Shown: one piece after another, positions 1-64,000 of the stretch
Numbering within the stretch: position 1 is the first letter of the stretch
Layout of the letters: each line of letters begins with the position of its first letter
From: Paraconexibacter algicola
Lineage (GTDB): Bacteria > Actinomycetota > Thermoleophilia > Solirubrobacterales > Solirubrobacteraceae
Length of the DNA: 64,000 nt
Direction of reading: 5' to 3'
Assembly: GCF_003044185.1 (NCBI RefSeq)
Contig: NZ_PYYB01000001.1
Span: forward strand, 2,562,978-2,626,977
Notes under the pieces: generated by a model
Told to the model about the DNA's origin: nothing
The model's database searches: none
Seen by the model: only the letters and a program-made list of their open reading frames with translations
Translations under genes and position numbers: made by a program

Positions 1-1060
1 AGACCGCCGCCGGGACGAGCGTCAACGTCGTGTCCGGAGCGGAGACGTCGACGGTCCAGGTGCGGCGGACCGGCGCCTCCACGTTGCCCGCCGCGTCGCG
101 AGAGCGGACGTCGAGCGTGTGCGTGCCCTCCGCCAGGCCGGTGGACGACACCGGCGACACGCACGCGCCGAAGGCCGCGCCGTCGAGGCTGCACTCGGTG
201 AGCGTCGGGCCACCGGTCACCGAGAACGTGAAGGCCGCCGTCGTGGAGGCGACGCGGCCCGACGGTCCGCTGTCGATCGTCGTGCGCGGCGCCGTCGTAT
301 CCACCGTGAACGCGAACGACGCGGGTGTCGCGTCGGCATTGCCGACGTCGTCGACTGCCCGCACCTGGAACGCGTACGCCCCGTCATCGAGCGACGGCAG
401 CGTCAGCGGGGACGCGCACGTCTCGAACGGCCCCGATGTTCCGACACGGCAGCGGAACGTCGCCCCCGCCGCGCTCGTGAACGCGAACGTCGGCGTCGTG
501 TTCGACGAGAGCGCGGCCGGGGTCGCCGTGAGTGTCGTGTCGGGCGGGGTCGTATCGACGGTGAAGGAGCGGCTCTCGACGGGCGAGCGGTTGCCGGCCA
601 CGTCGGTCGCGAACACGTCGAACGTGTATGCACCGTCGGTGAGCGCGGGGAACGATGCAGTCGGGCCGCAGGACTCGTACCCGCCGATCGGCTGGAGCCG
701 GCATTGGTACGTGACGCCCTGTTCGTCCGCCCTGTAGGTGAACGTCGCGGAGGCCGTCGCCTGGCGGCCGGTCGGCCCGCTCGTGATCTCGGCGGTCGGC
801 GCGTCGGTGTCGATGGTGAAGGCGCGCGAGGCGGGGCTCTCGTCGACGACGAGGGTCGCGGCGCGTCGCGCCCTGACGTCAAGCCGGTAGTCGCCGTCGG
901 CGAGCGCATGGAGCCCGACTCCCGGCGCGCACGGCGTGAAGCCGGTCTGCACCGGATGCACGCGGCACTCGAACGTCACCGGCCCGAGGGACCCGGTGAA
1001 GGTGAACGCCGGGGTGGTGTCGTTCGTCGTGCCCGGACCCGCGGTGACCGTCGTGTCGGG
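1..1060 (-). repeat. Tandem 255-base Ig-like protein repeats
   Basis: Four complete units and the start of a fifth lie inside the secreted protein, with unit starts near 1060, 811, 556, 301 and 48 (about 255 bases or 85 residues apart). Each unit has the opener DTTxP/DTDAP, a T-F-x-F/Y strand, a Cys pair and a closing F-x-V-D-T. DNA identity between units is only moderate, so this is an old protein repeat rather than a recent duplication. Confidence 0.8.
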
Positions 1061-1969
1061 CTCGCGGGCGTCCCAGTTGCGGACGCGGGCACGCTCCCTG
1101 GCGCTCATCCCCGCCCACAGCTCGTCCGAGGCACGGTAGACGCCGTCGGCGTCGAGCTGGAACGGGAGCGCCTCGTCGCGCTGACCGGCGAACTGAACGA
1201 ACTCGACCGTCTCGTCGGGCGCGATCGTCACGGCCCCGTAGTCCCAGGTGACCGCTTCGGGGTCGGGTGTGAGCGGGAACGTGAGCGTGTCGTAGCGGTC
1301 GGCCGGCGCGCCGAACCCGTCGACGAGGAGCAGCGTCCCCGCGTCGATCAGCACGCCGTCCGGGTTCGTCATGTCGAACGCGAGCCAGCGGTCGTCGCCG
1401 GTGAGGTCCGTGTCGACGACGCCGGGTGCCTCGCCCGTGCCGCGTAGCACGAAGGCGTCGTCGGCATTGGAGTCGAACTCACCGTCGAAGCGGACGTCGA
1501 CCGTGACCGGCGCGGCGGTCGTGTTCGTGAGCGCCGTGCGAAGGCGGGCGACCGCGGGGCCGGTTCTCGGCACGTACACGGCGCGCTGCGCGACGACCCC
1601 GGGGGTCACGCCGGCGGGTTCCACGGGGGTCGTCACCTCGCGACCGGCGAGGGCGCGACCGCACCCCGCGTTCTGCGGAAACCAGGTGTCCCCGTCGACC
1701 TCGAGTTCCGGGAACTCGTCGAACGCGCCGTCGTAGAGGCCGCTGACCGGCTCGTCGACACTGTCGCCGCCGCCGTTGCCGATCGTGCCGTCCTGCCGGA
1801 CGTCCCACAGCCAGCCGAGGCTGTCGGTGCGGTCGACGTAGCAGTCGAGCGTGCCGGTGGGGAACGCGGCGGCGTGCGCGGCCGGCGCGGCGAGCGCCGT
1901 GGTGGTGAGCAGCGCCGCGAGCGGCAGCGTCAGGACCGCGGCGAGCGGCCTCCTGGTGGTCGTGCGCAT
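1..1969 (-). CDS. Secreted multi-Ig-like-repeat protein, C-terminus beyond the left edge
   Basis: The frame opens at ATG 1969 and stays open to base 1, giving about 656 residues; the 3' end is missing. Residues 1-34 form a signal peptide (Arg-rich n-region, Leu/Ala core, AAPAAHA cleavage area). A unique domain of about 270 residues follows, with a W-rich start (LGWLWDVRQDG) and a long Asp-rich beta-type region. From about base 1060 leftward there are Ig-like repeats of about 85 residues, each opening with D-T-x-x-P-x-T-x-(I/L)-x-x-x-P and containing a CR/CSLDG...C pair. This is the architecture of large secreted adhesin-like or cell-surface proteins common in Solirubrobacterales. Role unknown; export and repeats are clear. 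It is divergent from the signalling genes at 2159. Confidence 0.85.
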   Translation of the reverse strand, partial: MRTTTRRPLAAVLTLPLAALLTTTALAAPAAHAAAFPTGTLDCYVDRTDSLGWLWDVRQDGTIGNGGGDSVDEPVSGLYDGAFDEFPELEVDGDTWFPQNAGCGRALAGREVTTPVEPAGVTPGVVAQRAVYVPRTGPAVARLRTALTNTTAAPVTVDVRFDGEFDSNADDAFVLRGTGEAPGVVDTDLTGDDRWLAFDMTNPDGVLIDAGTLLLVDGFGAPADRYDTLTFPLTPDPEAVTWDYGAVTIAPDETVEFVQFAGQRDEALPFQLDADGVYRASDELWAGMSARERARVRNWDAREPDTTVTAGPGTTNDTTPAFTFTGSLGPVTFECRVHPVQTGFTPCAPGVGLHALADGDYRLDVRARRAATLVVDESPASRAFTIDTDAPTAEITSGPTGRQATASATFTYRADEQGVTYQCRLQPIGGYESCGPTASFPALTDGAYTFDVFATDVAGNRSPVESRSFTVDTTPPDTTLTATPAALSSNTTPTFAFTSAAGATFRCRVGTSGPFETCASPLTLPSLDDGAYAFQVRAVDDVGNADATPASFAFTVDTTAPRTTIDSGPSGRVASTTAAFTFSVTGGPTLTECSLDGAAFGACVSPVSSTGLAEGTHTLDVRSRDAAGNVEAPVRRTWTVDVSAPDTTLTLVPAAV

Positions 1970-2071
1970 GGTGGGGTGGTCCCTCTCGTGGTCGGTGTCG
2001 CGCCGGGAGGCGCCCTGCGTGCGCTGCCCCTCGACCACCCTGCGCGGCTCGGGACTCTCCGGCAACGCGTT

Positions 2072-2087
2072 TCGTCCGACCGGACGA
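2072..2087. repeat. Inverted repeat TCGTCCG-AC-CGGACGA
   Basis: Perfect 7-base arms with a 2-base spacer lie in the divergent intergenic region between the Ig-repeat protein (start 1969) and the H-box mini-protein (start 2159). It could be an operator; nothing in the window identifies the binding protein. Confidence 0.45.
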
Positions 2088-2104
2088 TGCGACCGGGCCG
2101 CGCG

Positions 2105-2122
2105 CTCCACCGATCGGTGGAG
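2105..2122. promoter_or_regulatory. 18-base perfect palindrome, candidate response-regulator site
   Basis: CTCCACCGATCGGTGGAG reads identically on both strands and sits 37 bases upstream of the GTG at 2159. Its half-sites TCCACCGA and TCGGTGGA recur at 2350-2357 and 2371-2378, upstream of the response regulator at 2430, and TCGGTGG recurs at 5367 after the kinase gene. The restriction of copies to this locus suggests an operator for the local NarL-type regulator (inference). Confidence 0.6.
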
Positions 2123-2158
2123 TTGCGGTCCTGCGGCCCAGCGGCGACGATCCGCGGC

Positions 2159-2365
2159 GTGACGGCCCCCACCGACGATGCGCTCGATCGGCGCAAGCTG
2201 CGCCACGACCTGCGCGGGGAGGCGACCGCGATCGGCTGGGCGGCCCGGTCGCTGCTGGCCGAGAACCCCCCGGCGCACCAGTTCGAGCGCCTCGAGGAGA
2301 TCGCGCGGGCCGCCGCGCGGATCGAGCGCACCCTCGACGAGCACCTGCCTCCACCGACCGGATGA
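2159..2365 (+). CDS. 68-residue orphan H-box (HisKA-like) mini-protein
   Basis: Starts at GTG 2159, with the -10-like GACGAT seven bases upstream and no Shine-Dalgarno sequence. The protein is soluble and all-helical. Residues about 13-35 contain L-R-H-D-L-R-G-E-A-T-A-I-G, a near match to the H-box of histidine kinases (RHDLRTPL-type), followed by a second helix rich in Glu/Arg. There is no ATPase domain. It lies 64 bases before a response regulator and 787 bases before a hybrid kinase, so it could be a phosphotransfer or dimerisation partner of that system, or a remnant of a kinase. The coding call rests on the H-box match, GC3 bias and a promoter layout matching its neighbours. Confidence 0.6.
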   Translation: MTAPTDDALDRRKLRHDLRGEATAIGWAARSLLAENPPAHQFERLEEIARAAARIERTLDEHLPPPTG

Positions 2366-2378
2366 GCCGATCGGTGGA
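2350..2378. promoter_or_regulatory. Split copy of the TCCACCGA/TCGGTGGA inverted repeat
   Basis: TCCACCGA (2350-2357) and TCGGTGGA (2371-2378) are perfect inverted half-sites with a 13-base spacer. From 2367 the sequence also matches the region after the 2105 palindrome closely (CCGATCGGTGGA followed by a similar T-x-G-C-x-G-T tract). The site overlaps the 3' end of the mini-protein gene and precedes the regulator start. Confidence 0.55.
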
Positions 2379-2429
2379 ATCGCAGTGCCCGGCCTTGCTC
2401 TCGGCGCCTGCGCCGACGACGATCGCGCC

Positions 2430-3113
2430 GTGCCCACGACGACGATGACGAGCGCTGGACCCGACCCACCCGTCCGGATCGGGATCTCGGTGCTCGTCGC
2501 CGACGACCACCCGCTCTACCGCGACGGCCTCGCCCGGGCGGTCAACGCCCACCCTGATCTCGACCTCCTCGGCCACGTCTCGGACGGGACACGGGCGCTC
2601 GCCGCGATTCGTCGCCACGAGCCGGACGTCGCGGTCATGGACATCGACATGCCCGGGATGAGCGGCCTCGAGGTCCTCGAGGAGGTCGTCGGCGCCGACC
2701 TCGCGACGCGCGTCGTCCTGATCTCGTCGCACCTCGACGGGCCGACCGTCCACCAGGCGATCGCGGTGGGCGCGTTCGGCGTCCTGCTCAAGGACGCGGG
2801 CCCGCAGGAGATCAGCGCCGCGGCGCGGGCGGCGACGGACGGCGACGTCGTGCTCTCCCCGGCGGCGTCCTCGCTCCTGGCCCGCGCCGTGCGCGACCAG
2901 CGTGGCGTCCCGGCACTCATCGAGCTCACCGATCGCGAGCGTGAGGTCCTCGAGCTCATCGCCGAGGGGCGCTCGGCGCCCGAGATCGCCGGCGAGCTGT
3001 ACCTCGCCCCCGCGACGGTCAAGAGCCATCTCCACACGCTGTACACGAAGCTCGGGGTCTCGGACCGCGCGGCAGCCGTCGCGGTCGCGTTCCGGCGTGG
3101 CGTGTTGCAGTAA
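2430..3113 (+). CDS. NarL/FixJ-family response regulator
   Basis: A two-component output protein of 227 residues. An N-terminal receiver domain (DDHPLYRDG acidic pocket, phospho-acceptor D71 in VMDIDMPG, conserved Lys in LLKDAG) is followed by a C-terminal LuxR-type helix-turn-helix (LTDREREVLELIAEG, then ATVKSHLHTLYTKLGVSDR). It should bind DNA when phosphorylated. GTG 2430 is chosen because the sequence before it (GACGAT, then six bases) mirrors that of the mini-protein at 2159; ATG 2445 is an alternative. The kinase at 3153 follows after 39 bases and is the obvious partner. The inverted repeats at 2105 and 2350 may be its own operators. Confidence 0.93.
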   Translation: MPTTTMTSAGPDPPVRIGISVLVADDHPLYRDGLARAVNAHPDLDLLGHVSDGTRALAAIRRHEPDVAVMDIDMPGMSGLEVLEEVVGADLATRVVLISSHLDGPTVHQAIAVGAFGVLLKDAGPQEISAAARAATDGDVVLSPAASSLLARAVRDQRGVPALIELTDREREVLELIAEGRSAPEIAGELYLAPATVKSHLHTLYTKLGVSDRAAAVAVAFRRGVLQ

Positions 3114-3152
3114 CGCTCGCGCCGAGGCCCGTGCCGTGGGAGCATCCGCGGT

Positions 3153-5348
3153 GTGGGGGCACACGGGAACGCGCGTGTCGGCGGATTGGTCGCCGCGCTG
3201 CTGCTGATGACGGCGCTTGGGGCGTGGCTCGCCCATGGCGTGCTCGCGGACCGCGACGAGGAGCGCTTCCGCAGCGAGATCGAGCGGATCGACGCCGCGA
3301 TCGAGGACCGCATGGCGACCTACGTGCAGGTCGTGCGCGGCGGCCTCGGCCTGTTCGAGGCCTCGGAGAAGGTGTCGCGCACGGAGTGGCTGCGCTTCGT
3401 CGAGCTGCTGGAGCTCGATCGCAACTACCCCGGCTTCAAGTCGCTGAGCTACGCGCCGCTCGTGCGCAGGGCCGATCTCCCCGACTTCCTCGCGCGCGTC
3501 CGCGCCGAGCCACTGCCTCCGGGCGTTCCGCCGACGAACGCGTTGCGCACCTATGAGCTGGTCGCGCCGGCCGGGTCGCGGGGCGGCGGGGACCTCCACA
3601 GCCCGCTGCTCTACACCGCCCCGTTCGTGCGCAACATCGGCGCGCTCGGCGCGGACATGATCCGGGAACCGGGCCGTCGCGCCGTCATGCTCGACGCCCT
3701 GCGCAGCGGTCAGGCGCGCATCACCCGGCGGGTCAACCTGCGCGGCACCGACCCGGACACGGCGGGCTTCATCGCGTTCGTCGGGCTGCGCAAGGACGGC
3801 CGGGACCTCGGGTGGCTCACCGCCGCGTTCACCGCGAACGAGTTCCTTCGGGGGCTCCTCGGGCGGGCGCCGTCCCCCCTGGACTTCGAGCTCACCGACG
3901 GCCAGGGCGCCCTCCTCGCGAGCACCGCGGGGGTCACGCGGACCGGAGCGCCGCGAGCCCTCCCGGACGAGACCGACGACACGTTCCGCGGCACGAGCGC
4001 CTTGCGGATGCCGGGCCGCATCTGGCAGGGCCGCTACGTCGCCGGCGCGGACTTCGCGTCCACCTCGACGACGGTCGTCCCGCTCGCGATCCTTCTCGGT
4101 GGGACGCTGGTCACCGGCCTGCTCGCGCTCATCGCCCTCGCCGCCGGCAGCTCGCGACGCCAGGCGGCCACGCTCGCGGAGCAGGCGATCGTCCTCGAGC
4201 GCGCTCGCGACGAGGCGCAGGCCGCCGATCGGGCGAAGGCGACGTTCCTGGCGACGATGTCGCACGAGATCCGCACGCCGATGAACGCGGTGGTCGGGAT
4301 GAGCAGCATGCTCCTGCGCGCACCGCTGAGCGAGGAGCAGCACGAGCGGGCGCGCGTCATCCGGTCCAGCGGCGAGCACCTTCTCGGCCTCATCAACGAG
4401 ATCCTCGACGTCTCGAAGCTCGAGGCCGGCCGCATCGAGCTCGAGGCTGGGCCGCTCGAGGTGCGGGGCCTGATCGTCGGAACGGTCGACCTCATCCGCG
4501 CCGACGCCGAAGCGCGTCGGGTGAGCGTCGAGGTCGACATCGCCCCGGGCACGCCGCCCTGGGTTCACGGGGACGACGGGCGCCTGCGGCAGGTCCTGCT
4601 CAACCTGCTGGCCAACGCGGTCCGCCACTCGCCGGAGGCCGGCCGGGTGCGCGTGGGCGTCGGCGCCACGCCGGTCCCGGACGGGTGGGAGCTCGACCTG
4701 ACGGTTGCGGACACCGGTCCGGGGATCGACCCGGCGGACCGGGACCGGATCTTCGAACCGTTCGAGCAGGGGACGGGCCGCGTCGGCGGCACGGGCCTCG
4801 GACTGTCGATTGCCTCGCGCCTGGTCGAGGCGATGGGCGGCCGCATCGAGGTCCAGGACACGCCCGGAGGCGGAGCGACGCTGCACTTCTGGGCCTGCGT
4901 CGGCGCGGCGCAGGCTCCGATCCGCCCGGCGGTGCCCGACCCCGTCCCCGCGGTCGACGACGCGTTCGCGGCGCTGCGCGTGCTGGTCGCCGAGGACAAC
5001 CCGCTCAACCAGCTCATGGTGCGCGACGTGTTCGGCCAGCTCGGTCTCTGCGCCGACGTCGTCGGCGACGGCGAGGAGGCGGTCGCCGCGGTGGTGCGCC
5101 AGCCCTACGATGTCGTCTTCCTCGACCTCCACATGCCCGTGCTCGACGGTCTCGCCGCGGCACGCGAGCTCGTCGCGACGATCCCGGCGCCGCGGCGCCC
5201 GCGGATCGTCGCGATGACGGCCGACGTGACCGCCGCCGCGCGGGAGGAGGCCGCCGCCGCAGGGATGGAGGACTTCGTCGCCAAGCCCGTCATCGCCGCT
5301 GACCTCGTCGCCGTCCTGCGTCGCAGCGCGACGGTGACCGCGGCCTGA
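3153..5348 (+). CDS. CHASE-domain hybrid sensor histidine kinase
   Basis: 731 residues from GTG 3153. A first membrane helix (about residues 9-29) is followed by an extracytoplasmic CHASE-type domain (about 45-205; NYPGFKSLSYAPLV is typical), a second membrane helix (about 309-330), a HisKA dimerisation domain with phospho-His H371 in MSHEIRTPMNAV, an HATPase_c domain (N box LLNLLANAVRHS; G boxes DTGPGI and GGTGLGL) and a C-terminal receiver with phospho-acceptor D658 in FLDLHMPVLDG. It senses an external ligand and probably relays phosphate through its receiver. The usual next step needs an Hpt domain, none of which is seen here; the H-box mini-protein at 2159 is a conceivable substitute. 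Confidence 0.93.
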   Translation: MGAHGNARVGGLVAALLLMTALGAWLAHGVLADRDEERFRSEIERIDAAIEDRMATYVQVVRGGLGLFEASEKVSRTEWLRFVELLELDRNYPGFKSLSYAPLVRRADLPDFLARVRAEPLPPGVPPTNALRTYELVAPAGSRGGGDLHSPLLYTAPFVRNIGALGADMIREPGRRAVMLDALRSGQARITRRVNLRGTDPDTAGFIAFVGLRKDGRDLGWLTAAFTANEFLRGLLGRAPSPLDFELTDGQGALLASTAGVTRTGAPRALPDETDDTFRGTSALRMPGRIWQGRYVAGADFASTSTTVVPLAILLGGTLVTGLLALIALAAGSSRRQAATLAEQAIVLERARDEAQAADRAKATFLATMSHEIRTPMNAVVGMSSMLLRAPLSEEQHERARVIRSSGEHLLGLINEILDVSKLEAGRIELEAGPLEVRGLIVGTVDLIRADAEARRVSVEVDIAPGTPPWVHGDDGRLRQVLLNLLANAVRHSPEAGRVRVGVGATPVPDGWELDLTVADTGPGIDPADRDRIFEPFEQGTGRVGGTGLGLSIASRLVEAMGGRIEVQDTPGGGATLHFWACVGAAQAPIRPAVPDPVPAVDDAFAALRVLVAEDNPLNQLMVRDVFGQLGLCADVVGDGEEAVAAVVRQPYDVVFLDLHMPVLDGLAAARELVATIPAPRRPRIVAMTADVTAAAREEAAAAGMEDFVAKPVIAADLVAVLRRSATVTAA

Positions 5349-5362
5349 TCGCACGCGATGGT

Positions 5363-5391
5363 CCGATCGGTGGGCGCGACGACCGCCCACC
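5363..5391 (+). terminator. Hairpin after the hybrid kinase gene, overlapping the GATCGGTGG motif
   Basis: GGTGGGCG (5369-5376) pairs perfectly with CGCCCACC (5384-5391) across a 7-base loop, 20 bases after the kinase stop. There is no T-tract, so it would be a U-less terminator at best. Its left side carries CCGATCGGTGG (5363-5373), the third copy of the motif found at 2105 and 2367, so it may instead be a regulatory site for the RTX-like gene at 5451. Confidence 0.4.
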
Positions 5392-5450
5392 CTCCGTCGA
5401 CCGGCCCAAACGGCTTGGCGTGAGGATTCCCCGCATCGAGGGTGTCGGGC

Positions 5451-6959
5451 ATGCACTCTTCCAGGGGAATCCCGTCGTCCTCGAGCGCCGGACGCACCGG
5501 CACGGCGCTCGCCACCCTCACCGTCCTCGCGTTCGCGACCGCCGCGCCTCCCGCGGGGGCGGCGATCACGCCGTCGGTGGTCGCCGGGACCGGCGTCGTG
5601 AAGCTCGTCGGCGACGATGCCGACGACACGATCGTCCCGGTCTGCGTCGGCGGTCAGCTGCGGACCCAGGGCGATGCGACCGACCTCCTCCCCTGCGCCG
5701 CGGTGACGCAGCTCGAGGTGCGCGGCAACAACGGCGCGGACACCATCGACCTGCGGGCGGTCACGCGGGAGGCGTTCCCGATGATCGCGCGGATCGTCGG
5801 CAACGAAGGGTCCGGAGGCGGACTGCTCGAGGGCTCACCCCTCGACGATCTCCTCACCGGCAACGAGGGGATCGCCCGCGGCAACGGCGGCGACGACGTG
5901 ATCCAGTTCGTCACGACGGCGCAGGGCGGCGCGGGCGACGACGTCATCGACGGTGCCGAGAACGCGGACGGCGGCGAGGGTGCCGACGTGATCATCGGGG
6001 CAGGCACCAGCGAGGGCGGGCCCGCGGATGATCTCCTGGTCACGCCGAACGGCCCCGTGTCGGGCGGCGAGGGGGCGGACATCGTGCAGCTCGGGACGCC
6101 CAACGACGCGATCGACGCGGTCACGCTCACGCTGAGGGACGACGGGTTCACGGTCGACGTTCCGGCGTTCGACGTGTCCGAGACCCGAGCTGCGGTCGGC
6201 GTCGAGACGTACAACGTCAGCTTGCCCGCCGGGAACCAGACCATCGACGCGAGCGCGTTCTCCGGCTCGCTGGTCGCCGACATGGGGGCGGGCGACGACA
6301 CGGTGCTGGGAACCGGTCAGGCCGACACGCTGTTCGGCAGCCTCGGTGCGGACCGCATCGTCGGCGGGGGCGGCGCGGACACCGTCGACGGCGGCGGCGG
6401 GAACGACGACATCGCCGTGCGCGACGGCGTCGCCGACACGGTGCGCTGCGGTGCCGGGGTCGACACCTTGCAGGGTGACCGCGAGGATCTCCTCACCGCG
6501 TGCGAGACCATCGACGTCCCGGCAGCGACGGACGCCACCGCCGTGCCGGTGCCCCTCGCCGCCCCCGCGCCGACGGGCGGGCCCGCCGGGCCCGCCGTAC
6601 CGGTCGCCGCCGCCGACGTCCTCGCCCCGCGGCCGACGCTCAGCGGAGCGCGGCGGGTCGGACGCCGCCTGAGCGTCGTGGCGAGCTGCCCGGCCACCGA
6701 AGCGCGCTGCGTCGTCGTCGCCGGCCTGCGCGCAGCCGGCCGTCGCGGCCGGCGCACCGTCGGGATCGACGCGGGGACCGCGGTCGCGGTCATCCCCGGT
6801 GGGGCGACGCGCGCGCTCAGCCGCACGCTCACCGTCGCGCAGTCGCGGACCCTGGCGCGGCTCGCGCGACCGCGGCTCACGGTCCGCACGACGACGGTCG
6901 ACGCCGCGGGCAACACGGCAACGGGGAGCCGGACGCTGTCCATCACGACGGCACGGTAG
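5451..6959 (+). CDS. Secreted RTX-like (haemolysin-type calcium-binding) repeat protein
   Basis: 502 residues from ATG 5451; GTG 5442 is an alternative. The signal peptide (about residues 1-37) ends in PPAGAA. The body is rich in G-x-G-x-D turns: one cluster near residues 120-200 (GNGGDDVIQ, GGAGDDVIDG) and another near 280-330 (GAGDDTVLGTGQADTLFG, GGGGADTVDGGGGNDD), typical of Ca2+-binding parallel beta-rolls. A Cys pair (RCGAG...TACETI) closes the roll. After a Pro/Ala linker (about 365-400), the last about 100 residues form a beta-rich C-terminal module (CPATEARCVVVAGL...DAAGN) also found in the protease at 20660 and the NHL protein at 31175. Extracellular; function unknown. Confidence 0.85.
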   Translation: MHSSRGIPSSSSAGRTGTALATLTVLAFATAAPPAGAAITPSVVAGTGVVKLVGDDADDTIVPVCVGGQLRTQGDATDLLPCAAVTQLEVRGNNGADTIDLRAVTREAFPMIARIVGNEGSGGGLLEGSPLDDLLTGNEGIARGNGGDDVIQFVTTAQGGAGDDVIDGAENADGGEGADVIIGAGTSEGGPADDLLVTPNGPVSGGEGADIVQLGTPNDAIDAVTLTLRDDGFTVDVPAFDVSETRAAVGVETYNVSLPAGNQTIDASAFSGSLVADMGAGDDTVLGTGQADTLFGSLGADRIVGGGGADTVDGGGGNDDIAVRDGVADTVRCGAGVDTLQGDREDLLTACETIDVPAATDATAVPVPLAAPAPTGGPAGPAVPVAAADVLAPRPTLSGARRVGRRLSVVASCPATEARCVVVAGLRAAGRRGRRTVGIDAGTAVAVIPGGATRALSRTLTVAQSRTLARLARPRLTVRTTTVDAAGNTATGSRTLSITTAR

Positions 6960-7129
6960 GGGGCCTCGCGGCGTCGTCGCCGCGGGGACCGCGGTTCCGG
7001 AGCCCCGAGCCCCGAGGCACGGCAGCAGGGTGGTCGCGAGCAGGCGCACGTGTGCCGCACGCCGCGACCGCCCTCCTGAGGCGCCTCGCCGGGATGCCCG
7101 CGACGCTCCTCTCGCTCGCACAGAGCGAC

Positions 7130-7151
7130 CGGACGCTATGTCCGATATGTT
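7130..7151 (+). promoter_or_regulatory. Promoter with inverted repeat before the thiolase gene
   Basis: TATGTT (7146-7151) lies six bases before ATG 7158, placing transcription start at or next to the start codon. CGGAC-GCTAT-GTCCG (7130-7144), a 5-base inverted repeat, abuts the -10 element and could be a repressor operator. No Shine-Dalgarno sequence is present. Confidence 0.45.
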
Positions 7152-7157
7152 GGCGGC

Positions 7158-8303
7158 ATGCGAGATGCCGTCATCGTCGAAGCCGTCCGGACCCCTGTGG
7201 GCAAGCGTGGTGGCGGTCTGTCCACCGTCCACCCCGTCGACCTGTCGGCGCACCTCCTCGGTGCGCTGGTCGATCGCACGGGGGTGGATCCGGCCGTGGT
7301 CGACGACGTCATCTGGGGGGTCGGGGCGCAGGTCGGTGACCAGTCCTTCAACGTCGCGCGGAGCGCGGTCCTCGCGGCGGGCTGGCCGGAGGAGGTGCCG
7401 GGCGTGTCGCTGGACCGGCAGTGCGGCTCCTCGCAGCAGGCGGTGCACTTCGCCGCCGCCGGCCTCGTGAGTGGCCAGTACGACGTGGTCGTCGCGGGTG
7501 GGATGGAGTCGATGTCGCGGGTGCCGATGGGTGTCTCGGCGGAGGGCGGCGAGCCGTACGGGCCCGGTCTCCTCGCGCGCTACGACGGCATCGTCCCCAA
7601 CCAGGGCGTCGGGGCCGAGATGATCGCCGAGCGCTGGTCGCTCTCGCGCACGCAGCTGGACGAGTACGCGCTGTCCTCCCATGAGCGCGCGGCCGCGGCG
7701 ATCGACGCGGGGCGCTTCGCGGCCCAGATCGCGCCCGTGACGCTGGACGACGGGACGGTCATCGACACCGACGAGGGCGTGCGCCGCGGCGGCACGGTCG
7801 AGAAGCTCGCCCAGATCCGCTCCGCCTTCACGGAGGACGGCACGGTGACGGCGGGCAACGCCTCGCAGATCAGCGACGGGGGCGGCGCGCTGCTGATGAC
7901 GACGGGCGAGCGCGCGCGCGAGCTCGGGCTGACGCCGCTGGCGCGCGTCCACACCGCGGTGATGGCCGCCACCGACCCGGTGATCATGCTCACGGCGCCG
8001 ATCCCCGCGACGGCGAAGGCGCTCGCGAAGGCCGGGCTTGGCCTCGAGGACATCGACGTCTTCGAGGTCAACGAGGCCTTCGCGTCCGTCGCGCTGGCGT
8101 GGCTCGCCGAGACCGGCGCCGACCGCGAGAAGCTCAACCCCAACGGCGGCGCGATCGCGCTCGGGCATCCGATCGGCGGCTCAGGCGCCCGGATCATGAC
8201 GACGCTGATCCACCACCTGCGGGACACCGGCGGCCGCTACGGGCTGCAGACCATGTGCGAGGGCGGCGGCATGGCCAACGCCACCATCATCGAGATCCTC
8301 TAG
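7158..8303 (+). CDS. Thiolase-family acetyl-CoA acyltransferase
   Basis: 381 residues, the usual thiolase length. It should catalyse thiolytic cleavage of 3-ketoacyl-CoA (or the reverse condensation of acetyl-CoA). The nucleophile is C89 in DRQCGSSQQA; the second catalytic pair is H337 in NPNGGAIALGHPIGGSGARI and C367 in TMCEGGGMANATI. GGMESMSRVPMG is also conserved. The SDR gene at 8311 starts seven bases downstream with a Shine-Dalgarno sequence overlapping this stop, so the two form an operon for fatty-acid, steroid or related acyl-CoA degradation. The exact chain specificity cannot be read from the sequence. Confidence 0.95.
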   Translation: MRDAVIVEAVRTPVGKRGGGLSTVHPVDLSAHLLGALVDRTGVDPAVVDDVIWGVGAQVGDQSFNVARSAVLAAGWPEEVPGVSLDRQCGSSQQAVHFAAAGLVSGQYDVVVAGGMESMSRVPMGVSAEGGEPYGPGLLARYDGIVPNQGVGAEMIAERWSLSRTQLDEYALSSHERAAAAIDAGRFAAQIAPVTLDDGTVIDTDEGVRRGGTVEKLAQIRSAFTEDGTVTAGNASQISDGGGALLMTTGERARELGLTPLARVHTAVMAATDPVIMLTAPIPATAKALAKAGLGLEDIDVFEVNEAFASVALAWLAETGADREKLNPNGGAIALGHPIGGSGARIMTTLIHHLRDTGGRYGLQTMCEGGGMANATIIEIL

Positions 8304-8310
8304 GAGAGGC

Positions 8311-9090
8311 ATGTCCCAGGAACTGCAGGGCAAGGTCGCGATCGTCACCGGCGCCGGACGCGGCATCGGCGAGCAGGCCGCGCTGAAGCTGGCGGCCGCC
8401 GGCGCGCACGTCGTGGTCAGCGACCGCGACGGGGACGAGGCGGGCGCGGTCGCCGCGGCGCTGGCGACGCCGGGGAGCGCGCACGTCGGGGACCTCACCG
8501 CCGACGGCGTCTGCGACGCCCTCGTGCAGCACGCGGTCGACACGTTCGGCCGCCTCGACATCGTCGTCAACAACGCGGGCTACGCGTGGGACGGTCCGAT
8601 CCACAAGGTCACCGACGAGCAGTTCCAGGCGATGCTCGACATCCACACGGTCGTGCCGTTCCGGATCCTGCGGGCGGCGGCGCCGCACCTGCGCGAGCCG
8701 GCGAAGAAGGAGCGCGCGGAAGGGATCGAGGTCTTCCGCAAGGTGGTCAACGTCGTGTCCCTCGCCGGCGTGATGGGCAATGCCGGCCAGGTCGCGTACG
8801 CGGCGGCCAAGGGCGGGGCGGTCGGCCTCACGCGGGCGCTCGCCAAGGAGTGGGGCGGCCACCGGATCAACGTCAACGCGGTGGCGTTCGGGCTCATCGA
8901 GACCCGGCTGACCGCCGACCTCCCCGAGGCCGCGCGCCAGGGGCTCGCGACGCACATCCCGCTCGGTCGCGGAGCCACCGCCGACGAGGCCGCGCGGGGG
9001 ATCTACTACCTGTGCTCCCCGGCCTCCGACTACGTCCACGGGCAGACCCTGAACGTGTCCGGCGGCCTGAGCGTGGGCATGACCGGCTGA
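8311..9090 (+). CDS. Short-chain dehydrogenase/reductase (FabG-like)
   Basis: 259 residues with a classical SDR fold: NAD(P)-binding TGAGRGIG near residue 13, NNAG near residue 90, and the catalytic Ser150-Tyr163-Lys167 set (VVSLAG, then YAAAKGG). AGGAGAGG directly before ATG 8311 is a strong Shine-Dalgarno sequence that overlaps the thiolase stop codon. It probably reduces or oxidises the 3-hydroxy/3-keto position on the thiolase substrate. An insertion near residues 128-146 (EPAKKERAEGIEV) before the Ser strand resembles SDRs of the acyl-CoA/steroid side rather than housekeeping FabG. Confidence 0.93.
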   Translation: MSQELQGKVAIVTGAGRGIGEQAALKLAAAGAHVVVSDRDGDEAGAVAAALATPGSAHVGDLTADGVCDALVQHAVDTFGRLDIVVNNAGYAWDGPIHKVTDEQFQAMLDIHTVVPFRILRAAAPHLREPAKKERAEGIEVFRKVVNVVSLAGVMGNAGQVAYAAAKGGAVGLTRALAKEWGGHRINVNAVAFGLIETRLTADLPEAARQGLATHIPLGRGATADEAARGIYYLCSPASDYVHGQTLNVSGGLSVGMTG

Positions 9091-9226
9091 CCGCCGGCAT
9101 CGACGCTGCGTCCTCGCGGGTGTCCCCACGGAGACCGGACGACGGAGCGCGTCGGCGAGCACTGCGCTCCCGTGTGCCCGGGACGGTCGAGACGATCTGA
9201 GGCAGGTCCGGGCGCCCCGGGGGGAG

Positions 9227-9646
9227 TCAGGTGCCGAACCCCGCCTCGCCGGTCAGTCCGCGCGCGCGGGCCTCCTCGATGCTGACGATCTCCCGGCCGA
9301 ACGGCCGCAGGCTGACCGTCAGCAGCTTGAGGTTCGCGACGCCGAGCGGGATCCCGATGACCGTGAGGCACAGGAGCAGGCCGGTCAGGAGGTGGACCAG
9401 GGCGAGCCACCAGCCGCCGAGGACGAACCAGAGCAGGTTGCCGGCCGTCGAGCCTGCCGTCTTCCCGGGTTGGGGGACGACGGTGCGGCCGAAGGGCCAG
9501 AGGGCGTAGAAGGCCATACGGAAGGACGCGACCCCGAACGGGATCGTGATGATGAAGACGAAGCAGACGAGTCCCGCGAAGGCGTAGCCCACGAACAGCC
9601 AGAAGCCGGCGAGGACCAGCCAGATGAGGTTGAGGGCCAGGCGCAC
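9227..9646 (-). CDS. YccF-domain inner-membrane protein
   Basis: 139 residues from GTG 9646. The family signature is present as an internal duplication: IPFGVASFRMAFYALWPFGR in the first half and IPLGVANLKLLTVSLRPFGR in the second, each preceded by a pair of hydrophobic helices (WLVLAGFWLFVGYAFAGLV and LLWFVLGGWWLALVHLLTGL). The YccF family (formerly DUF307) has no established biochemical role. The gene begins 11 bases after the stop of the L7/L12-like gene at 9658, so the two are probably co-transcribed. Confidence 0.9.
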   Translation of the reverse strand: MRLALNLIWLVLAGFWLFVGYAFAGLVCFVFIITIPFGVASFRMAFYALWPFGRTVVPQPGKTAGSTAGNLLWFVLGGWWLALVHLLTGLLLCLTVIGIPLGVANLKLLTVSLRPFGREIVSIEEARARGLTGEAGFGT

Positions 9647-9657
9647 GGCGGTTCAGT

Positions 9658-10095
9658 TCAGGCGCCGAGGATGCGCTGCTTCTCCCGGGCGAACTCCTCG
9701 TCGGTCAGCGCGCCGCGATCGCGAAGGGCGACGAGGCGCTCCAGCAGCTCGACGGTGTCGGCAGCGGCCGGCTCGGGCGTGCTGCCGCCGGCCGCCCGCC
9801 TGACGCTCGCGCGGCCGCCGGCGGCGACGATCTGCGCCCGCAGCCGCTCGGCGTCGGCCGCGGAGAAGGAGCCGAGCGAGGACGGGGCACGGTCAGCCAG
9901 GTCCTTGGCCTCCTTCAGCCCGAGTCCGGTGGCCTCACGGCAGACCTTGATGATCCGGATCTGCTGCTCGCCCGCGGCCTCGAGGACCAGCTCGTGGTCC
10001 CCCCGCGCCGGAAGGAACGCCGCCGAGGGCGTGGGGACGACCATTGCGCCGCCGCCGAAGGGATCGTCGCTCCGCTGCTTCCTGCGCCAGAACAC
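9658..10095 (-). CDS. L7/L12 C-terminal-like domain plus SHOCT protein
   Basis: 145 residues from GTG 10095, with AAGGTCAGG upstream. The middle segment IRIIKVCREATGLGLKEAKD, followed by a segment ending in AERLRAQIVAAGGRASV, matches the C-terminal domain of ribosomal protein L7/L12 (K-x-V-R-x-x-x-x-L-G-L-K-E-A-K). The last about 30 residues (ELLERLVALRDRGALTDEEF, then AREKQRILGA) form a SHOCT helix pair. It is not the ribosomal stalk protein: the N-terminal dimerisation domain is missing. Proteins of this build are common in Actinobacteria with unknown function. It is upstream of yccF in one operon. Confidence 0.82.
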   Translation of the reverse strand: MFWRRKQRSDDPFGGGAMVVPTPSAAFLPARGDHELVLEAAGEQQIRIIKVCREATGLGLKEAKDLADRAPSSLGSFSAADAERLRAQIVAAGGRASVRRAAGGSTPEPAAADTVELLERLVALRDRGALTDEEFAREKQRILGA

Positions 10096-10353
10096 GGCCC
10101 TGACCTTAGCCTGCGGGCACCACCGATCGTGGACGTCGGCGAACCGCGCGGGAAACTCGGTCGGCGGCCGGGCTGGTCGGCCAGCATCTGCACGAGCTGC
10201 CACCAGGCTTGCGGCAATGTCCGAGGACGAGTCTCCCGACGCGACGAGACGGTCCCGGCGAGTACGTGCCGGACATCCCCGCCCCGAGGTCGTGAGGGAC
10301 CGGCACCGCACCTGGATGGCTCCTCGCGACGAGCCGCTCCGCGGGGCCCGGCC

Positions 10354-10557
10354 CTACCGGTGCGCGGACAGCCGGTGGCGCGTGCCCGGCCGGCGGGCCC
10401 GGTGGCGCAGCTCGACGAGCCCGTCGCGCAGGCGCCGCATCGGCGGGGTCGCGCGGCGGCGGCGCTCGGCGTCGAGATCGGCGCCGCAGTAGGCGCAGCC
10501 CGCGGCGAACGGGGTGACGCGGCCCCCGCAGTGCGGGCAGGTGTAGGCGTCGTGCAC
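10354..10557 (-). CDS. Small zinc-ribbon protein
   Basis: 67 residues. GTG 10557 is chosen because GGAGG (complement of 10566-10570) sits eight bases upstream; a TTG at 10572 is in frame but lacks support. Two knuckles, CPHCGG (residues 7-12) and CAYCGA (21-26), form a zinc ribbon, followed by a basic helical tail (ERRRRATPPMRRLRDGL, then VELRHRARRPG). Possibly nucleic-acid or protein binding; no function is known. Confidence 0.75.
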   Translation of the reverse strand: MHDAYTCPHCGGRVTPFAAGCAYCGADLDAERRRRATPPMRRLRDGLVELRHRARRPGTRHRLSAHR

Positions 10558-10661
10558 GGAACGGCCCTCCAAGGGTGGGGTGACAGGACGGTGCCCGCAG
10601 CGTCGCGCGCCGCGCCCGGCCGCGGAAGGGGCTCATCGGGGTGCGTGGGGGACCGTCCGCG

Positions 10662-10680
10662 GTCGGCCGATCGACCGACG
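10662..10680. promoter_or_regulatory. 19-base repeat, copy A, upstream of the second two-component operon
   Basis: GTCGGCCGATCGACCGACG lies 58 bases before the regulator start at 10738. An exact inverted copy is at 12819-12837, just after this locus. Within it, CGGTCG-N6-CGACCG (10660-10677) is an inverted repeat. Such a site is a good candidate for binding by the NarL-type regulator encoded between the copies (inference). Confidence 0.6.
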
Positions 10681-10724
10681 CTCGCGCGCCGACCGGCGGC
10701 GTCGTCCACGGCCGCGGTCGGTGG

Positions 10725-10730
10725 TAGACA
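10725..10730 (+). promoter_or_regulatory. -10 element TAGACA, leaderless layout
   Basis: TAGACA ends seven bases before ATG 10738, with ATCCGCGG between. There is no Shine-Dalgarno sequence, so the mRNA probably starts at the AUG. The octamer ATCCGCGG is also found directly before the starts at 2159 and 3153. Confidence 0.45.
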
Positions 10731-10737
10731 TCCGCGG

Positions 10738-11379
10738 ATGAGCCAGCGCGTCCGGGTCGTGGTCGCCGACGACCATCCGCTGTTCCGCGACGGGATGGTC
10801 CGCGCGATCGAGCTGCGCCCGTCGCTGGAGCTCGTCGGCGAGGCGACCGACGGCCGCCAGGCGCTCGACCTCGCCCGCGAGCTGGCGCCCGACGTGCTGC
10901 TGCTCGACGCGCGGATGCCGGAGCTCGACGGCCTCCAGGTCCTGCAGGCCCTGCGCCGCGAGCAGCGGCCGGTGCGCGTCGTCATGTTCTCCGCCTTCGT
11001 CGACGGCCCCGTGGTGCACCAGGCGCTGGCGGGCGGCGCGGTCGGCTACCTGCCCAAGAGCGCCGAGCGCGACGAGGTCTGCGAGGCGATCGAGGCGGCC
11101 GCCCGAGGCGACTCGACGCTGCACCCGAGCCTCCAGGGCGTCCTGCTCGAGCAGCTGCGCGCCCAGGGCGTCGACGACGACCGTCCCGTCCTGACCGACC
11201 GCGAGCAGGAGATCCTCGTGCTGATCGCCGAGGGCCTCAGCGCCCCGGGGGTCGCGGCGCGGCTGCACCTCGCGCCCGGCACGGTGAAGACCCATCTGGG
11301 CCACCTCTACGAGAAGCTCGGCGTCTCCGACCGCGCGGCGTGCGTCGCCGAGGCGATGCGTCGCGGCCTGCTGGAATGA
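10738..11379 (+). CDS. NarL/FixJ-family response regulator
   Basis: 213 residues. Receiver domain: DDHPLFRDG, phospho-acceptor D57 in LLLDARMPELDG, and the conserved Lys in YLPKSAERD. C-terminal LuxR helix-turn-helix: LTDREQEILVLIAEGLSAPG, then TVKTHLGHLYEKLGVSDRA. It is a paralogue of the regulator at 2430. Its stop overlaps the kinase start (ATGA at 11376), which couples translation of the pair. The 19-base inverted repeat flanking the locus is a candidate binding site. Confidence 0.95.
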   Translation: MSQRVRVVVADDHPLFRDGMVRAIELRPSLELVGEATDGRQALDLARELAPDVLLLDARMPELDGLQVLQALRREQRPVRVVMFSAFVDGPVVHQALAGGAVGYLPKSAERDEVCEAIEAAARGDSTLHPSLQGVLLEQLRAQGVDDDRPVLTDREQEILVLIAEGLSAPGVAARLHLAPGTVKTHLGHLYEKLGVSDRAACVAEAMRRGLLE

Positions 11380-12563
11380 CCGCCGACCGGGCCTCCGAGG
11401 TCCGCGGGATCGCGCTGCTACGGCTCGCGCTCGTGCCGGTCGCGCTGCTGGGGACCGCCACCGCCGAGCCCGACGCCACCACGGGCGCCTACCCGTGGGT
11501 GATGGCGGCGTTCGCGCTCTACGCCCTCGCCGGCCTCGTGGTCGTCCTCGCCCGGCGCGGGGCGGCGTTCACCGGGACCGGTCAGGCGTTCCTCGACCTC
11601 GTGCTGCTGGCGCTCGTCGTCTACACCAGCGGCGGTCCCGCCTCGCCCCTCACCTACGTGTTCTTCGTGCTGCCGATCGCCGCGGCGCTGCGGCTGTCCC
11701 CGCGGCTGACCGCCGCCTGGTCGGGGCTCGCCGTCCTCGCCTACCTCGCGGTGACGCTGCCGCATCCGCGCACGACCCTGCCGGGGGACTGGCAGCTCGT
11801 CGCCGCCGACAGCGCCGCGCTGCTCTGGGTCGCGGGCGCGGCCGTGATGCTCTCGGTGCTCGTCGGGCTGCGCCAGCGGGCGCTCGCCGAGCTCGCCGCC
11901 ACCCGCCGCGCGCTCGTGCAGCAGACCCTCGACGCCGAGGCCCGCGAGCGCCGCCGCCTCGCCGAGCAGCTGCACGACCACGCGATCCAGAACGTGCTGC
12001 TCGCCCGCCAGGAGGTCACCGACCTCGCGCGCGGCGTGCCCGGCGCGCAGGAGCGCCTGCGCGCGGCGCTCGACGAGACCGACCGGCAGCTGCGCCGGGA
12101 GGTCTTCCAGATGCACCCGCTCGGGCTCGAGCGGGCGGGGTTGACCGCGGTGCTCGAGAGCCTCGCCGACGAGGCCGCCGAGCGCGGGAGCTTCGCGGCG
12201 ACCGTGACGGTCGCGCCGGAGGTCGAGCGCACGGGAGCGTCGGAGCTGCTCGTCAGCGCCGCGCGCGAGCTGCTCGGCAACGCGGCCAAGCACGCGCACG
12301 CGACCGCCGTCCGCGTGACCGTGGCGCCGGAGGGGGAGGACCTGGCGCTGACGGTGGCGGACGACGGTCGCGGCATCCCGGACGGCCGCCTGGAGTCGGC
12401 GGTCCGGGACCGGCACATCGGCGTGGCCGCGTTGATCGAACGGGTGCGGGCCGCGGGCGGGGAGCTGCGGATCGTCACCGCCGAGGAGACCGGGACGACG
12501 GTGCAGGTCCGGGTGCCACCCGGTGGCCCGGACGCTCAGGCGGGACGGCGGCGCGGCGGATAG
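11376..12563 (+). CDS. NarX/DesK-type (HisKA_3) sensor histidine kinase
   Basis: 395 residues. ATG 11376 overlaps the regulator stop. The N-terminal half has about five to six membrane helices (residues 8-165; LRLALVPVALLG, LDLVLLALVVY, VFFVLPIAAAL) with very short loops, so sensing is probably within the membrane. A coiled-coil (EARERRRLAEQ) leads to the HisKA_3 phospho-His H200 in QLHDHAIQNVLLARQEV; HATPase_c has an N box ELLGNAAKHAHA and a G box DDGRGI. It is the cognate kinase of the regulator at 10738. Its last 28 bases overlap the convergent small gene at 12536. Confidence 0.95.
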   Translation: MTADRASEVRGIALLRLALVPVALLGTATAEPDATTGAYPWVMAAFALYALAGLVVVLARRGAAFTGTGQAFLDLVLLALVVYTSGGPASPLTYVFFVLPIAAALRLSPRLTAAWSGLAVLAYLAVTLPHPRTTLPGDWQLVAADSAALLWVAGAAVMLSVLVGLRQRALAELAATRRALVQQTLDAEARERRRLAEQLHDHAIQNVLLARQEVTDLARGVPGAQERLRAALDETDRQLRREVFQMHPLGLERAGLTAVLESLADEAAERGSFAATVTVAPEVERTGASELLVSAARELLGNAAKHAHATAVRVTVAPEGEDLALTVADDGRGIPDGRLESAVRDRHIGVAALIERVRAAGGELRIVTAEETGTTVQVRVPPGGPDAQAGRRRGG

Positions 12564-12721
12564 ACCGCGTCGTGGGCCCGCCGGGCCTGCTGGATGTGCG
12601 AGCCGAGCTCCGCGAGCCGCTGCTGCAGCGGCCGGGCGCCGGAGACGAGCGCGCGACCGTCGCGACGGATCGCGAGGCGGTTGCGGTCGAGGCGATCGGC
12701 GATGGCGTCGGGGAGGGGCAT
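12536..12721 (-). CDS. Small basic helical protein, 61 residues
   Basis: It starts at ATG 12721 with AAAGGA about 6-11 bases upstream. The sequence is helical and basic (IADRLDRNRLAIRRDGRAL, then LQQRLAELGSHIQQARRAHD) and ends PPRRRPA; there is no Cys or membrane segment. It is convergent with the kinase gene and overlaps its 3' end by 28 bases. The 19-base repeat at 12819 lies 98 bases upstream, so it may belong to the same regulon. No family recognised; coding status is supported by the start signals but not certain. Confidence 0.5.
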   Translation of the reverse strand: MPLPDAIADRLDRNRLAIRRDGRALVSGARPLQQRLAELGSHIQQARRAHDAVYPPRRRPA

Positions 12722-12818
12722 GGGGGGCGTCCTTTCGGGAGGAGGTGGACGGTCACAGCCTCCCGCCGGCGCACCCGGTCCGGCATCCGCCGATCGGCAG
12801 ATCCTCCGGGGTGCGCGG

Positions 12819-12837
12819 CGTCGGTCGATCGGCCGAC
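12819..12837. promoter_or_regulatory. 19-base repeat, copy B (inverted)
   Basis: CGTCGGTCGATCGGCCGAC is the exact reverse complement of 10662-10680. It sits between the divergent starts of the small basic protein (12721, minus) and the acyl-CoA synthetase (12918, plus), so either or both could be targets of the neighbouring two-component system. A shorter palindrome, GCCGATCGGC, is at 12789-12798. Confidence 0.6.
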
Positions 12838-12917
12838 GATCGTCGCGTCCGGGGCGGGCCGGGCGGCCCGGTCGGCCTCGTGCGGGGCGAGGACCGGTGC
12901 GTGATACTCGCCCGACG

Positions 12918-14540
12918 ATGCGCCTGACCCCGCCCACCGGCCCGCTCGGTCCCCTGCTCGGCGCGGGCGGCACGGTCGCGCGCAGCGGGGCGCTGCGCCC
13001 CGTGCGACCGGACCGCCCGCTGCGCGCGGCGCTCGCCGTCCGCGGGGCCGGCGGGGCGCTGGCGTCCGCCGCCGCGCTCGGCGCGGCGCTGTGGGCGCCG
13101 CGTGCCGCGCTACACGACGAGCGTGGGACCCTCATGCAGGAGGAACTCGACGCCGACGTGCGCGCGCTGGCCGCCGCGCTGGCGGTCCGGCTGCCCGCCG
13201 CCGACGCCCGCGTGGGCGTGCTGTGTCGCAACCACCGGGGCTTCGTCGTCGCGGCGCTCGCCGCGTCCCGGGTCGGTGCCGACCTCGTGCCGCTGAACAC
13301 CGACTTCGCCGGCCCGCAGCTGCGCGCGGTGCTCGACCGGGAGGGCGTGCAGCTCGTCGTCCACGACGAGGAGTTCGCCGGACTGCTGGACGGCTTCGCC
13401 GGCGGGCGGGTCGTCGCCTGGCACGACGGCCCGGTCGCGGGGGAGACCGTCGATGACCTGCTCGTCGAGGGCGCGGGCCTCCCGGCGCCGCGGGGCGCGC
13501 GCGGGAGCGGCCGCGTCGTGCTGCTGACCTCGGGCACGACCGGGGTGCCCAAGGGGGCGCCGCGCACCTCGTCGGCGACCCCGCTCGCGCTGCTCGCCGC
13601 GGCGCCCGCCGCGGTCGACCTGCTGGCCCGGATCCGGCCGGTGCCCCGGGCGGGCGCGCCGCTGCTCGTCGCGCCGCCGCTGAACCACATGTTCGGGCTC
13701 GCGGCGATGGTGGCCGGGCTCGCCGCCGGGTCCCCGCTGGTGCTGCAGCGGCGCTTCGACCCCGCCGCGGTGCTGGCGGCGCTCGCCGACCACCGTGTCG
13801 GGGTGCTGTGCGCCGTGCCGACGATGCTGCGCCGGCTCGTCGACGTCGACGACGCGCGGCCGCTGCCCGAGCTGCGGGTCGTCGCGTCGGGGGCGGCGCC
13901 GCTCTCCCCGGACCTCGTCGGCCGGGTCATGGACCGCTTCGGGGCGGTCCTCTACAACGGCTACGGCTCCAGCGAGGTCGGGGGCGTGTCGCTCGCGACC
14001 CCGTCGGACCTGCGCGCGGCGCCCGGCACGGTGGGGCGCCCGGTCCCCGGCGTGCGGGTGCGGATCCTCGACGCGGACGGTCGCGCGGTCCCGCCCGGGA
14101 CGACGGGCCGGATCTTCGTCGGCAGCACGCAGCTCTTCGAGGGGTACACCGGGGGCGGGGGACGACCGGTGGTCGACGGCCTGATGGGCATCGGCGACCT
14201 CGGCCACCTCGACGACGAGGGCCGCCTGTTCGTCGACGGCCGCGACGACGAGATGATCGTGTCCGGCGGCGAGAACGTCTTCCCGCAGGAGGTCGAGGCG
14301 ACGCTCGCCGCGCATCCGGCGGTCGCGGACGCCGCGGCGGTCGGCGTGGCCGACGAGGAGTTCGGCCAGCGGCTCGTCGCGTTCGTCGTCCTGCGCGGCC
14401 CGGTCACGGAGGAGGCGCTGAAGGACCACGTCCGCGCGCACCTCGCGCGCTACAAGGTGCCGCGCGCGATTACCGTCGTGGAGGCGCTTCCGCGCACCGC
14501 GACCGGGAAGATCCGGCGGGCGGCGCTCCCGCGCGACTGA
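12918..14540 (+). CDS. Acyl-CoA synthetase / AMP-dependent ligase
   Basis: 540 residues from ATG 12918; GATACT ends nine bases before it. ANL-superfamily motifs in order: phosphate loop LLTSGTTGVPKGAPR near residue 200, A5 YNGYGSSEVGG near 347, A7 GIGDLGHLDDEGR near 425, hinge DGRDDEMIVSGGENVFPQEV near 440, and catalytic Lys in PRTATGKIRR near the C-terminus. It activates a carboxylic acid as acyl-AMP and transfers it to CoA. The N-terminal about 70 residues are Ala/Gly/Leu-rich and may associate with membrane. Substrate cannot be read; a long-chain fatty acid or a lipid precursor is likely. Confidence 0.93.
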   Translation: MRLTPPTGPLGPLLGAGGTVARSGALRPVRPDRPLRAALAVRGAGGALASAAALGAALWAPRAALHDERGTLMQEELDADVRALAAALAVRLPAADARVGVLCRNHRGFVVAALAASRVGADLVPLNTDFAGPQLRAVLDREGVQLVVHDEEFAGLLDGFAGGRVVAWHDGPVAGETVDDLLVEGAGLPAPRGARGSGRVVLLTSGTTGVPKGAPRTSSATPLALLAAAPAAVDLLARIRPVPRAGAPLLVAPPLNHMFGLAAMVAGLAAGSPLVLQRRFDPAAVLAALADHRVGVLCAVPTMLRRLVDVDDARPLPELRVVASGAAPLSPDLVGRVMDRFGAVLYNGYGSSEVGGVSLATPSDLRAAPGTVGRPVPGVRVRILDADGRAVPPGTTGRIFVGSTQLFEGYTGGGGRPVVDGLMGIGDLGHLDDEGRLFVDGRDDEMIVSGGENVFPQEVEATLAAHPAVADAAAVGVADEEFGQRLVAFVVLRGPVTEEALKDHVRAHLARYKVPRAITVVEALPRTATGKIRRAALPRD

Positions 14541-14544
14541 GCGC

Positions 14545-14991
14545 TCAGGCGGCGGGGGCCTCGCGCACCGCGCGCGCGAGGTCCTGGAGCGTGCCGCGCA
14601 GCCGCTCGAAGTCGCCCGGCGTGAGCCCCATCGCGGTCGCGACGCGATCGGGGACGCACGCCGCGGACTCGCGCAGCGCCTGCCCGGCGGCGGTGAGCTG
14701 CACGAGCACCGAGCGCTCGTCCTCGGGGCGGCGGTGGCGCTCCACCAGGCCCGTCGCCTCGAGCCGCTTGAGCAGCGGGGACAGCGTGCCGTAGTCGAGC
14801 TGCAGCGCGTCGGCGAGTTCCCGCACCGTGCGCGCGTCGCGCTCCCAGAGCGCGAGCATCACGAGGTACTGCGGGTAGGTCAGGCCCAGCGGGTCCAGCA
14901 GTGGCCGATACAGCGTCGTGACCGCGCGTGAGGCGGAGTAGAGCGCGAAGCACAGGGCCTCGTCGAGGGTGAGCGGTGGCGGGGCGGCCAT
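14545..14991 (-). CDS. MarR-family repressor of the OhrR type
   Basis: 148 residues. The N-terminus LDEALCFALYSASRAVTTLY carries the Cys and Tyr positions typical of one-Cys OhrR peroxide sensors (Cys14 here). A winged helix follows (TVRELADALQLDYGTLSPLL recognition region; ERHRRPEDERSVLVQLT wing). In OhrR, oxidation of the Cys by organic hydroperoxide or hypochlorite releases DNA. It is divergent from the alpha/beta hydrolase at 15088, with two tandem 15-base inverted repeats between them, so it most likely represses both genes. There is no ohr gene in the window, so the target enzyme may be the hydrolase. Confidence 0.9.
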   Translation of the reverse strand: MAAPPPLTLDEALCFALYSASRAVTTLYRPLLDPLGLTYPQYLVMLALWERDARTVRELADALQLDYGTLSPLLKRLEATGLVERHRRPEDERSVLVQLTAAGQALRESAACVPDRVATAMGLTPGDFERLRGTLQDLARAVREAPAA

Positions 14992-15007
14992 CCCGACATG
15001 GTACCTC

Positions 15008-15037
15008 CACGATTACATCGTGCACGATTGGATCGTG
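15008..15037. promoter_or_regulatory. Tandem operator: two abutting 15-base inverted repeats
   Basis: CACGAT-TAC-ATCGTG (15008-15022) is followed without a gap by CACGAT-TGG-ATCGTG (15023-15037). Each is a perfect inverted repeat with a 3-base centre, and the junction forms a third palindrome, ATCGTGCACGAT (15017-15028). The position between the divergent MarR and hydrolase genes fits a MarR/OhrR operator binding two dimers. Confidence 0.85.
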
Positions 15038-15087
15038 TGATAGGTTCTGAGCCGCGCACCACCCACCCCCACGAAAGGCCTTCCCCG

Positions 15088-15921
15088 ATGTCCGCACTCC
15101 AGATCCCCGGCTCCGACGTCGAGCTCCACCACGAGGTCGTCGGCGCCGGCAAGCCCGTCGTCCTGATCCACGGCTGGCCGCTGAGCGGCCGCTCGTGGGA
15201 GCCGCAGATCGCGCCGCTCGTCGACGCCGGCTTCCAGGTCATCACCTACGACCGCCGCGGCTTCGGCGACTCCTCCCAGCCGTGGGACGGCTACGACTAC
15301 GACACCTTCGCCGGGGACCTCGACGCGCTGCTCACGCACCTCGACGTCCGCGACGCCGCGCTCGTCGGCTTCTCGATGGGCGGCGGCGAGGTCGCCCGCT
15401 ACCTCGGCACCCGCGGCAGCGAGCGCGTCCGTGCCGCCGTGTTCGCCGCCGCGGTCCCGCCGTACCTCTACAAGAGCGACGACAACCCCGACGGTGGCCT
15501 CGACGACGCGACGATCGCCGAGTTCGAGGGCGGCGTCACCGGGGACCGGCTCGCGTTCCTCGAGGGCTTCGTGTCGAACTTCTTCGCCGTCGGCGACCGC
15601 ACCGATCTCGTCTCCGAGCCGCTGAAGCACTACCTCTGGCGGATCGCCTCCGGCGCCTCGCCCAAGGGCACGCTCGACTGCATCGCCGCGTTCGGCCGCA
15701 CCGACTTCCGCGACGACATCGCGAAGATCGACGTGCCGACGCTCGTCATCCACGGCGACAGCGACGCCATCGTCCCGTTCGAGGTCTCCGGCAAGCGCAC
15801 CCACGAGACGATCGACGGGGCGCAGCTCGCGCTGATCGAGGGCGGCCCGCACGGGCTCAACGCCACGCACGCCGACGCGTTCAACGAGGCGCTGATCTCG
15901 TTCCTGCGCACGCTCGGCTGA
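15088..15921 (+). CDS. Alpha/beta hydrolase, non-haem chloroperoxidase type
   Basis: 277 residues from ATG 15088, with GAAAGG ten bases upstream. Catalytic triad: S96 in VGFSMGGGEVARY, D226 in HGDSDAIVPF and H255 in GGPHGLNATH. The oxyanion segment LIHGWPLSGRSWE and YDRRGFGDSS are typical of bacterial cofactor-free haloperoxidases/perhydrolases, which can form or degrade peracids and act as esterases. Control by an OhrR-like repressor would fit a role in organic peroxide handling. Cytoplasmic; no signal peptide. Confidence 0.92.
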   Translation: MSALQIPGSDVELHHEVVGAGKPVVLIHGWPLSGRSWEPQIAPLVDAGFQVITYDRRGFGDSSQPWDGYDYDTFAGDLDALLTHLDVRDAALVGFSMGGGEVARYLGTRGSERVRAAVFAAAVPPYLYKSDDNPDGGLDDATIAEFEGGVTGDRLAFLEGFVSNFFAVGDRTDLVSEPLKHYLWRIASGASPKGTLDCIAAFGRTDFRDDIAKIDVPTLVIHGDSDAIVPFEVSGKRTHETIDGAQLALIEGGPHGLNATHADAFNEALISFLRTLG

Positions 15922-16075
15922 GCCCGCGCGGCGAGTCGGCCGGCGCGCGTGCCTGCCCGCCCGGGCGAGGGCCGGGCGGGCCGCCGTGCGGCTGCTGCCC
16001 GCAGGACCACGTCTGCGACGAGCTGGCGCAGCAACTGGCGGAGACGGTCAGCGCGCCATAGCGCGCAATCCACGG

Positions 16076-16105
16076 TTGCTTTCTCAAAAATTCCCCCCGT
16101 ATATT
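16076..16105 (+). promoter_or_regulatory. Promoter TTGCTT-N18-TATATT of the sigma-factor gene
   Basis: TTGCTT (16076-16081) and TATATT (16100-16105) lie in an AT-rich island of an otherwise very GC-rich sequence. The -10 element ends seven bases before ATG 16113 and no Shine-Dalgarno sequence is present, so the transcript is predicted to be leaderless. Confidence 0.6.
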
Positions 16106-16112
16106 CGTCCGT

Positions 16113-17456
16113 ATGGGGGAGATGACCTACTCTGGAGAGGGATGCGGTCGGCTCGGAAAGGCGCTCCGCGCCCTCCCGGACGAGACGCTGGCACGGATGG
16201 TCGCCGCCGGGAACGACGACGCCTTCGCCGCCATCTATGCGCGCTACCTGCCGCGGCTGGAGCGCTACTGCCGAACGCTGCTGCGTGACGCCGAGGAGTC
16301 CCGCGACGTCGCGCAGGACGCGATGCTCTCGGCCTACCGGGCGCTGCCCGGCGCCTCGCGCGACATGACCTTGCGGCCCTGGCTCTACCGGATCGCGCAC
16401 AACGCGGCCGTCGACGTGCTGCGCCGGCGCCGCGACGCGGTCTCCGTCGACCTCGTCGTGGACGAGATCGCGGTCACCGCCGTCGAGGAGACGGCGGACG
16501 TGCGCGATCGCCTGCGCGAGCTCGTCGGCGACCTGCGCCGGCTGCCGACGCAGCAGCGGGGCGCGCTCGTCATGCGCGAGCTCGACGGGCTCGGCTACAC
16601 CGACATCGGCGACGTGCTCGGCGTCTCGCCGTCGGCCGCCCGCCGCGCGGTCGCCGACGGCCGCGCCGCGCTCGTCGACTTCCGCGAGGCGCGGTCGGCG
16701 AGCTGCGACGTCGTCATGTCGCGGATCAGCTCCGACGGGCGCACCGCGCACGGCCGCGTGATCCGCGCCCACCTCACCGGCTGCACCGACTGTCGCGACG
16801 CCGCGCGTCGCCTCGCGACGCGGCGGCGCGACCTGCGGGTGCTCTTCCCGCTCGGCCCCGCGCTGGCCCTGCCCGTCCTGCTCGGGGCGGGCGCGGGCGG
16901 CGGCGCCGTCGCCACCGGCGGGGCGCTCACGCTCGGCACCGGGCTCAGCGCGAAGCTCGCCGCGGTCGTCGCGGTCACCGCCGGGGTCGGCGTCGGCGTC
17001 AACGCGCTGGAGTCCGAGCGCTTCGCGCCGCCCGTGCCGAAGGCCGCGGCCCCCGCCGCCACGCCGCGAACGGCGCCCGCCGTCCCGCGGAGCATCCTCG
17101 CGACCGCCACCCCGCTGGACAGCTCCTCGCACGAGCGCGCATCCGTCGCCCCGGCGCAGCACCGGGCGAAGGCGCGCACGCGACGCCGCGCGGTCGCCAA
17201 GCAGCGGACGGCCGCGAAGGCCCGGCGGGTGCGCGCCGTCGCGCGTCCGCGCTCCGCGCCGCGTCAGCCGGCGGTCACCGCCGTGCGCAGTGCCCGGCAG
17301 ATCACGCGATCGAGCCTCCAGACCGCCCGCAAGGCGGCGGCCGCGACCGGCAACCCGACCGCCCGCAAGGCGACCGACTTCGGCACGCAGATCGCCGAGA
17401 AGGCCAGCGGCGACGCGCTGAAGCTCGTCGAGTCGATCCTCGGCGGCAGGCCCTAG
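16113..17456 (+). CDS. ECF-type sigma factor fused to zinc finger, membrane helix and basic tail
   Basis: 447 residues, against about 190 for a plain ECF sigma factor. Residues about 38-105 are sigma region 2 (YARYLPRLERYCRTLLRDAE, then DVAQDAML; RPWLYRIAHNAAVDVLRRRR). Region 4 (about 145-195) has LPTQQRGALVMRELDGLGYT, DIGDVLGVSPSAARRAV. It then continues into HLTGCTDC (HX3CX2C, the ZAS anti-sigma motif), a Gly/Ala/Val-rich hydrophobic segment (about 248-292) and a long Ala/Arg/Lys tail to the end. Sigma and anti-sigma-like parts are therefore in one chain, probably tethered to the membrane. ATG 16113 is placed by the promoter spacing; ATG 16125 is an in-frame alternative. Confidence 0.88.
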   Translation: MGEMTYSGEGCGRLGKALRALPDETLARMVAAGNDDAFAAIYARYLPRLERYCRTLLRDAEESRDVAQDAMLSAYRALPGASRDMTLRPWLYRIAHNAAVDVLRRRRDAVSVDLVVDEIAVTAVEETADVRDRLRELVGDLRRLPTQQRGALVMRELDGLGYTDIGDVLGVSPSAARRAVADGRAALVDFREARSASCDVVMSRISSDGRTAHGRVIRAHLTGCTDCRDAARRLATRRRDLRVLFPLGPALALPVLLGAGAGGGAVATGGALTLGTGLSAKLAAVVAVTAGVGVGVNALESERFAPPVPKAAAPAATPRTAPAVPRSILATATPLDSSSHERASVAPAQHRAKARTRRRAVAKQRTAAKARRVRAVARPRSAPRQPAVTAVRSARQITRSSLQTARKAAAATGNPTARKATDFGTQIAEKASGDALKLVESILGGRP

Positions 17457-17796
17457 AAGGCGGGCGGCGCAGGACGCCGCCCCCTCCGACGTTCGTCCAG
17501 CACGGGCGCGCCCACGGCGCGCCCGTCGTCGTCGTGTGGCCGGGGCGTCGGGGTGCGGAGGCCCACCACCACTGGAGGTTCCCCGGGGACCTGCGACAGC
17601 CATCGCGGGTCCCGGCTCGGCGGTCGTGCGGCACCGTGAAGTACGGACTCCGAGCATCGGAGTCCGCAGGTGCCAAGTGCCACAAACCCCCTCACAGCGG
17701 GCGTGGCCGTTCGTGGTGGAAGGCAGTCGACCCCGCCCAAGGGTCGGCGGAACCCGCGGACCGCAGGATGCGGTCCAGTCCCAACGGAGGTCCACC
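17457..17796 (+). ncRNA. Structured 5' leader of the secreted helical protein gene
   Basis: This 340-base gap is rich in perfect hairpins. CGGACTCCGA-GCA-TCGGAGTCCG (17644-17666) has a 10-base stem inside an outer pair GGCACC (17630-17635) / GGTGCC (17669-17674). CGACCC...GGGTCG (17728-17746) and GGACCGCA-GGA-TGCGGTCC (17758-17776) follow, and then the Shine-Dalgarno CGGAGG (17785-17790) and ATG 17797. The layout is that of a cis-regulatory leader, with the last hairpin next to the ribosome site. I could not match it to a known riboswitch class. Confidence 0.45.
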
Positions 17797-18747
17797 ATGA
17801 GGTCCAAGTCCCTGATCGCCGCGCTCAGCATCGGCGCAGCGCTCGTCCCGGCCGCCACGGCGCACGCGGCGACCCCCTCGACGTCCAGCCGGTCGGACGT
17901 CGCGAGCATCACCACGGCGCTGGAGCGCGCCGACCAGCAGGCGACCGCGCTGCGCCGCGCGGTGCGCCTCGGCGCCACCGCGCGCATCCGCATCACCCTG
18001 CGCGCCACCCAGGCCGCCGCCGCCCGCGCCGAGCAGGAGGTCCGCCGCCTGTCCGTCGCACGTGACGGAGCCGACGCACCCGCCGCGGCCGACCTCGCGG
18101 TCGGCGCCCTCCTCGTCGTCGAGCAGCACACCGACGACGCGGTCCTGTTCACCGACCTCCTCGACGACGTCCGCGGCCGGCTGTCCGCGTCCTTCGCCGA
18201 CGCGGTCGCGACCGCGATCGCCCGGCGGGAGGCGCTGCTCGCGCTCGTCGCCGAGCTCCAGCGGTCCGCCCCGCAGGACGTCCGCCCGCAGATCGCCGAG
18301 GCGGTCGTCGGGCTCACCGTCCGCGTGAAGGACCTGGCCGCCGCGCTCGCGCGCGTCATGCCCCGCACCGACCTCCCGACGCGGGTCAGCGCCAAGATCC
18401 AGGCGATCATCACCGGCCTGCCCGCCCGCGTGGACCGCGAGGCCCAGGTCTGGGGGAAGGTCATGGTCGACGTCCGCGCCGACCTGAAGACCCGCGTCTG
18501 GACGGTCATGGACGACCTCGCCCGCGCCATGGAGCGCCTCGGCGACCGCATGGACCGCATGGTCCGCACGGGCGCCAAGGCCACCGCCACCCTCCTGACG
18601 GGGCTCACCGCCTCGCTGGCGAAGGTCTCGGCGCTCCTCACCACCCCGCCCGCCCCGGCGGTCACACCGGCGCCCGCCACGGAGGGCGCGCCGGTGTCCG
18701 GCGCCACCCTGGAGCTGCTGGCCTCGCTCCTGGTCCGCGTCGGCTGA
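17797..18747 (+). CDS. Secreted helical (coiled-coil) protein of unknown function
   Basis: 316 residues. CGGAGG is seven bases before ATG 17797. The signal peptide (residues 1-25, SLIAALSIGAALVPAATAHA) is followed by an almost entirely helical Ala/Arg/Asp/Leu-rich body of amphipathic heptads (TALERADQQATALRRAV, then RLSASFADAVATAIARRE and WTVMDDLARAMERLGDRMDR), and a short Pro-rich stretch before the last helix. There are no Cys residues or catalytic motifs. It resembles exported helical-bundle proteins; I do not recognise a family. Its unusually structured leader suggests post-transcriptional control. Confidence 0.75.
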   Translation: MRSKSLIAALSIGAALVPAATAHAATPSTSSRSDVASITTALERADQQATALRRAVRLGATARIRITLRATQAAAARAEQEVRRLSVARDGADAPAAADLAVGALLVVEQHTDDAVLFTDLLDDVRGRLSASFADAVATAIARREALLALVAELQRSAPQDVRPQIAEAVVGLTVRVKDLAAALARVMPRTDLPTRVSAKIQAIITGLPARVDREAQVWGKVMVDVRADLKTRVWTVMDDLARAMERLGDRMDRMVRTGAKATATLLTGLTASLAKVSALLTTPPAPAVTPAPATEGAPVSGATLELLASLLVRVG

Positions 18748-18805
18748 GATGCGCACCGTGCCGGGCGGCCCCCGCCGCCCGGCACCGCGCAGGGGAGAGC
18801 ACGTC

Positions 18806-19153
18806 GTGTCCATCCAACTCGTCGTCATCGACCGGGCCCAGCTCCTGTCCCACGCGCTCGGACGCGTGCTGCGGGACTGCCCCGACATCACGCTTGCGGG
18901 AAGCTGGCGTTCCGTCGCCGAAGCCCGGGCCGGGCTCACCTACCGGCCCGACGCCGTCGTCCTGATCGGCGCCGACCTGCTGGACCAGGAGCTGCCGGCG
19001 GCCCTCGAGGGCCGCACCGTCATCGCCTGGGTCAGCGAGCACGGCCCCGCCCCGGCGGCCCGGACCGTCTCCGCGGTCGCCCACAAGCGCGACGGCCCGG
19101 GAGCGGTGCCGTGCGCCGTCGCCCGGGCCGTCGGGCGCCGCCGTCCCTGGTAG
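18806..19153 (+). CDS. Stand-alone degenerate receiver-like protein
   Basis: 115 residues from GTG 18806, with GGGGAGAG seven bases upstream. The start, QLVVIDRAQLLSHALGRVL and then CPDITLAGSW, follows the first beta-alpha-beta of a NarL receiver (VVVADDHPLFRDGL... in the functional paralogues). The acidic pair is reduced to a single Asp, and the phospho-acceptor position reads AVVLIGAD, with Gly where Asp is expected. There is no helix-turn-helix. It is probably a pseudo-receiver or a decaying response regulator. Downstream of the secreted helical gene by 58 bases. Confidence 0.6.
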   Translation: MSIQLVVIDRAQLLSHALGRVLRDCPDITLAGSWRSVAEARAGLTYRPDAVVLIGADLLDQELPAALEGRTVIAWVSEHGPAPAARTVSAVAHKRDGPGAVPCAVARAVGRRRPW

Positions 19154-19174
19154 GCCGGGACGGCACGTCGCAGT

Positions 19175-19201
19175 GCGAGGATCGCGATTTGCGATCCTCG
19201 C
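19175..19201. promoter_or_regulatory. 11-base inverted repeat directly before the glyoxalase start
   Basis: GCGAGGATCGC (19175-19185) and GCGATCCTCGC (19191-19201) are perfect arms around GATTT. The repeat ends three bases before ATG 19205. As RNA it would form a strong hairpin abutting or masking the start; as DNA it would be an operator over the promoter. It also follows the stop at 19153 and might act as a U-less terminator. Confidence 0.55.
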
Positions 19202-19204
19202 TGC

Positions 19205-19636
19205 ATGTCCCCCCTCAAGCTCGTCCACACCTGCGTTCGCGTCCGCGACATCGACGCGTCGGTCCGCTTCTACGAGACGCTCGGCTTCGAGCGCCGCGGC
19301 CAGCTGAACTTCGACAGCGCCTACAACGTCTACCTCGGCCTCCCCGGGGAGGGGGACCAGCTCGAGCTCACCGTGAACGTCGGCCGCGAGGAGCCCTACG
19401 ACCTCGGCGAGGGCTACAACCACGTCGCGCTGACCGTCGACGACCTCGACGCGACGCTCGCCACGCTGCGCGAGCAGCTCGGCGTCGAGCCCGAGAAGCC
19501 CGCCTACCGGCCGGGGGACCGCGACGACCTGCCGCGCATCGCGTTCGTCGCCGACCCCGACGGGTACCGGATCGAGCTCATCGACGGCGGCGCGTTCGCG
19601 ACCCCGCAGGACGGGCCGCACCCCTCGGCGGGGTGA
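19205..19636 (+). CDS. gloA: Glyoxalase I-like VOC metalloenzyme
   Basis: 143 residues. Two beta-alpha-beta-beta-beta halves: LVHTCVRVRDIDASVRFYET opens the first and NHVALTVDDLDATLATL the second. Metal-ligand positions are H8 (LVHTC), the Glu of QLELTVN, the His of YNHVAL and the Glu of YRIELID, the standard set for lactoylglutathione lyase. The YETLGFE...RR pattern is close to GloA proteins. Actinobacteria often lack glutathione, so the thiol partner may differ (inference). Start chosen for the VOC N-terminus; the inverted repeat just upstream leaves no room for a Shine-Dalgarno sequence. Confidence 0.88.
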   Translation: MSPLKLVHTCVRVRDIDASVRFYETLGFERRGQLNFDSAYNVYLGLPGEGDQLELTVNVGREEPYDLGEGYNHVALTVDDLDATLATLREQLGVEPEKPAYRPGDRDDLPRIAFVADPDGYRIELIDGGAFATPQDGPHPSAG

Positions 19637-19643
19637 CGGCGGC

Positions 19644-20201
19644 TCAGTCGTCGGAGCGGGCGCCGGCGAGCTTCGCGCTCGGGGCGCCCGCCAGGCGGAT
19701 CCGGCCGACCTCGTCGCGGTCGAACAGGCCGCCGCCGTCGAGCGTCGACCCGGGCAGCTCCACGGCGCCCTGCTGCAGCGCGGTCCGCGCGGCGTCCTGC
19801 GGGATGTCGTAGAGGAGCGTCAGCGTCGCGCTGCCCCCGGGCTGCAGCGGGTAGATGTCGCGGTCGCCATAGCGGAAGCCGGCGGAGCTCTCGGCGTAGG
19901 TGTTCTGGCCGATGACGAGGCTCGAGCGCACGGAGTTGACCGGCCGCGTCGTCTGGTTGGTCACGGTCACGCGGGCGACCACGAAGCGGCCGCGAGCGCG
20001 CTCGGGCTCGAGGAAGGACTCCGCCCGCGGGAGCACCTGGCGCGTCGACGCGCCCTCGAGCTTCGCGCGCAGCGCCGAGGTCTGCAGCACGGTGCCCGCG
20101 TTGGCCACCGTGATCCGGCGGCCGTCCTGCCAGCACGAGCCCTCTCGCGCACCGGTGAGGTCCAGGCGCTGCTGGGCGCACGTGCGGTCGCCGACGGGCA
20201 C
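19644..20201 (-). CDS. Ig-like domain protein lacking its own signal peptide, in frame after the lipoprotein TGA
   Basis: 185 residues from GTG 20201. The sequence has a Cys pair near the N-terminus (RTCAQQRLDLTG, then GSCWQDG) and a beta-sandwich segment (RFVVARVTVTNQTTRPVNSV, then PLQPGGSATLTLLYDIPQ) like the DUF4352/telomeric-repeat-like extracellular domains. Such proteins are normally lipoproteins or secreted, yet no signal peptide precedes it. It is in the same frame as the lipoprotein at 20208-20609 and is separated from it only by TGA CGG CAG. So it may be the C-terminal half of a read-through or nonsense-split protein, or a gene that lost its export signal. TGA followed by C is a leaky stop context. 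Confidence 0.6.
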   Translation of the reverse strand: MPVGDRTCAQQRLDLTGAREGSCWQDGRRITVANAGTVLQTSALRAKLEGASTRQVLPRAESFLEPERARGRFVVARVTVTNQTTRPVNSVRSSLVIGQNTYAESSAGFRYGDRDIYPLQPGGSATLTLLYDIPQDAARTALQQGAVELPGSTLDGGGLFDRDEVGRIRLAGAPSAKLAGARSDD

Positions 20202-20207
20202 CTGCCG

Positions 20208-20609
20208 TCAGGCCAGCGCGGCGCGCACCGCACGGTCCAGGCGCTCGAGCACCTCCGGGTTGCGCGGGCCGGAGTAGGAGGACAGCTCGACCCCCTTCGG
20301 GTACGTGCGCGTGCTCGCGCCGCCGGTGGCGACGGCGATCGCGCGGTCGTCGTCGTCCTCGTCGGTGATCCGGATCGCGAACGAGCCGTAGCGGGCGTCG
20401 GGGCGGTCGTCGACCCGTCGCAGGTTCGTCGTGCCGCCGTAGCTGCTGGAGACCGAGAGCTGCACGCCGGTCGCCTGCTCGAACGCGCGGCTGAAGGCCG
20501 CCGGGTCCACGGTCGACGGCGCGTCGTCCCCGTCGTCGCCGCAGCCGGCGACGGCGAGCGAGGCCCCGAGGAGGGCGAGCAGGAGCGGGCGGTGCAGCGA
20601 CGTGCGCAT
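20208..20609 (-). CDS. Small lipoprotein
   Basis: 133 residues from ATG 20609. The lipobox is clear: LLLALLGASLAVAGCGDDGD, with lipidated C22 (about). The mature part has an ATGVQLSVSSSYGGTTNLRR strand pair and DARYGSFAIRITDEDDDDRA, ending in an amphipathic helix (NPEVLERLDRAVRAALA). I recognise the type (short Thermoleophilia lipoproteins) but know no function. It lies 50 bases after the protease gene on the same strand, and the next frame (19644-20201) follows in phase after the stop. Confidence 0.8.
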   Translation of the reverse strand: MRTSLHRPLLLALLGASLAVAGCGDDGDDAPSTVDPAAFSRAFEQATGVQLSVSSSYGGTTNLRRVDDRPDARYGSFAIRITDEDDDDRAIAVATGGASTRTYPKGVELSSYSGPRNPEVLERLDRAVRAALA

Positions 20610-20659
20610 GCGGGCCGGAATTCCCTGGCGGACGGGCGGGGAAACCCGCCCGGCGGGGC

Positions 20660-22159
20660 TCAGCGCGTGGCGCGACCGGTCACCGCGGCGGTCCGGGAGA
20701 GCGTCCGGCCGTCCGCGCGGACCCGGATGCGCAGCTCGCCGCGCAGGACGCGCGGCGCCAGGAGCTTCCGCCGCACCGCGGTCGGCACGCGCACGGTGAC
20801 GTCCGCGACCCGGGCACCGGCGAGCTTCGCGGTGCCGCTGCCGATCGTGCGGGAACGCAGCCCCAGCGACCGGGCGGTCGCGGCGCTCACGACGAGCGTC
20901 GCGCGCGCGGAGCACGCCGTCGCGCAGGCGATCGTCGCGCGCAGCCGGCTGCCGCGCAGGCGCGGCAGCGCGAAGGTCCGGGCCGGGCGCGCGATCTGCG
21001 TGCGCAGGAGTGCGGCGCCGCCCGCCGGGGCGGCGAACGGGTCCGGGATTGCGGCGAGCGTGCGGCCGTTCGCGGCGACGCCCGCGGGCACGGTGCGGGC
21101 CGGGCGGACCTCGATCGTGGTGCGCGCGACGGCGCGGTCCCCGTCGGGCAGCGCGACCGCGGCGCGGACGGTCCGCCGGCCGGCGGCGAACAGCACCGGC
21201 GCGGTGGCCCCGGTGGCGTCGTCGAAGGCGCCGTCGCCGTCGAGGTCCCAGACGATCTGGCCGGCGGCCGCGGTGGCCGGACCGGAGGCGTCGGCGGTGA
21301 GCGTCACCGCGGTGCCCGCGCGCGGGCCGGCGACCGACGGGCGGATGCGCAACGTCGGGACGCGCGCGCGGATCCACTGGTTCAGGGCGGGGGCGCCGAT
21401 GCGCGTGTAGACGCTCGGGATGCCCGGCGTCGCGCAGCCCTCGGAGGTGCCGTAGGAGACGATGCCGACGGTCGCGAAGCCGTCGCCCCGCGGGACGAGC
21501 AGCGGTCCGCCCGAGTCGCCCTGGCAGCTGTCGGTGCTGCCGCCGCCCGCGCAGACCTGGTTGGCGGGCTTGAACGTGTCGTTCCACGCGCGCGTGCACT
21601 CGTCGTCGGAGACCATCGGCAGCGGCGCCTCGAGCAGGACGTCGGAGCCCTGTCCGTTGGTCGAGGTGAGGCCCCAGCCGATGACCTTCGCGGCGGTCCC
21701 GGGCGCCCACAGGGCGGTCTCGTCCTCGGCGATGAGCGTCTGCGGCTCCTGCGGGGCGGGCTGGGCGAGGTGCAGCAGCGCGAGGTCGTTCTCGGTCGTG
21801 CTGGAGGTCCAGCCCTCGTGGCGGGTGACCGCGTCGACCGCGTAGGTCTGCCCGCCGCGGTCGGCCATGTCGCTGCCGAGCCGCACGGTGAACGCCGACG
21901 GGGCGAGGACCGCCCCGAACGCGTTGCCGACGCAGTGCGCGGCGGTGAGCACGTAGCGCGCGCTCACGAGCGTGCCGCCGCAGCCCGTGGCGACGAGCCC
22001 CTGGTCGCCGGTGACGTGGGCCTGCGCCGGCCAGGCTCCCGACGCGGACGGCGTGCCGCCGACGATCCGTGCGCTGTGGTCGGCCGCGCGTGCGTCCGTC
22101 GCGCCCAGGGCGCAGACGGCGAGCAGCGCGGCGGCGACCCGACCCGTGGTCCCGCTCAT
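20660..22159 (-). CDS. Secreted trypsin-like (S1A) serine protease with PKD-like and C-terminal beta modules
   Basis: 499 residues from ATG 22159, with GGGAGG just upstream. The signal peptide (about 1-25) ends ATDARA. IVGGTPSASGAWPAQ marks the mature, activation-type N-terminus. Triad: His in LTAAHCVG, Asp in TENDLALLHL, Ser in CQGDSGGPLL; three Cys pairs fit the chymotrypsin fold. About residues 265-355 form a PKD-like domain (IVWDLDGDGAFDDATGA). The last about 120 residues are the beta-rich C-terminal module (ATIACATACSARATLVVS) shared with 5451 and 31175. An extracellular degradative enzyme, divergent from the reductase at 22247. Confidence 0.93.
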   Translation of the reverse strand: MSGTTGRVAAALLAVCALGATDARAADHSARIVGGTPSASGAWPAQAHVTGDQGLVATGCGGTLVSARYVLTAAHCVGNAFGAVLAPSAFTVRLGSDMADRGGQTYAVDAVTRHEGWTSSTTENDLALLHLAQPAPQEPQTLIAEDETALWAPGTAAKVIGWGLTSTNGQGSDVLLEAPLPMVSDDECTRAWNDTFKPANQVCAGGGSTDSCQGDSGGPLLVPRGDGFATVGIVSYGTSEGCATPGIPSVYTRIGAPALNQWIRARVPTLRIRPSVAGPRAGTAVTLTADASGPATAAAGQIVWDLDGDGAFDDATGATAPVLFAAGRRTVRAAVALPDGDRAVARTTIEVRPARTVPAGVAANGRTLAAIPDPFAAPAGGAALLRTQIARPARTFALPRLRGSRLRATIACATACSARATLVVSAATARSLGLRSRTIGSGTAKLAGARVADVTVRVPTAVRRKLLAPRVLRGELRIRVRADGRTLSRTAAVTGRATR

Positions 22160-22171
22160 GGCCTCCCATGA

Positions 22172-24262
<2,091 letters not shown>

Positions 24263-24309
24263 GCACCGGATCCGACCGGCGGTCCAGGGTGGCGCCCGGA
24301 CCGCTCCCG

Positions 24310-24315
24310 TAGCCT
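24310..24315 (+). promoter_or_regulatory. -10 element TAGCCT of ppc
   Basis: TAGCCT ends exactly seven bases before GTG 24323. The same hexamer and spacing precede the gene at 43384. No Shine-Dalgarno sequence is visible. Confidence 0.45.
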
Positions 24316-24322
24316 GCGGCGG

Positions 24323-27049
24323 GTGACCACGAGGACGTTCTCCGACGACGAGCAGCTCATCCGCGGCGTGCTCGAGGACGTGATCCGCGAGGCCGAGGGG
24401 GAGGGCGCGCTGACGCTCCACCGGCGCGCGGTCGCGCTCGGCGACCGGCTGCGCGGCGGCGACGACGCGGCCGCCGACGAGCTCGCCGCGCTCGTCGCGG
24501 GCCTCGCGCCGGACGAGCTGCAGGTGCTGATCCGCTCGCTGACCCGGTGGTTCCAGCTCACGAACCTCGCCGAGGACAACGAGCGCGTGCGGCGCATCCG
24601 CGCCCGCGAGCTCGCCGAGGCCCCGGGCCCGCGGCGCGGGTCGCTGCGCGACGCGGTCGGCCGCCTGGCCGCCGACGGGGTCGATGCCGACGTCCTGCGG
24701 CGGCTGCTCGGCCGCGCCCAGGTGCAGCTCGTGATGACCGCACACCCGACCGAGGCGCGGCGCCGCACGACGCTCGAGAAGCTCGCCCGCGTGTTCGCCG
24801 TGCTCCGCGGACTCGACGAGCGGCGCCCGACCGTCGAGTCCGAGGCGGTCGCCGCGATGCAGCTCGCCTCCGCCGTCCAGGAGCTGTGGGGCTCCGACGA
24901 GATCCGCGCGGTCTCGCCGACCGTCCTGGACGAGGTCCGCACCGGCCTGCTGTACGTCACCTCGACGCTCGCGGACGTCGTGCCCCAGCTCTACCGCGAG
25001 CTCGAGGCCGCGATCGCCGAGACCTACCCGGACGAGGAGATCGACGTGCCGCCGCTGCTGCGGTTCGGCTCCTGGATGGGCGGCGACCGTGACGGCAACC
25101 CGTTCGTGACGCCCGACGTGACCGTGCAGGCGCTCGCCGACATGCGCGAGGCGTGCCTGCGGTTCCTGCGCGACCGCGCGATGGACCTCGCCGCGCGCGT
25201 GTCGCTCAGCTCGCGGCTGGTCGGCGACCCGCCCGCGCTCGCCGACGTCCTCGCCGACGGCACCGAGCGGTTCCCGGAGCTCGCCGAGGGCCTGCGCCTG
25301 CGCAACCCCGAGGAGCCCTACCGGCGGGCGTTCACCCTGATCGCGCGGCGGCTCCGGGCCACCTGGGAGGGCGACCTCGAGGGCTACCGCGGTCCCGACG
25401 AGCTGCTCGCGGACCTCCGCGCCTGCCGCGACGCGCTCCAGGACGGCAACGGCCGCCACGTCGCCGCGGGGGAGCTGCAGGACGTCATCCGCCAGGTCGA
25501 GGTCTTCGGCTTCCACTTCATGCGCCTCGACGTCCGCGAGCACGCGGGCATCCACCGGCACGCGATCGGGGAGATCCTCGCCGAGCTCGGGCTCGAGCAG
25601 GACTACGCGCAGCGCTCGGTCGCCGACCGCTGCGCGATCCTCGAGCGCGAGATCGAGGCCCGCCGGCCCCTGATCCCCGCGGACACCTCGGGCTTCAGTG
25701 CCTCGACGCAGGAGACGGTCGAGACGTTCCGGATGCTCTACGCGCAGCGCACCGGGGAGCACGCGGACGCGCTGCTGACCTACATCGTCTCCGGCACCGA
25801 GACCCCGGCGGACCTGCTCGAGGTGCTGCTGCTGATGAAGGAGTGCCGGCTGACGAAGGCCGGGGGTGCCGGTGCGCTGATGCGCGTCGTCCCGCTGTTC
25901 GAGGCGGGGGAGACGCTCGCCGCCGCGGGCGAGACGATGCGCACGCTCGTGCGGATGCCCTGCTACCGGCGGGCGCTCGCGGCGCTCGGCGACGAGCAGG
26001 AGATCATGGTCGGGTACTCCGACTCCAACAAGGACGTCGGCTACGTCGCGTCGGGCTGGGCGGTGTACCGCGCGCAGCTCCAGCTGGTCGAGGTGCTGCG
26101 CGAGCACGGGCTGCGGTGGACGTTCTTCCACGGCCGCGGCGGGGCCGTCGGCCGCGGCGGCGGGCCGAGCAACGTCGCGATCCTCGCGCAGCCGCCCGGC
26201 ACGGTCGGGGGCCGGCTGAAGGTGACCGAGCAGGGCGAGGTCCTCTCCGACAAGTACTCGGTGCCGGAGATCGCCCATCGCGAGCTCGAGCTGACGACCT
26301 CGGCGGCGCTCCTGCGCGGCGCGGGACCCGGCGACGCCCAGCTGTCCGCGCAGCAGCGCGCGCGCTTCGAACCGGTCCTCGAGGCGATGGCGGAGCGCTC
26401 GGCGGGCGTCTACCGCGACCTCGTCTACGGGGATCCCGACTTCGTGGCGTTCTTCCACGCGGCGACGCCGGTCGACGAGATCTCGCGCCTGCGGCTCGGC
26501 TCGCGGCCGGCGAAGCGCCGGCAGACCGACCGGATCGAGGACTTCCGCGCGATCCCGTGGGTGTTCAGCTGGACGCAGGCGCGGATCGTGCTGCCCGCCT
26601 GGTTCGGGCTCGGCACCGCGTTGCGCGCCGCCCGCGAGGAGCACGGCGTCGAGCTGCTGCGCGAGATGGAGGCCGGCTGGCCGTTCTTCGCCGCGCTGCT
26701 GTCCAACGCGGAGATGGCGTGCGCGAAGGCCGATCCGGTGATCGCCGCGCGCTACGCGGCGCTCGTGGAGGACGCGGCGCTGCGGGAGCGGCTGTGGCCG
26801 CGCATCCGCGAGGAGCTGGAGCGCACGATCGCGGAGCTGCTGGCGGTGACCGGGCAGGACGCGCTGCTGTCGCGCGACCCGGTGCTCCAGCGGTCGATCG
26901 CGCGCCGCAACCCGTCGGTCGACCCGCTGTCGTTCGTGCAGGTGGAGCTGCTGCGCCGCCGCCGCGCCGGCGACGAGGACCCGGAGCTCGCGCGGGCGAG
27001 CTTCCTGGCGATCAACGGGATCGCCGGTGGGCTGCGGAACACCGGCTGA
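24323..27049 (+). CDS. ppc: Phosphoenolpyruvate carboxylase
   Basis: 908 residues. Catalyses PEP + bicarbonate to oxaloacetate, the anaplerotic feed of the TCA cycle. Landmarks: VMTAHPTEARRRT with the catalytic His, GSWMGGDRDGNPFVT, MVGYSDSNKDVGYVASGWA, FFHGRGGAVGRGGGPSN with the glycine-rich active loop, and the C-terminal RNPSVDPLSFVQVELLRR...LRNTG, where the terminal Asn-Thr-Gly is the conserved end needed for catalysis and aspartate inhibition. Start at GTG 24323 fits the -10 spacing. Single gene, convergent with the SGNH hydrolase. Confidence 0.97.
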   Translation: MTTRTFSDDEQLIRGVLEDVIREAEGEGALTLHRRAVALGDRLRGGDDAAADELAALVAGLAPDELQVLIRSLTRWFQLTNLAEDNERVRRIRARELAEAPGPRRGSLRDAVGRLAADGVDADVLRRLLGRAQVQLVMTAHPTEARRRTTLEKLARVFAVLRGLDERRPTVESEAVAAMQLASAVQELWGSDEIRAVSPTVLDEVRTGLLYVTSTLADVVPQLYRELEAAIAETYPDEEIDVPPLLRFGSWMGGDRDGNPFVTPDVTVQALADMREACLRFLRDRAMDLAARVSLSSRLVGDPPALADVLADGTERFPELAEGLRLRNPEEPYRRAFTLIARRLRATWEGDLEGYRGPDELLADLRACRDALQDGNGRHVAAGELQDVIRQVEVFGFHFMRLDVREHAGIHRHAIGEILAELGLEQDYAQRSVADRCAILEREIEARRPLIPADTSGFSASTQETVETFRMLYAQRTGEHADALLTYIVSGTETPADLLEVLLLMKECRLTKAGGAGALMRVVPLFEAGETLAAAGETMRTLVRMPCYRRALAALGDEQEIMVGYSDSNKDVGYVASGWAVYRAQLQLVEVLREHGLRWTFFHGRGGAVGRGGGPSNVAILAQPPGTVGGRLKVTEQGEVLSDKYSVPEIAHRELELTTSAALLRGAGPGDAQLSAQQRARFEPVLEAMAERSAGVYRDLVYGDPDFVAFFHAATPVDEISRLRLGSRPAKRRQTDRIEDFRAIPWVFSWTQARIVLPAWFGLGTALRAAREEHGVELLREMEAGWPFFAALLSNAEMACAKADPVIAARYAALVEDAALRERLWPRIREELERTIAELLAVTGQDALLSRDPVLQRSIARRNPSVDPLSFVQVELLRRRRAGDEDPELARASFLAINGIAGGLRNTG

Positions 27050-27074
27050 TCCGGGATTCCGTCAACCGACGAGC

Positions 27075-27098
27075 AACCCTCGAGCATGGGTCGAGGGT
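27075..27098 (+). repeat. 24-base quasi-palindrome, copy A
   Basis: AACCCTCGAGCATGGGTCGAGGGT can fold as ACCCTCGA-gcatggg-TCGAGGGT. It lies 26 bases after the ppc stop. The reverse complement of 27163-27187 matches it at 22 of 24 positions, so the two copies form a larger inverted pair between convergent genes. A bidirectional transcription-termination role is plausible; neither copy has a T-tract. Confidence 0.6.
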
Positions 27099-27162
27099 CG
27101 GGTCGCGGCGGGTCGGTGACCGCGGGATCGCCGTCCGGTGCTGGGATCTCCGGGTCGTCGCG

Positions 27163-27187
27163 AACCCTCTACCCATGATCGAGGGTT
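27163..27187 (-). repeat. 25-base quasi-palindrome, copy B, overlapping the SGNH hydrolase stop
   Basis: AACCCTC-TACCCATGATC-GAGGGTT is an inverted near-copy of 27075-27098 (two mismatches in 24). It contains the TAG stop of the minus-strand gene, so the last residues of that protein are encoded by the repeat. Confidence 0.6.
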
Positions 27188-27885
27188 CCGGCGGTGGAGA
27201 ACGACCGTGTCCCCTGGCGCACCGCGCGCACCAGCGGGTCCGTGAACGTCCGCGCGAGCCGCGCGTAGGCGCGGTCGTCGGGGTGGAAGCGGTCCTGCGC
27301 GACCTCGCCGCGCCCGAAGCTCAGCGGCACCGGCACGAGCGCCGGGTGCGCCTCCACGAGCGTCGCGACCTCGCCGAGCCGCCCGTACCCGGGGGTCGTC
27401 GCCACGAGCGTCCCGTGGGGGAGGGCGTCGAGCAGCTCGCGCGAGCGGTCGAGCAGCTCCGCGCGCAGGCTGCGGCGCAGCAGGTCGTTGCTGCCGATCA
27501 GCAGCGTCACGACGTCCGGCTCGACCCCGGCGTCCCGCAGCGCCGGGAGCTGGCGCTCGAGCACGTCGGCGGTCCGCGCCCCGCTGAAGGAGAGGTTCAG
27601 CACCCGCGTGTCCAGTCCGCGGTCGCGCAGCGCCACCTGCGCGCGCGGCACCCAGCCGCCCTGGACCGAGGACGCGCCGATGCCCTGCGACATCGAGTCG
27701 CCCAGCACGACCCACAGTGGCGCGGGATCCCGCTCGGCGAGCGTCTCGAGGTTCTGCGCGCGCCACCAGGCCGCGTACGGCCGCGTCTGTGCGGCGACCA
27801 GCCGCACGCCCGGGAGCGCGGCCTTCAGCGTCCGGCCCAGCAGCGTCGGGGACCGGTGGTTGAGGTTGTCGTACGCGAACTCCAT
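27169..27885 (-). CDS. SGNH/GDSL-type esterase
   Basis: 238 residues from ATG 27885, chosen because the upstream in-frame extension is low-complexity. Block I is [15 protein letters not shown] with nucleophile S64; the Asn block is [12 protein letters not shown]; the catalytic Asp/His block is [13 protein letters not shown] at the C-terminus. It hydrolyses small esters or acetyl groups on lipids or polysaccharides; substrate unknown. There is no signal peptide, so it acts in the cytosol. It is divergent from the LuxR ATPase at 28008 and convergent with ppc. Confidence 0.9.
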
Positions 27886-28007
27886 CGCACGATGTTCGGG
27901 CGAGATGGCCCCGCGGCTCACCCGGCGGGCGCCCGGGCGCCCCGACACCCGGCCGCCGCGGCCCGTATCGTCAACCGCTGTCGCACCTCGTCCGGGCGAC
28001 GCCGGTC

Positions 28008-30851
28008 ATGCACGCACCGCTGCTGCTGCACCGCGACGCCGAGCTCGCGGCCCTCTCCGACGCCCTGCACCGCGCTCGACGCGGCAGCGGGGGCCTCGCC
28101 GTGGTCCGAGGCGAGCCCGGGGCGGGCAAGAGCGCGCTCGCGGCGGCCCTGGCGACCGCCGCCCGCGCCGCCGGCGTGGCCGTCGGGACCGGGCGCGCCA
28201 CCGAGCTCGCCGCGCGCCGCCCCTTCGCGCCCGCGACGGCGGCGATCGGCGACGGCGCCCCCGACCTGCCACGGCTCGCGGAGGCCCGGCGCGTGCTCGC
28301 GGCCGCCCCGCCCGGCGTCCTCGACGGCAGCGCCGACGGCGGCGACCGCGAGCTGTGGGTCGTGGACCAGCTCGGCGCCGCCGTCGAGGACCGCTGCGCC
28401 GGCGGCCCGCTGCTGCTCGTCCTCGACGACCTGCAGTGGGCGGACGCCTCCTCGCTGCGCGTGGTCGGACACCTCGCCGACGCCGCGCCGGGCCTGCCGC
28501 TGCTGCTCCTCGTGCTGACGCGACCGCCCGCGCACGACACGCCGGTCGCCCGCCTGCTGGCCGCCGGCCGCGCCCACGCGACCGTCGATCTGGCGCTCGA
28601 GCCGCTCCCGCCCCAGGGCGCGGTCGAGCTCACCGCCGCACTCACCGGCGGCGACCCCGGTCCGGCGCTCCGCGCCCACGTGGCCGGCTGCGGCGGCAAC
28701 CCCCTCTACGTGCGGGAGCTCGTCGACGGGCTGCGCGCCGCCGGGCGGCTCGTCCGCGACGGCGACCGCGTCGAGCTCGCCGATGGCGACGGGCCGCTGC
28801 CCGCGACCCTCGCCGACCTCGTGCGCGCCCGGCTCGCCGCGCTCGACGGCGCGACCGTCCGCCTGCTCGAGCTCGCCGCGCTGCTGGGCACCCGGTTCTC
28901 CGCCGCGGACCTCGCGCTCCTGGCCGACCGGCCCGCCGCGCGGCTCTGGGAGGAGCTCGAACCCGCGACCCGCGCCGGGCTGCTCACCGCCGAGGGCGAA
29001 GGGCTCGCGTTCCGCCACGACCTCGTCCGCGACGTCGTCGCCGACCAGCTCCCCGCCTCAGCGCGCGCCGCGCTGCACCTGGAGCTCGGTCGCGCGCTCG
29101 CCGCCGTCGGGGCGCCCGCGGGCCGCGTCGCCGAGCACCTCGCGCTCGGAGCCGAGCCCGGGGACCGCGAGGCGGTCGCCTGGCTGGCGCGCGCCGCCTC
29201 CGAAGCGGCCTTCGCCGGCCCGGACGTCGCCGTGGGCCTGCGCCGCACCGCCCTGCAGCTCGCGGCCCCCGGGGACCCCCTGCGGGGCCTGCTCACCGCG
29301 CAGCTCGCGTTCGACGTGATCGCCGCCGGTGACCGCCACGAGGGCGAGGCGCTCTGCCGCGCCGCGCTGGAGGAGGGCGTCCATCCCGACGGCGAGGGCG
29401 CGCTGCGCCTCGGCCTGATGGAGTCGATGATGCTCCGCGGCCGGCTCCCCGAGGTGCTCGACCAGGCCCGCACCACCCTGGCGTCCCCGGGCGTCGCTCC
29501 CCCCGACCGGGCGGTCGCGCTCTCCTGGCTGGCGATCGGCGCGATGTTCCTCGAGCGCGCCGACGTCGCCGACGCCGCGGCCGAGCGGGCGCGACAGGCC
29601 GCGGTGGAGAGCGGCGCGATCCCCGCCGAGATCAAGGCGCTGAACGTCCGCGGGCTGCTCGCCCGCCAGCGCGGCGACCTCGTCGCGCACGAGCGGTTCA
29701 CCGCGGCCGCGGTCGCCGCCGGTGCCCGCGAGCCGACGCGACCCGTGCTCGCGAGCCATCCGCACCTGCACCACGCCGTCGCGCTCGCCGACCTCGACCG
29801 CTTCGACGAGGCCCGCGCCCGGCTCGGGGAGGCGCACCGCGCCTACGAGCGGCTCGGCATGCGCGCCCCGGCGACCTTCCTGCACGTCTTCGGCGCCGCG
29901 GTGCTGCAGGCCGCCGGGGCCTGGGACGACGCGATGACCGAGCACCTCGCCGCGGTGGCGGCGGCGCGCGCGACCGGGGCCGGCTGGCAGCTGGACACGC
30001 TCGGTGCGCTCGCGGTCCTGCACGCCCGCCGCGACGAGCTGCCCGCGGCCCGCGAGCGCCTGGCCGAGATCGCGCGCCTGGAGGCGGCGGGCGCGGTCGC
30101 CCACGACGTCGCGGGTGCGACGCTCGCGCACGCGCTCGTGCTGGAGGCCTCCGGGAACGCGGACGCCGCGCTCGCGCTCCTCGACGCGCTGTGGGACGAG
30201 CTCGCCGCGGCGGAGCGCCCCGCGCTGCGCCGACCGTTCGCGGTCGACCTCGTCCGCATGCTCGTCGCCCGGGGATCCACCAGCCGCGCGCTCGCGGTCG
30301 CCGAGGACGTCGCGGCGCTGGCGGCCGGGACCCCGCAGAGCACGTCGCTGGCCGCGCTGGCGGACCACTGCGCCGCCCTGGCCCGCGGCGACGTCGACGG
30401 CCTGGTGGCCGCGGCGGCGCGCGCGAGCGCGGCCCCGCGGCCGTTCGAGGCGCTCGCCGCGTGCGCGGACGCCGTCGTCGCGCTGGCCGCGGCGGGACGC
30501 GCGGACGACGCCTCGCGGCTGGCCGACACGGGACTCGCCCACGCCGAGAGCCTCGGCGCCGCCCGCGAGGCGACCCGCATCGGCGGGGCGCTGCGCGCCG
30601 CCGGCCTGCGGCGCGGCGCGCGCGGGCCGCGGACACGGCCCGCCACCGGCTGGGAGTCGCTGACCACCGCCGAGCGGCGGGTCGCCGAGCTCGTCGCGGA
30701 GGGCCTGTCCAACCCGCAGATCGCCGACCGGCTCGTCGTCTCGCGCCGCACCGTGTCGACCCACGTCTCGAACATCCTGCGCAAGCTCGAGGTCGGCTCG
30801 CGCGTGCAGCTCGCCACGATCGCGGCCCGCCGCGACCGCCCCGCCTCCTGA
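28008..30851 (+). CDS. Large ATP-binding LuxR-family regulator (LAL/MalT type)
   Basis: 947 residues. N-terminal AAA/STAND ATPase: Walker [11 protein letters not shown] with K41, and Walker [17 protein letters not shown]. The middle (about 330-860) is a long alpha-helical, TPR-like superhelix rich in Ala/Arg/Leu ([19 protein letters not shown] and similar pairs). The C-terminal LuxR helix-turn-helix is [20 protein letters not shown], then [23 protein letters not shown] proteins sense a ligand through the helical part and activate transcription with ATP bound. The target is unknown; the adjacent secreted NHL protein (convergent) gives no clear hint. Confidence 0.93.
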
Positions 30852-31174
30852 CCGCACCGAAAAGCGGACAGGGCGACGCCGGCCGCGTCCCCGACGGCCT
30901 GCGACGCCCCCTGGTCCGCGCCGACCCCCTGCCGGCACGGAAGCGTGTGCGCCGGGAGCCCGGACCACACGGGTGCTGACCCGCGATGGCGCCCGGGTCC
31001 CGCTGGACCACGCACTCCGGTGCGTCCGGGCACGCTCACCGGACGCGAAACTGGTCCACGGGACGCACCGAGGGGGGCCGGGCGCGTGCCGTGGAGCCGG
31101 GAGTATCGGGGCGGTCGCGCGGCGAGACATCGTACGGCTGACGTATCCGGCGGCCCCCCGGCCGCCCCGTGGCG
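30852..31174. other. Intergenic stretch between convergent genes
   Basis: 323 bases between the stops of the LAL regulator and the NHL-repeat gene. No credible coding frame was found. One clean hairpin, ACGCAC-TCCG-GTGCGT (31010-31025, 6-base stem with a stable-type tetraloop), may help termination. GTCC/GGAC-rich segments recur around it without forming a clear array. Confidence 0.5.
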
Positions 31175-33457
31175 TCAGCCGGTCGCGTCGAGGGTCTGCG
31201 GCACGGTCGTGAGCTCCCCCGAGGCGGAGGTCGCGGTGACGTTCAGGCCGACGCTCAGGCCCCGGCGGCCGGCAAGCGCGCGGCGGAGCCTCGCCGCCTG
31301 CGTGGCGCCCAGCGCGACCCGGCCGATCCGCGACTGCGCCGCGGTGAGCTCGAGCGTCAGCGGCGTGAGCGGCACGGACACGACCTTGCGGGCCTTCGCG
31401 CCCTGCTTCGTCGGTCGCGGCGCGGTCCGCTCGCGCACGGTGCCGGTGATCGCCACGGTGCAGACGGTGTCGCAGCGCAGCCGCAGCGGCAGGCTGCGGG
31501 TCCGCAGGATGCCGCTGGTCCGCAGTGCCGTGACCTGGAGGTCGGGGCCGGGGGGCGGGGGCAGCGTCGGCGCCTTCGGGGTCGGCGGGGTGCCGAGCGC
31601 CGGCAGCTGGCCGCACCCGGGCGGGGTGGCCGGGGCCGCGAGCGCGAACTGCTGGACGCGGTTGTTGCCGTTGTCGGTGACCGTCAGCAGGCCGTTGCAG
31701 TCGACGCTGACCCCGGTCGGGAAGATGAACTGCCCGGTGCCGGTCCCGCGCTCGCCGAGGGTCAGCAGCCGCTCGCCGTCCGGGCCGAACTGCTGGACGC
31801 GGTTGTTGCCGCGGTCGGCGACCCAGAGGTTGCCGGCCCCGTCGAGCGTCATCTGCGCGGGCGCGTTGAGCTTGCCGAGCTTGTTGCCCGTGCCGCCGAA
31901 CTGCGCGGTCTCGGTCCCGGCCGCGTCGTAGACGGTGATCGCGTTGGCGCCGTTGGCGGCGTAGATGCGGTCCCCGGCGGGCGTCACGGCGACGCCGCGG
32001 ACGGTGCCGGTCCCGGTGATCGCCCCGAGATAGGTGCCGCCGGTCGAGAACCGGGCCAGGCGGCGGTTGCCGGTGTCGGCGACGGTGATCGTGCCCTGCG
32101 CGTCGATCGCGAGCGCCGACGGGTCGAGCAGGCGGCCGGGATCGCTGCCCTGCGAGGCGATCGACCGCGACGGCTGCCCGGTCCCGCGCGGGAACACGAG
32201 GATCCGCGCCCGGCGCTGGTCGAGCACGTAGGCGTCGCCGGCGGCGTCGAACGCGACGGCGACCGGTCGCGGGAGCACGGTCGGTCCCGGGTTCGGGGAG
32301 CCCCAGCTCGTCACGACCCGACCGGTCGGGTCGAGGAACTCGACGCGGCCGTTGATGGCGTCCGTGACCGCGCGGAACCCGGCGGCGTCGGCCGCGACGC
32401 CCGACGGCTGGTTGAACTGGCCCGGCGCGCGGCCGCTGCGCCCGAAGCTCCGCAGCAGCCGCCCGCCGCGGTCGAACACGTCGATCCGGTCGTTGCCGGT
32501 GTTCGCGACGTAGACGTTCCCGGTGCCGTCGACCGCCAGGGCGCGGACGTAGGCGAGTCGCCCGGGCAGCGTGCCGAACGTGCCCCAGCGCGCGACGTAG
32601 CGGTAGTCCGGCGCGGTCCCGAACCGCACGATCCGGTGGTTGAGGTTGTCGGCGACGAACAGGCGTCCGGCGGTGTCGAGCGCGACGCCGTAGGGGAAGC
32701 TCAGCTGGCCGGGGCCGGCGCCCGAGCCGGCGCCGATCGTGGCGAGGAAGCGCCCGCCGGTGTCGTAGGCCTGGACCCGGTGGTTCTGGTCGTCGGCCAC
32801 GAGCAGCCGGGTCTTGCGGACCGCGAGGCCCTTCGGGTAGGCGAGCTGGCCGGGCGGCACGATCTCGACGCCGTTGCCACCGTCGTAGGTGAAGCGCTGG
32901 ACGCGATCGTTGCCGCTGTCGGCGACGAACAGGTGCGTGGCGCTGGCCGCGAGCCCGCCGCCGGCGCCCGCGTCGTTGCCGCCGCCGCCGCCGAAGCGGA
33001 ACTGGCCGACCGCGGTGCCGGAGCGGCCGAAGGAGGACAGCAGGCGACCGTCGGGCGCGAAGCGATCGATCCGGTTGCTGCCGTCGCCCACGAACAGCGT
33101 GCCGTCGGGGGCGGTGGCGAGCGCCCCGACCGCGGTCAGCTCGCCGGGCCGGGTGCCGGGGACGCCGATCTCGCGCTTGAACGTCCCGTCGGGGGCGAAG
33201 GCGTGGACGACGCGCGAGTGCTGGTCGCCGACGTAGACGGTGCCGTCGGGGGCGACGGCGATCGACTGCGGGAAGCGCAGCACGCCGCCGGAGCGCTGGC
33301 CGATCTCGGCGGCCGCGGTGTACGGGCACGGCGAGGCGCCCGGGCAGTCCGCGGCCCGGGCGCCCGGTGCCGCGACGGCGGGCGCCAGCAGGGCGGGGGC
33401 GGCGAGCAGCGCGAGCAGGCGCCGGCGTGACGGACGGGCGGACGGGCGGGGAGGCAC
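31175..33457 (-). CDS. Secreted NHL-repeat beta-propeller protein
   Basis: 760 residues from GTG 33457; GAAGGA lies a few bases upstream. The signal peptide (about 1-35) is RRRLLALLAAPALLAPAVAA followed by APGARA. At least ten NHL-type repeats of about 45 residues fill about 45-630, with recurring forms such as GQFNQPSGVAADAAGF, YVANTGNDRIDVFDRGGRLL and VADRGNNRVQQFGPDGE, enough for two six-bladed propellers. The last about 110 residues (RCDTVCTVAITGTVRERT, then QSRIGRVALGATQAARLRR) are the beta-rich C-terminal module shared with 5451 and 20660. Extracellular, probably a carbohydrate- or protein-binding scaffold; ligand unknown. Confidence 0.9.
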   Translation of the reverse strand: MPPRPSARPSRRRLLALLAAPALLAPAVAAPGARAADCPGASPCPYTAAAEIGQRSGGVLRFPQSIAVAPDGTVYVGDQHSRVVHAFAPDGTFKREIGVPGTRPGELTAVGALATAPDGTLFVGDGSNRIDRFAPDGRLLSSFGRSGTAVGQFRFGGGGGNDAGAGGGLAASATHLFVADSGNDRVQRFTYDGGNGVEIVPPGQLAYPKGLAVRKTRLLVADDQNHRVQAYDTGGRFLATIGAGSGAGPGQLSFPYGVALDTAGRLFVADNLNHRIVRFGTAPDYRYVARWGTFGTLPGRLAYVRALAVDGTGNVYVANTGNDRIDVFDRGGRLLRSFGRSGRAPGQFNQPSGVAADAAGFRAVTDAINGRVEFLDPTGRVVTSWGSPNPGPTVLPRPVAVAFDAAGDAYVLDQRRARILVFPRGTGQPSRSIASQGSDPGRLLDPSALAIDAQGTITVADTGNRRLARFSTGGTYLGAITGTGTVRGVAVTPAGDRIYAANGANAITVYDAAGTETAQFGGTGNKLGKLNAPAQMTLDGAGNLWVADRGNNRVQQFGPDGERLLTLGERGTGTGQFIFPTGVSVDCNGLLTVTDNGNNRVQQFALAAPATPPGCGQLPALGTPPTPKAPTLPPPPGPDLQVTALRTSGILRTRSLPLRLRCDTVCTVAITGTVRERTAPRPTKQGAKARKVVSVPLTPLTLELTAAQSRIGRVALGATQAARLRRALAGRRGLSVGLNVTATSASGELTTVPQTLDATG

Positions 33458-33530
33458 GTCCTTCGCAACCCCACGGGGCCCGTCCGGTTGCGGCCCGCAA
33501 CGTTCCGTGCAGCACCCGGAATCAGGAAGA

Positions 33531-33551
33531 GCGACTGATGGTCGCGTTTTT
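33531..33551 (+). terminator. Intrinsic-terminator-like hairpin with T5, not after any gene
   Basis: GCGAC-TGATG-GTCGC is followed by G and TTTTT (33547-33551), a rare T-run in this sequence. It sits in the divergent gap between the NHL gene (minus, start 33457) and 33739 (plus), where no plus-strand gene ends. It could terminate a short unannotated transcript or attenuate a leader of the gene at 33739. Confidence 0.35.
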
Positions 33552-33738
33552 CCAGGGACCGGTGCGGGTAGGCCACGTGCTGCCCGAGACCTCCGGTCCA
33601 GCGCCACTGGGCGGGCCGCCATGACGGCGACCCGTCGGCGGGCGGGAGGTCGGGTGGGCCCACCCCGGGCAGGCTCCCGGATCGGGTCTCGGCGGCGCGG
33701 TGACGCCGCCGAGACGGCCGATCCGTCAGGATCGGTGC

Positions 33739-34389
33739 ATGTCCACTCCTGACGGCACCACCCGCAGCGTCCGCATCGGCGAGGACGAGCGGGGCGGATG
33801 GTCCTCGGACCGCCCGCGCCGGGACGGCAAGGCCCCCGAGGAGCGCGGACCCCAGGTCGCGGTCCGCTGCCGTGTGCTGCCCCCGTCGGACCGCCAGCGC
33901 TACACGCCCGGCAGCCTCGTCGTGGTCGTCACCGCCGGGGACCCGGCCGCGCTCGAGCGCTTCGCCGACGTCCGCATCGAGGAGAAGAACGCCGTCCTGT
34001 CGATGGCCCGCGTGCGCGAGCTCATCACCGGTCGCGTCGCCGACGACCAGCTCGAGGAGTCCGCCGCAAAGCTCCTCGACGCGGCCGTCGCCAAGCGCCT
34101 CGCCGCCGGCAACTCGACGGTCGTCCTGCTCGAGGACCTCACCCCGGAGTCGCGGCGACGGTTCGTCGTGCCCGCCGCGAAGGTCCGCAAGCCCCGGCAC
34201 CTGATCTTCGTCGACGTCCCGAAGGACCAGGTCGCCGAGGAGGACCGCGACACGGTCAACGCGCTGCGGCGCGCCGTCGACGGCGCCGACCTCGGCGAGG
34301 AGGGCTTCATGACCGTCCTGCGGCTCGGCGGCAGCGCGATCCACGAGCTCAACCGCATCGTCTTCCGCCCGCCGCCCAGCGACGACTGA
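33739..34389 (+). CDS. Pnkp-like P-loop kinase homologue lacking Walker A
   Basis: 216 residues from ATG 33739. The central part follows the bacterial Pnkp/zeta-type nucleotide-kinase pattern: a first strand LVVVV, then NAVLSMARVRELITG (canonical VLSSDALR...), then a helix KLLDAAVAKRLAAGNSTVVL (canonical ...RLAAGRLTVVDATN), then a strand/loop PRHLIFVDVPKDQV where kinases read AIVLDLP. The P-loop is absent: the GxxGSGKS/T position reads TAGDPAALE, and the DATN Asp/Asn is LEDL. So ATP-dependent kinase activity is unlikely. The N-terminal about 45 residues are polar and Arg-rich. It is ten bases upstream of the D-amino-acid oxidase, likely one operon. Family assignment is by pattern recognition only. 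Confidence 0.55.
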   Translation: MSTPDGTTRSVRIGEDERGGWSSDRPRRDGKAPEERGPQVAVRCRVLPPSDRQRYTPGSLVVVVTAGDPAALERFADVRIEEKNAVLSMARVRELITGRVADDQLEESAAKLLDAAVAKRLAAGNSTVVLLEDLTPESRRRFVVPAAKVRKPRHLIFVDVPKDQVAEEDRDTVNALRRAVDGADLGEEGFMTVLRLGGSAIHELNRIVFRPPPSDD

Positions 34390-34398
34390 CCTGCCGCG

Positions 34399-35274
34399 AT
34401 GGTCACGGTCCTCGGCGCCGGGGTCCTCGGCCTCAGCTGCGCCCGGGCCCTGACCGACGCCGGCTACGAGGTCCGGGTGCTGACCGACGGCGCCCCCACC
34501 GTGTCGGCGATCGCGGGCGGTCTCTGGCTCCCGTACGCGACCGGGACCGACGAGCGCGTCGCCGGCTGGGCGCTCGAGACGCTCGAGCGGCTCGTCGCCG
34601 ACGGCCACCCGGTCGTCGACCACCTGCACCTCGAGCGCCGCGAGCCGTGGTGGGTCGACGTACTGCCCGCGGACCACGTCCGGCCCGCGACCCGGTCGGA
34701 GCTGCCCGAGGGGCACGCGCGCGGCTGGGTCGCGCGGGTCCCCCTCGTGGAGATGCCCCGCCACCTCGCCGCGCTCGCCGACGGCCTGCGGATCGAGCGG
34801 GCGACCGTGACCGCGCTCGACGACCCGGTCCTCGGGGACGGCCCGGTCGTGCTCTGCACCGGCCTGGCGACCCGCCGGCTCGTCGACGACCCCGCGCTGC
34901 ACGCGATCCGCGGCCAGGTCGTGCACCTCGACGCCCGCGGCCGCGACGTCCCGTGCGTCTGCGACGAGGACGCGCTCACCTACGTGCTGCCGCGCGCCGA
35001 CGTCTGCGTCGTCGGCGGCACGCACGAGCCCGGCGACGAGGACGACCGCGTCAGGCCCGCGCAGACCCGCGACATCGTCGCGCGCGCGGTCGCGCTGGCG
35101 CCCGCCCTGGCCGGGGCGCCGGTGCTCGGCGCCCGCGCCGGGCTGCGGCCCGCGCGACACGGCGGACCGCGCGTGGAGCGCGACGGACGGGTGGTGCACT
35201 GCTACGGCCACGGGGGCGGCGGACTGACGCTCTCGTGGGGGTGTGCGCGCACCGTCACCGATCTTCTGGTCTGA
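34399..35274 (+). CDS. D-amino-acid oxidase (FAD-dependent)
   Basis: 291 residues. GAGVLGLSCARALTDAGYEV near the N-terminus is the FAD-binding Rossmann motif; AGGLWLPY, LPRADVCVVGGTHEPGD, GLRPAR and the C-terminal CYGHGGGGLTLSWGCA are the DAAO signatures, the last covering the flavin/substrate region. It oxidatively deaminates D-amino acids to 2-oxo acids, ammonia and H2O2. Slightly shorter than eukaryotic DAAO, as usual for actinobacterial enzymes. Coupled to the kinase-like gene by a 9-base gap. Confidence 0.92.
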   Translation: MVTVLGAGVLGLSCARALTDAGYEVRVLTDGAPTVSAIAGGLWLPYATGTDERVAGWALETLERLVADGHPVVDHLHLERREPWWVDVLPADHVRPATRSELPEGHARGWVARVPLVEMPRHLAALADGLRIERATVTALDDPVLGDGPVVLCTGLATRRLVDDPALHAIRGQVVHLDARGRDVPCVCDEDALTYVLPRADVCVVGGTHEPGDEDDRVRPAQTRDIVARAVALAPALAGAPVLGARAGLRPARHGGPRVERDGRVVHCYGHGGGGLTLSWGCARTVTDLLV

Positions 35275-35368
35275 CGACATCCGTCCGTCGTATGGCGCAG
35301 GGAAGTTCTGAATCGGGGCGAACCGGGAAGGTGCGTCCCACGTCCATCACGCATCAGGAGCACCATCA

Positions 35369-36835
35369 ATGACCTCGGTTCCTCAGGCAGGGAGCGCCCG
35401 AACGCTGCTCGCACTCCTCGTGGGTGCGCTCTTCAGCGCCCTTCTGCTGACCCCGGCGCCCGCCGACGCCTTCACCTCGAGCCCGGTGTGGAAGTGCCGG
35501 GCCAGCGCCGTCTACGCCTCGGTCGCGGGCAACAACCGCGTCGAGCCGCTCGTCGCCAACGGCAACCCGTCCACGGCGAACAACAAGAGCCCCGACCGCG
35601 CCCAGTGCTCCAACGAGGAGGCCGGTGCCGACAACCTCGCCACCCCGCTCGGCATCCCGTCCACGGTCCTCGGCGCCCAGTCCGCGTCGGCGAAGACGAC
35701 GATCGACCCGGAGCTCGGCCGCGCGATCGACCAGAAGGTCGACGCGACCGCGAAGGTCGAGAACCTCGGCCTGCCGCTCGGCACCGGCACGAACCTCCTC
35801 GGCGTCACCGCCGCGACGTCCACGACGACCGGGTCGTGCGCCAACGGCCAGCCGCAGCTGCAGGGCACGAGCCAGGTGCTCGGCCTCACCCTCGGCGGCC
35901 AGGCGATCTCGCTCGACGCGCTCCCCGCCGCGCTGCAGACGATCCTCGCGCCGCTCAGCGCGGTCGCCGACGTGAAGTTCAACGAGCAGGTCCGCGAGGG
36001 CTCGAGCCTCATCACCCGCGCGGCCCACATCAAGATCTTCCCGGCCGCCGGTGGCAGCCCGCTCGTCGACCTCGTGGTCGCCGAGACGAAGGTCGACGCC
36101 GAGCAGTTCACCTGCGACCCCGACAAGCAGATCCCCGGCTTCGACGGGAAGATCTGCCCGGACGGCTCGACCTTCGACGTGCTGCGCGGCGTCTGCGTCA
36201 TCCCGGCGACGGGCCAGAGCCAGCTGATCATCGTCGGCCTGCCGTTCGCGGGCCCGAGCGGCGGCACCGTGCTGCCGCTCCCGGTCGCGATCCAGCGCTA
36301 CGGCCGCCTCTTCTGCCTCACCGTCAAGGGCGGGGGCTACCGCGCCTACGCGGTGGTCGGCACCAACGGCCGCGACCGCATCACCGGCACCAACGGTCGT
36401 GACCGCATCCTCGGCCTCGGCGGCAACGACTCGCTCGACGGCGGCCGCGGCGCGGACTGCATCGACGGCGGCACCGGCGCGGACCGCGTGACCGGCGGCG
36501 TCGGCAGCGACCGGATCTACGGCCGCGACGGCAGCGACACGCTGACCGGCAACCTCGACAACGACCGCATCATCGGCGGCACGGGCAACGACAAGATCAA
36601 CGGCGGCCCCGGCATCGACTACCTCGACGGCGGGACGGGCGCGGACACGATCGCGGCCGGCTACAACGCCGACCGCGTCATCGGTGGCCCGGGCAACGAC
36701 GCGATCAACATCGCCCAGCAGGGTCCCGCGGCGCGCGCCAACTGCGGCACCGGCGTCGACAAGATCCGGCTCAACGGCAAGGAGCGCCGGCGGATCTTCA
36801 ACTGCGAGATCCGCTACGAGCTGAAGGACAAGTAG
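35369..36835 (+). CDS. Secreted RTX-like repeat protein with unique N-terminal domain
   Basis: 488 residues. AGGAG (35356-35360) is eight bases before ATG 35369. The signal peptide (about 1-34) is LLALLVGALFSALLLTPAPA, then DA. Residues 35-300 form a unique domain with Cys pairs (WKCRASAVYAS, FTCDPDKQIPGF, KICPDG, GVCVIP) and an Asn/Thr-rich start, as in choice-of-anchor-type secreted proteins. Residues about 335-460 are calcium-binding beta-roll repeats with many G-x-x-G-x-D turns (GTNGRDRITGTNGRDRILG; GGTGNDKINGGPG). The end has a CGTGVDKIRLNG...CEIR Cys pair. Its last 22 bases overlap the convergent allophanate hydrolase gene. Confidence 0.88.
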   Translation: MTSVPQAGSARTLLALLVGALFSALLLTPAPADAFTSSPVWKCRASAVYASVAGNNRVEPLVANGNPSTANNKSPDRAQCSNEEAGADNLATPLGIPSTVLGAQSASAKTTIDPELGRAIDQKVDATAKVENLGLPLGTGTNLLGVTAATSTTTGSCANGQPQLQGTSQVLGLTLGGQAISLDALPAALQTILAPLSAVADVKFNEQVREGSSLITRAAHIKIFPAAGGSPLVDLVVAETKVDAEQFTCDPDKQIPGFDGKICPDGSTFDVLRGVCVIPATGQSQLIIVGLPFAGPSGGTVLPLPVAIQRYGRLFCLTVKGGGYRAYAVVGTNGRDRITGTNGRDRILGLGGNDSLDGGRGADCIDGGTGADRVTGGVGSDRIYGRDGSDTLTGNLDNDRIIGGTGNDKINGGPGIDYLDGGTGADTIAAGYNADRVIGGPGNDAINIAQQGPAARANCGTGVDKIRLNGKERRRIFNCEIRYELKDK

Positions 36836-38556
36836 TCCGACGCGAGGTACGCGCGCCAGCCGCCGAAGTCCGTGATGTCGCGGGCCCCGGCGGCGGCGTG
36901 CGCCTCGCAGAGGAACCCGGCGACGGCGCGGCCGTCGTCCAGGACGACGGTCCCCAGTCCCAGCGGGGCGGGGATCGTCGTCAGCAGGGCGCCGACCCCC
37001 TCCAGCGAGATCCGCACGACCTCCAGCTCGATCCCGGGGCCGGTCGTGCCCGGCTCGCGGACGAGTCCCGGCCGCAGCGGCGGCCCGCCCGGCAGGGCGT
37101 AGAGCCGGTAGTCGGGGGCGGTCCGCGCCTCGCGCACGAACGTCGCGCCGAGCTCCTGCAGCTGCGGCTCGAGCGGCTGACCGCGCAGGTGCGCGCCCAC
37201 GACCGCGAGCTCGACCGTCCCCGCCTGCGGCTCCGGTCCCGCGTCCGGGTGCTCCTCCCCGCACCAGGCCGCGCCGACCGCGGTCAGCACGTCCTCCGCG
37301 AAGGCGTCGGCGACGAGCGTCACGCCGAACGGCAGGCCGTCCCGGCCGAGGCCGGCGGGCACGCTCAGGGCGCAGCGGTCGAGCAGGTTGACGCCGTTGG
37401 TCCAGCGGCCGAGCCGCCGGTTGACGGTGACCGGCTCGAGCGCGACCTCGGCAGGCGTCGGCACGGTCGGGGCGGTCGGCAGCAGCAGCACGTCGACGTC
37501 GGCGGTCGCCGCGTCGGCGGCGATCCGCAGCTCCGCGAGCCGGTGCACGGCGGCGAACACGTCGGTGCCGCTGCGCTGCGCGCCCGCGCGCACGACCGCG
37601 GCGACGACCGGGTCGAGGCCCGCGACGCCGCGCTCGACGGGCTCCCGCAGGGCCAGCCAGCGCTCGGCCAGCCACGGACCCTCGTACAGCAGGGCGGCGG
37701 CCTCGAGGAACGGGGTGAGGTCGACCTCGACGAGCGGTGCCGCGCTGAGCCGGCCGGCGTGGGCGACCGCGTCGTGCCAGGCGTCGTGCAGGCGCGGGTC
37801 GAGCTCCTCGAGGACCTGTCGGGCGACGGGGACGCCGAGCCGCGGGCCGGCGGCCCCCGCGCCCGGGCGCCGCCCCCGTGCGCCCGCGCCGCGCCGCGAC
37901 CACGGGTCGGCGGGGTCGTGCCCGGCGACGACGTCGAGGACGGCTCGCGCGTCGCCGACCGTCCGCGCGAACACCGACACGCAGTCCAGCGACCGCGAGG
38001 CGGGGACCACGCCGCGGGTGGGGACGAGCCCCCGGGTGGGCTTCAGCCCGACGATGCCGTTGAACGCGGCGGGCACCCGGCCGCTGCCCGCGGTGTCGGT
38101 GCCCAGCGCGAACGGCACGGTGCCGTCGGCGACCGCCACGGCCGAGCCCGAGCTGGACCCGCCGGAGACGAAGCGGTCGTCCAGCGCGCTGCGCGGCGCG
38201 CCGTACGGGCTGCGGGTGCCGACGAGGCCGGTGGCGAACTGGTCGAGGTTCGTCTTGCCGACGAGGACCGCGCCGGCGTCGAGCAGGCGCTGCACCGCCG
38301 GGGCGGTCGCGGTCGCGGTGTAGGCGAACCCCGGGCAGCCCGCGGTGGTGACGAGGCCCGCCACGTCGAGGTTGTCCTTCACGGCGAACGGAACGCCCGC
38401 CAGCGGCAGCGTCGGGTCGACCGCGGCCGCGCGCGCGAGCGCCTCGGCGCGCGGCACGACGGAGATCCACGCCGGGCCGGGCCCGCCGTCGGCCTCGAGG
38501 CGGTCGAGCGCCGCGGCGACGGCGGCCTGCGGGTCGGTCGGGCGCACCCGGATCAC
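36814..38556 (-). CDS. atzF: Allophanate hydrolase (amidase-signature family)
   Basis: 580 residues, matching full-length AtzF. The amidase domain carries the Ser-cisSer-Lys triad: K60 in PFAVKDNLDVAG, S134/S135 in SGGSSSGSAVAVA and nucleophile S158 in GTDTAGSGRVPAA. The C-terminal about 130 residues (LAVVGAHLRGQPLEPQL, then LYALPGGPPLRPGL, and FGGWRAYLAS) form the AtzF C-terminal domain. It hydrolyses allophanate to ammonia and CO2, the last step of urea-carboxylase and biuret/cyanurate pathways. No urea carboxylase is present, which favours a biuret-type route. GTG 38556 overlaps the upstream stop by four bases (GTGA). Last gene of the operon. Confidence 0.92.
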   Translation of the reverse strand: MIRVRPTDPQAAVAAALDRLEADGGPGPAWISVVPRAEALARAAAVDPTLPLAGVPFAVKDNLDVAGLVTTAGCPGFAYTATATAPAVQRLLDAGAVLVGKTNLDQFATGLVGTRSPYGAPRSALDDRFVSGGSSSGSAVAVADGTVPFALGTDTAGSGRVPAAFNGIVGLKPTRGLVPTRGVVPASRSLDCVSVFARTVGDARAVLDVVAGHDPADPWSRRGAGARGRRPGAGAAGPRLGVPVARQVLEELDPRLHDAWHDAVAHAGRLSAAPLVEVDLTPFLEAAALLYEGPWLAERWLALREPVERGVAGLDPVVAAVVRAGAQRSGTDVFAAVHRLAELRIAADAATADVDVLLLPTAPTVPTPAEVALEPVTVNRRLGRWTNGVNLLDRCALSVPAGLGRDGLPFGVTLVADAFAEDVLTAVGAAWCGEEHPDAGPEPQAGTVELAVVGAHLRGQPLEPQLQELGATFVREARTAPDYRLYALPGGPPLRPGLVREPGTTGPGIELEVVRISLEGVGALLTTIPAPLGLGTVVLDDGRAVAGFLCEAHAAAGARDITDFGGWRAYLASDYLSFSS

Positions 38557-39272
38557 GCCGCGGCCGGCGGGAGGGCGGCCAGCAGCATCTCGCTGTCGGC
38601 GACCGCGCCGAAGACCCCGCCCTGCATCGTCACCATCTTCAGGGCGGCCGTGTGGTTGCCCGGGTCGGTGGCCCCGGTGCAGTCGGAGAGGATCAGGCAC
38701 TCGTAGCCGAGGTCGTTGCCCTCGCGCATCGTCGTGCTGACGCAGACGTCGGTGGTGATGCCGGTGAAGACGAGGCTGTGGACGCCCTTGGAGCGCAGCA
38801 CGAGGTCCAGCGAGGTCTGGCAGAACGCGCCCTTGCCGGGCTTGTCGATCACGACCTCGCCGTCGATCGGGGCGAGCTCGTCGATGATCTCCCAGCCCGG
38901 TTCGCCGCGGACGAGGATCCGCCCGCACGGCCCGGCCTGCCCGATGCCGGCCCCGATGCGCTGGGAGCGCCAGAGCTTGTTCGGCGGGCAGTCCGACAGG
39001 TCCGGGGCGTGCCCCTCGCGGGTGTGGACGACCGGGGCGCCGTGCGCGCGCCAGGCGGCGAGCACCCGCTGGGTCGCGGCGATCCCGGCCCGGGTGAGGC
39101 CGATGTCGTAGCCCATCGTGTCGACGTAGCCGCCCGGCCCGCAGAAGTCCTGCTGCCAGTCGATGAGGATCAGCGCGGTGTGGGCCATGTCGATGCAGCC
39201 CGTGTAGGGCCACGGGTACGGGTCGGCGGCGGCGACGAGTCCGGGGGTGGAGGTGACGGGCGTGGCGCTCAT
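38553..39272 (-). CDS. Isochorismatase-family cysteine hydrolase A (biuret/ureidoacrylate amidohydrolase type)
   Basis: 239 residues. Catalytic Asp-Lys-Cys triad: D38 in LILIDWQQDF, K144 in [11 protein letters not shown] and C177 in [31 protein letters not shown] and RILVRGEPGWEIIDEL are shared with RutB and biuret hydrolase (BiuH). It should cleave a linear ureide C-N bond; directly upstream of allophanate hydrolase, biuret to allophanate is the simplest fit (inference). ATG 39272 overlaps the preceding stop (ATGA). Paralogue of the enzyme at 41691. Confidence 0.9.
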   Translation of the reverse strand: MSATPVTSTPGLVAAADPYPWPYTGCIDMAHTALILIDWQQDFCGPGGYVDTMGYDIGLTRAGIAATQRVLAAWRAHGAPVVHTREGHAPDLSDCPPNKLWRSQRIGAGIGQAGPCGRILVRGEPGWEIIDELAPIDGEVVIDKPGKGAFCQTSLDLVLRSKGVHSLVFTGITTDVCVSTTMREGNDLGYECLILSDCTGATDPGNHTAALKMVTMQGGVFGAVADSEMLLAALPPAAA

Positions 39273-40033
39273 GCGGTGCTCCTCGGGGTCGAGGTCGGTG
39301 TGGGGGCGGGCTGGGCCGCGCGGGCGACCGCGGCGGCGAAGGTGGCGGGGGCGTCGAGCTGGGCGAGGTGCCCGCAGTCGGGCAGGACCTCGACGGGGGC
39401 GTCGAGCAGGTGCCCGAGACGGCGGGCGATGTCGTGGCGCAGCGGCGGGCTGCGGTCGCCGACGGTGCAGACGACCGGTGCGGCGAGCAGCGTGCGGCCG
39501 AGCGGCGGCTCCCAGGCGAGGAAGGCCGGGGCGTCACGCTCCACGAGCGCCGCGCGGGCGCTGACCGCGGCGCGCCGCTCCTCGTCGAGCGCCTCCCAGG
39601 TCGTCGCGCCGGCGAGGGCCCGGACGAGGCCGAGGCCGCCGCCGTCCTGCAGCGCGCCGCGGACGAGACGCCGCAGGTCGGGGGAGAGGGTGCCGACGGC
39701 CGGCTCGTGGACGACCGCGCGGGCGACCCGCCCCGGCGCCAGGAGCGCGGCGGCCAGCGCGACGGTGGCGCCGCCGCTGGTCCCGGCCACGACCGCCCGG
39801 TCGACGCCGTGCGCGTCGAGCAGCTCGACGAGGTCGTCGACGTGCTCCCCGACGGTGGCGGCGGGCACGGCGGCGGCGCGCGCGCCGTAGCCGCGTCGCT
39901 CGAGCACGAGCACGCGCTCGACGCCCGCCGCCGGACCCAGGAAGGCGGCGACGGGCGCGAGCGTGTCCGGCCCGAAGCCGACGCCGTGGACGAGGACCAC
40001 GGCGACGGTCGGGAGGCTGCGGGCGTCGCTCAC
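39269..40033 (-). CDS. Alpha/beta hydrolase of the ureide operon
   Basis: 254 residues from GTG 40033, which overlaps the permease stop (GTGA). Nucleophile S86 lies in VVAGTSGGATVALA; the oxyanion region is VLVHGVGFGPD; the general-base His is in PDCGHLAQLDAP. There is no signal peptide. In the Rut pyrimidine pathway an alpha/beta hydrolase (RutD) speeds breakdown of an unstable carbamate or aminoacrylate; a similar accessory role is possible here, but sequence alone does not tell. Its position between permease and cysteine hydrolase ties it to the pathway. Confidence 0.85.
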   Translation of the reverse strand: MSDARSLPTVAVVLVHGVGFGPDTLAPVAAFLGPAAGVERVLVLERRGYGARAAAVPAATVGEHVDDLVELLDAHGVDRAVVAGTSGGATVALAAALLAPGRVARAVVHEPAVGTLSPDLRRLVRGALQDGGGLGLVRALAGATTWEALDEERRAAVSARAALVERDAPAFLAWEPPLGRTLLAAPVVCTVGDRSPPLRHDIARRLGHLLDAPVEVLPDCGHLAQLDAPATFAAAVARAAQPAPTPTSTPRSTA

Positions 40034-41694
40034 GCGGGCGCCGGGGCCTCCGCCGCCCCACCGGGCGGGGTGAACCGCGCGGGCGCGGACGGTCGGGTGG
40101 GCTCGGCGCCGCCCTCGAACACCGCGTCGGCGGTGTCGAGCGGGTCGGCGGGGTCGTGCTCGCGCACCGGCGCCCGCAGGGCGTGGGCGGCGAGGCAGAC
40201 GATCGCGCCGAGCCCGTAGCCGAGGGCGACGCGCGGCTCGGAGGTGAACCAGACGACCTCCTCGCCGTGGATCAGCCCGACGAGCGTGAGGACCCCGCCG
40301 ACCGCGAACGCGATGGCGGCCAGGAGGAACGTGCGGTCGATGAGGAAGACCGCGATCGCCCCGAGCACCATGCCGGAGAGCACCGCGCCCTGGCCGAGCG
40401 TCTGCAGGCCGTCGTAGATGACCCCGGCGTTGCCGAGCGCCTCGGCCCCGACCTCGCTCGCGCTGGTGCCGGCGGCGCCGAGCGCGTTGTCCACGAGCCC
40501 GTAGCCCCAGGCCGCGATGTTCGGGATCATCGCGAGCACGATCGCGGGGTAGTGCGCCTTCGGCACCGCGGTGAACGCCTGCGCGCCGATGACCAGGCCG
40601 ATGAACAGGAGCACCGGGACGATCGCCGGGATCGGCAGCAGCGCCGACAGCAGCGGGAACATGCCGAGCGTGCAGAGCAGGAAGATCAGCGCGCCGGTGG
40701 CCAGCGAGTAGGAGATCCGGCCGCCGGCCTCCTTCCAGCCGGGCTGGCCGATGTACACGGCGGGCGGGAACGGGCAGCCCATCGCGGAGCCGACGACCGC
40801 GCCGGTGCCGTCGGCCAGCAGCACGTGCCGGAGGTTGTAGTCGTCCCCGGCGGAGGCGGCGCTCTCGACGTTGCTCATCGCCTCGGAGAAGTTGTAGATC
40901 CCCAACGGGATGGCGGTGGCCAGCAGCGGGCTGATGCCCTCGAGGCCGTCGAGGAGCTTGTCGAGCTCGAAGCCCGGGAGGCCGATCGCGATGTCCTTGG
41001 CGGCCTGCTCCACGTCGGGGGCGGACATGTAGCCGCCGATCCAGGCGATCGAGGTGCCGAACAGCAGGGCGACGAGCCCGACCGGGACGTTGCCCGGGAG
41101 CTTCACCCCGGCGATGAAGCCGATGATGATGATCGCCAGGACGGGCAGCGCGATCCACGCGGCCTCCCACATCTGCGCGGCGGGCCGCATCGAGATGAAG
41201 GTCAGCGAGATGCCGGCGAGCATGCCGAGCATGGCGGCCCGGGGGGTGAAGCGGCGGATCGCGGGCCCGACGAACGCGCCGATGAGGATGATCACGCCGA
41301 TGATGAACGCCCAGGCGATGCCCGCGGACCACGCCTGGATCGGATCCTTCGTCTGGATCGCGATCGGCAGCATGATCACGAGCGTCACGATGAACATGTG
41401 CGGGACGCTCGGGCCGTAGGGCATCGCGGTGACGTCGGTGCGGCCCTCCTTCTGGGCCAGGCGTCGGGCGAGCGTGAAGTAGAAGACGTTGCCGAGTAGC
41501 AGCTGGATGCCGAGCGCGGGGAGGATGACGCCGGTGACGTCGCCGGCGGGGATGCCGACGACCGCGATGGCGAGCCCGGTGAGCACCAGGACGTTCACCA
41601 GCATGTTGATGAAGAAGCCGAAGAAGGCGTTGAGGTCGCCGCGGGTCCACAGCGGGACGGCGACGGGGGCGGCGGGGGCGGACACGGGCCTCAC
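40030..41694 (-). CDS. NCS2-like nucleobase/ureide permease
   Basis: 554 residues with about 12-14 membrane helices ([39 protein letters not shown] and others). [15 protein letters not shown] and the broken-helix region [19 protein letters not shown] take the place of the NCS2 signature. It is probably a proton-coupled importer for a planar N-heterocycle or ureide such as cyanurate, barbiturate or biuret (inference). GTG 41694 overlaps the preceding stop; GTG 41685 is an alternative. The C-terminal about 45 residues are a Pro/Ala-rich cytosolic tail. Confidence 0.85.
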
Positions 41695-42395
41695 GCTCCG
41701 GCCGCGGCGGTCGCGGGGACGAGGCCGTCGAGGAACGCGCCGGACGGCGCGACCCAGCCGAAGATGCCGCCCTGTGCGGCGATCATCTTCAGGCCGACCT
41801 CGTGGAACTCGGGGAAGTAGCTGCCGCAGCAGTCCTCCAGCACGAGGCACTCGAAGCCGCGGTCGTTGGCCTCGCGCACGGTGGTGTGGACGCAGACCTC
41901 GGTGGTGACGCCGGTGACGACGAGGCTGCGGATGCCCGCGTTGCGCAGGATCGCCTCGAGGTCGGTGGCGTAGAAGGCGCCCTTGCCGGGCTTGTCGAGC
42001 ACGATCTCGTCGCCGACGGGGGCGAGCTCGTCGACGATGTCGTGGCCCTCCTCGCCGCGGACGAGGATGCGCCCGCGCGGGCCGGGGTCGCCGATGCGGG
42101 TGTCGCCGCCGCCGCGGACGAGCTTCGCCGGCGGGCAGTCGCTGAGGTCGGGCCGGTGTCCCTCGCGGGTGTGGATGACGAGCATCCCCGCCGCCCGGCA
42201 CGCCGCGAGCGTGGCGCTCAGCGGGGCGACGACGCGCTGCAGCTGCGAGACGTCGTTGCCGAGCATCTCGCCGAAGCCCCCGGGCTCGAGGAAGTCGCGC
42301 TGCATGTCGATGACGACCAGCGCCGTGGTGGCGGGGTCGTGCGTGAAGGCGTAGGGCGTCGCCGGTACTGCTCTGGGCCCGGACGGGTACGGCAT
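41691..42395 (-). CDS. Isochorismatase-family cysteine hydrolase B (biuret hydrolase type)
   Basis: 234 residues. ATG 42395 is chosen for GGAGG six bases upstream (GCGGAGGTTCC). Triad D30 in [11 protein letters not shown]135 in [12 protein letters not shown]168 in [35 protein letters not shown] and CGS before it resemble biuret amidohydrolases. It is a clear paralogue of 38553 ([27 protein letters not shown]). First gene of the five-gene operon; the two paralogues probably act on successive or alternative ureides. Confidence 0.9.
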
Positions 42396-42556
42396 GGAAC
42401 CTCCGCAGGAGAAGCCGAGTAGAAGGGTTGTACGCAACGTGGTCGACTATCTGCGCCGACGGACGACAGCTTGCGGGCCGGGGAGCCTGCGCGCATTGGA
42501 CCGGCGGGAGAAAGCGAAGGGGGTTGCGGATGGACCATCTGGCCGTCGGGGCTCGG

Positions 42557-43267
42557 TCAGCTCGGCACGTCCGGGTAGGCGGGGGCGATCCGCTGCGCCA
42601 GCGACCAGGCGGGGCCGTGGGCCCGGACGCGGTCGCGCAGGTGCGCGAACGCCCCCAGGAAGCGCAGGCTCGGCGCGATCTGGAAGTCGGCCGCGTTGGG
42701 CGTCTCGCCGCCGAGCACGCCGTCCTGCACGAGCGCGTCGACGCGGTGCAGGAGCGCGTCGAGCCCGGCCTCGTCGGCGGCCCGCTGCGCCCGGTCGGCG
42801 CCCGCCATGCGCGCGAACAGCAGGACCGTCGGGGTCAGCACCGCGCCGCTCACGCGCGGCGCCGGGAACGGCGTCGCCTCGCGCGCGAACCACTGCCGCA
42901 GCGCCAGAGAGTCCGCCATGCAGCGGCGGATCATCCGCCGCGGCACGGGCTGCAGGACCTGCTCGCCCCACAGCTCGGCCTCCTCGACCGCCGCGCGCGC
43001 GGCCGGGGCGTCCGGGTAGAGCGGCGCGCCGCCCGGCACCTCGCGGTCCAGGTGCGTCGAGATCGCCAGCGAGCCCTGCACGCGCCGGCCGTCGGCGAAC
43101 CGCACGGCCGGCACCGTGGTGGGCCGGAAGCCGTGCGCGGCGAGCATCGCCGGGTGCAGGCCGGCGACCAGCTCGCGCTCGCGGACCGCGACGCCCTTGT
43201 GGGCGAGCATCAGCCGGGCGCTGATCACCGGATGGGACATCGGGATGCCGTAGAGCGTCGCGTGCAC
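42557..43267 (-). CDS. Glutathione S-transferase-fold protein
   Basis: 236 residues from GTG 43267. The N-terminal thioredoxin-like half starts LYGIPMSHPVISARLMLAHK and includes the cis-Pro strand TTVPAVRFADG followed by LAISTHLDRE. The C-terminal half is all-helical (FQIAPSLRFLGAFAHLRDRV is the N-capping box of GSTs). The usual catalytic Ser/Tyr/Cys is not obvious; Ser11-Pro-Val is a candidate. Glutathione is uncommon in Actinobacteria, so substrate and thiol are uncertain. It lies upstream of the ureide operon on the same strand, 161 bases before it. Confidence 0.82.
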   Translation of the reverse strand: MHATLYGIPMSHPVISARLMLAHKGVAVRERELVAGLHPAMLAAHGFRPTTVPAVRFADGRRVQGSLAISTHLDREVPGGAPLYPDAPAARAAVEEAELWGEQVLQPVPRRMIRRCMADSLALRQWFAREATPFPAPRVSGAVLTPTVLLFARMAGADRAQRAADEAGLDALLHRVDALVQDGVLGGETPNAADFQIAPSLRFLGAFAHLRDRVRAHGPAWSLAQRIAPAYPDVPS

Positions 43268-43370
43268 GGGGAGCGGGCGACGGCGGGGGATGCGGCGGGC
43301 GTGGGCCCGGGGTCCCGCCGAGCCCCGCAAGCGTACGCGCTGGGACCGGGGCGCGCAGCGGCTGGCGCGC

Positions 43371-43376
43371 TAGCCT
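43371..43376 (+). promoter_or_regulatory. -10 element TAGCCT, leaderless layout
   Basis: TAGCCT ends seven bases before GTG 43384, the same hexamer and spacing as at ppc. No Shine-Dalgarno sequence. Confidence 0.45.
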
Positions 43377-43383
43377 CGGCCGG

Positions 43384-43917
43384 GTGCCGCTCGTCGCGCA
43401 GCACCGCTTCGTCGCGATCCTCCGCGCCCGCGGCTGGCGCGCACCGCTGATCGGCACCTGGACCCCGGACGGGCGCGGCGTCGCGCGCGGCCCGGCGGGC
43501 GCGACGTGCGCGTACGGGGCGCCGCCCGACAGCGACGACCGCAACGAGAAGGGCACCTGGAGCAGCGTCTGGGTCGCCGCGCCGGCGCTCCAGCACGCGG
43601 ACGTCGCGATGGCGGTCGAGGTCGCCGGGCTCGGCGACGACGTCCTCGACGGCCCGCTCGGGCCACAGGGCCGCTACCGCCGGCGGGGCCTCGAGATCCT
43701 CCTGCGCCGCGTCGGCCTCGAAGGCCGCGCGCAGGTCGCGGACCGCCACCTGCTCGTCGCGGGGTACCGCGTCCACCTGGGGTCCGGCGCGGTCCGCGCG
43801 CCCGACGGTCGCCTGCGCCCACGGGACGCGGATCTCGCCCCGCTGGCGGTGACCGACGATCCCGGACTGGGACGGATCCTGGCGCAGGCGGTCCGGCTCG
43901 CCGACGCGGACGTCTGA
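43384..43917 (+). CDS. Unknown protein, C-terminus like the DUF4132-associated tail domain
   Basis: 177 residues from GTG 43384. No membrane segment or signal peptide. The N-terminal half (RFVAILRARGWRAPLIGTW, VWVAAPALQHADVAMAVEVA) is mixed alpha/beta. The last about 50 residues, LLVAGYRVHLGSGAV, and a tail ending DDPGLGRILAQAVRLADADV, recall the end of DUF4132-type proteins (Y-x-I-H-L-G-S-G ... ILSKA-L-LADD). If so, this is that tail domain on its own, without the large helical part. Function unknown; family call tentative. Confidence 0.6.
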   Translation: MPLVAQHRFVAILRARGWRAPLIGTWTPDGRGVARGPAGATCAYGAPPDSDDRNEKGTWSSVWVAAPALQHADVAMAVEVAGLGDDVLDGPLGPQGRYRRRGLEILLRRVGLEGRAQVADRHLLVAGYRVHLGSGAVRAPDGRLRPRDADLAPLAVTDDPGLGRILAQAVRLADADV

Positions 43918-43965
43918 CCGATCCGTCTGCGTCCCGCTGTCGCGGCTTCGTATGCTTCGGCCGCA

Positions 43966-44649
43966 TTGCCCAGGAAACCCGCACAGACCGAGCGCGTGTA
44001 CCTCGAGCTCCGCGAGCTGCTCATCCGTGGCGAGATGCCGCTGGGGGCCCGGCTCGTCGAGCAGCAGCTCGCCGAGCGGTTCGAGACGAGCCGCACCCCG
44101 ATCCGCGAGGCGCTCAAGCGCCTGGAGGGCGACGGGCATCTCGCCCGCGACGACGCCGGTGGCCTGCGCCCGCGGCTGCCGAGCGTCCGCTCGATGCGCG
44201 AGCTCTACGACGTGCGGATCGTGCTCGAGGACCTCGTCATCCGCGCCGCCACCACCGGCGGCGATCGCGGCATCCTCGAGGCGCTCGAGCAGGACTGGCG
44301 CACGCTGGCGGCCGAGTTCCGCGGCAAGGCGGCGGGACCGGAGTTCGTGACCCGCGACGAGGACTTCCACCTGCGGGTCGCGGCGGCCAGCGGCAACCAG
44401 GTCGCCGCGGGCATGCTCAAGGACCTCAACGAGCGGATCCGCGTCCTGCGCGTCCACGACTTCACGCGGCAGGACCGCACCGAGGCGACGATCGCCGAGC
44501 ATCTGGAGATCGTCGGTGCGGCGCTCGCCGGGGACCAGGACGCCGCCGCGAGCTTCATGCGCTCGCACGTGCAGCGCAGCGCCGGCGTGGTGCGCGAGCA
44601 GATCGGGGAGATCCTCACGAAGATGGTCGACGGCGGCGCGGCGGACTGA
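43966..44649 (+). CDS. GntR-family transcriptional regulator (FCD subfamily)
   Basis: 227 residues. An N-terminal winged helix (RVYLELRELLIRGEMPLGAR; FETSRTPIREALKRLEGDGH) is followed by an FCD helical ligand domain (about 75-215; ELYDVRIVLEDLVIRAATTG, DEDFHLRVAAASGNQVAA, EHLEIVGAALAGD) with metal-ligand His/Asp positions. FCD regulators usually sense carboxylate intermediates of the pathway they control. TTG 43966 gives the full winged helix; TATGCT (43951-43956) ends nine bases before. The ureide operon and the GST gene lie upstream on the opposite strand and are plausible targets (inference). Confidence 0.9.
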   Translation: MPRKPAQTERVYLELRELLIRGEMPLGARLVEQQLAERFETSRTPIREALKRLEGDGHLARDDAGGLRPRLPSVRSMRELYDVRIVLEDLVIRAATTGGDRGILEALEQDWRTLAAEFRGKAAGPEFVTRDEDFHLRVAAASGNQVAAGMLKDLNERIRVLRVHDFTRQDRTEATIAEHLEIVGAALAGDQDAAASFMRSHVQRSAGVVREQIGEILTKMVDGGAAD

Positions 44650-44682
44650 GCCGCGCCGACGGGCCGTCGGGAGACCGGGCGC

Positions 44683-45111
44683 TCAGCGGCAGACCGCGTA
44701 GACGACGCCCTCGGAGGTCGCGCCCCGCGCGGGCGTGCTGAGGACCCACACGGCCTGCTTGCCGACGTAGGAGGACGTGCCGGTCGCCTGGAACCCGGCC
44801 TGGCCGGTGGTGACGAAGGAGCGCAGGCGCTTGGAGCCGACGCAGGTGAAGCGCAGCGCGGCGCCGGCGGTGGTGGTGCCCTTCGTGATGACGACGCGGC
44901 GGCCGACCAGCTCGTAGCCGGCGGGGATCGGCTTGCCGCGGCGCAGGGCCTTGACGCCGGGGACGTCGGCAGGGGAGGTGTCTCCTGCGGTGAGGGTCTG
45001 CACGCCGTTGACGGCGACGGTGGTGGTCGTGCCGGCGGCGATCGCCCCGGCGCCGGAGGCGACGAGGACGGTGGCGGCGGCGGTGGTGAGGAGGGTGCGG
45101 GTGCGGGGCAT
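44683..45111 (-). CDS. Secreted small protein of unknown function
   Basis: 142 residues from ATG 45111. The signal peptide (about 1-27) contains LLTTAAATVLVASGAGAIAA. The mature part is Thr/Gly/Val-rich and beta-like (YELVGRRVVITKGTTTAGAA), with two Cys (RFTCVGSKR and the C-terminal YAVCR) that probably form a disulfide. No family recognised. Divergent from the M19-like gene at 45239. Confidence 0.7.
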   Translation of the reverse strand: MPRTRTLLTTAAATVLVASGAGAIAAGTTTTVAVNGVQTLTAGDTSPADVPGVKALRRGKPIPAGYELVGRRVVITKGTTTAGAALRFTCVGSKRLRSFVTTGQAGFQATGTSSYVGKQAVWVLSTPARGATSEGVVYAVCR

Positions 45112-45238
45112 GGGCGGACCTTCGCGCACCACGTGTCGCACGTGGGCACACCTGGGTGGACGGTTCCCACACCCGCCTGCGATCCCGACTGAACGGTCGC
45201 GTTCGCACGAGATCGCGAATCGTGGTTTGATGCCGCCC

Positions 45239-47743
45239 ATGGGATTCCCCGGGAGAGGCCGCGCAGGGCTGCGCGCACCGCTGCTCGCGCTCGTCGCGCT
45301 CGCCGCCGCCGGTCCGGCGGCCGGCTCCGCCGGTGCCGCCGTCGACCAGACGCCGGCCTACGAGCTCGTCCACGGCTGCTACGCCCTGCAGGCCAAGGGG
45401 GGCGGCTTCCTCGCCCAGAACGGCTCGACCTGGCGCGCCTCCGCGAAGGACGCGGCGTCCGCCGAGCCGCTGCGCCTGCAGGCGACCGCGCTCGGGCGCT
45501 ACCTCCTCTACGGGAAGGACCGGGACTTCCTCGCCGTCGCGGGCCGCGGGACGACCACGACGACGACCCCCGGGCCGGCCGCCGACTGGCGGGTCGTGGC
45601 GCAGGAGGGCGGCGGCTTCCGGCTCGCCACGCTCGACGGCACGAAGGGCCTCGTCGCCCCCGGCGACGGCGCGCTCGCCCTCGCCGACGGCGCGGACTCG
45701 GGCACGACGTTCCTCGCCGTGCGCCGCGACGGCTGCGCGGTCTTCCCCGAGATCGAGACCGGTGTCACCGGCGAGCCGTCCCGCGGCAGCGCCCCACAGG
45801 CCGAGACCCGCGGGCTGATCGACGAGCACCTGCACCACATGGCCTTCCAGTTCCTCGGCGGCTCGGTCCACTGCGGCGCGCCCTGGAGCCCGTACGGCGT
45901 CACCGTCGCGCTGCCGGACTGCAGCAAGGAGCCGCTCGCCAACGCCGAGACCGGGCTCGCCGGCACCGTGCTCGGCGGCGACCCGCTCGCCGACCCCGTC
46001 GGCTGGCCGACCTTCAAGAGCTGGCCCGCCCACGACATGCTCGCCCACGAGGGCACCTACTGGAAGTGGATGGAGCGCGCCTGGCGGGCGGGCCTGCGCC
46101 ACACCACCGTGCTGCTCGTCGAGAACGCCTTCCTCTGCAACGTGCTGCCGGTGAAGAAGTACGGCTGCAACGAGATGGACACCGTCAAGCGCCAGTACGA
46201 CACCTTCCACGACTACGTCGACTACATCGACGCGCAGTTCGGCGGCCCCGGCAAGGGCTTCATGCGGATCGTCACCGACCCGTTCGAGGCCCGCGAGGCG
46301 ATCAACGACGGCAAGCTCGCCGTGACGCTCGGCATCGAGGTCTCCAAGCTCTTCGACTGCGGCGTCTACAACGGCCAGCCCTCCTGCGACAACGGCTGGG
46401 TCGACAAGCAGCTCGACTACTGGTGGGACCGCGGCATCCGCCAGATGGAGATCGTCAACAAGTTCGACAACGGCTTCACCGGCGTCGCCGGGGACTCCGG
46501 CGAGGTCGGGCTCGCGATCAACGCCGCCAACCGGGTCGAGACCGGCTCGTTCTGGGACATGAAGCCCTGCGCCGACGGGCACAACCACGACCGCGAGCAG
46601 ATCGGCGTCCCCGGCACCGGCCGCGGCGAGCTGCTCGGCAGCCTCCTCGGGGCGATCGTGCCGCCCGGCCAGGTGCCGATCTACGACCCGGGCCCGATGT
46701 GCAACCAGGCCGGCCTCAGCCCGGTCGGCGCGTACCTCGTGCGCCGCATGGCGGAGAAGGGCATGATCTTCGACCCCGACCACATGAGCGTCGTGGCCCG
46801 CGACCAGGCCCTGACGATCATGGAGGCGCTCGACTACCCGGGCGTCATGTCGAGCCACAGCTGGAGCGACCCGTCGGCGCTGCCGCGGATCCTGAAGCTC
46901 GGCGGCTACGTCACGCCCTACGCGGGGAACACCACCTCGTTCGTGCGCCAGTGGCGCGAGACCAAGCGGGTCCGCAGCGACCGCTACCGCTTCGGATTCG
47001 GCTTCGGCTCGGACATCAACGGGTTCGGCGCGCAGGGCGGACCTCGCGAGGGCGCGGCGACCGACAGTCCGGTGACGTACCCGTTCACGAGCTTCGACGG
47101 CAAGCAGCGCATCGAGCGGCAGGTCAGCGGCGAGCGCGTCTACGACATCAACCGCGACGGCCTCGCCCACTACGGCCTCTACCCCGACTGGCTCGAGGAC
47201 CTGCGCCAGCTCGCCGGCCAGGAGATCATCGACGACATGGCCCGCGGCACCGAGACGCTGCTGCTCACGTGGGAGCGGGCGGTCGGCGTCCCCGCCGACG
47301 GCACGCGGCCCAAGGGCGCGACGTTCTCGCGCCGCGGCCTCGGCGCGGTGCGCCTGCACGACCGCTGGACCGACCTGCTGCGCCGCGGCGGCCAGCCGGA
47401 CGCGCGTACCGGCCGCGTCTTCAGCTACCGCGTCGCGGGGGCGAAGAACCGCCGGGCCCGCGTCCGCGCGCTGTTCACCTCCCGCGGCCGCGTCGGCCTG
47501 GTCGCGTCGACCGCGGCCGGCCACACCGCCGGCGGCCTCGGGGTCGGGGACCGGGCGACGCGCCTGCAGGGACGCACCGAGGCGTTCGGCGCGAACGTCC
47601 GCGCCCGGCGCCTGCCCGGCGGCGGTCGGATCCTCTACGGGATCCGCGACGGGCGCGTCCGCTTCACCGCGGTGGCGGCCGCGTCGGTCGCCCGCACCCC
47701 GGCGCAGGCGGCGCGCGCCCTCAGGCAGGCGGGGCTGCGCTAG
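45239..47743 (+). CDS. Secreted M19-like dipeptidase with N-terminal beta domain
   Basis: 834 residues. The signal peptide is in MGFPGRGRAGLRAPLLALVA and the next about 15 residues (to AGAA); ATG 45230 is an alternative start. Residues about 40-180 form a beta-rich domain of repeated short units (YELVHGCYALQAKGGGFLAQ; ALGRYLLYGKDRDFLAVAG; EGGGFRLATLDGTKGLVA), like a beta-trefoil. The catalytic part follows: metal-binding LIDEHLHHMAF, IEVSKLFDC, EIVNKFDNGF, MIFDPDHMS, MSSHSW and GFGSDINGFG are the M19 (renal dipeptidase/amidohydrolase) ligands and neighbours. About 100 C-terminal residues form a further beta domain. Role: extracellular hydrolysis of dipeptides or related amides. Its end overlaps the M20 gene convergently. 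Confidence 0.85.
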   Translation: MGFPGRGRAGLRAPLLALVALAAAGPAAGSAGAAVDQTPAYELVHGCYALQAKGGGFLAQNGSTWRASAKDAASAEPLRLQATALGRYLLYGKDRDFLAVAGRGTTTTTTPGPAADWRVVAQEGGGFRLATLDGTKGLVAPGDGALALADGADSGTTFLAVRRDGCAVFPEIETGVTGEPSRGSAPQAETRGLIDEHLHHMAFQFLGGSVHCGAPWSPYGVTVALPDCSKEPLANAETGLAGTVLGGDPLADPVGWPTFKSWPAHDMLAHEGTYWKWMERAWRAGLRHTTVLLVENAFLCNVLPVKKYGCNEMDTVKRQYDTFHDYVDYIDAQFGGPGKGFMRIVTDPFEAREAINDGKLAVTLGIEVSKLFDCGVYNGQPSCDNGWVDKQLDYWWDRGIRQMEIVNKFDNGFTGVAGDSGEVGLAINAANRVETGSFWDMKPCADGHNHDREQIGVPGTGRGELLGSLLGAIVPPGQVPIYDPGPMCNQAGLSPVGAYLVRRMAEKGMIFDPDHMSVVARDQALTIMEALDYPGVMSSHSWSDPSALPRILKLGGYVTPYAGNTTSFVRQWRETKRVRSDRYRFGFGFGSDINGFGAQGGPREGAATDSPVTYPFTSFDGKQRIERQVSGERVYDINRDGLAHYGLYPDWLEDLRQLAGQEIIDDMARGTETLLLTWERAVGVPADGTRPKGATFSRRGLGAVRLHDRWTDLLRRGGQPDARTGRVFSYRVAGAKNRRARVRALFTSRGRVGLVASTAAGHTAGGLGVGDRATRLQGRTEAFGANVRARRLPGGGRILYGIRDGRVRFTAVAAASVARTPAQAARALRQAGLR

Positions 47744-49067
47744 CGAGCTCCTGCAGCAGCAGCGCCTGCGCGAGCGTCGCGCGCTCCAGGTCCCCGAGGT
47801 CGACGGACTCGTTGGCCGCGTGGATCCGGGCGCCGTCGTCACAGGCGCCCCAGAGGACGATGTCGGCGTCCGGCAGCGTCTGGGCGAGCGTCACGCACAG
47901 CGGGATCGCGCCGCCGCTGCCGACCGCCACCGCCTCCTTGCCGTAGGCGCCGTGCAGCGCGCGGCGGGCGGCCTGGGCTCCCGAGCCGTCCGCGGCGAGG
48001 ACCGCGCCGCGGGCGATCTCCCCGGGGACGCAGGAGACCTGCACGCCCCACGGGGCGTGCTCCATCAGGTGCGCCATCACCGTCCGCTGGGCGGCGGCCG
48101 GGTCCGTCTCGGTCGGGGCGAGCCGCACGCTCACGCGCGCGCGGGCCACGGGGACGATCGCGTTGGTCGCGCCCTCCATCGCGGGAGCGTCGATCCCGAT
48201 CGCGGTGATCGACGGGCGCGTGTACAGCCGCGCGGCGATCGAGTCGGTCCCGACGAGGTCGACGCCCTCGAGCACCCGCGCGCCCTCGCGCAGGACCTCC
48301 TCCTCCACGGGCCGGCCGTCCCACGGGCCGCCGGCGAGCCCGACGACCGCGACATCGCCGTGCTCGTCGTGCAGCGAGGCGAGCACGCGCGAGAGCGCGA
48401 TCAGCGCGTCGGGGACCGCCCCGCCGTAGAGGCCGGAGTGGACCGGGCCCTCGAGCGTGCGCACCTCGACGTCGATCTGGCAGATGCCGCGCAGGGTCGT
48501 CGTCAGCGTCGGCTCGCCGACCTTCCAGTTGCCGCCGTCGGCGACCACGACGACGTCGGCCGCGAACCGCTCGGGGTGGGCGGCGACGTAGTCCATGAAC
48601 GAGCCGCCGCCGGTCTCCTCCTCGCCCTCGATCACGACCTTCACGGTCACCGGGGGCGTGCCGCCGAACGCGCGCAGCGTCCCGGCGTGCAGCGCGACCC
48701 CGCACTTGTCGTCGGCGGTGCCGCGACCGTAGAGGCGGCCGTCACGCTCGGTCGGCTCGAACGGCGGCGAGTCCCAGGCGGCCTCGTCCCCCGCGGGCTG
48801 GATGTCGTAGTGGGCGTAGAGCAGCACGGTCGGGGCGCCCGGAGGACCGTCGACCTGGGCCCAGACCGCCGGCGGTGCACCCGGGATCTCCAGGAGCTCG
48901 GCCGGTGCGCCCGCGTCGCGGAGGATCTCCAGCGTGGCCTGCGCGGCCTCGTGCACGGGCGCAGCGGGAAAGCCGGGGAAGGCGACGGACGGGATCCGGA
49001 CGAGCCGCTCGAGATCGGCCCGCACGATCGGCATCAGCTCGGCGACGACGGCGGCGAGGTCGGACAT
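47721..49067 (-). CDS. M20-family metallodipeptidase
   Basis: 448 residues. Di-zinc site: His in LLYAHYDIQPAGDE, Asp in YGRGTADDKCG, Glu pair in IEGEEETGGGS, Asp in VVADGGNWK, and the C-terminal His in GARIHAANESVDL. The dimerisation (lid) domain lies between about residues 190 and 310 (GPVHSGLYGGAVPDAL). Cytoplasmic, CNDP-like; it removes an N-terminal residue from di- or tripeptides. Its 3' end overlaps the M19-like gene by 23 bases (convergent). Confidence 0.94.
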   Translation of the reverse strand: MSDLAAVVAELMPIVRADLERLVRIPSVAFPGFPAAPVHEAAQATLEILRDAGAPAELLEIPGAPPAVWAQVDGPPGAPTVLLYAHYDIQPAGDEAAWDSPPFEPTERDGRLYGRGTADDKCGVALHAGTLRAFGGTPPVTVKVVIEGEEETGGGSFMDYVAAHPERFAADVVVVADGGNWKVGEPTLTTTLRGICQIDVEVRTLEGPVHSGLYGGAVPDALIALSRVLASLHDEHGDVAVVGLAGGPWDGRPVEEEVLREGARVLEGVDLVGTDSIAARLYTRPSITAIGIDAPAMEGATNAIVPVARARVSVRLAPTETDPAAAQRTVMAHLMEHAPWGVQVSCVPGEIARGAVLAADGSGAQAARRALHGAYGKEAVAVGSGGAIPLCVTLAQTLPDADIVLWGACDDGARIHAANESVDLGDLERATLAQALLLQELASAAPPA

Positions 49068-49158
49068 GCCCCGAGGCTACCGACGGTGCCCGGCCGCTCG
49101 AGGGCGACCCGACGCGCCAACTGTTCGACAGGGTGTCAAGCCGGGGCGGCGCGAGCGG

Positions 49159-49164
49159 TACCGT
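49159..49164 (+). promoter_or_regulatory. -10 element TACCGT, leaderless layout
   Basis: TACCGT ends seven bases before ATG 49172; no Shine-Dalgarno sequence. The M20 gene starts divergently 104 bases away. Confidence 0.4.
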
Positions 49165-49171
49165 GCCAGGC

Positions 49172-49954
49172 ATGGAGCTTCACCACGTCCGTCGCGGCGC
49201 CGGCGCGCCGCTCGTCCTCGTCCATGGGATCGGCGGGACCTGGCGGTCGTGGTCCCCGGTCCTCGACGCCCTCGCCGCCGAGCGCGAGGTCGTCGCCGTC
49301 GACCTGCCCGGCTTCGGCGAGACCCCCGCGGCCCACGACGGCGGCAGCATCGCGTCACTGGCCGACGCCCTCACCGGCTTCCTCGAGGCGCAGGGCCTGC
49401 GCGACGCCGCGCTCGTCGGCAGCTCGATGGGCGCCCGGCTCGTCATGGAGCTCGCGCGCCGCGGCGTGGGCGGCGACGTCGTCGCGCTCGACCCCGGCGG
49501 GTTCTGGACGCCCGGGCAGAAGCGCGTCTTCGGCGGCACGCTCAAGGCGTCGATCCGGCTCGTGCGGCTGCTGCAGCCCGTCGCCCCGGCGCTCAGCGCG
49601 ACCCCGGTCACCCGCGCCGCGCTGCTGGCCCAGCTGTCCCGCCGTCCGTGGGCGCTCCCGCGCGAGCTCGTGCTCCAGGAGCTGCGCAGCCTCGCCGACG
49701 GCCCCGCGTTCGACGCGGTCCTCGACCAGCTCCTCCACGGTCCCGCGCAGGAGGGGGCGCCGGCCGGCAGCCTGCCCGGGCGGATGACGATCGGCTGGGG
49801 CCGCAACGACCTCGTCACACTGCCCAGCCAGGCCGCGCGCGCCCAGGAGCTCTTCCCGGACGCCACGGTCCACTGGTTCGAGCGCTGCGGGCACTTCCCG
49901 CACTGGGACCAGCCGCGGGAGACCGTGGAGGTCGTCCTGGCCGCCACCGCCTGA
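49172..49954 (+). CDS. Alpha/beta hydrolase
   Basis: 260 residues. Oxyanion motif LVLVHGIGGTWRSW; nucleophile Ser in ALVGSSMGARLVME (about residue 91); general-base His in RCGHFPHWDQP. VDLPGFGETP is typical of the epoxide-hydrolase/haloalkane-dehalogenase-like branch, but the acid residue cannot be assigned with confidence (WGRNDLVT). Cytoplasmic; substrate unknown. Confidence 0.88.
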   Translation: MELHHVRRGAGAPLVLVHGIGGTWRSWSPVLDALAAEREVVAVDLPGFGETPAAHDGGSIASLADALTGFLEAQGLRDAALVGSSMGARLVMELARRGVGGDVVALDPGGFWTPGQKRVFGGTLKASIRLVRLLQPVAPALSATPVTRAALLAQLSRRPWALPRELVLQELRSLADGPAFDAVLDQLLHGPAQEGAPAGSLPGRMTIGWGRNDLVTLPSQAARAQELFPDATVHWFERCGHFPHWDQPRETVEVVLAATA

Positions 49955-49999
49955 CGGCGCCCGGCGGCGGGGCGGTCCCGCGGATAGGGTCACGGCCCC

Positions 50000-51100
50000 A
50001 TGCGCCTGCACCCGTCGGACACGCCCCTGCCCAAGCGCCTGCTGCGCAACGTCCGCACGATCACGATCGAGGCGCTGCTGTTCGTCGTCTGGACGGTGCT
50101 GCTGCCGCTGACGCTGCCGCTGGCGTTGCTCGTCGACCTCGTGCGTGGCCTCGTCCGCGGCACGCCGTGGACCGGGAGCCGCCTCGTGCTGATGGGCTGG
50201 TGGTTCCTGTTCGGGGAGATGCGGGGCCTCTCCGGGCTCGCCCTGACCTGGCTGCTCACCGGCGGCCCGTTCAGCCGCGACTCGCAGCGCCGCCGCGAGC
50301 GCACCTGGTTCCTGCAGTCGCAGTGGGCCGGCGGCCACATGGACGGGGTGCGCCGGATCTTCGGGCTGCGCGTCGAGATCGACGGCGCCGAGCTCATCGA
50401 GCCCGGCCCGTTCGTCGCGCTCGTGCGGCACGCGTCGATCATCGACAACGCGCTGCCCGCCGCGTTCGTGTCGCGCGGTCGCGGCCTGCAGCTGCGCTAC
50501 GTGCTCAAGCACGAGCTGCAGGCGCTCCCGACGCTCGACTGGGGCGGCCACTGGGTGCCGACGTGCTTCGTGCGCCGGGCGACCGACGACGCGACGCAGG
50601 AGATCGCCAACGTCCGCTCGCTGGCCGAGGGGCTCGACGGCGAGCTCGAGGGCGCGCTGATCTTCCCGGAGGGCACGCGCTGGACGGCGCGCAAGCTCGC
50701 CGCCGTGCAGGAGAAGCTGCTGGCCTCCGACCCGGAGGTCGGAGCGCTCGCCGCCTCGCTGCGGTGGGTGCTGCCGCCGCGCCTGGGCGGGCCGATCGCG
50801 CTGCTCGACGAGGGGCGCCCGGCCGACGTGCTCGTCGTCGGCCACGTCGGCTTCGACGGCTTCGAGACGGTCGGCGACATCTGGTCCGGGCGCCTCGTCG
50901 GGCGCACCGTGCGGATCAAGATCTGGCGTCACGACGGCGCGACGGTGCCGACCGACCGCGACGACCAGGTCCGCTGGCTCTACGCGCGCTGGCAGGAACT
51001 CGACGACTGGATCGACGAGCAGCGCCGCCTGGACCCCAGCTCGACGCTGGGCCCCAAGGCGGCGCGGGAGGCCGGCGTGGCGCAGCCCTCCAGGGGCTGA
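50000..51100 (+). CDS. PlsC-like lysophospholipid acyltransferase
   Basis: 366 residues. A membrane helix near the N-terminus (ALLFVVWTVLLPLTLPLALL) anchors it. The LPLAT motifs are present: VRHASIIDNALP (HX4D; His-Asp) near residue 141 and the phosphate-binding ALIFPEGTRW near 221. It should acylate a lysophospholipid or related acceptor in membrane lipid synthesis. TAGGGT ends nine bases before ATG 50000. Longer than PlsC (about 240 residues) because of the C-terminal part after the catalytic core. Confidence 0.88.
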   Translation: MRLHPSDTPLPKRLLRNVRTITIEALLFVVWTVLLPLTLPLALLVDLVRGLVRGTPWTGSRLVLMGWWFLFGEMRGLSGLALTWLLTGGPFSRDSQRRRERTWFLQSQWAGGHMDGVRRIFGLRVEIDGAELIEPGPFVALVRHASIIDNALPAAFVSRGRGLQLRYVLKHELQALPTLDWGGHWVPTCFVRRATDDATQEIANVRSLAEGLDGELEGALIFPEGTRWTARKLAAVQEKLLASDPEVGALAASLRWVLPPRLGGPIALLDEGRPADVLVVGHVGFDGFETVGDIWSGRLVGRTVRIKIWRHDGATVPTDRDDQVRWLYARWQELDDWIDEQRRLDPSSTLGPKAAREAGVAQPSRG

Positions 51101-51116
51101 GCAACGCGGCCGGGGC

Positions 51117-52169
51117 TCACGGCTTGAACAGCTTCGACTTCTCGACGGTGCTCTTCACGCGGGCGTAGCCCGGGCGCAGGGAGCCGTCGAGGCGGGTGAG
51201 ACCGCTGTCGAAGCGGACCTCGTCGACGCAGCTGGTGCCGGTCCACTTGTAGATGTAGAGCCGGTCGACGTCCTTCTTGTAGTCGGTCGCCAGGCGGAAC
51301 ATCCAGCTGATCGCGCTGCTGGCGCGCGACTCGGCGCGCCGCACGCTCGAGGCGCTCGCGGGGTTGCACGTGAACGAGCCGGTGTTCCCGATCTTCAGCA
51401 CGCCGCCGGTCTCGGTCAGCCAGATCCGCGGGCTCTTGACGTACTTCTTGACGGTCGAGATCGCGTTCTTCGTGCCGCCGCGCTTCTTGCGGTTCGTGTC
51501 GGAGTAGTTGTGCACGCCGACGATCCGCGCGCGCTTGTCCCAGGTCGGGCTCAGGCGCGAGTAGAACCGCTTGATGAAGCTGCGCGTGTTGCCCAGCTGC
51601 GAGGAGGTCGAGCCGTCGAGGACGTCGAGCGCGACGATCCGGCAGCGGCTCGTGACCTTCGAGCCGCAGCGGTTGCTGTTGTCCAGCAGCCGCCACATCT
51701 CCTTGAAGAAGTCGGCGGTCCGGGCCGGGTTCTTGTAGGTCGGCTGGGTGCGGTCGTTGGCCTCGTTCCAGACGCCCCAGTCGCGCACGCCCTTGGGGTA
51801 GTAGCGCGAGACGAGGGCACCGACCTTCTTGCGGTAGGTCGCGGTGGAGGGCAGCTTCCCCTTGCCGATGGTGAAGTTGTCGGTCGAGATGTGCAGCAGC
51901 ACCTCGACGCGGTTGGCGCGCGCCGTGTCGACGAACTGGTCGATCGCGCGGATCTGGTCGGGGTGGTCGATCGCGTCCCACTTCACGACGTGGCGGGTGC
52001 GCTTCATCTTGAGCGCCTGCCAGGCCGGGGCACCGAACATGTCGGTGTTCTGGTTGGCGATCCCGACGCGCACCGTGCTGCTGCTGGCGGACGCCGGGCC
52101 CGCGAGGGCCGTGCCGCCCGCGAGCGTCGCGAGCAGGGTGAGGATGAGGGTTCGGGAGAATCGTGGCAT
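51117..52169 (-). CDS. Secreted clan GH-A glycoside hydrolase-like protein
   Basis: 350 residues from ATG 52169 (GTG 52172 is one codon upstream). The signal peptide (1-28) ends [11 protein letters not shown]. The fold reads as a TIM barrel: [36 protein letters not shown] with acid/base Glu after strand 4, VGVHNYSD, and [17 protein letters not shown] with nucleophile Glu after strand 7, the clan GH-A pattern. The exact family (GH5/GH39-like) and substrate cannot be assigned. Likely extracellular polysaccharide degradation; a Lys/Arg-rich surface is unusual for this genome. Confidence 0.8.
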
Positions 52170-52354
52170 CACCGTTGTATCCCCGAAGTGCGCCAGAAGT
52201 AGCGCCTCGTGCCCCTTCTCACAGTCCTCTCACGGCGCGACGTTGCGGCGACGTTGCACGCAGCTGGCGCTTTGGCGCTCAAGGTTGCATAGGCGTTCCG
52301 GACGGGCGTAGTGTCGGCGCAGGGTCTGGAGAGTCTCGAACCAAGGAGTCGCGC
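52170..52354 (+). promoter_or_regulatory. Divergent intergenic region upstream of the Mo-hydroxylase operon
   Basis: 185 bases between the glycosidase start and CoxS. It is locally AT-richer (CTCAAGGTTGCATAGG around 52278-52293; GTTGCATAGGC is a possible -10 area for the operon). AAGGAG (52343-52348) is the Shine-Dalgarno sequence for GTG 52355. No clear operator was found. Confidence 0.35.
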
Positions 52355-52846
52355 GTGGGCACCACCACGAAGGTCGCAGTCGAGGTCACGGTCAACGGAC
52401 AGCGCCGGTCCCTGGAGGTGGAGCCGAGAGCGCTGCTCGTCCACGTCGTCCGCGAGGACCTCGGCCTCACCGGCACCCACGTGGGGTGCGACACCGGCAA
52501 CTGCGGGGCCTGCACGCTGCACCTCGACGGGGAGTCGGTGAAGAGCTGCACGGTGCTCGCCGTCCAGGCCGACGGGGCACAGGTCACCACGATCGAGGGC
52601 CTCGGTCGCGAGGGGGACCTCCACCCGCTGCAGGAGGCGTTCTGGGCCAAGCACGGCCTGCAGTGCGGCTACTGCACGCCCGGCATGATCATGGCCGCGG
52701 CCGACCTGCTGGAGCGCAATCCCGACCCGACCGAGGACGAGATCCGCACCGGTCTGGAGGGCAACCTCTGTCGCTGCACCGGCTACCACAACATCGTGGC
52801 CGCGGTGCAGGAGGCCGCCGCGACGAGGAACGGGGCCACGGCATGA
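52355..52846 (+). CDS. coxS: Mo-hydroxylase small subunit, two [2Fe-2S] clusters (CoxS-like)
   Basis: 163 residues from GTG 52355 with AAGGAG six bases upstream. The N-terminal ferredoxin-like cluster uses C45, C50, C53 and C65 ([15 protein letters not shown]); the C-terminal helical cluster uses C104, C107, C139 and C141 ([21 protein letters not shown]). It passes electrons from the molybdenum site to FAD in the xanthine-oxidase-family heterotrimer. Its stop overlaps the start of coxL (ATGA). Confidence 0.95.
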
Positions 52847-55224
52847 GCCTCGTCGAGCAGTCCCACGCCGCCGGCGGGCACGTCGGCAGGCCGCTGCGCC
52901 GCAAGGAGGACCCGCGGCTCATCACCGGTCGCGCCACCTACGTCGACGACATGGTGCTCCCCGGCATGCTGCACGCCGTGCTGGTGCGCTCGCCCGAGGC
53001 GCACGCCAAGATCGTCTCGATCGACACCAGCGCCGCCGAGGCCCGTGACGACGTCGTCGCCGTGTTCACCGGCGAGGACCTCGCCGACCTCGCCTCCGCG
53101 CTGCCCTGTGCCTGGGCACCGGAGGGCGTCGAGCTGCGCCAGGTCGAGCACTGGCCGCTCGCCCGCGGCGAGGTCAAGCACGTCGGCGACCCGGTCGCGG
53201 TCGTCCTCTGCGAGGACCGCGGCGCCGCGTTCGACGCCGCCGAGGACGTCTTCGTCGAGTACGAGCCGCTGCCCGCGGTCAGCGACGCCCGCGCCGCCCT
53301 GCGCGACGGCAGCCCGCTCGTCCACCCGACCCTCGGCACGAACGAGAGCCACCAGTGGTCGCTCGGCGGCGGCGACCTCGAGGGCGGCTTCGCGGCCGCC
53401 GACGTCATCGTCGAGCGGACGGTCGAGAACCACCGCGTCTCGGGCGCGCCGATCGAGCCGCGCGGCCTGCTCGCCGACTACCGCGCCGGGCACCTGACGA
53501 TCCACAGCTCCACCCAGGTGCCGCACTTCGTGCGCCTGTTCCTCGGCCTGATGCTCGGGATGAGCGAGGAGCGCATCCGGGTCGTCGCCCCCGAGGTCGG
53601 CGGCGGCTTCGGCGCGAAGCTGCAGATGACCGGGGAGGAGGCGCTCTGCTCCTGGGTCTCCCGCCGGCTGCAGCGGCCGGTCAAGTGGATCGAGACCCGC
53701 TCGGAGCACATGGCGACCTGCCACCACGGCCGCGCCCAGACCGCGGACTGCCGGATGGGCCTGACGAAGGACGGGAAGATCACCGCCTTCCACGTGAAGA
53801 TCACGCAGGACCTCGGCGCGTACCTCATGCTCCTGACGCCGACGATCCCGTCGCTCGGCGCGTTCGTCATGAACGGCGTGTACGACATGCCGGCCGTCCA
53901 CACGGACATCGTCGGCGCCTACACCAACACCTGCCCGACGGACGCGATCCGCGGCGCCGGGCGCCCCGAGGCCACCCACATGATCGAGGTCATGATGGAC
54001 CAGGCCGCCGCCGAGCTCGGCATCGACCGGCTCGAGCTGCGCCGCCGGAACTTCATCCCCAAGGAGCGGTTCCCGGCGGAGACCGCGATCGGCATCGTCT
54101 ACGACTCCGGCGACTACCACGCGTCGCTCGACAAGCTGCTCGAGCACGTCGACGTCGCCGCGATCGAGGCGGAGAAGGAGGAGCTGCGCGCCAAGGGCAT
54201 CCTGCGCGGCATCGGGTTCTCCACCTACACGGAGATCTGCGGCCTCGCGCCGTCCCGCATCACCGGGCCCGCGGGCTTCGGCCTGCAGACCGGCCTGTGG
54301 GAGTCGGCGATCGTCCGCGTCACCGTCACCGGCGCCGTGACCGTCTACACCGGCACCTCCCCGCACGGACAGGGCCACGAGACGACGATGGCGCAGGTCG
54401 TCGCCGACCAGCTCGGCGTCGACCCCGAGAACGTCGAGATCCTCCACGGCGACACGGGCACCGGCGCGATGGGCCTCGGGACCTACGGCTCGCGGTCGAC
54501 CGCGGTCGGCACCGAGTCGATCTCCCGGGCGGCGGCGAAGGTCGCCAAGAAGGTCCGCGAGATCGTCGCGCACACGCTCGAGGCCAGCCCCGACGACATC
54601 GTCGTCCAGGACGGCAGGTTCGTCGTGCAGGGCTCGCCCGACAAGGGCATGGCCCTCGCCGACGTGGCCGGCATGGCGCACGTCCGGCCCGAGCTGCTGC
54701 CCGAGGGCATGGAGCCCGCGCTGGAGGAGTCCTCCTTCTACGACCCGGAGAACTTCGTCTTCCCGTTCGGCGCGCACGCGTGCATCGTCGACGTGGAGGC
54801 CGACACCGGGAAGGTGAAGGTCGTCCGCCACGTCGCGGTCGACGACTGCGGCCCGGCGATCAACCCGCTGCTCATCGACGGCCAGGTGCACGGCGGGATC
54901 GCGCAGGCGATCGGCCAGGCGCTCTACGAGCACGTCGCCTACGACGAGGACGGCCAGCTCGTGACGGGCACGTTCGTCGACTACGCGCTCCCGACCGCGG
55001 CGGAGCTCCCGTCGTTCGAGACCGACCGCACCGAGACGCCGTCCCCGGTCAACACGCTCGGCGTGAAGGGCATCGGGGAGGCGGGCACGATCGCTGCGAC
55101 CCCGGCGATCCTCAACGCCGTCGTGGACGCCCTGCGGCCGACCGGCGTCACGTACCTGCAGATGCCGCTGTTCCCCGAGCGGATCTGGCGAGCCATGACC
55201 GACGCGAAGGGCGGTGCCGCATGA
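52843..55224 (+). CDS. Mo-hydroxylase large subunit, CoxL form II-like
   Basis: 793 residues. Binds molybdopterin cytosine dinucleotide; family motifs include [33 protein letters not shown] and the catalytic base E746 in [16 protein letters not shown]. The active-site loop near residues 367-374 reads [13 protein letters not shown], the AYRGAGR type of form II enzymes. Form I CO dehydrogenase requires AYXCSFR, whose Cys carries the copper. So this is an uncharacterised hydroxylase rather than a proven CO dehydrogenase. ATGA overlaps join it to its neighbours on both sides. Confidence 0.93.
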
Positions 55225-56066
55225 TCCCCGCGGCGTTCGACTACACCCGGCCGAGCACGCTCGACGAGGCGCTCGGCGCGCTGCGCGACGGCGGCGAGGA
55301 CGCGAAGCTCCTCGCGGGCGGGCACTCGCTCGTGCCGCTGATGAAGCTGCGGCTCGCCGCCCCGTCGCTGCTCGTCGACCTGCGCGACGTGCCCGGGCTC
55401 GGCGGCATCCAGCGCGAGAACGGCCACTGGCGGATCGGGGCGATGACCCGGCACGTCGAGCTCCAGAACGCCGACGAGCTCGGCCTGCTGCAGCGGGTCG
55501 CGTCGCTGATCGCCGACCAGCAGGTCCGCAACCGCGGCACGATCGGCGGCTCGCTCGCCCACGGCGACTCGGCCTCGGACCTGCCGACCGCGCTCGTCGC
55601 GGCGGAGGGGACGGTCACCGCCACCGGCGCGGACGGCCCGCGGGAGATCGCCGCGGCCGACCTGTTCCAGGACTACCTCACGACCGCGCTGGACCCGGTG
55701 GAGGTGCTCACCGAGGTGCGCGTGCCCGCGCTGGACGGCTATGGCTGGGGGTACCGCAAGTTCACCCGCCGCGCCGAGGACTGGGCGATGGTCGGCGTCG
55801 TCGCCCTGGTCAAGCGCGGTGCCGACGGCAGCTGCGAGGACGTCCGCGTCGCGTTCACGAACATGGGCTCGACACCGCTGCGCGCCACCGCCACGGAGGC
55901 GGCGCTGCGCGGTGGCCCGCTCGACGAGGCGTCGATCGCCGCGGCCGCCGAGCAGGCCGCGGAGGGCACCGACCCGCCCGCCGACCGCAACGCGTCGGCC
56001 GACTACAAGCGCCACCTCGCGCGCGTGCTGACCCGGCAGGCGCTCACCGAGGCCGCGGGGCGCTGA
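55221..56066 (+). CDS. coxM: Mo-hydroxylase FAD subunit (CoxM-like)
   Basis: 281 residues. FAD-binding motifs AGGHSLVPLMKLRLA (near residue 33) and TIGGSLAHGDSASDLP (near 110), followed by the C-terminal CO-dehydrogenase-flavoprotein domain (about 175-275). It accepts electrons from the Fe-S subunit. ATG 55221 overlaps the coxL stop. Gene order S-L-M differs from the M-S-L order usual in form I CO dehydrogenase operons. Confidence 0.94.
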   Translation: MIPAAFDYTRPSTLDEALGALRDGGEDAKLLAGGHSLVPLMKLRLAAPSLLVDLRDVPGLGGIQRENGHWRIGAMTRHVELQNADELGLLQRVASLIADQQVRNRGTIGGSLAHGDSASDLPTALVAAEGTVTATGADGPREIAAADLFQDYLTTALDPVEVLTEVRVPALDGYGWGYRKFTRRAEDWAMVGVVALVKRGADGSCEDVRVAFTNMGSTPLRATATEAALRGGPLDEASIAAAAEQAAEGTDPPADRNASADYKRHLARVLTRQALTEAAGR

Positions 56067-56077
56067 GGGCCCCGGAC

Positions 56078-56905
56078 ATGGACGGCGCCGACGGGGTCGC
56101 GGGCGCGCTCGCCGGCCAGGGGTACCTGGCCGACCGGGCGCTCGCGACCGCCGTCCACCTCGCCCGCACGCTGCGGCTGCCGCTGCTGCTGGAGGGCGAG
56201 GCGGGCGTCGGCAAGACCGAGGTGGCGCGGGCGCTCGCCGCCGCCACCGGCGCCGAGCTCGTGCGGCTGCAGTGCCACGAGGGCATCGACGTCCACCACG
56301 CGCTCTACGACTGGGACCACGCGCGGCAGCTGCTCGCCGTGCGCGCCGAGCAGGACGTCGACCTGTGGTCCGAGCGGTTCCTGCTGGAGCGGCCGCTGCT
56401 GCGGGCGCTGCGGGCGAGCGACGACGGGCCGGTGGTGCTGCTGGTCGACGAGGTCGACCGGGCCGACGACGCCTTCGAGGCGTTCCTGCTGGAGCTGCTC
56501 TCCGACCACGCGGTCTCGATCCCGGAGCTCGGCACCGTCCGCGCGGCGCAGCCGCCGACGGTGATCCTGACCTCCAACCGCACGCGCGAGCTGCACGACG
56601 CGCTGAAGCGCCGCTGCCTCTACCACTGGATCGACTACCCGACGCCCGAGCGGGAGCTCGAGGTCGTGCGCGTCCGGGCACCCGAGGTCGCCGACGAGGT
56701 CGCGCAGCGGGTGTGCGCCGCGGTCGCGCGGCTGCGCGGCGAGGAGCTCTACAAGCTGCCCGGCGTGGGGGAGACGATCGCCTGGGCCCGGGCGCTCGGC
56801 GCCCTCGGGCCGGACGCGACGCCCGACGACGCCCTGGGTGCCGTGCTGAAGGTCCGCGAGGATCTCGATCGCGTCCGCGCCCTGGGGGTGCTCGATGGGG
56901 CCTGA
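56078..56905 (+). CDS. coxD: MoxR-type AAA+ ATPase (CoxD-like)
   Basis: 275 residues. Walker A GEAGVGKTEVARA near residue 39, Walker B VVLLVDEVDRADDA, sensor 1 TVILTSNRTRELHDAL, and the MoxR segment LERPLLRAL. With the VWA protein next to it, it forms the chaperone pair that inserts or matures the metal site of CoxL. Starts 11 bases after the coxM stop and overlaps coxE. Confidence 0.92.
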   Translation: MDGADGVAGALAGQGYLADRALATAVHLARTLRLPLLLEGEAGVGKTEVARALAAATGAELVRLQCHEGIDVHHALYDWDHARQLLAVRAEQDVDLWSERFLLERPLLRALRASDDGPVVLLVDEVDRADDAFEAFLLELLSDHAVSIPELGTVRAAQPPTVILTSNRTRELHDALKRRCLYHWIDYPTPERELEVVRVRAPEVADEVAQRVCAAVARLRGEELYKLPGVGETIAWARALGALGPDATPDDALGAVLKVREDLDRVRALGVLDGA

Positions 56906-58031
56906 CGGGCGCGTCGTCGCGCTCGCCGGCGCGCTGCGCGCCCGCGGCGTGCGCGTCGGCAGCGGCGAGGTCGTGACCGCGGTGCGCGCGCTCGGCGTGG
57001 TCGACGCCGGCTCCCGGGACGACGTGCGCCTGGCCCTGCGCGCCGTGCTCTGCGGCCGGCCCGGCGACCTGCCGGCCTTCGACGCCGCGTTCGCCGAGGT
57101 CTTCGGCGCCGCGGTGCCCGACGCGCGGATCGCCCCCGTCGACCTCGGCGGCGGCTCGACGCTCGCGCTGCCGCGCGTCGCGGTCCCGGACGCGCCGCCC
57201 GCGCCCCGGACCGCGGGGCTCGAGCCGGTCGTCGTGCCCGCGGCGTTCAGCGACGTCGAGCTGCTGCACGACAAGGACTTCGCCGACTACACCGACGCCG
57301 AGCGCGCCGCCGCGCGCACCGTCCTGCGCGAGCTCGCCCGGCGCGGTCCGACCCGTCTCGGACGCCGCACCCGCCCGTCCCACGGGCGCGGGCGTCCCGA
57401 TCCGGCGGCGACGCTGCGGGCGGCGCTGCGCACCGGCGGGGAGCCGCTGCGGCTGCCGCGCCGCCGGCGCACCCCGGCTCCGCGGGCGCTCGTCCTCGTC
57501 CTCGACGTGTCGGGCTCGATGGCCCCGTACGCGCGGATGCTGCTCCAGTACGCGCAGGCCGCGGCGGCGGCCCGCTCGCGCGTGGAGGTGTTCGCGTTCG
57601 GCACGCGCCTGACGCGCCTGACGCTCGAGCTGCGCAGCAGCCGGGATCCCGACCGGGCGCTGGAGCGGGCCGCGGAGGCGGTCGACGACTGGGCGGGCGG
57701 CACCCGCATCGGCGCGTCCCTGGGCACGCTCAACCGCGAGCACGGCCGGCGGCTCGGGCGGGGCGCGGTCGTCGTGCTGCTGTCCGACGGCTGGGACCGC
57801 GGGGAGCCCGAGCTGCTGGCCGCCGAGATGGCCCGGCTGCGCCGCAGCGCCCATCGGGTCGTGTGGCTCAACCCGCTGAAGGCGACGCCCGGCTACGCGC
57901 CGCTCGCCGCGGGGATGGCGGCCGCGCTCCCGCACGCCGACCACTTCATCCCCGGGCACTCGCTCGGCTCCGTCGCGGAGCTCGCGGCGCTGCTGTCCGG
58001 CGGCCTGCACACGACCCCCGGAGGAGCATGA
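56895..58031 (+). CDS. coxE: VWA-domain protein (CoxE-like)
   Basis: 378 residues. The MIDAS site is ALVLVLDVSGSMAPYARM (near residue 203), with a second metal ligand in WAGGTRIGASLGTL and an Asp in VVLLSDGWDRGE. The N-terminal half is Ala/Arg-rich and basic. It acts with the MoxR ATPase at 56078 in metallocentre assembly. Start ATG 56895 overlaps the ATPase gene by 11 bases; the stop overlaps the next start (ATGA). Confidence 0.92.
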   Translation: MGPDGRVVALAGALRARGVRVGSGEVVTAVRALGVVDAGSRDDVRLALRAVLCGRPGDLPAFDAAFAEVFGAAVPDARIAPVDLGGGSTLALPRVAVPDAPPAPRTAGLEPVVVPAAFSDVELLHDKDFADYTDAERAAARTVLRELARRGPTRLGRRTRPSHGRGRPDPAATLRAALRTGGEPLRLPRRRRTPAPRALVLVLDVSGSMAPYARMLLQYAQAAAAARSRVEVFAFGTRLTRLTLELRSSRDPDRALERAAEAVDDWAGGTRIGASLGTLNREHGRRLGRGAVVVLLSDGWDRGEPELLAAEMARLRRSAHRVVWLNPLKATPGYAPLAAGMAAALPHADHFIPGHSLGSVAELAALLSGGLHTTPGGA

Positions 58032-59095
58032 GGGACGTCATCGACCAGCTCGACGCCTGGACGGCGGACGGCCGCCGCAGCGCGGTCGCGACCGTGGTCA
58101 GCGTGAAGCGCTCGGCGCCACGCCCGCCCGGCGCGAAGATGGCGGTCGCCGACGACGGCGCGGTCGCCGGGGCGGTCAGCGGTGGCTGCGTCGAGGGCGC
58201 GGTCGTCGCCGTCGCCGAGGAGGTCCTGGCGGGCGGGCCGCCGCGGCTGCTGCACTTCGGGATCGCCGACGAGGAGGCGTGGGACGTCGGGCTGCCGTGC
58301 GGCGGCGAGATCGACGTCTGGGTCGGCACGCTGGACGACGCGCCCGGGCGCGCGTTCGCCCAGCTCGCCCGCGAGGACGGCCGTGGCGCGCTCGTCACCC
58401 GCCTGGACGACGGCGCCCACCTGCTCGTGCGCCCCGGGGCGCAGCGCCTCGGCGGGCTCGGCGACGCCGCGCTCGACGACGAGGCGGCGCTCGTCGCCGA
58501 GGAGCTGGCGTGGGCGGAGCGCAGCGAGCGCCGCACGCTCACGGGTGACGTCGAGGTCCTCGTCGACGTCACCGCGCCCGCGCCGCGCCTGATCATCTTC
58601 GGGGCGGTCGACCACTCCGCGGCGCTGTGCACGCTCGCCCGGGCGGCGCGCTGGCGCCCGTTCGTCGTCGACCCGCGCGGGCGCTTCGCGACCCGTGAGC
58701 GGTTCCCGGACGCGGAGGCGATCGTCGTCAAGTGGCCGGCCGAGGCGTTCGCGGAGCTCGGCGGGATCGACCGGGCGACGTCGATCGCGGTCCTCACGCA
58801 CGACCCGAAGCTCGACGACGCGGCGCTGGAGATCGCGCTCGCCTCCGACGCGGGCTACATCGGGGCGATGGGCTCGCGTCGCGCGCAGGAGGCCCGGCGC
58901 GAGCGGCTGCTGGAGCGTGGCCTGACCGACGAGGACCTCGAGCGCATCAGCGCCCCGATCGGCCTCGACCTCGGGGGCGTGACCGCGGAGGAGACGGCGC
59001 TCTCGATCATGGCCGAGCTCGTCGCGGTCCGCCGCGGCCACCCGGGCGGTCGGCTGCGCGACGCGTCCGGTCGCATCCACGAGGTCGGCGCATGA
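58028..59095 (+). CDS. XdhC/CoxI-family maturation factor
   Basis: 355 residues. The N-terminal XdhC/CoxI domain has AVSGGCVEGAVVA and LPCGGEIDVWV; the C-terminal Rossmann domain has RLIIFGAVDHSAALCTLARA and IGAMGSRRAQEARR (XdhC_C). In this family, GAGSG(S/A) is often GAVDHS, as here. XdhC binds molybdenum cofactor, stabilises it and helps sulfuration before insertion into the large subunit. ATG 58028 overlaps the coxE stop, and its own stop overlaps the MobA-like gene. Confidence 0.93.
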   Translation: MRDVIDQLDAWTADGRRSAVATVVSVKRSAPRPPGAKMAVADDGAVAGAVSGGCVEGAVVAVAEEVLAGGPPRLLHFGIADEEAWDVGLPCGGEIDVWVGTLDDAPGRAFAQLAREDGRGALVTRLDDGAHLLVRPGAQRLGGLGDAALDDEAALVAEELAWAERSERRTLTGDVEVLVDVTAPAPRLIIFGAVDHSAALCTLARAARWRPFVVDPRGRFATRERFPDAEAIVVKWPAEAFAELGGIDRATSIAVLTHDPKLDDAALEIALASDAGYIGAMGSRRAQEARRERLLERGLTDEDLERISAPIGLDLGGVTAEETALSIMAELVAVRRGHPGGRLRDASGRIHEVGA

Positions 59096-59673
59096 GGACC
59101 GGCGCGATCGTCCTGGCGGCGGGCGCCTCACGGCGCTTCGGCTCCCCGAAGCAGCTGGCCGAGCTCGACGGCCGGCCGCTGCTCGCCCACGTCCTCGACG
59201 CGGTCACCGCGGTCCCCGCGCTGGATCCCGTGATCCTCGTCCTCGGCGCCCATCACGAGCCGATCCGCGAGCGCGTGGATCCCGGTCGCGCGCAGGTGGC
59301 GCTGTGCCTGGGCTGGGAGGAGGGCATGGCCGCCTCGCTGCGCGCGGGGCTCGCCGCGGCGACCGCGGAGCACGACCTCGACGCCGTGCTCGTGGTGCTC
59401 GGCGACACGCCCCGCCTGGAGACCGACGTCGTCCGGGAGGTCCTCGCCGCCGCGCACGCCGCGCCGCCCGCCGTCCCGGTCCGGGCGCTCTACGACGGGC
59501 GCCCCGGGCATCCGGTGATCCTGCCCCGGCAGCTGTTCGCCGCGGTCGGCGAGCTCACCGGGGACGAGGGTGCCCGTGAGCTGCTGGACGGCGCGCCCGT
59601 CGTGCTGGTGGCCGCCGGAGGTCCCGGCGGCCTGGACGTCGACACCCCCGAGAGCCTGGAGGCCCTGCGATGA
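59092..59673 (+). CDS. MobA/MocA-like nucleotidyltransferase
   Basis: 193 residues. The nucleotide-binding start is AIVLAAGASRRFGSPKQLAE; VVLGDTPRLETDVV carries the metal-binding Asp; RPGHPVILPRQLFAA and the C-terminal GLDVDTPESLEAL are typical. MocA-type enzymes attach CMP to molybdopterin, giving the MCD form used by CoxL-type enzymes. Joined to both neighbours by 4-base overlaps. Confidence 0.93.
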   Translation: MRTGAIVLAAGASRRFGSPKQLAELDGRPLLAHVLDAVTAVPALDPVILVLGAHHEPIRERVDPGRAQVALCLGWEEGMAASLRAGLAAATAEHDLDAVLVVLGDTPRLETDVVREVLAAAHAAPPAVPVRALYDGRPGHPVILPRQLFAAVGELTGDEGARELLDGAPVVLVAAGGPGGLDVDTPESLEALR

Positions 59674-60401
59674 AGCTCGAGCAGTCGTTCACCGTGTCCG
59701 CGCCCGTCGAGACGGTCTGGGAGGCGCTCATCGACGTGGAGCGGGTCGCCCCCTGCCTGCCCGGCGCGGAGGTGACCGAGGTCGTCGGCGACGGGTCGTT
59801 CAAGGGCGCGTTCGTCGTGAAGCTCGGCCCGACGACCGCGTCCTACGCCGGCACGCTGAAGATGGACGACGTCGACGCCGACGCGCACGTCGCGACGATG
59901 AGCGCGCGCGGCACCGACCGGCGCGGGCAGGGCGGGGCGAGCGCCACGATCGTGTCGCGCGTCGCGGAGGACCCGGACGGCGGCGGCACCCGCGTCGACG
60001 TGGACACCGACTTCACGATCACCGGGAAGCTCGCGCGGTTCGGGCGCGGCGGGATGATCCAGGACGTCGCGAACCGGATGCTCAAGGAGTTCGCCGCGAA
60101 CCTCGAGGAGGAGGTGCAGGCGGGGATCCCGGCACCCGCGCCCGCCGCGGTCCCCGACCCCGGAGGCGCCGAGCACCCGGCGACCTCGGTCGACCCGCTG
60201 GCGGTCGCGACCGATCCGGGGGCGGCCGGGGCCGCCGTCCCGGTCGGGGCGGACGCGCCGCCGCCGCCCGCCCCGCAGGCGCCGCCCGTCGCGGCCGCGC
60301 CGCGCGCGACGCGGCCGCCCGCGAAGCCGGTCTCGGGGTTCTCGCTCGTGCTCGGCGCGCTGCTCGACCGCCTGCGGCGCCTGTTCGGCCGGCGCGGCTG
60401 A
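59670..60401 (+). CDS. coxG: CoxG-like SRPBCC protein
   Basis: 243 residues. The START/SRPBCC domain is residues 1-150 (SFTVSAPVETVWEALIDVER; TEVVGDGSFKGAFVVKLGPT; FGRGGMIQDVANRMLKEFAA). A Pro/Ala-rich linker (about 150-225) leads to a C-terminal amphipathic/hydrophobic helix (SGFSLVLGALLDRLRRLFGR), the CoxG-type membrane tether that helps anchor the hydroxylase at the membrane. Last gene of the operon. Confidence 0.92.
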   Translation: MKLEQSFTVSAPVETVWEALIDVERVAPCLPGAEVTEVVGDGSFKGAFVVKLGPTTASYAGTLKMDDVDADAHVATMSARGTDRRGQGGASATIVSRVAEDPDGGGTRVDVDTDFTITGKLARFGRGGMIQDVANRMLKEFAANLEEEVQAGIPAPAPAAVPDPGGAEHPATSVDPLAVATDPGAAGAAVPVGADAPPPPAPQAPPVAAAPRATRPPAKPVSGFSLVLGALLDRLRRLFGRRG

Positions 60402-60416
60402 CCGGCGGCGCCGGGC

Positions 60417-60728
60417 TCAGCCGAGCAGCCGCAGGCCCGCGGTGATCCCGGCCGCGAGACCGACGCCGACGAGCACCGAGGCGCCACGCCACAGCGCGAC
60501 GCCGGCCACCGCCACGCCGGCCGTGTCCGCCCCGACGTGCAGGTCCCGTCCGTCGGCAAGCGCGCTCGCCACGATCAGCGCCGCGAGCAGGGCGGGGGCG
60601 AGCAGGACGACGACGCCGCGGAAGCGCGGCGGCAGGTCCCGCCCGCCGAACGCGACCGGCCCGACGCCCTTGATCAGCGCGGTGACGACGGTGCAGCCGG
60701 CGATCGTCGCCCAGGCGGTGCCGGTCAC
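60417..60728 (-). CDS. azlD: AzlD-family branched-chain amino acid exporter subunit
   Basis: 103 residues from GTG 60728, which overlaps the AzlC stop (GTGA). Three to four helices; LIKGVGPVAFGGRDLPPRF near the N-terminus and ALWRGASVLVGVGLAAGITA at the end are AzlD-like. Works with AzlC in export of branched-chain amino acids or related compounds. Confidence 0.88.
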   Translation of the reverse strand: MTGTAWATIAGCTVVTALIKGVGPVAFGGRDLPPRFRGVVVLLAPALLAALIVASALADGRDLHVGADTAGVAVAGVALWRGASVLVGVGLAAGITAGLRLLG

Positions 60729-61465
60729 GGCCCGGCCTCCGCGGCGGTCGGGACCGGCGCCGCGCCGCGCACCCCGCGCAGGCCGACGAGCGCGACGACG
60801 CTCGCGGCGAGCACCGGCACGCCCGGGGGTGTCAGCGGCACGAGCACGAGCGCGACGAGCGCCCCGGCGGCCGCGACGCGCGGGGCGCGCCCGCCGCCGT
60901 CGCGCTCCGCGCGCAGCTCCGCGATGAGGATCGCGAGGAAGAACGCCGGGTAGATCGCGTCGAGCCCGAGCGCGGACGGGTCGCCCACGAGGTCGCCGCC
61001 GGCGACGCCCGCGACCGTGCCCAGCGCCCAGGTCACGTACTGGACGCCCGAGCAGCCGAACAGGAACGCCCGGTCGAACGTCCCGTCGCCGCGGTTGGCC
61101 AGGGCCCACGAGGAGTCGACGACGGTCTGGCCCTGCGCCGCCCGCCACCAGGCGCGGCCGGGGAGCGACGGGGCGAGCGCGACGCCCATCGGGAGGAAGC
61201 GGGCGTTCATCAGCGCCGCCGCCCCGACCGCGGCGCCGACCCCGCCGCCCGCGGCGACGATCGATACCGCGGCGAACTGCGCGGAGCCGGCGAAGACCAC
61301 GAGCGACATCACGACGGCGGCGACCGCCGGGAAGCCGGCGTCGCGGGCGAGGACCCCGAAGGACAGCGACAGCAGGAAGCCCGCGAGGGCGAACGGCACA
61401 CCGGCACGGACGCCCGCCGCGAACGCGTCGTCGCGGGGAGGATCCTGGTCCGCCGGGTGGGCCAC
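60725..61465 (-). CDS. azlC: AzlC-family branched-chain amino acid exporter subunit
   Basis: 246 residues from GTG 61465; an in-frame ATG at 61501 is an alternative start. About six membrane helices. Family landmarks: FGVLARDAGFPAVAAVVMSL, VVFAGSAQFAAVSIVAAGGG, LMNARFLPMGVALAP and DSSWALANRGDG. Forms the large subunit of the AzlCD exporter with the overlapping gene at 60417. Confidence 0.9.
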   Translation of the reverse strand: MAHPADQDPPRDDAFAAGVRAGVPFALAGFLLSLSFGVLARDAGFPAVAAVVMSLVVFAGSAQFAAVSIVAAGGGVGAAVGAAALMNARFLPMGVALAPSLPGRAWWRAAQGQTVVDSSWALANRGDGTFDRAFLFGCSGVQYVTWALGTVAGVAGGDLVGDPSALGLDAIYPAFFLAILIAELRAERDGGGRAPRVAAAGALVALVLVPLTPPGVPVLAASVVALVGLRGVRGAAPVPTAAEAGP

Positions 61466-61701
61466 GCACGCCAGCGTTCCACCGCGACGGGGGGCGCGCA
61501 ACGAGCATCGCTGGGGACGGCCATCAGCGCCGCTGATGGTCGCCGCGGCGGCGCGCTGCTACCGTGATCGGCACGGAGGGCGCCGTCCTCCGCGAGGTTC
61601 TCCGTTCTGCGGGTGCTCCACGAGGAGCGTTTTCGGGTTCTGAGGCAGCCTCCCCGAAGACGCCGCGGCACCGACGCCGCGCGCAGAAGGAGCAGTACGA
61701 C

Positions 61702-63096
61702 ATGACCAGCTTCGCCGATCTCGGCATCTCCGAGACCGTCGCCCGCGCGCTCGACGGCGCGGGCATCACCAGCCCGTTCCCCGTCCAGGCCGCGGTCATC
61801 CCCGACGCCCTCGCCGGCGCGGACGTCCTCGTCCAGTCGCCCACCGGCTCGGGCAAGACGATCGCCTTCGGCCTGCCGCTCGTCGAGCGGATCGAGGCGA
61901 CCGACCGCCGTGCCGCCGCGCTCGTGCTCGCCCCGACGCGCGAGCTCGCCACCCAGATCGTGGACGACCTGCTGCCGCTCGCGCACGCCCGCGCGCTCTC
62001 CGTCGCGGCCGTGTACGGCGGCGTCGGCATCGTCGCGCAGGCCAAGCGCGCCGCGAAGGCGCACATCATCGTCGCGACGCCGGGGCGCCTGATCGACCTG
62101 CTCGACCGCGGCGACGTCGACCTGCGCCACGTCCGCATCGCGGTGCTCGACGAGGCCGACCGGATGCTCGACATGGGCTTCAAGCCCGCGGTCGACCGGA
62201 TCCTGCGCGAGGTCCCGTCCGACCGCCAGATGCTGTTCTTCAGCGCGACGCTCGACGGCGCGCCGCGGGCGTTCGCCGACGCGTTCACCCGCGACGCCCG
62301 CGAGCACAAGCTCGCGGCTCCCGTCTCGCAGCGCAGCAGCGAGATCGTGCACCGCTTCGTGGCGGTGCCGCACGAGGACAAGCTCGACCTCCTCGCGACC
62401 CTCCTGCATCGGGAGGAGCGCGGGCTGGCCGTCGTCTTCGTGCGCACCAAGCGCGGCGCCGACCGGCTCGTCAAGCGGCTCTCCCGCAGCGGCGTCAACG
62501 CGGTCGCGATGCACGGCGACAAGAGCCAGGGCCAGCGCGAGAAGGCGCTCGCCCGGTTCGAGGAGGGGACGGTCGACACGCTCGTCGCGACCGACGTCGC
62601 CGCGCGCGGCCTCGACGTCCGCGACGTCACGCACGTCCTGAACTTCGACATCCCCGAGGACCGCGAGACCTACGTCCACCGCTCCGGTCGCACCGGTCGC
62701 GCCGGCCGTGAGGGTACGGCGATCACGCTCGTGTCGCCCGACCAGCACAAGGACATCGTCGCGATCGCCCGCGAGCTGCAGCTCGAGGACCAGCTGCGCG
62801 ACGCCGGCATCACGGCCGCCAACGGCGGCCCGCCGCGCCCGAAGCCCCAGCGCGGCCAGCGCCCGGCGGGGGCCGGCGGTGGCCAGCGGCGCGGCGGCCA
62901 GGGCGGCGGCGCGCGCGGAGGCCACGGCGCGGGCTCCGCGTCGGGCGGCAACGGCGGCGGCGGGGCGAAGAAGCGCTCCGGTCGCGGCGGCTCCGGCGGC
63001 GGCTCGGGCTCGGGGTCCGGTGGCGGCTCGGGGCGCAAGACGACCTTCTCGGGCGGCACGTTCGGCGCCGCCCCGGGTGGGCGCCGCGGCCGCTAG
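61702..63096 (+). CDS. DEAD-box RNA helicase (RhlE/CsdA type)
   Basis: 464 residues. AAGGAG nine bases before ATG 61702. Motifs in order: Q motif TSPFPVQAAVIP (Q29), I SPTGSGKT (K52), Ia APTRELATQ, Ib TPGRLIDLL, II LDEADRMLDMGF, III FSATLDG, IV VVFVRTKRGAD, V TDVAARGLDV, VI HRSGRTGRAG. From about 375 the tail is a Gly/Arg/Ser-rich RNA-binding region (GGGQRRGGQGGGARGG, GGSGSGSGGGSGRK). Unwinds structured RNA, likely in cold or ribosome assembly. The 5' region (about 61564-61701) is long enough for a regulated leader, though no structure is clear. Confidence 0.95.
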   Translation: MTSFADLGISETVARALDGAGITSPFPVQAAVIPDALAGADVLVQSPTGSGKTIAFGLPLVERIEATDRRAAALVLAPTRELATQIVDDLLPLAHARALSVAAVYGGVGIVAQAKRAAKAHIIVATPGRLIDLLDRGDVDLRHVRIAVLDEADRMLDMGFKPAVDRILREVPSDRQMLFFSATLDGAPRAFADAFTRDAREHKLAAPVSQRSSEIVHRFVAVPHEDKLDLLATLLHREERGLAVVFVRTKRGADRLVKRLSRSGVNAVAMHGDKSQGQREKALARFEEGTVDTLVATDVAARGLDVRDVTHVLNFDIPEDRETYVHRSGRTGRAGREGTAITLVSPDQHKDIVAIARELQLEDQLRDAGITAANGGPPRPKPQRGQRPAGAGGGQRRGGQGGGARGGHGAGSASGGNGGGGAKKRSGRGGSGGGSGSGSGGGSGRKTTFSGGTFGAAPGGRRGR

Positions 63097-63145
63097 GCGG
63101 GCGTCGTCACCCGCCGGCGCGCGGCCCGGCCCGCCCGGGCCGCCG

Positions 63146-64000
63146 TCAGCGGTCGGCCCGCGCCCAGGCCTTGAGGTCCGGGAGCGGGTCGCGGGAGGCC
63201 CCGCCGGTGTACCAGCCCGGCGCGGTCCAGATCTCGAAGTGCAGGTGGCAGGCGGTCGCGTTGCCGGTGCGGCCGACCGCCCCGAACACCTCGCCGGTGG
63301 CGATGGTGTCGCCCTTGTCCTGGGTGACCGCGCGCTGCAGGTGCATGTACGCGTGGTCCTCGCCGCTCTCGGCCCCACGGATCACGACGTAGTTGCCGGC
63401 GCGGCCGTCGGTCGCCTTGAAGACGACCTTGCCGCCCTCGGCGGCAGCCATCGGCACGCCGCAGCTCGCGAACACGTCGACGCCCTTGTGCGCGCCGCCG
63501 CGGTCGCCGTAGAAGGTGCCCTCGTCCCCGAACTTCCAACTGCCCCGGATCGGGAACACGCGGCTGCCGGGGGCGACGGTCGCGGCGACCGGCTGCGGGT
63601 CGATCGTCGGGGTCGCGGCCCCCGTGGGGGTCGGGGCGGGCGCGAGCGTGCGGATCCGCCGGGCCTCCGAGCGCGTCACCCTGCCGTCGGCCCGGAGCTT
63701 CGCGCGGCGCTCCAGCGTCCGCACGGCCTTCACGGTCGCCGGCCCGAAGTCGCCGTCGGGCGTCACCTTCACGCCGTGGTCGATGAGGAACCGCTGCAGC
63801 CCGCGGACGTCGGTGCCGGTCAGGCCGCTGCGCAGCGTCCGCGACGCGTAGGCGACGGTCCGCACCCGCGGGCGGGCGCGGCGCCGCATCTGCCGGGCCT
63901 GCTCGCGGTCGACGACCGCGTCCTCGGGCAGGCCCTCCTCGCGCTCGTAGCGACGGACGGCGAGCTCGGTCTCGCGGCCGTAGCGGCCGTCACGGCCGAC
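63146..64000 (-). CDS. M23 peptidase with peptidoglycan-binding domains, N-terminus beyond the right edge
   Basis: 284 residues are in the window; the frame stays open through base 64000. In protein order: the end of one peptidoglycan-binding repeat (VGRDGRYGRETELAVRRYER, then EEGLPEDAVVDREQARQ), a second repeat (TLRSGLTGTDVRGLQRFLID; DGDFGPATVKAVRTLERRA), a Pro/Thr linker, then the M23 LytM domain: metal ligands in RGGAHKGVDVFASCG (HxxxD) and CHLHFEIWTAPG (HxH), with VVFKATDGRAGNYVVIRG between. A cell-wall hydrolase or endopeptidase; full-length proteins of this build carry a signal peptide. The LytM site is intact, so it is probably active. Confidence 0.9.
   Translation of the reverse strand, partial: VGRDGRYGRETELAVRRYEREEGLPEDAVVDREQARQMRRRARPRVRTVAYASRTLRSGLTGTDVRGLQRFLIDHGVKVTPDGDFGPATVKAVRTLERRAKLRADGRVTRSEARRIRTLAPAPTPTGAATPTIDPQPVAATVAPGSRVFPIRGSWKFGDEGTFYGDRGGAHKGVDVFASCGVPMAAAEGGKVVFKATDGRAGNYVVIRGAESGEDHAYMHLQRAVTQDKGDTIATGEVFGAVGRTGNATACHLHFEIWTAPGWYTGGASRDPLPDLKAWARADR

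Follow-up and report, generated by a model that had tools for sequence, protein, structure and literature searches.

Putative palindromic operators of a NarL/LuxR-type response regulator at a two-component locus of Paraconexibacter algicola

Within the 64,000-nucleotide stretch of the Paraconexibacter algicola genome analysed here (the window, to whose numbering all positions refer), one short sequence occurs on either side of a pair of genes for a response regulator and its sensor kinase. The initial annotation recorded it as an exact 19-base inverted repeat that was unlikely to arise by chance, and proposed a small regulon of the local NarL-type regulator, which raises the question of what these repeats are and what they might control. 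The exact match is present at 10662-10680 on the plus strand and 12819-12837 on the minus strand, and it extends to 20 nucleotides, 10662-10681 being identical to the reverse complement of 12818-12837. Each copy comprises a palindrome of 18 bp, GTCGGYCGATCGRCCGAC, that is perfect except for one mismatched pair. The second copy does lie in the opposite orientation, but its inversion carries no meaning, because each copy is itself palindromic and both strands match at both places. Likewise, two is the correct number of exact copies but not the complete set, which also includes a weaker, third site at 12786-12801. The features of the locus are as follows.

10354-10557, minus strand: small zinc-ribbon protein of 67 aa with CxxC motifs, divergent from the regulator
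10662-10681, no strand assigned: putative operator O1, the 18-bp palindrome GTCGGCCGATCGACCGAC plus 2 bases
10725-10730, plus strand: putative -10 element TAGACA, read by eye, 7 bases 5' of the regulator start codon
10738-11379, plus strand: NarL/LuxR-type response regulator of 213 aa (Pfam Response_reg 3e-26, GerE 7e-15)
11376-12563, plus strand: sensor histidine kinase of 395 aa, NarX/MacS/MctS-like (Pfam HATPase_c 2e-13)
12536-12721, minus strand: 61-aa protein with no assigned family, divergent from the acyl-CoA synthetase
12786-12801, no strand assigned: putative operator O3, TCCGCCGATCGGCAGA, with 1 mismatch to the core consensus
12818-12837, no strand assigned: putative operator O2, the palindrome GTCGGTCGATCGGCCGAC, spanning 12820-12837, preceded by two bases, exact reverse complement of O1
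12834-12845, no strand assigned: overlapping 12-bp palindrome CGACGATCGTCG
12918-14540, plus strand: acyl-CoA synthetase of 540 aa, FadD12/FadD2-like, a candidate target (AMP-binding 1e-60)

The regulator combines an N-terminal receiver domain (PF00072, 92.2 bits against a cut-off of 30.2) with a C-terminal GerE/LuxR helix-turn-helix (HTH) domain (PF00196, 54.9 bits against a cut-off of 23.5), and it shares an operon with its cognate kinase (PF02518, 51.3 bits), whose start overlaps the regulator stop. Their NCBIfam relatives are NarL, MctR and MadR for the regulator and MctS and MacS for the kinase, all scoring below the cut-offs. The zinc-ribbon protein gives weak Pfam zinc-ribbon matches, below cut-off; its start was taken as a GTG picked by eye after a GGAGG. 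Pfam and NCBIfam searches with the 61-aa protein gave no match, and among 146 genomes of the family its relatives number just two, both weak, at 44-47% identity across 43-50 residues. The acyl-CoA synthetase has PRK13382 FadD12 as its best NCBIfam match, at 500 bits where the cut-off is 850. Both perfect sites are intergenic and lie where the annotation had put them, O1 between the zinc-ribbon and regulator genes, with its centre 67.5 bp 5' of the regulator start codon, and O2 between the 61-aa and acyl-CoA synthetase genes. The centres of O3 and O2 are exactly 35 bp apart, the O2 copy starting at 12821 in the core search described below. The centre of the 12-bp palindrome at 12834-12845 is 11 bp from that of O2, and with low confidence this palindrome could represent weak additional half-sites.

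A motif search of the whole 4,736,481-base genome found GTCGGYCGATCGRCCGAC twice with no mismatch, never with one and four times with two. Rather than the dozens of scattered copies that would have spoken against a local role, the 4.74 Mb thus contain two perfect copies, both of them in this locus. With the window as training sequence, Markov models of orders 3-5 predict about 0.001-0.002 occurrences of the 20-mer per strand per genome and 0.025-0.06 of the 18-bp palindrome, compared to the two observed, in agreement with the earlier statement on chance. This G+C-rich genome does offer some ground for a coincidence, in which CGATCG-rich sequence simply happened to yield two similar palindromes: CGATCG itself is frequent, with 107 occurrences in the 64 kb window or about one per 600 bases. 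However, such a coincidence would have to place two palindromes within 2.2 kb where 0.025-0.06 are expected in a genome, and it would leave unexplained that the site is kept in two other genomes, so that we consider it very improbable. As CGATCG is common, the specificity of the site must be carried by the arms.

A looser core, TCSGYCGATCGRCSGA, a consensus that was refined with the sites already in view, has seven matches in 4.74 Mb at up to one mismatch, while the reversed control has none. Three of the seven fall in this locus, at 10663, 12786 and 12821. In the other four the mismatch falls within the CGATCG centre, which genome-wide is therefore intact only in the three local core matches at this threshold. 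The genome-wide core search, again at up to one mismatch, gave no further intact-CGATCG site that would point to a wider regulon, and sequences that match the 18-mer with 2-3 mismatches look like background. The candidate regulon seems confined to this locus. We found no published description of the motif in the literature searched.

The putative -10 element would make the regulator transcript near-leaderless. The same layout recurs in two orthologous loci, as TAGACA-N7-GTG in L065 and TAGAAA-N7-ATG in L062. A promoter scan of the 10000-13500 region found no sigma-70-type site, and no -35-like box is evident. We also note a perfect 12-bp palindrome, CATCCGCGGATG, at window positions 10729-10740, overlapping the regulator start codon. 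Palindromes can form hairpins, and the sites might in principle act as a terminator or another RNA or DNA structure instead of a protein operator; this is extremely unlikely, as the palindrome has neither a loop nor a T-run, the 10000-13500 region contains no terminator-like site, and the sites are situated upstream of genes.

To what extent the site accompanies the regulator can be seen from related loci. Orthologues of the kinase (E < 1e-75) occur in only four other genomes among the 232 of the order. In two of these, G081 (locus L065) and G133 (locus L063), the regulator is 69% identical to that of the window, rising to 85-89% in the DNA-binding domain, and the best upstream site has 0-1 mismatches. 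The sole perfect core match in the G081 genome has its centre 49.5 bp 5' of the start codon of the regulator orthologue; additional sites there, with 2 and 3 mismatches, are at -73.5 and -108.5, respectively. Of the three core matches in the G133 genome, one lies upstream of the regulator orthologue, at -71.5, and it is accompanied by a weaker site with 3 mismatches at -48.5 and another with 5 mismatches at -106.5. Assuming a uniform density of matches, the chance of finding a match within 220 bp upstream is about 3e-4 for G081 and 2e-4 for G133. The window (O3 to O2), L065 and L063 share an outer spacing of 35 bp, the third site of L063 being weak, and the inner spacing is 24 bp in L065 and 23 bp in L063. 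When the upstream regions are aligned, little is shared apart from the core and the -10 region. A counterpart of the zinc-ribbon gene, likewise divergent, lies upstream of the L063 regulator. Both loci carry their sites with no acyl-CoA synthetase nearby, and good sites occur in no other independent orthologous footprint.

The remaining two genomes present a different picture. The kinase of G086 (L062) is 62-63% identical and apparently has no full regulator gene ahead of it. At L062:3785-3975 we observe TAGAAA-N7-ATG followed by a 19-codon frame (MAPQRLTVTAFPRRIAPGA, then a stop) that resembles a remnant of the regulator N-terminus. A degraded palindrome with 3 mismatches is centred at -67.5, which is the distance of O1. 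We read this palindrome as an operator that may be losing constraint after loss of its regulator, a single case and one in which a divergent regulator adjoins. In G106 (L064), where the regulator is 58% identical and its HTH matches at 45 of 62 positions, no site was found upstream. A further 11 genomes of the order contain exact core matches. The flanks of these matches were compared solely with the proteins of this locus, and only L037 has a partial regulator match nearby; we took these matches as background. A scan of genome contigs returned one distant kinase only.

The arrangement at the orthologous loci bears on another reading of the repeats, as the terminal inverted repeats bounding a mobile segment that carries the regulator, the kinase and the 61-aa gene. 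Two exact, inverted copies 2.1 kb apart that flank a block of genes would be its natural signature. Yet every copy is palindromic by itself, the enclosed genes include no transposase, no target-site duplication could be seen by eye at either copy, and orthologous loci have two or three sites clustered upstream of the regulator instead of one at each end. On these four grounds we discarded the mobile-element reading, to which we attach next to no probability.

A total of 24 regulators, with L025 left out because it lies at a contig edge, were scored for HTH identity, compared by sequence, and for an upstream site. All three regulators with an HTH identity of at least 53/62 (window, G081 and G133) are preceded, within 220 bp, by a site with 0-1 mismatches, and all three have the recognition region GTVKTHL. 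The other 21, with an identity of at most 47/62, have no upstream site with fewer than 3 mismatches and mostly ATVKGH, ATVKSH and similar sequences in the recognition region. If the window is set aside as the source of the motif, the comparison is 2/2 vs 0/21, or 1 in 253 by counting, a figure that serves as a guide only since the regulators are related. By contrast, homologues of the acyl-CoA synthetase, including those that are 56% identical and have upstream sequence available, lack the site upstream. This indicates that the site follows the regulator, and the synthetase was rejected as a conserved partner of the site. The proposed link to the local NarL-type regulator is thus supported by sites at its two closest orthologues and their absence at less similar regulators; the "small regulon" appears tied to this regulator, but seems not to reach beyond the locus, there being no further intact-centre sites in the genome at up to one mismatch.

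These data also help to judge whether the palindromes are bound by another transcription factor, for example of the TetR or MarR type, that would control both the two-component operon and the synthetase from outside. TetR-type repressors typically have 18-bp palindromes near fatty-acid genes, so the sequence and setting of these sites would suit such a factor too, and an OhrR-like MarR regulator is encoded nearby at 14545-14991. However, from genome to genome the sites track the regulator orthologue together with its HTH sequence, all three intact-centre sites fall in this locus, and the synthetase homologues have none, which makes an outside factor unlikely.

We therefore consider it very probable that O1-O3 are operators of the regulator encoded at 10738-11379, serving autoregulation as well as control of the divergent 61-aa gene/synthetase region. 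In such a scheme, the kinase (11376-12563) would phosphorylate the regulator, and a phosphorylated regulator dimer would use both of its helix-turn-helix domains to bind each palindrome. Binding at O1 would autoregulate the regulator-kinase operon, while O2 and O3, which at 35 bp are about three helical turns apart, could control the 61-aa gene, the acyl-CoA synthetase, or both. We infer the binding, the phosphorylation requirement and the regulatory sign from sequence. As the sites are located 5' of a plausible -10 element that has no recognisable -35 box, the regulator more likely activates than represses. Measured to the synthetase start, O2 and O3 are 89.5 and 124.5 bp away; measured to the 61-aa gene start, they are 107.5 and 72.5 bp away. 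The latter distances come close to the positions at which the outer and middle sites precede the orthologous regulators (-106.5/-71.5 and -108.5/-73.5), so as a candidate target the 61-aa gene may equal or surpass the synthetase, a comparison that presupposes similar transcription starts. As a possible target, this barely conserved gene is unsupported outside this genome.

The window contains another LuxR-type regulator system, at about 2106-5348 (regulator at about 2445-3113), which is preceded by a palindrome of its own.

2106-2121, no strand assigned: perfect palindrome TCCACCGATCGGTGGA, with one genomic copy, preceding the window's other LuxR-type regulator system

TCCACCGATCGGTGGA is centred 47.5 bp 5' of this paralogous system's first open frame. 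Compared to O1 and O2, it has the CGATCG centre in common but differs in the arms; compared to the regulator at 10738, the other system has a related HTH stretch, LAPATVKSHLHTLYTKLGVSDRAA, but differs in residues of the recognition-helix region. A small open frame at 2161 (MTAPTDDALDRRKLRHDLRGEATAIG...), ahead of the paralogous regulator, resembles the phosphoacceptor helix of a kinase. Several regulators of low HTH identity also have CGATCG-centred pairs, about 15 bp apart and with other arms (L028, L056). Together with TCCACCGATCGGTGGA, these pairs suggest a shared centre with diverging arms. In genome G012, the paralogous regulators L029 and L031 have similar palindromes, GTCCCCCGAGCGGGGGAC and GTCCTCCCTACGGAGGAC, about 155 bp upstream, and these are perhaps those regulators' own operator. 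Tentatively, and with rather more doubt than conviction, we suggest that paralogous LuxR-type regulators of this family share the CGATCG centre, that the arms diverge with the recognition-helix residues, and that each pair owns a private, near-single-locus operator. If this is true, the window holds two kinase-regulator pairs with testable insulation.

Overall, for a regulator family that is uncharacterised and belongs to a little-studied group of bacteria, the locus provides a concrete candidate operator with its spacing, and ties that operator to one candidate target pair. Taken with the paralogous system, it would be a small, clean case of duplicated regulators separating their binding sites.

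Among known systems, the regulator-kinase pair has the same architecture as MacRS/MadRS of actinobacteria, and the two proteins score against the NCBIfam MadR, MacS and MctR/MctS models. The scores obtained (135.8 of 300 bits for MadR, 78.7 of 300 for MacS and 56.5 of 500 for MadS) are far below the cut-offs, so the regulator and kinase are not MacRS/MadRS members by these models. MacR reportedly binds a palindrome as well, from which the putative operator presumably differs in sequence, and we know of no characterised regulator that has GTCGGYCGATCGRCCGAC as its operator. Set against the NarL/FixJ (LuxR-type) systems, the putative sites are very few and all local. In the other respects the likeness is close: a receiver and a GerE-type HTH domain in one protein, a kinase in the same operon, palindromes of about 18 bp at the system's own operon and at a neighbouring candidate target, and phased arrays of sites. 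In short, the gene switch proposed here is of an ordinary, already known type.
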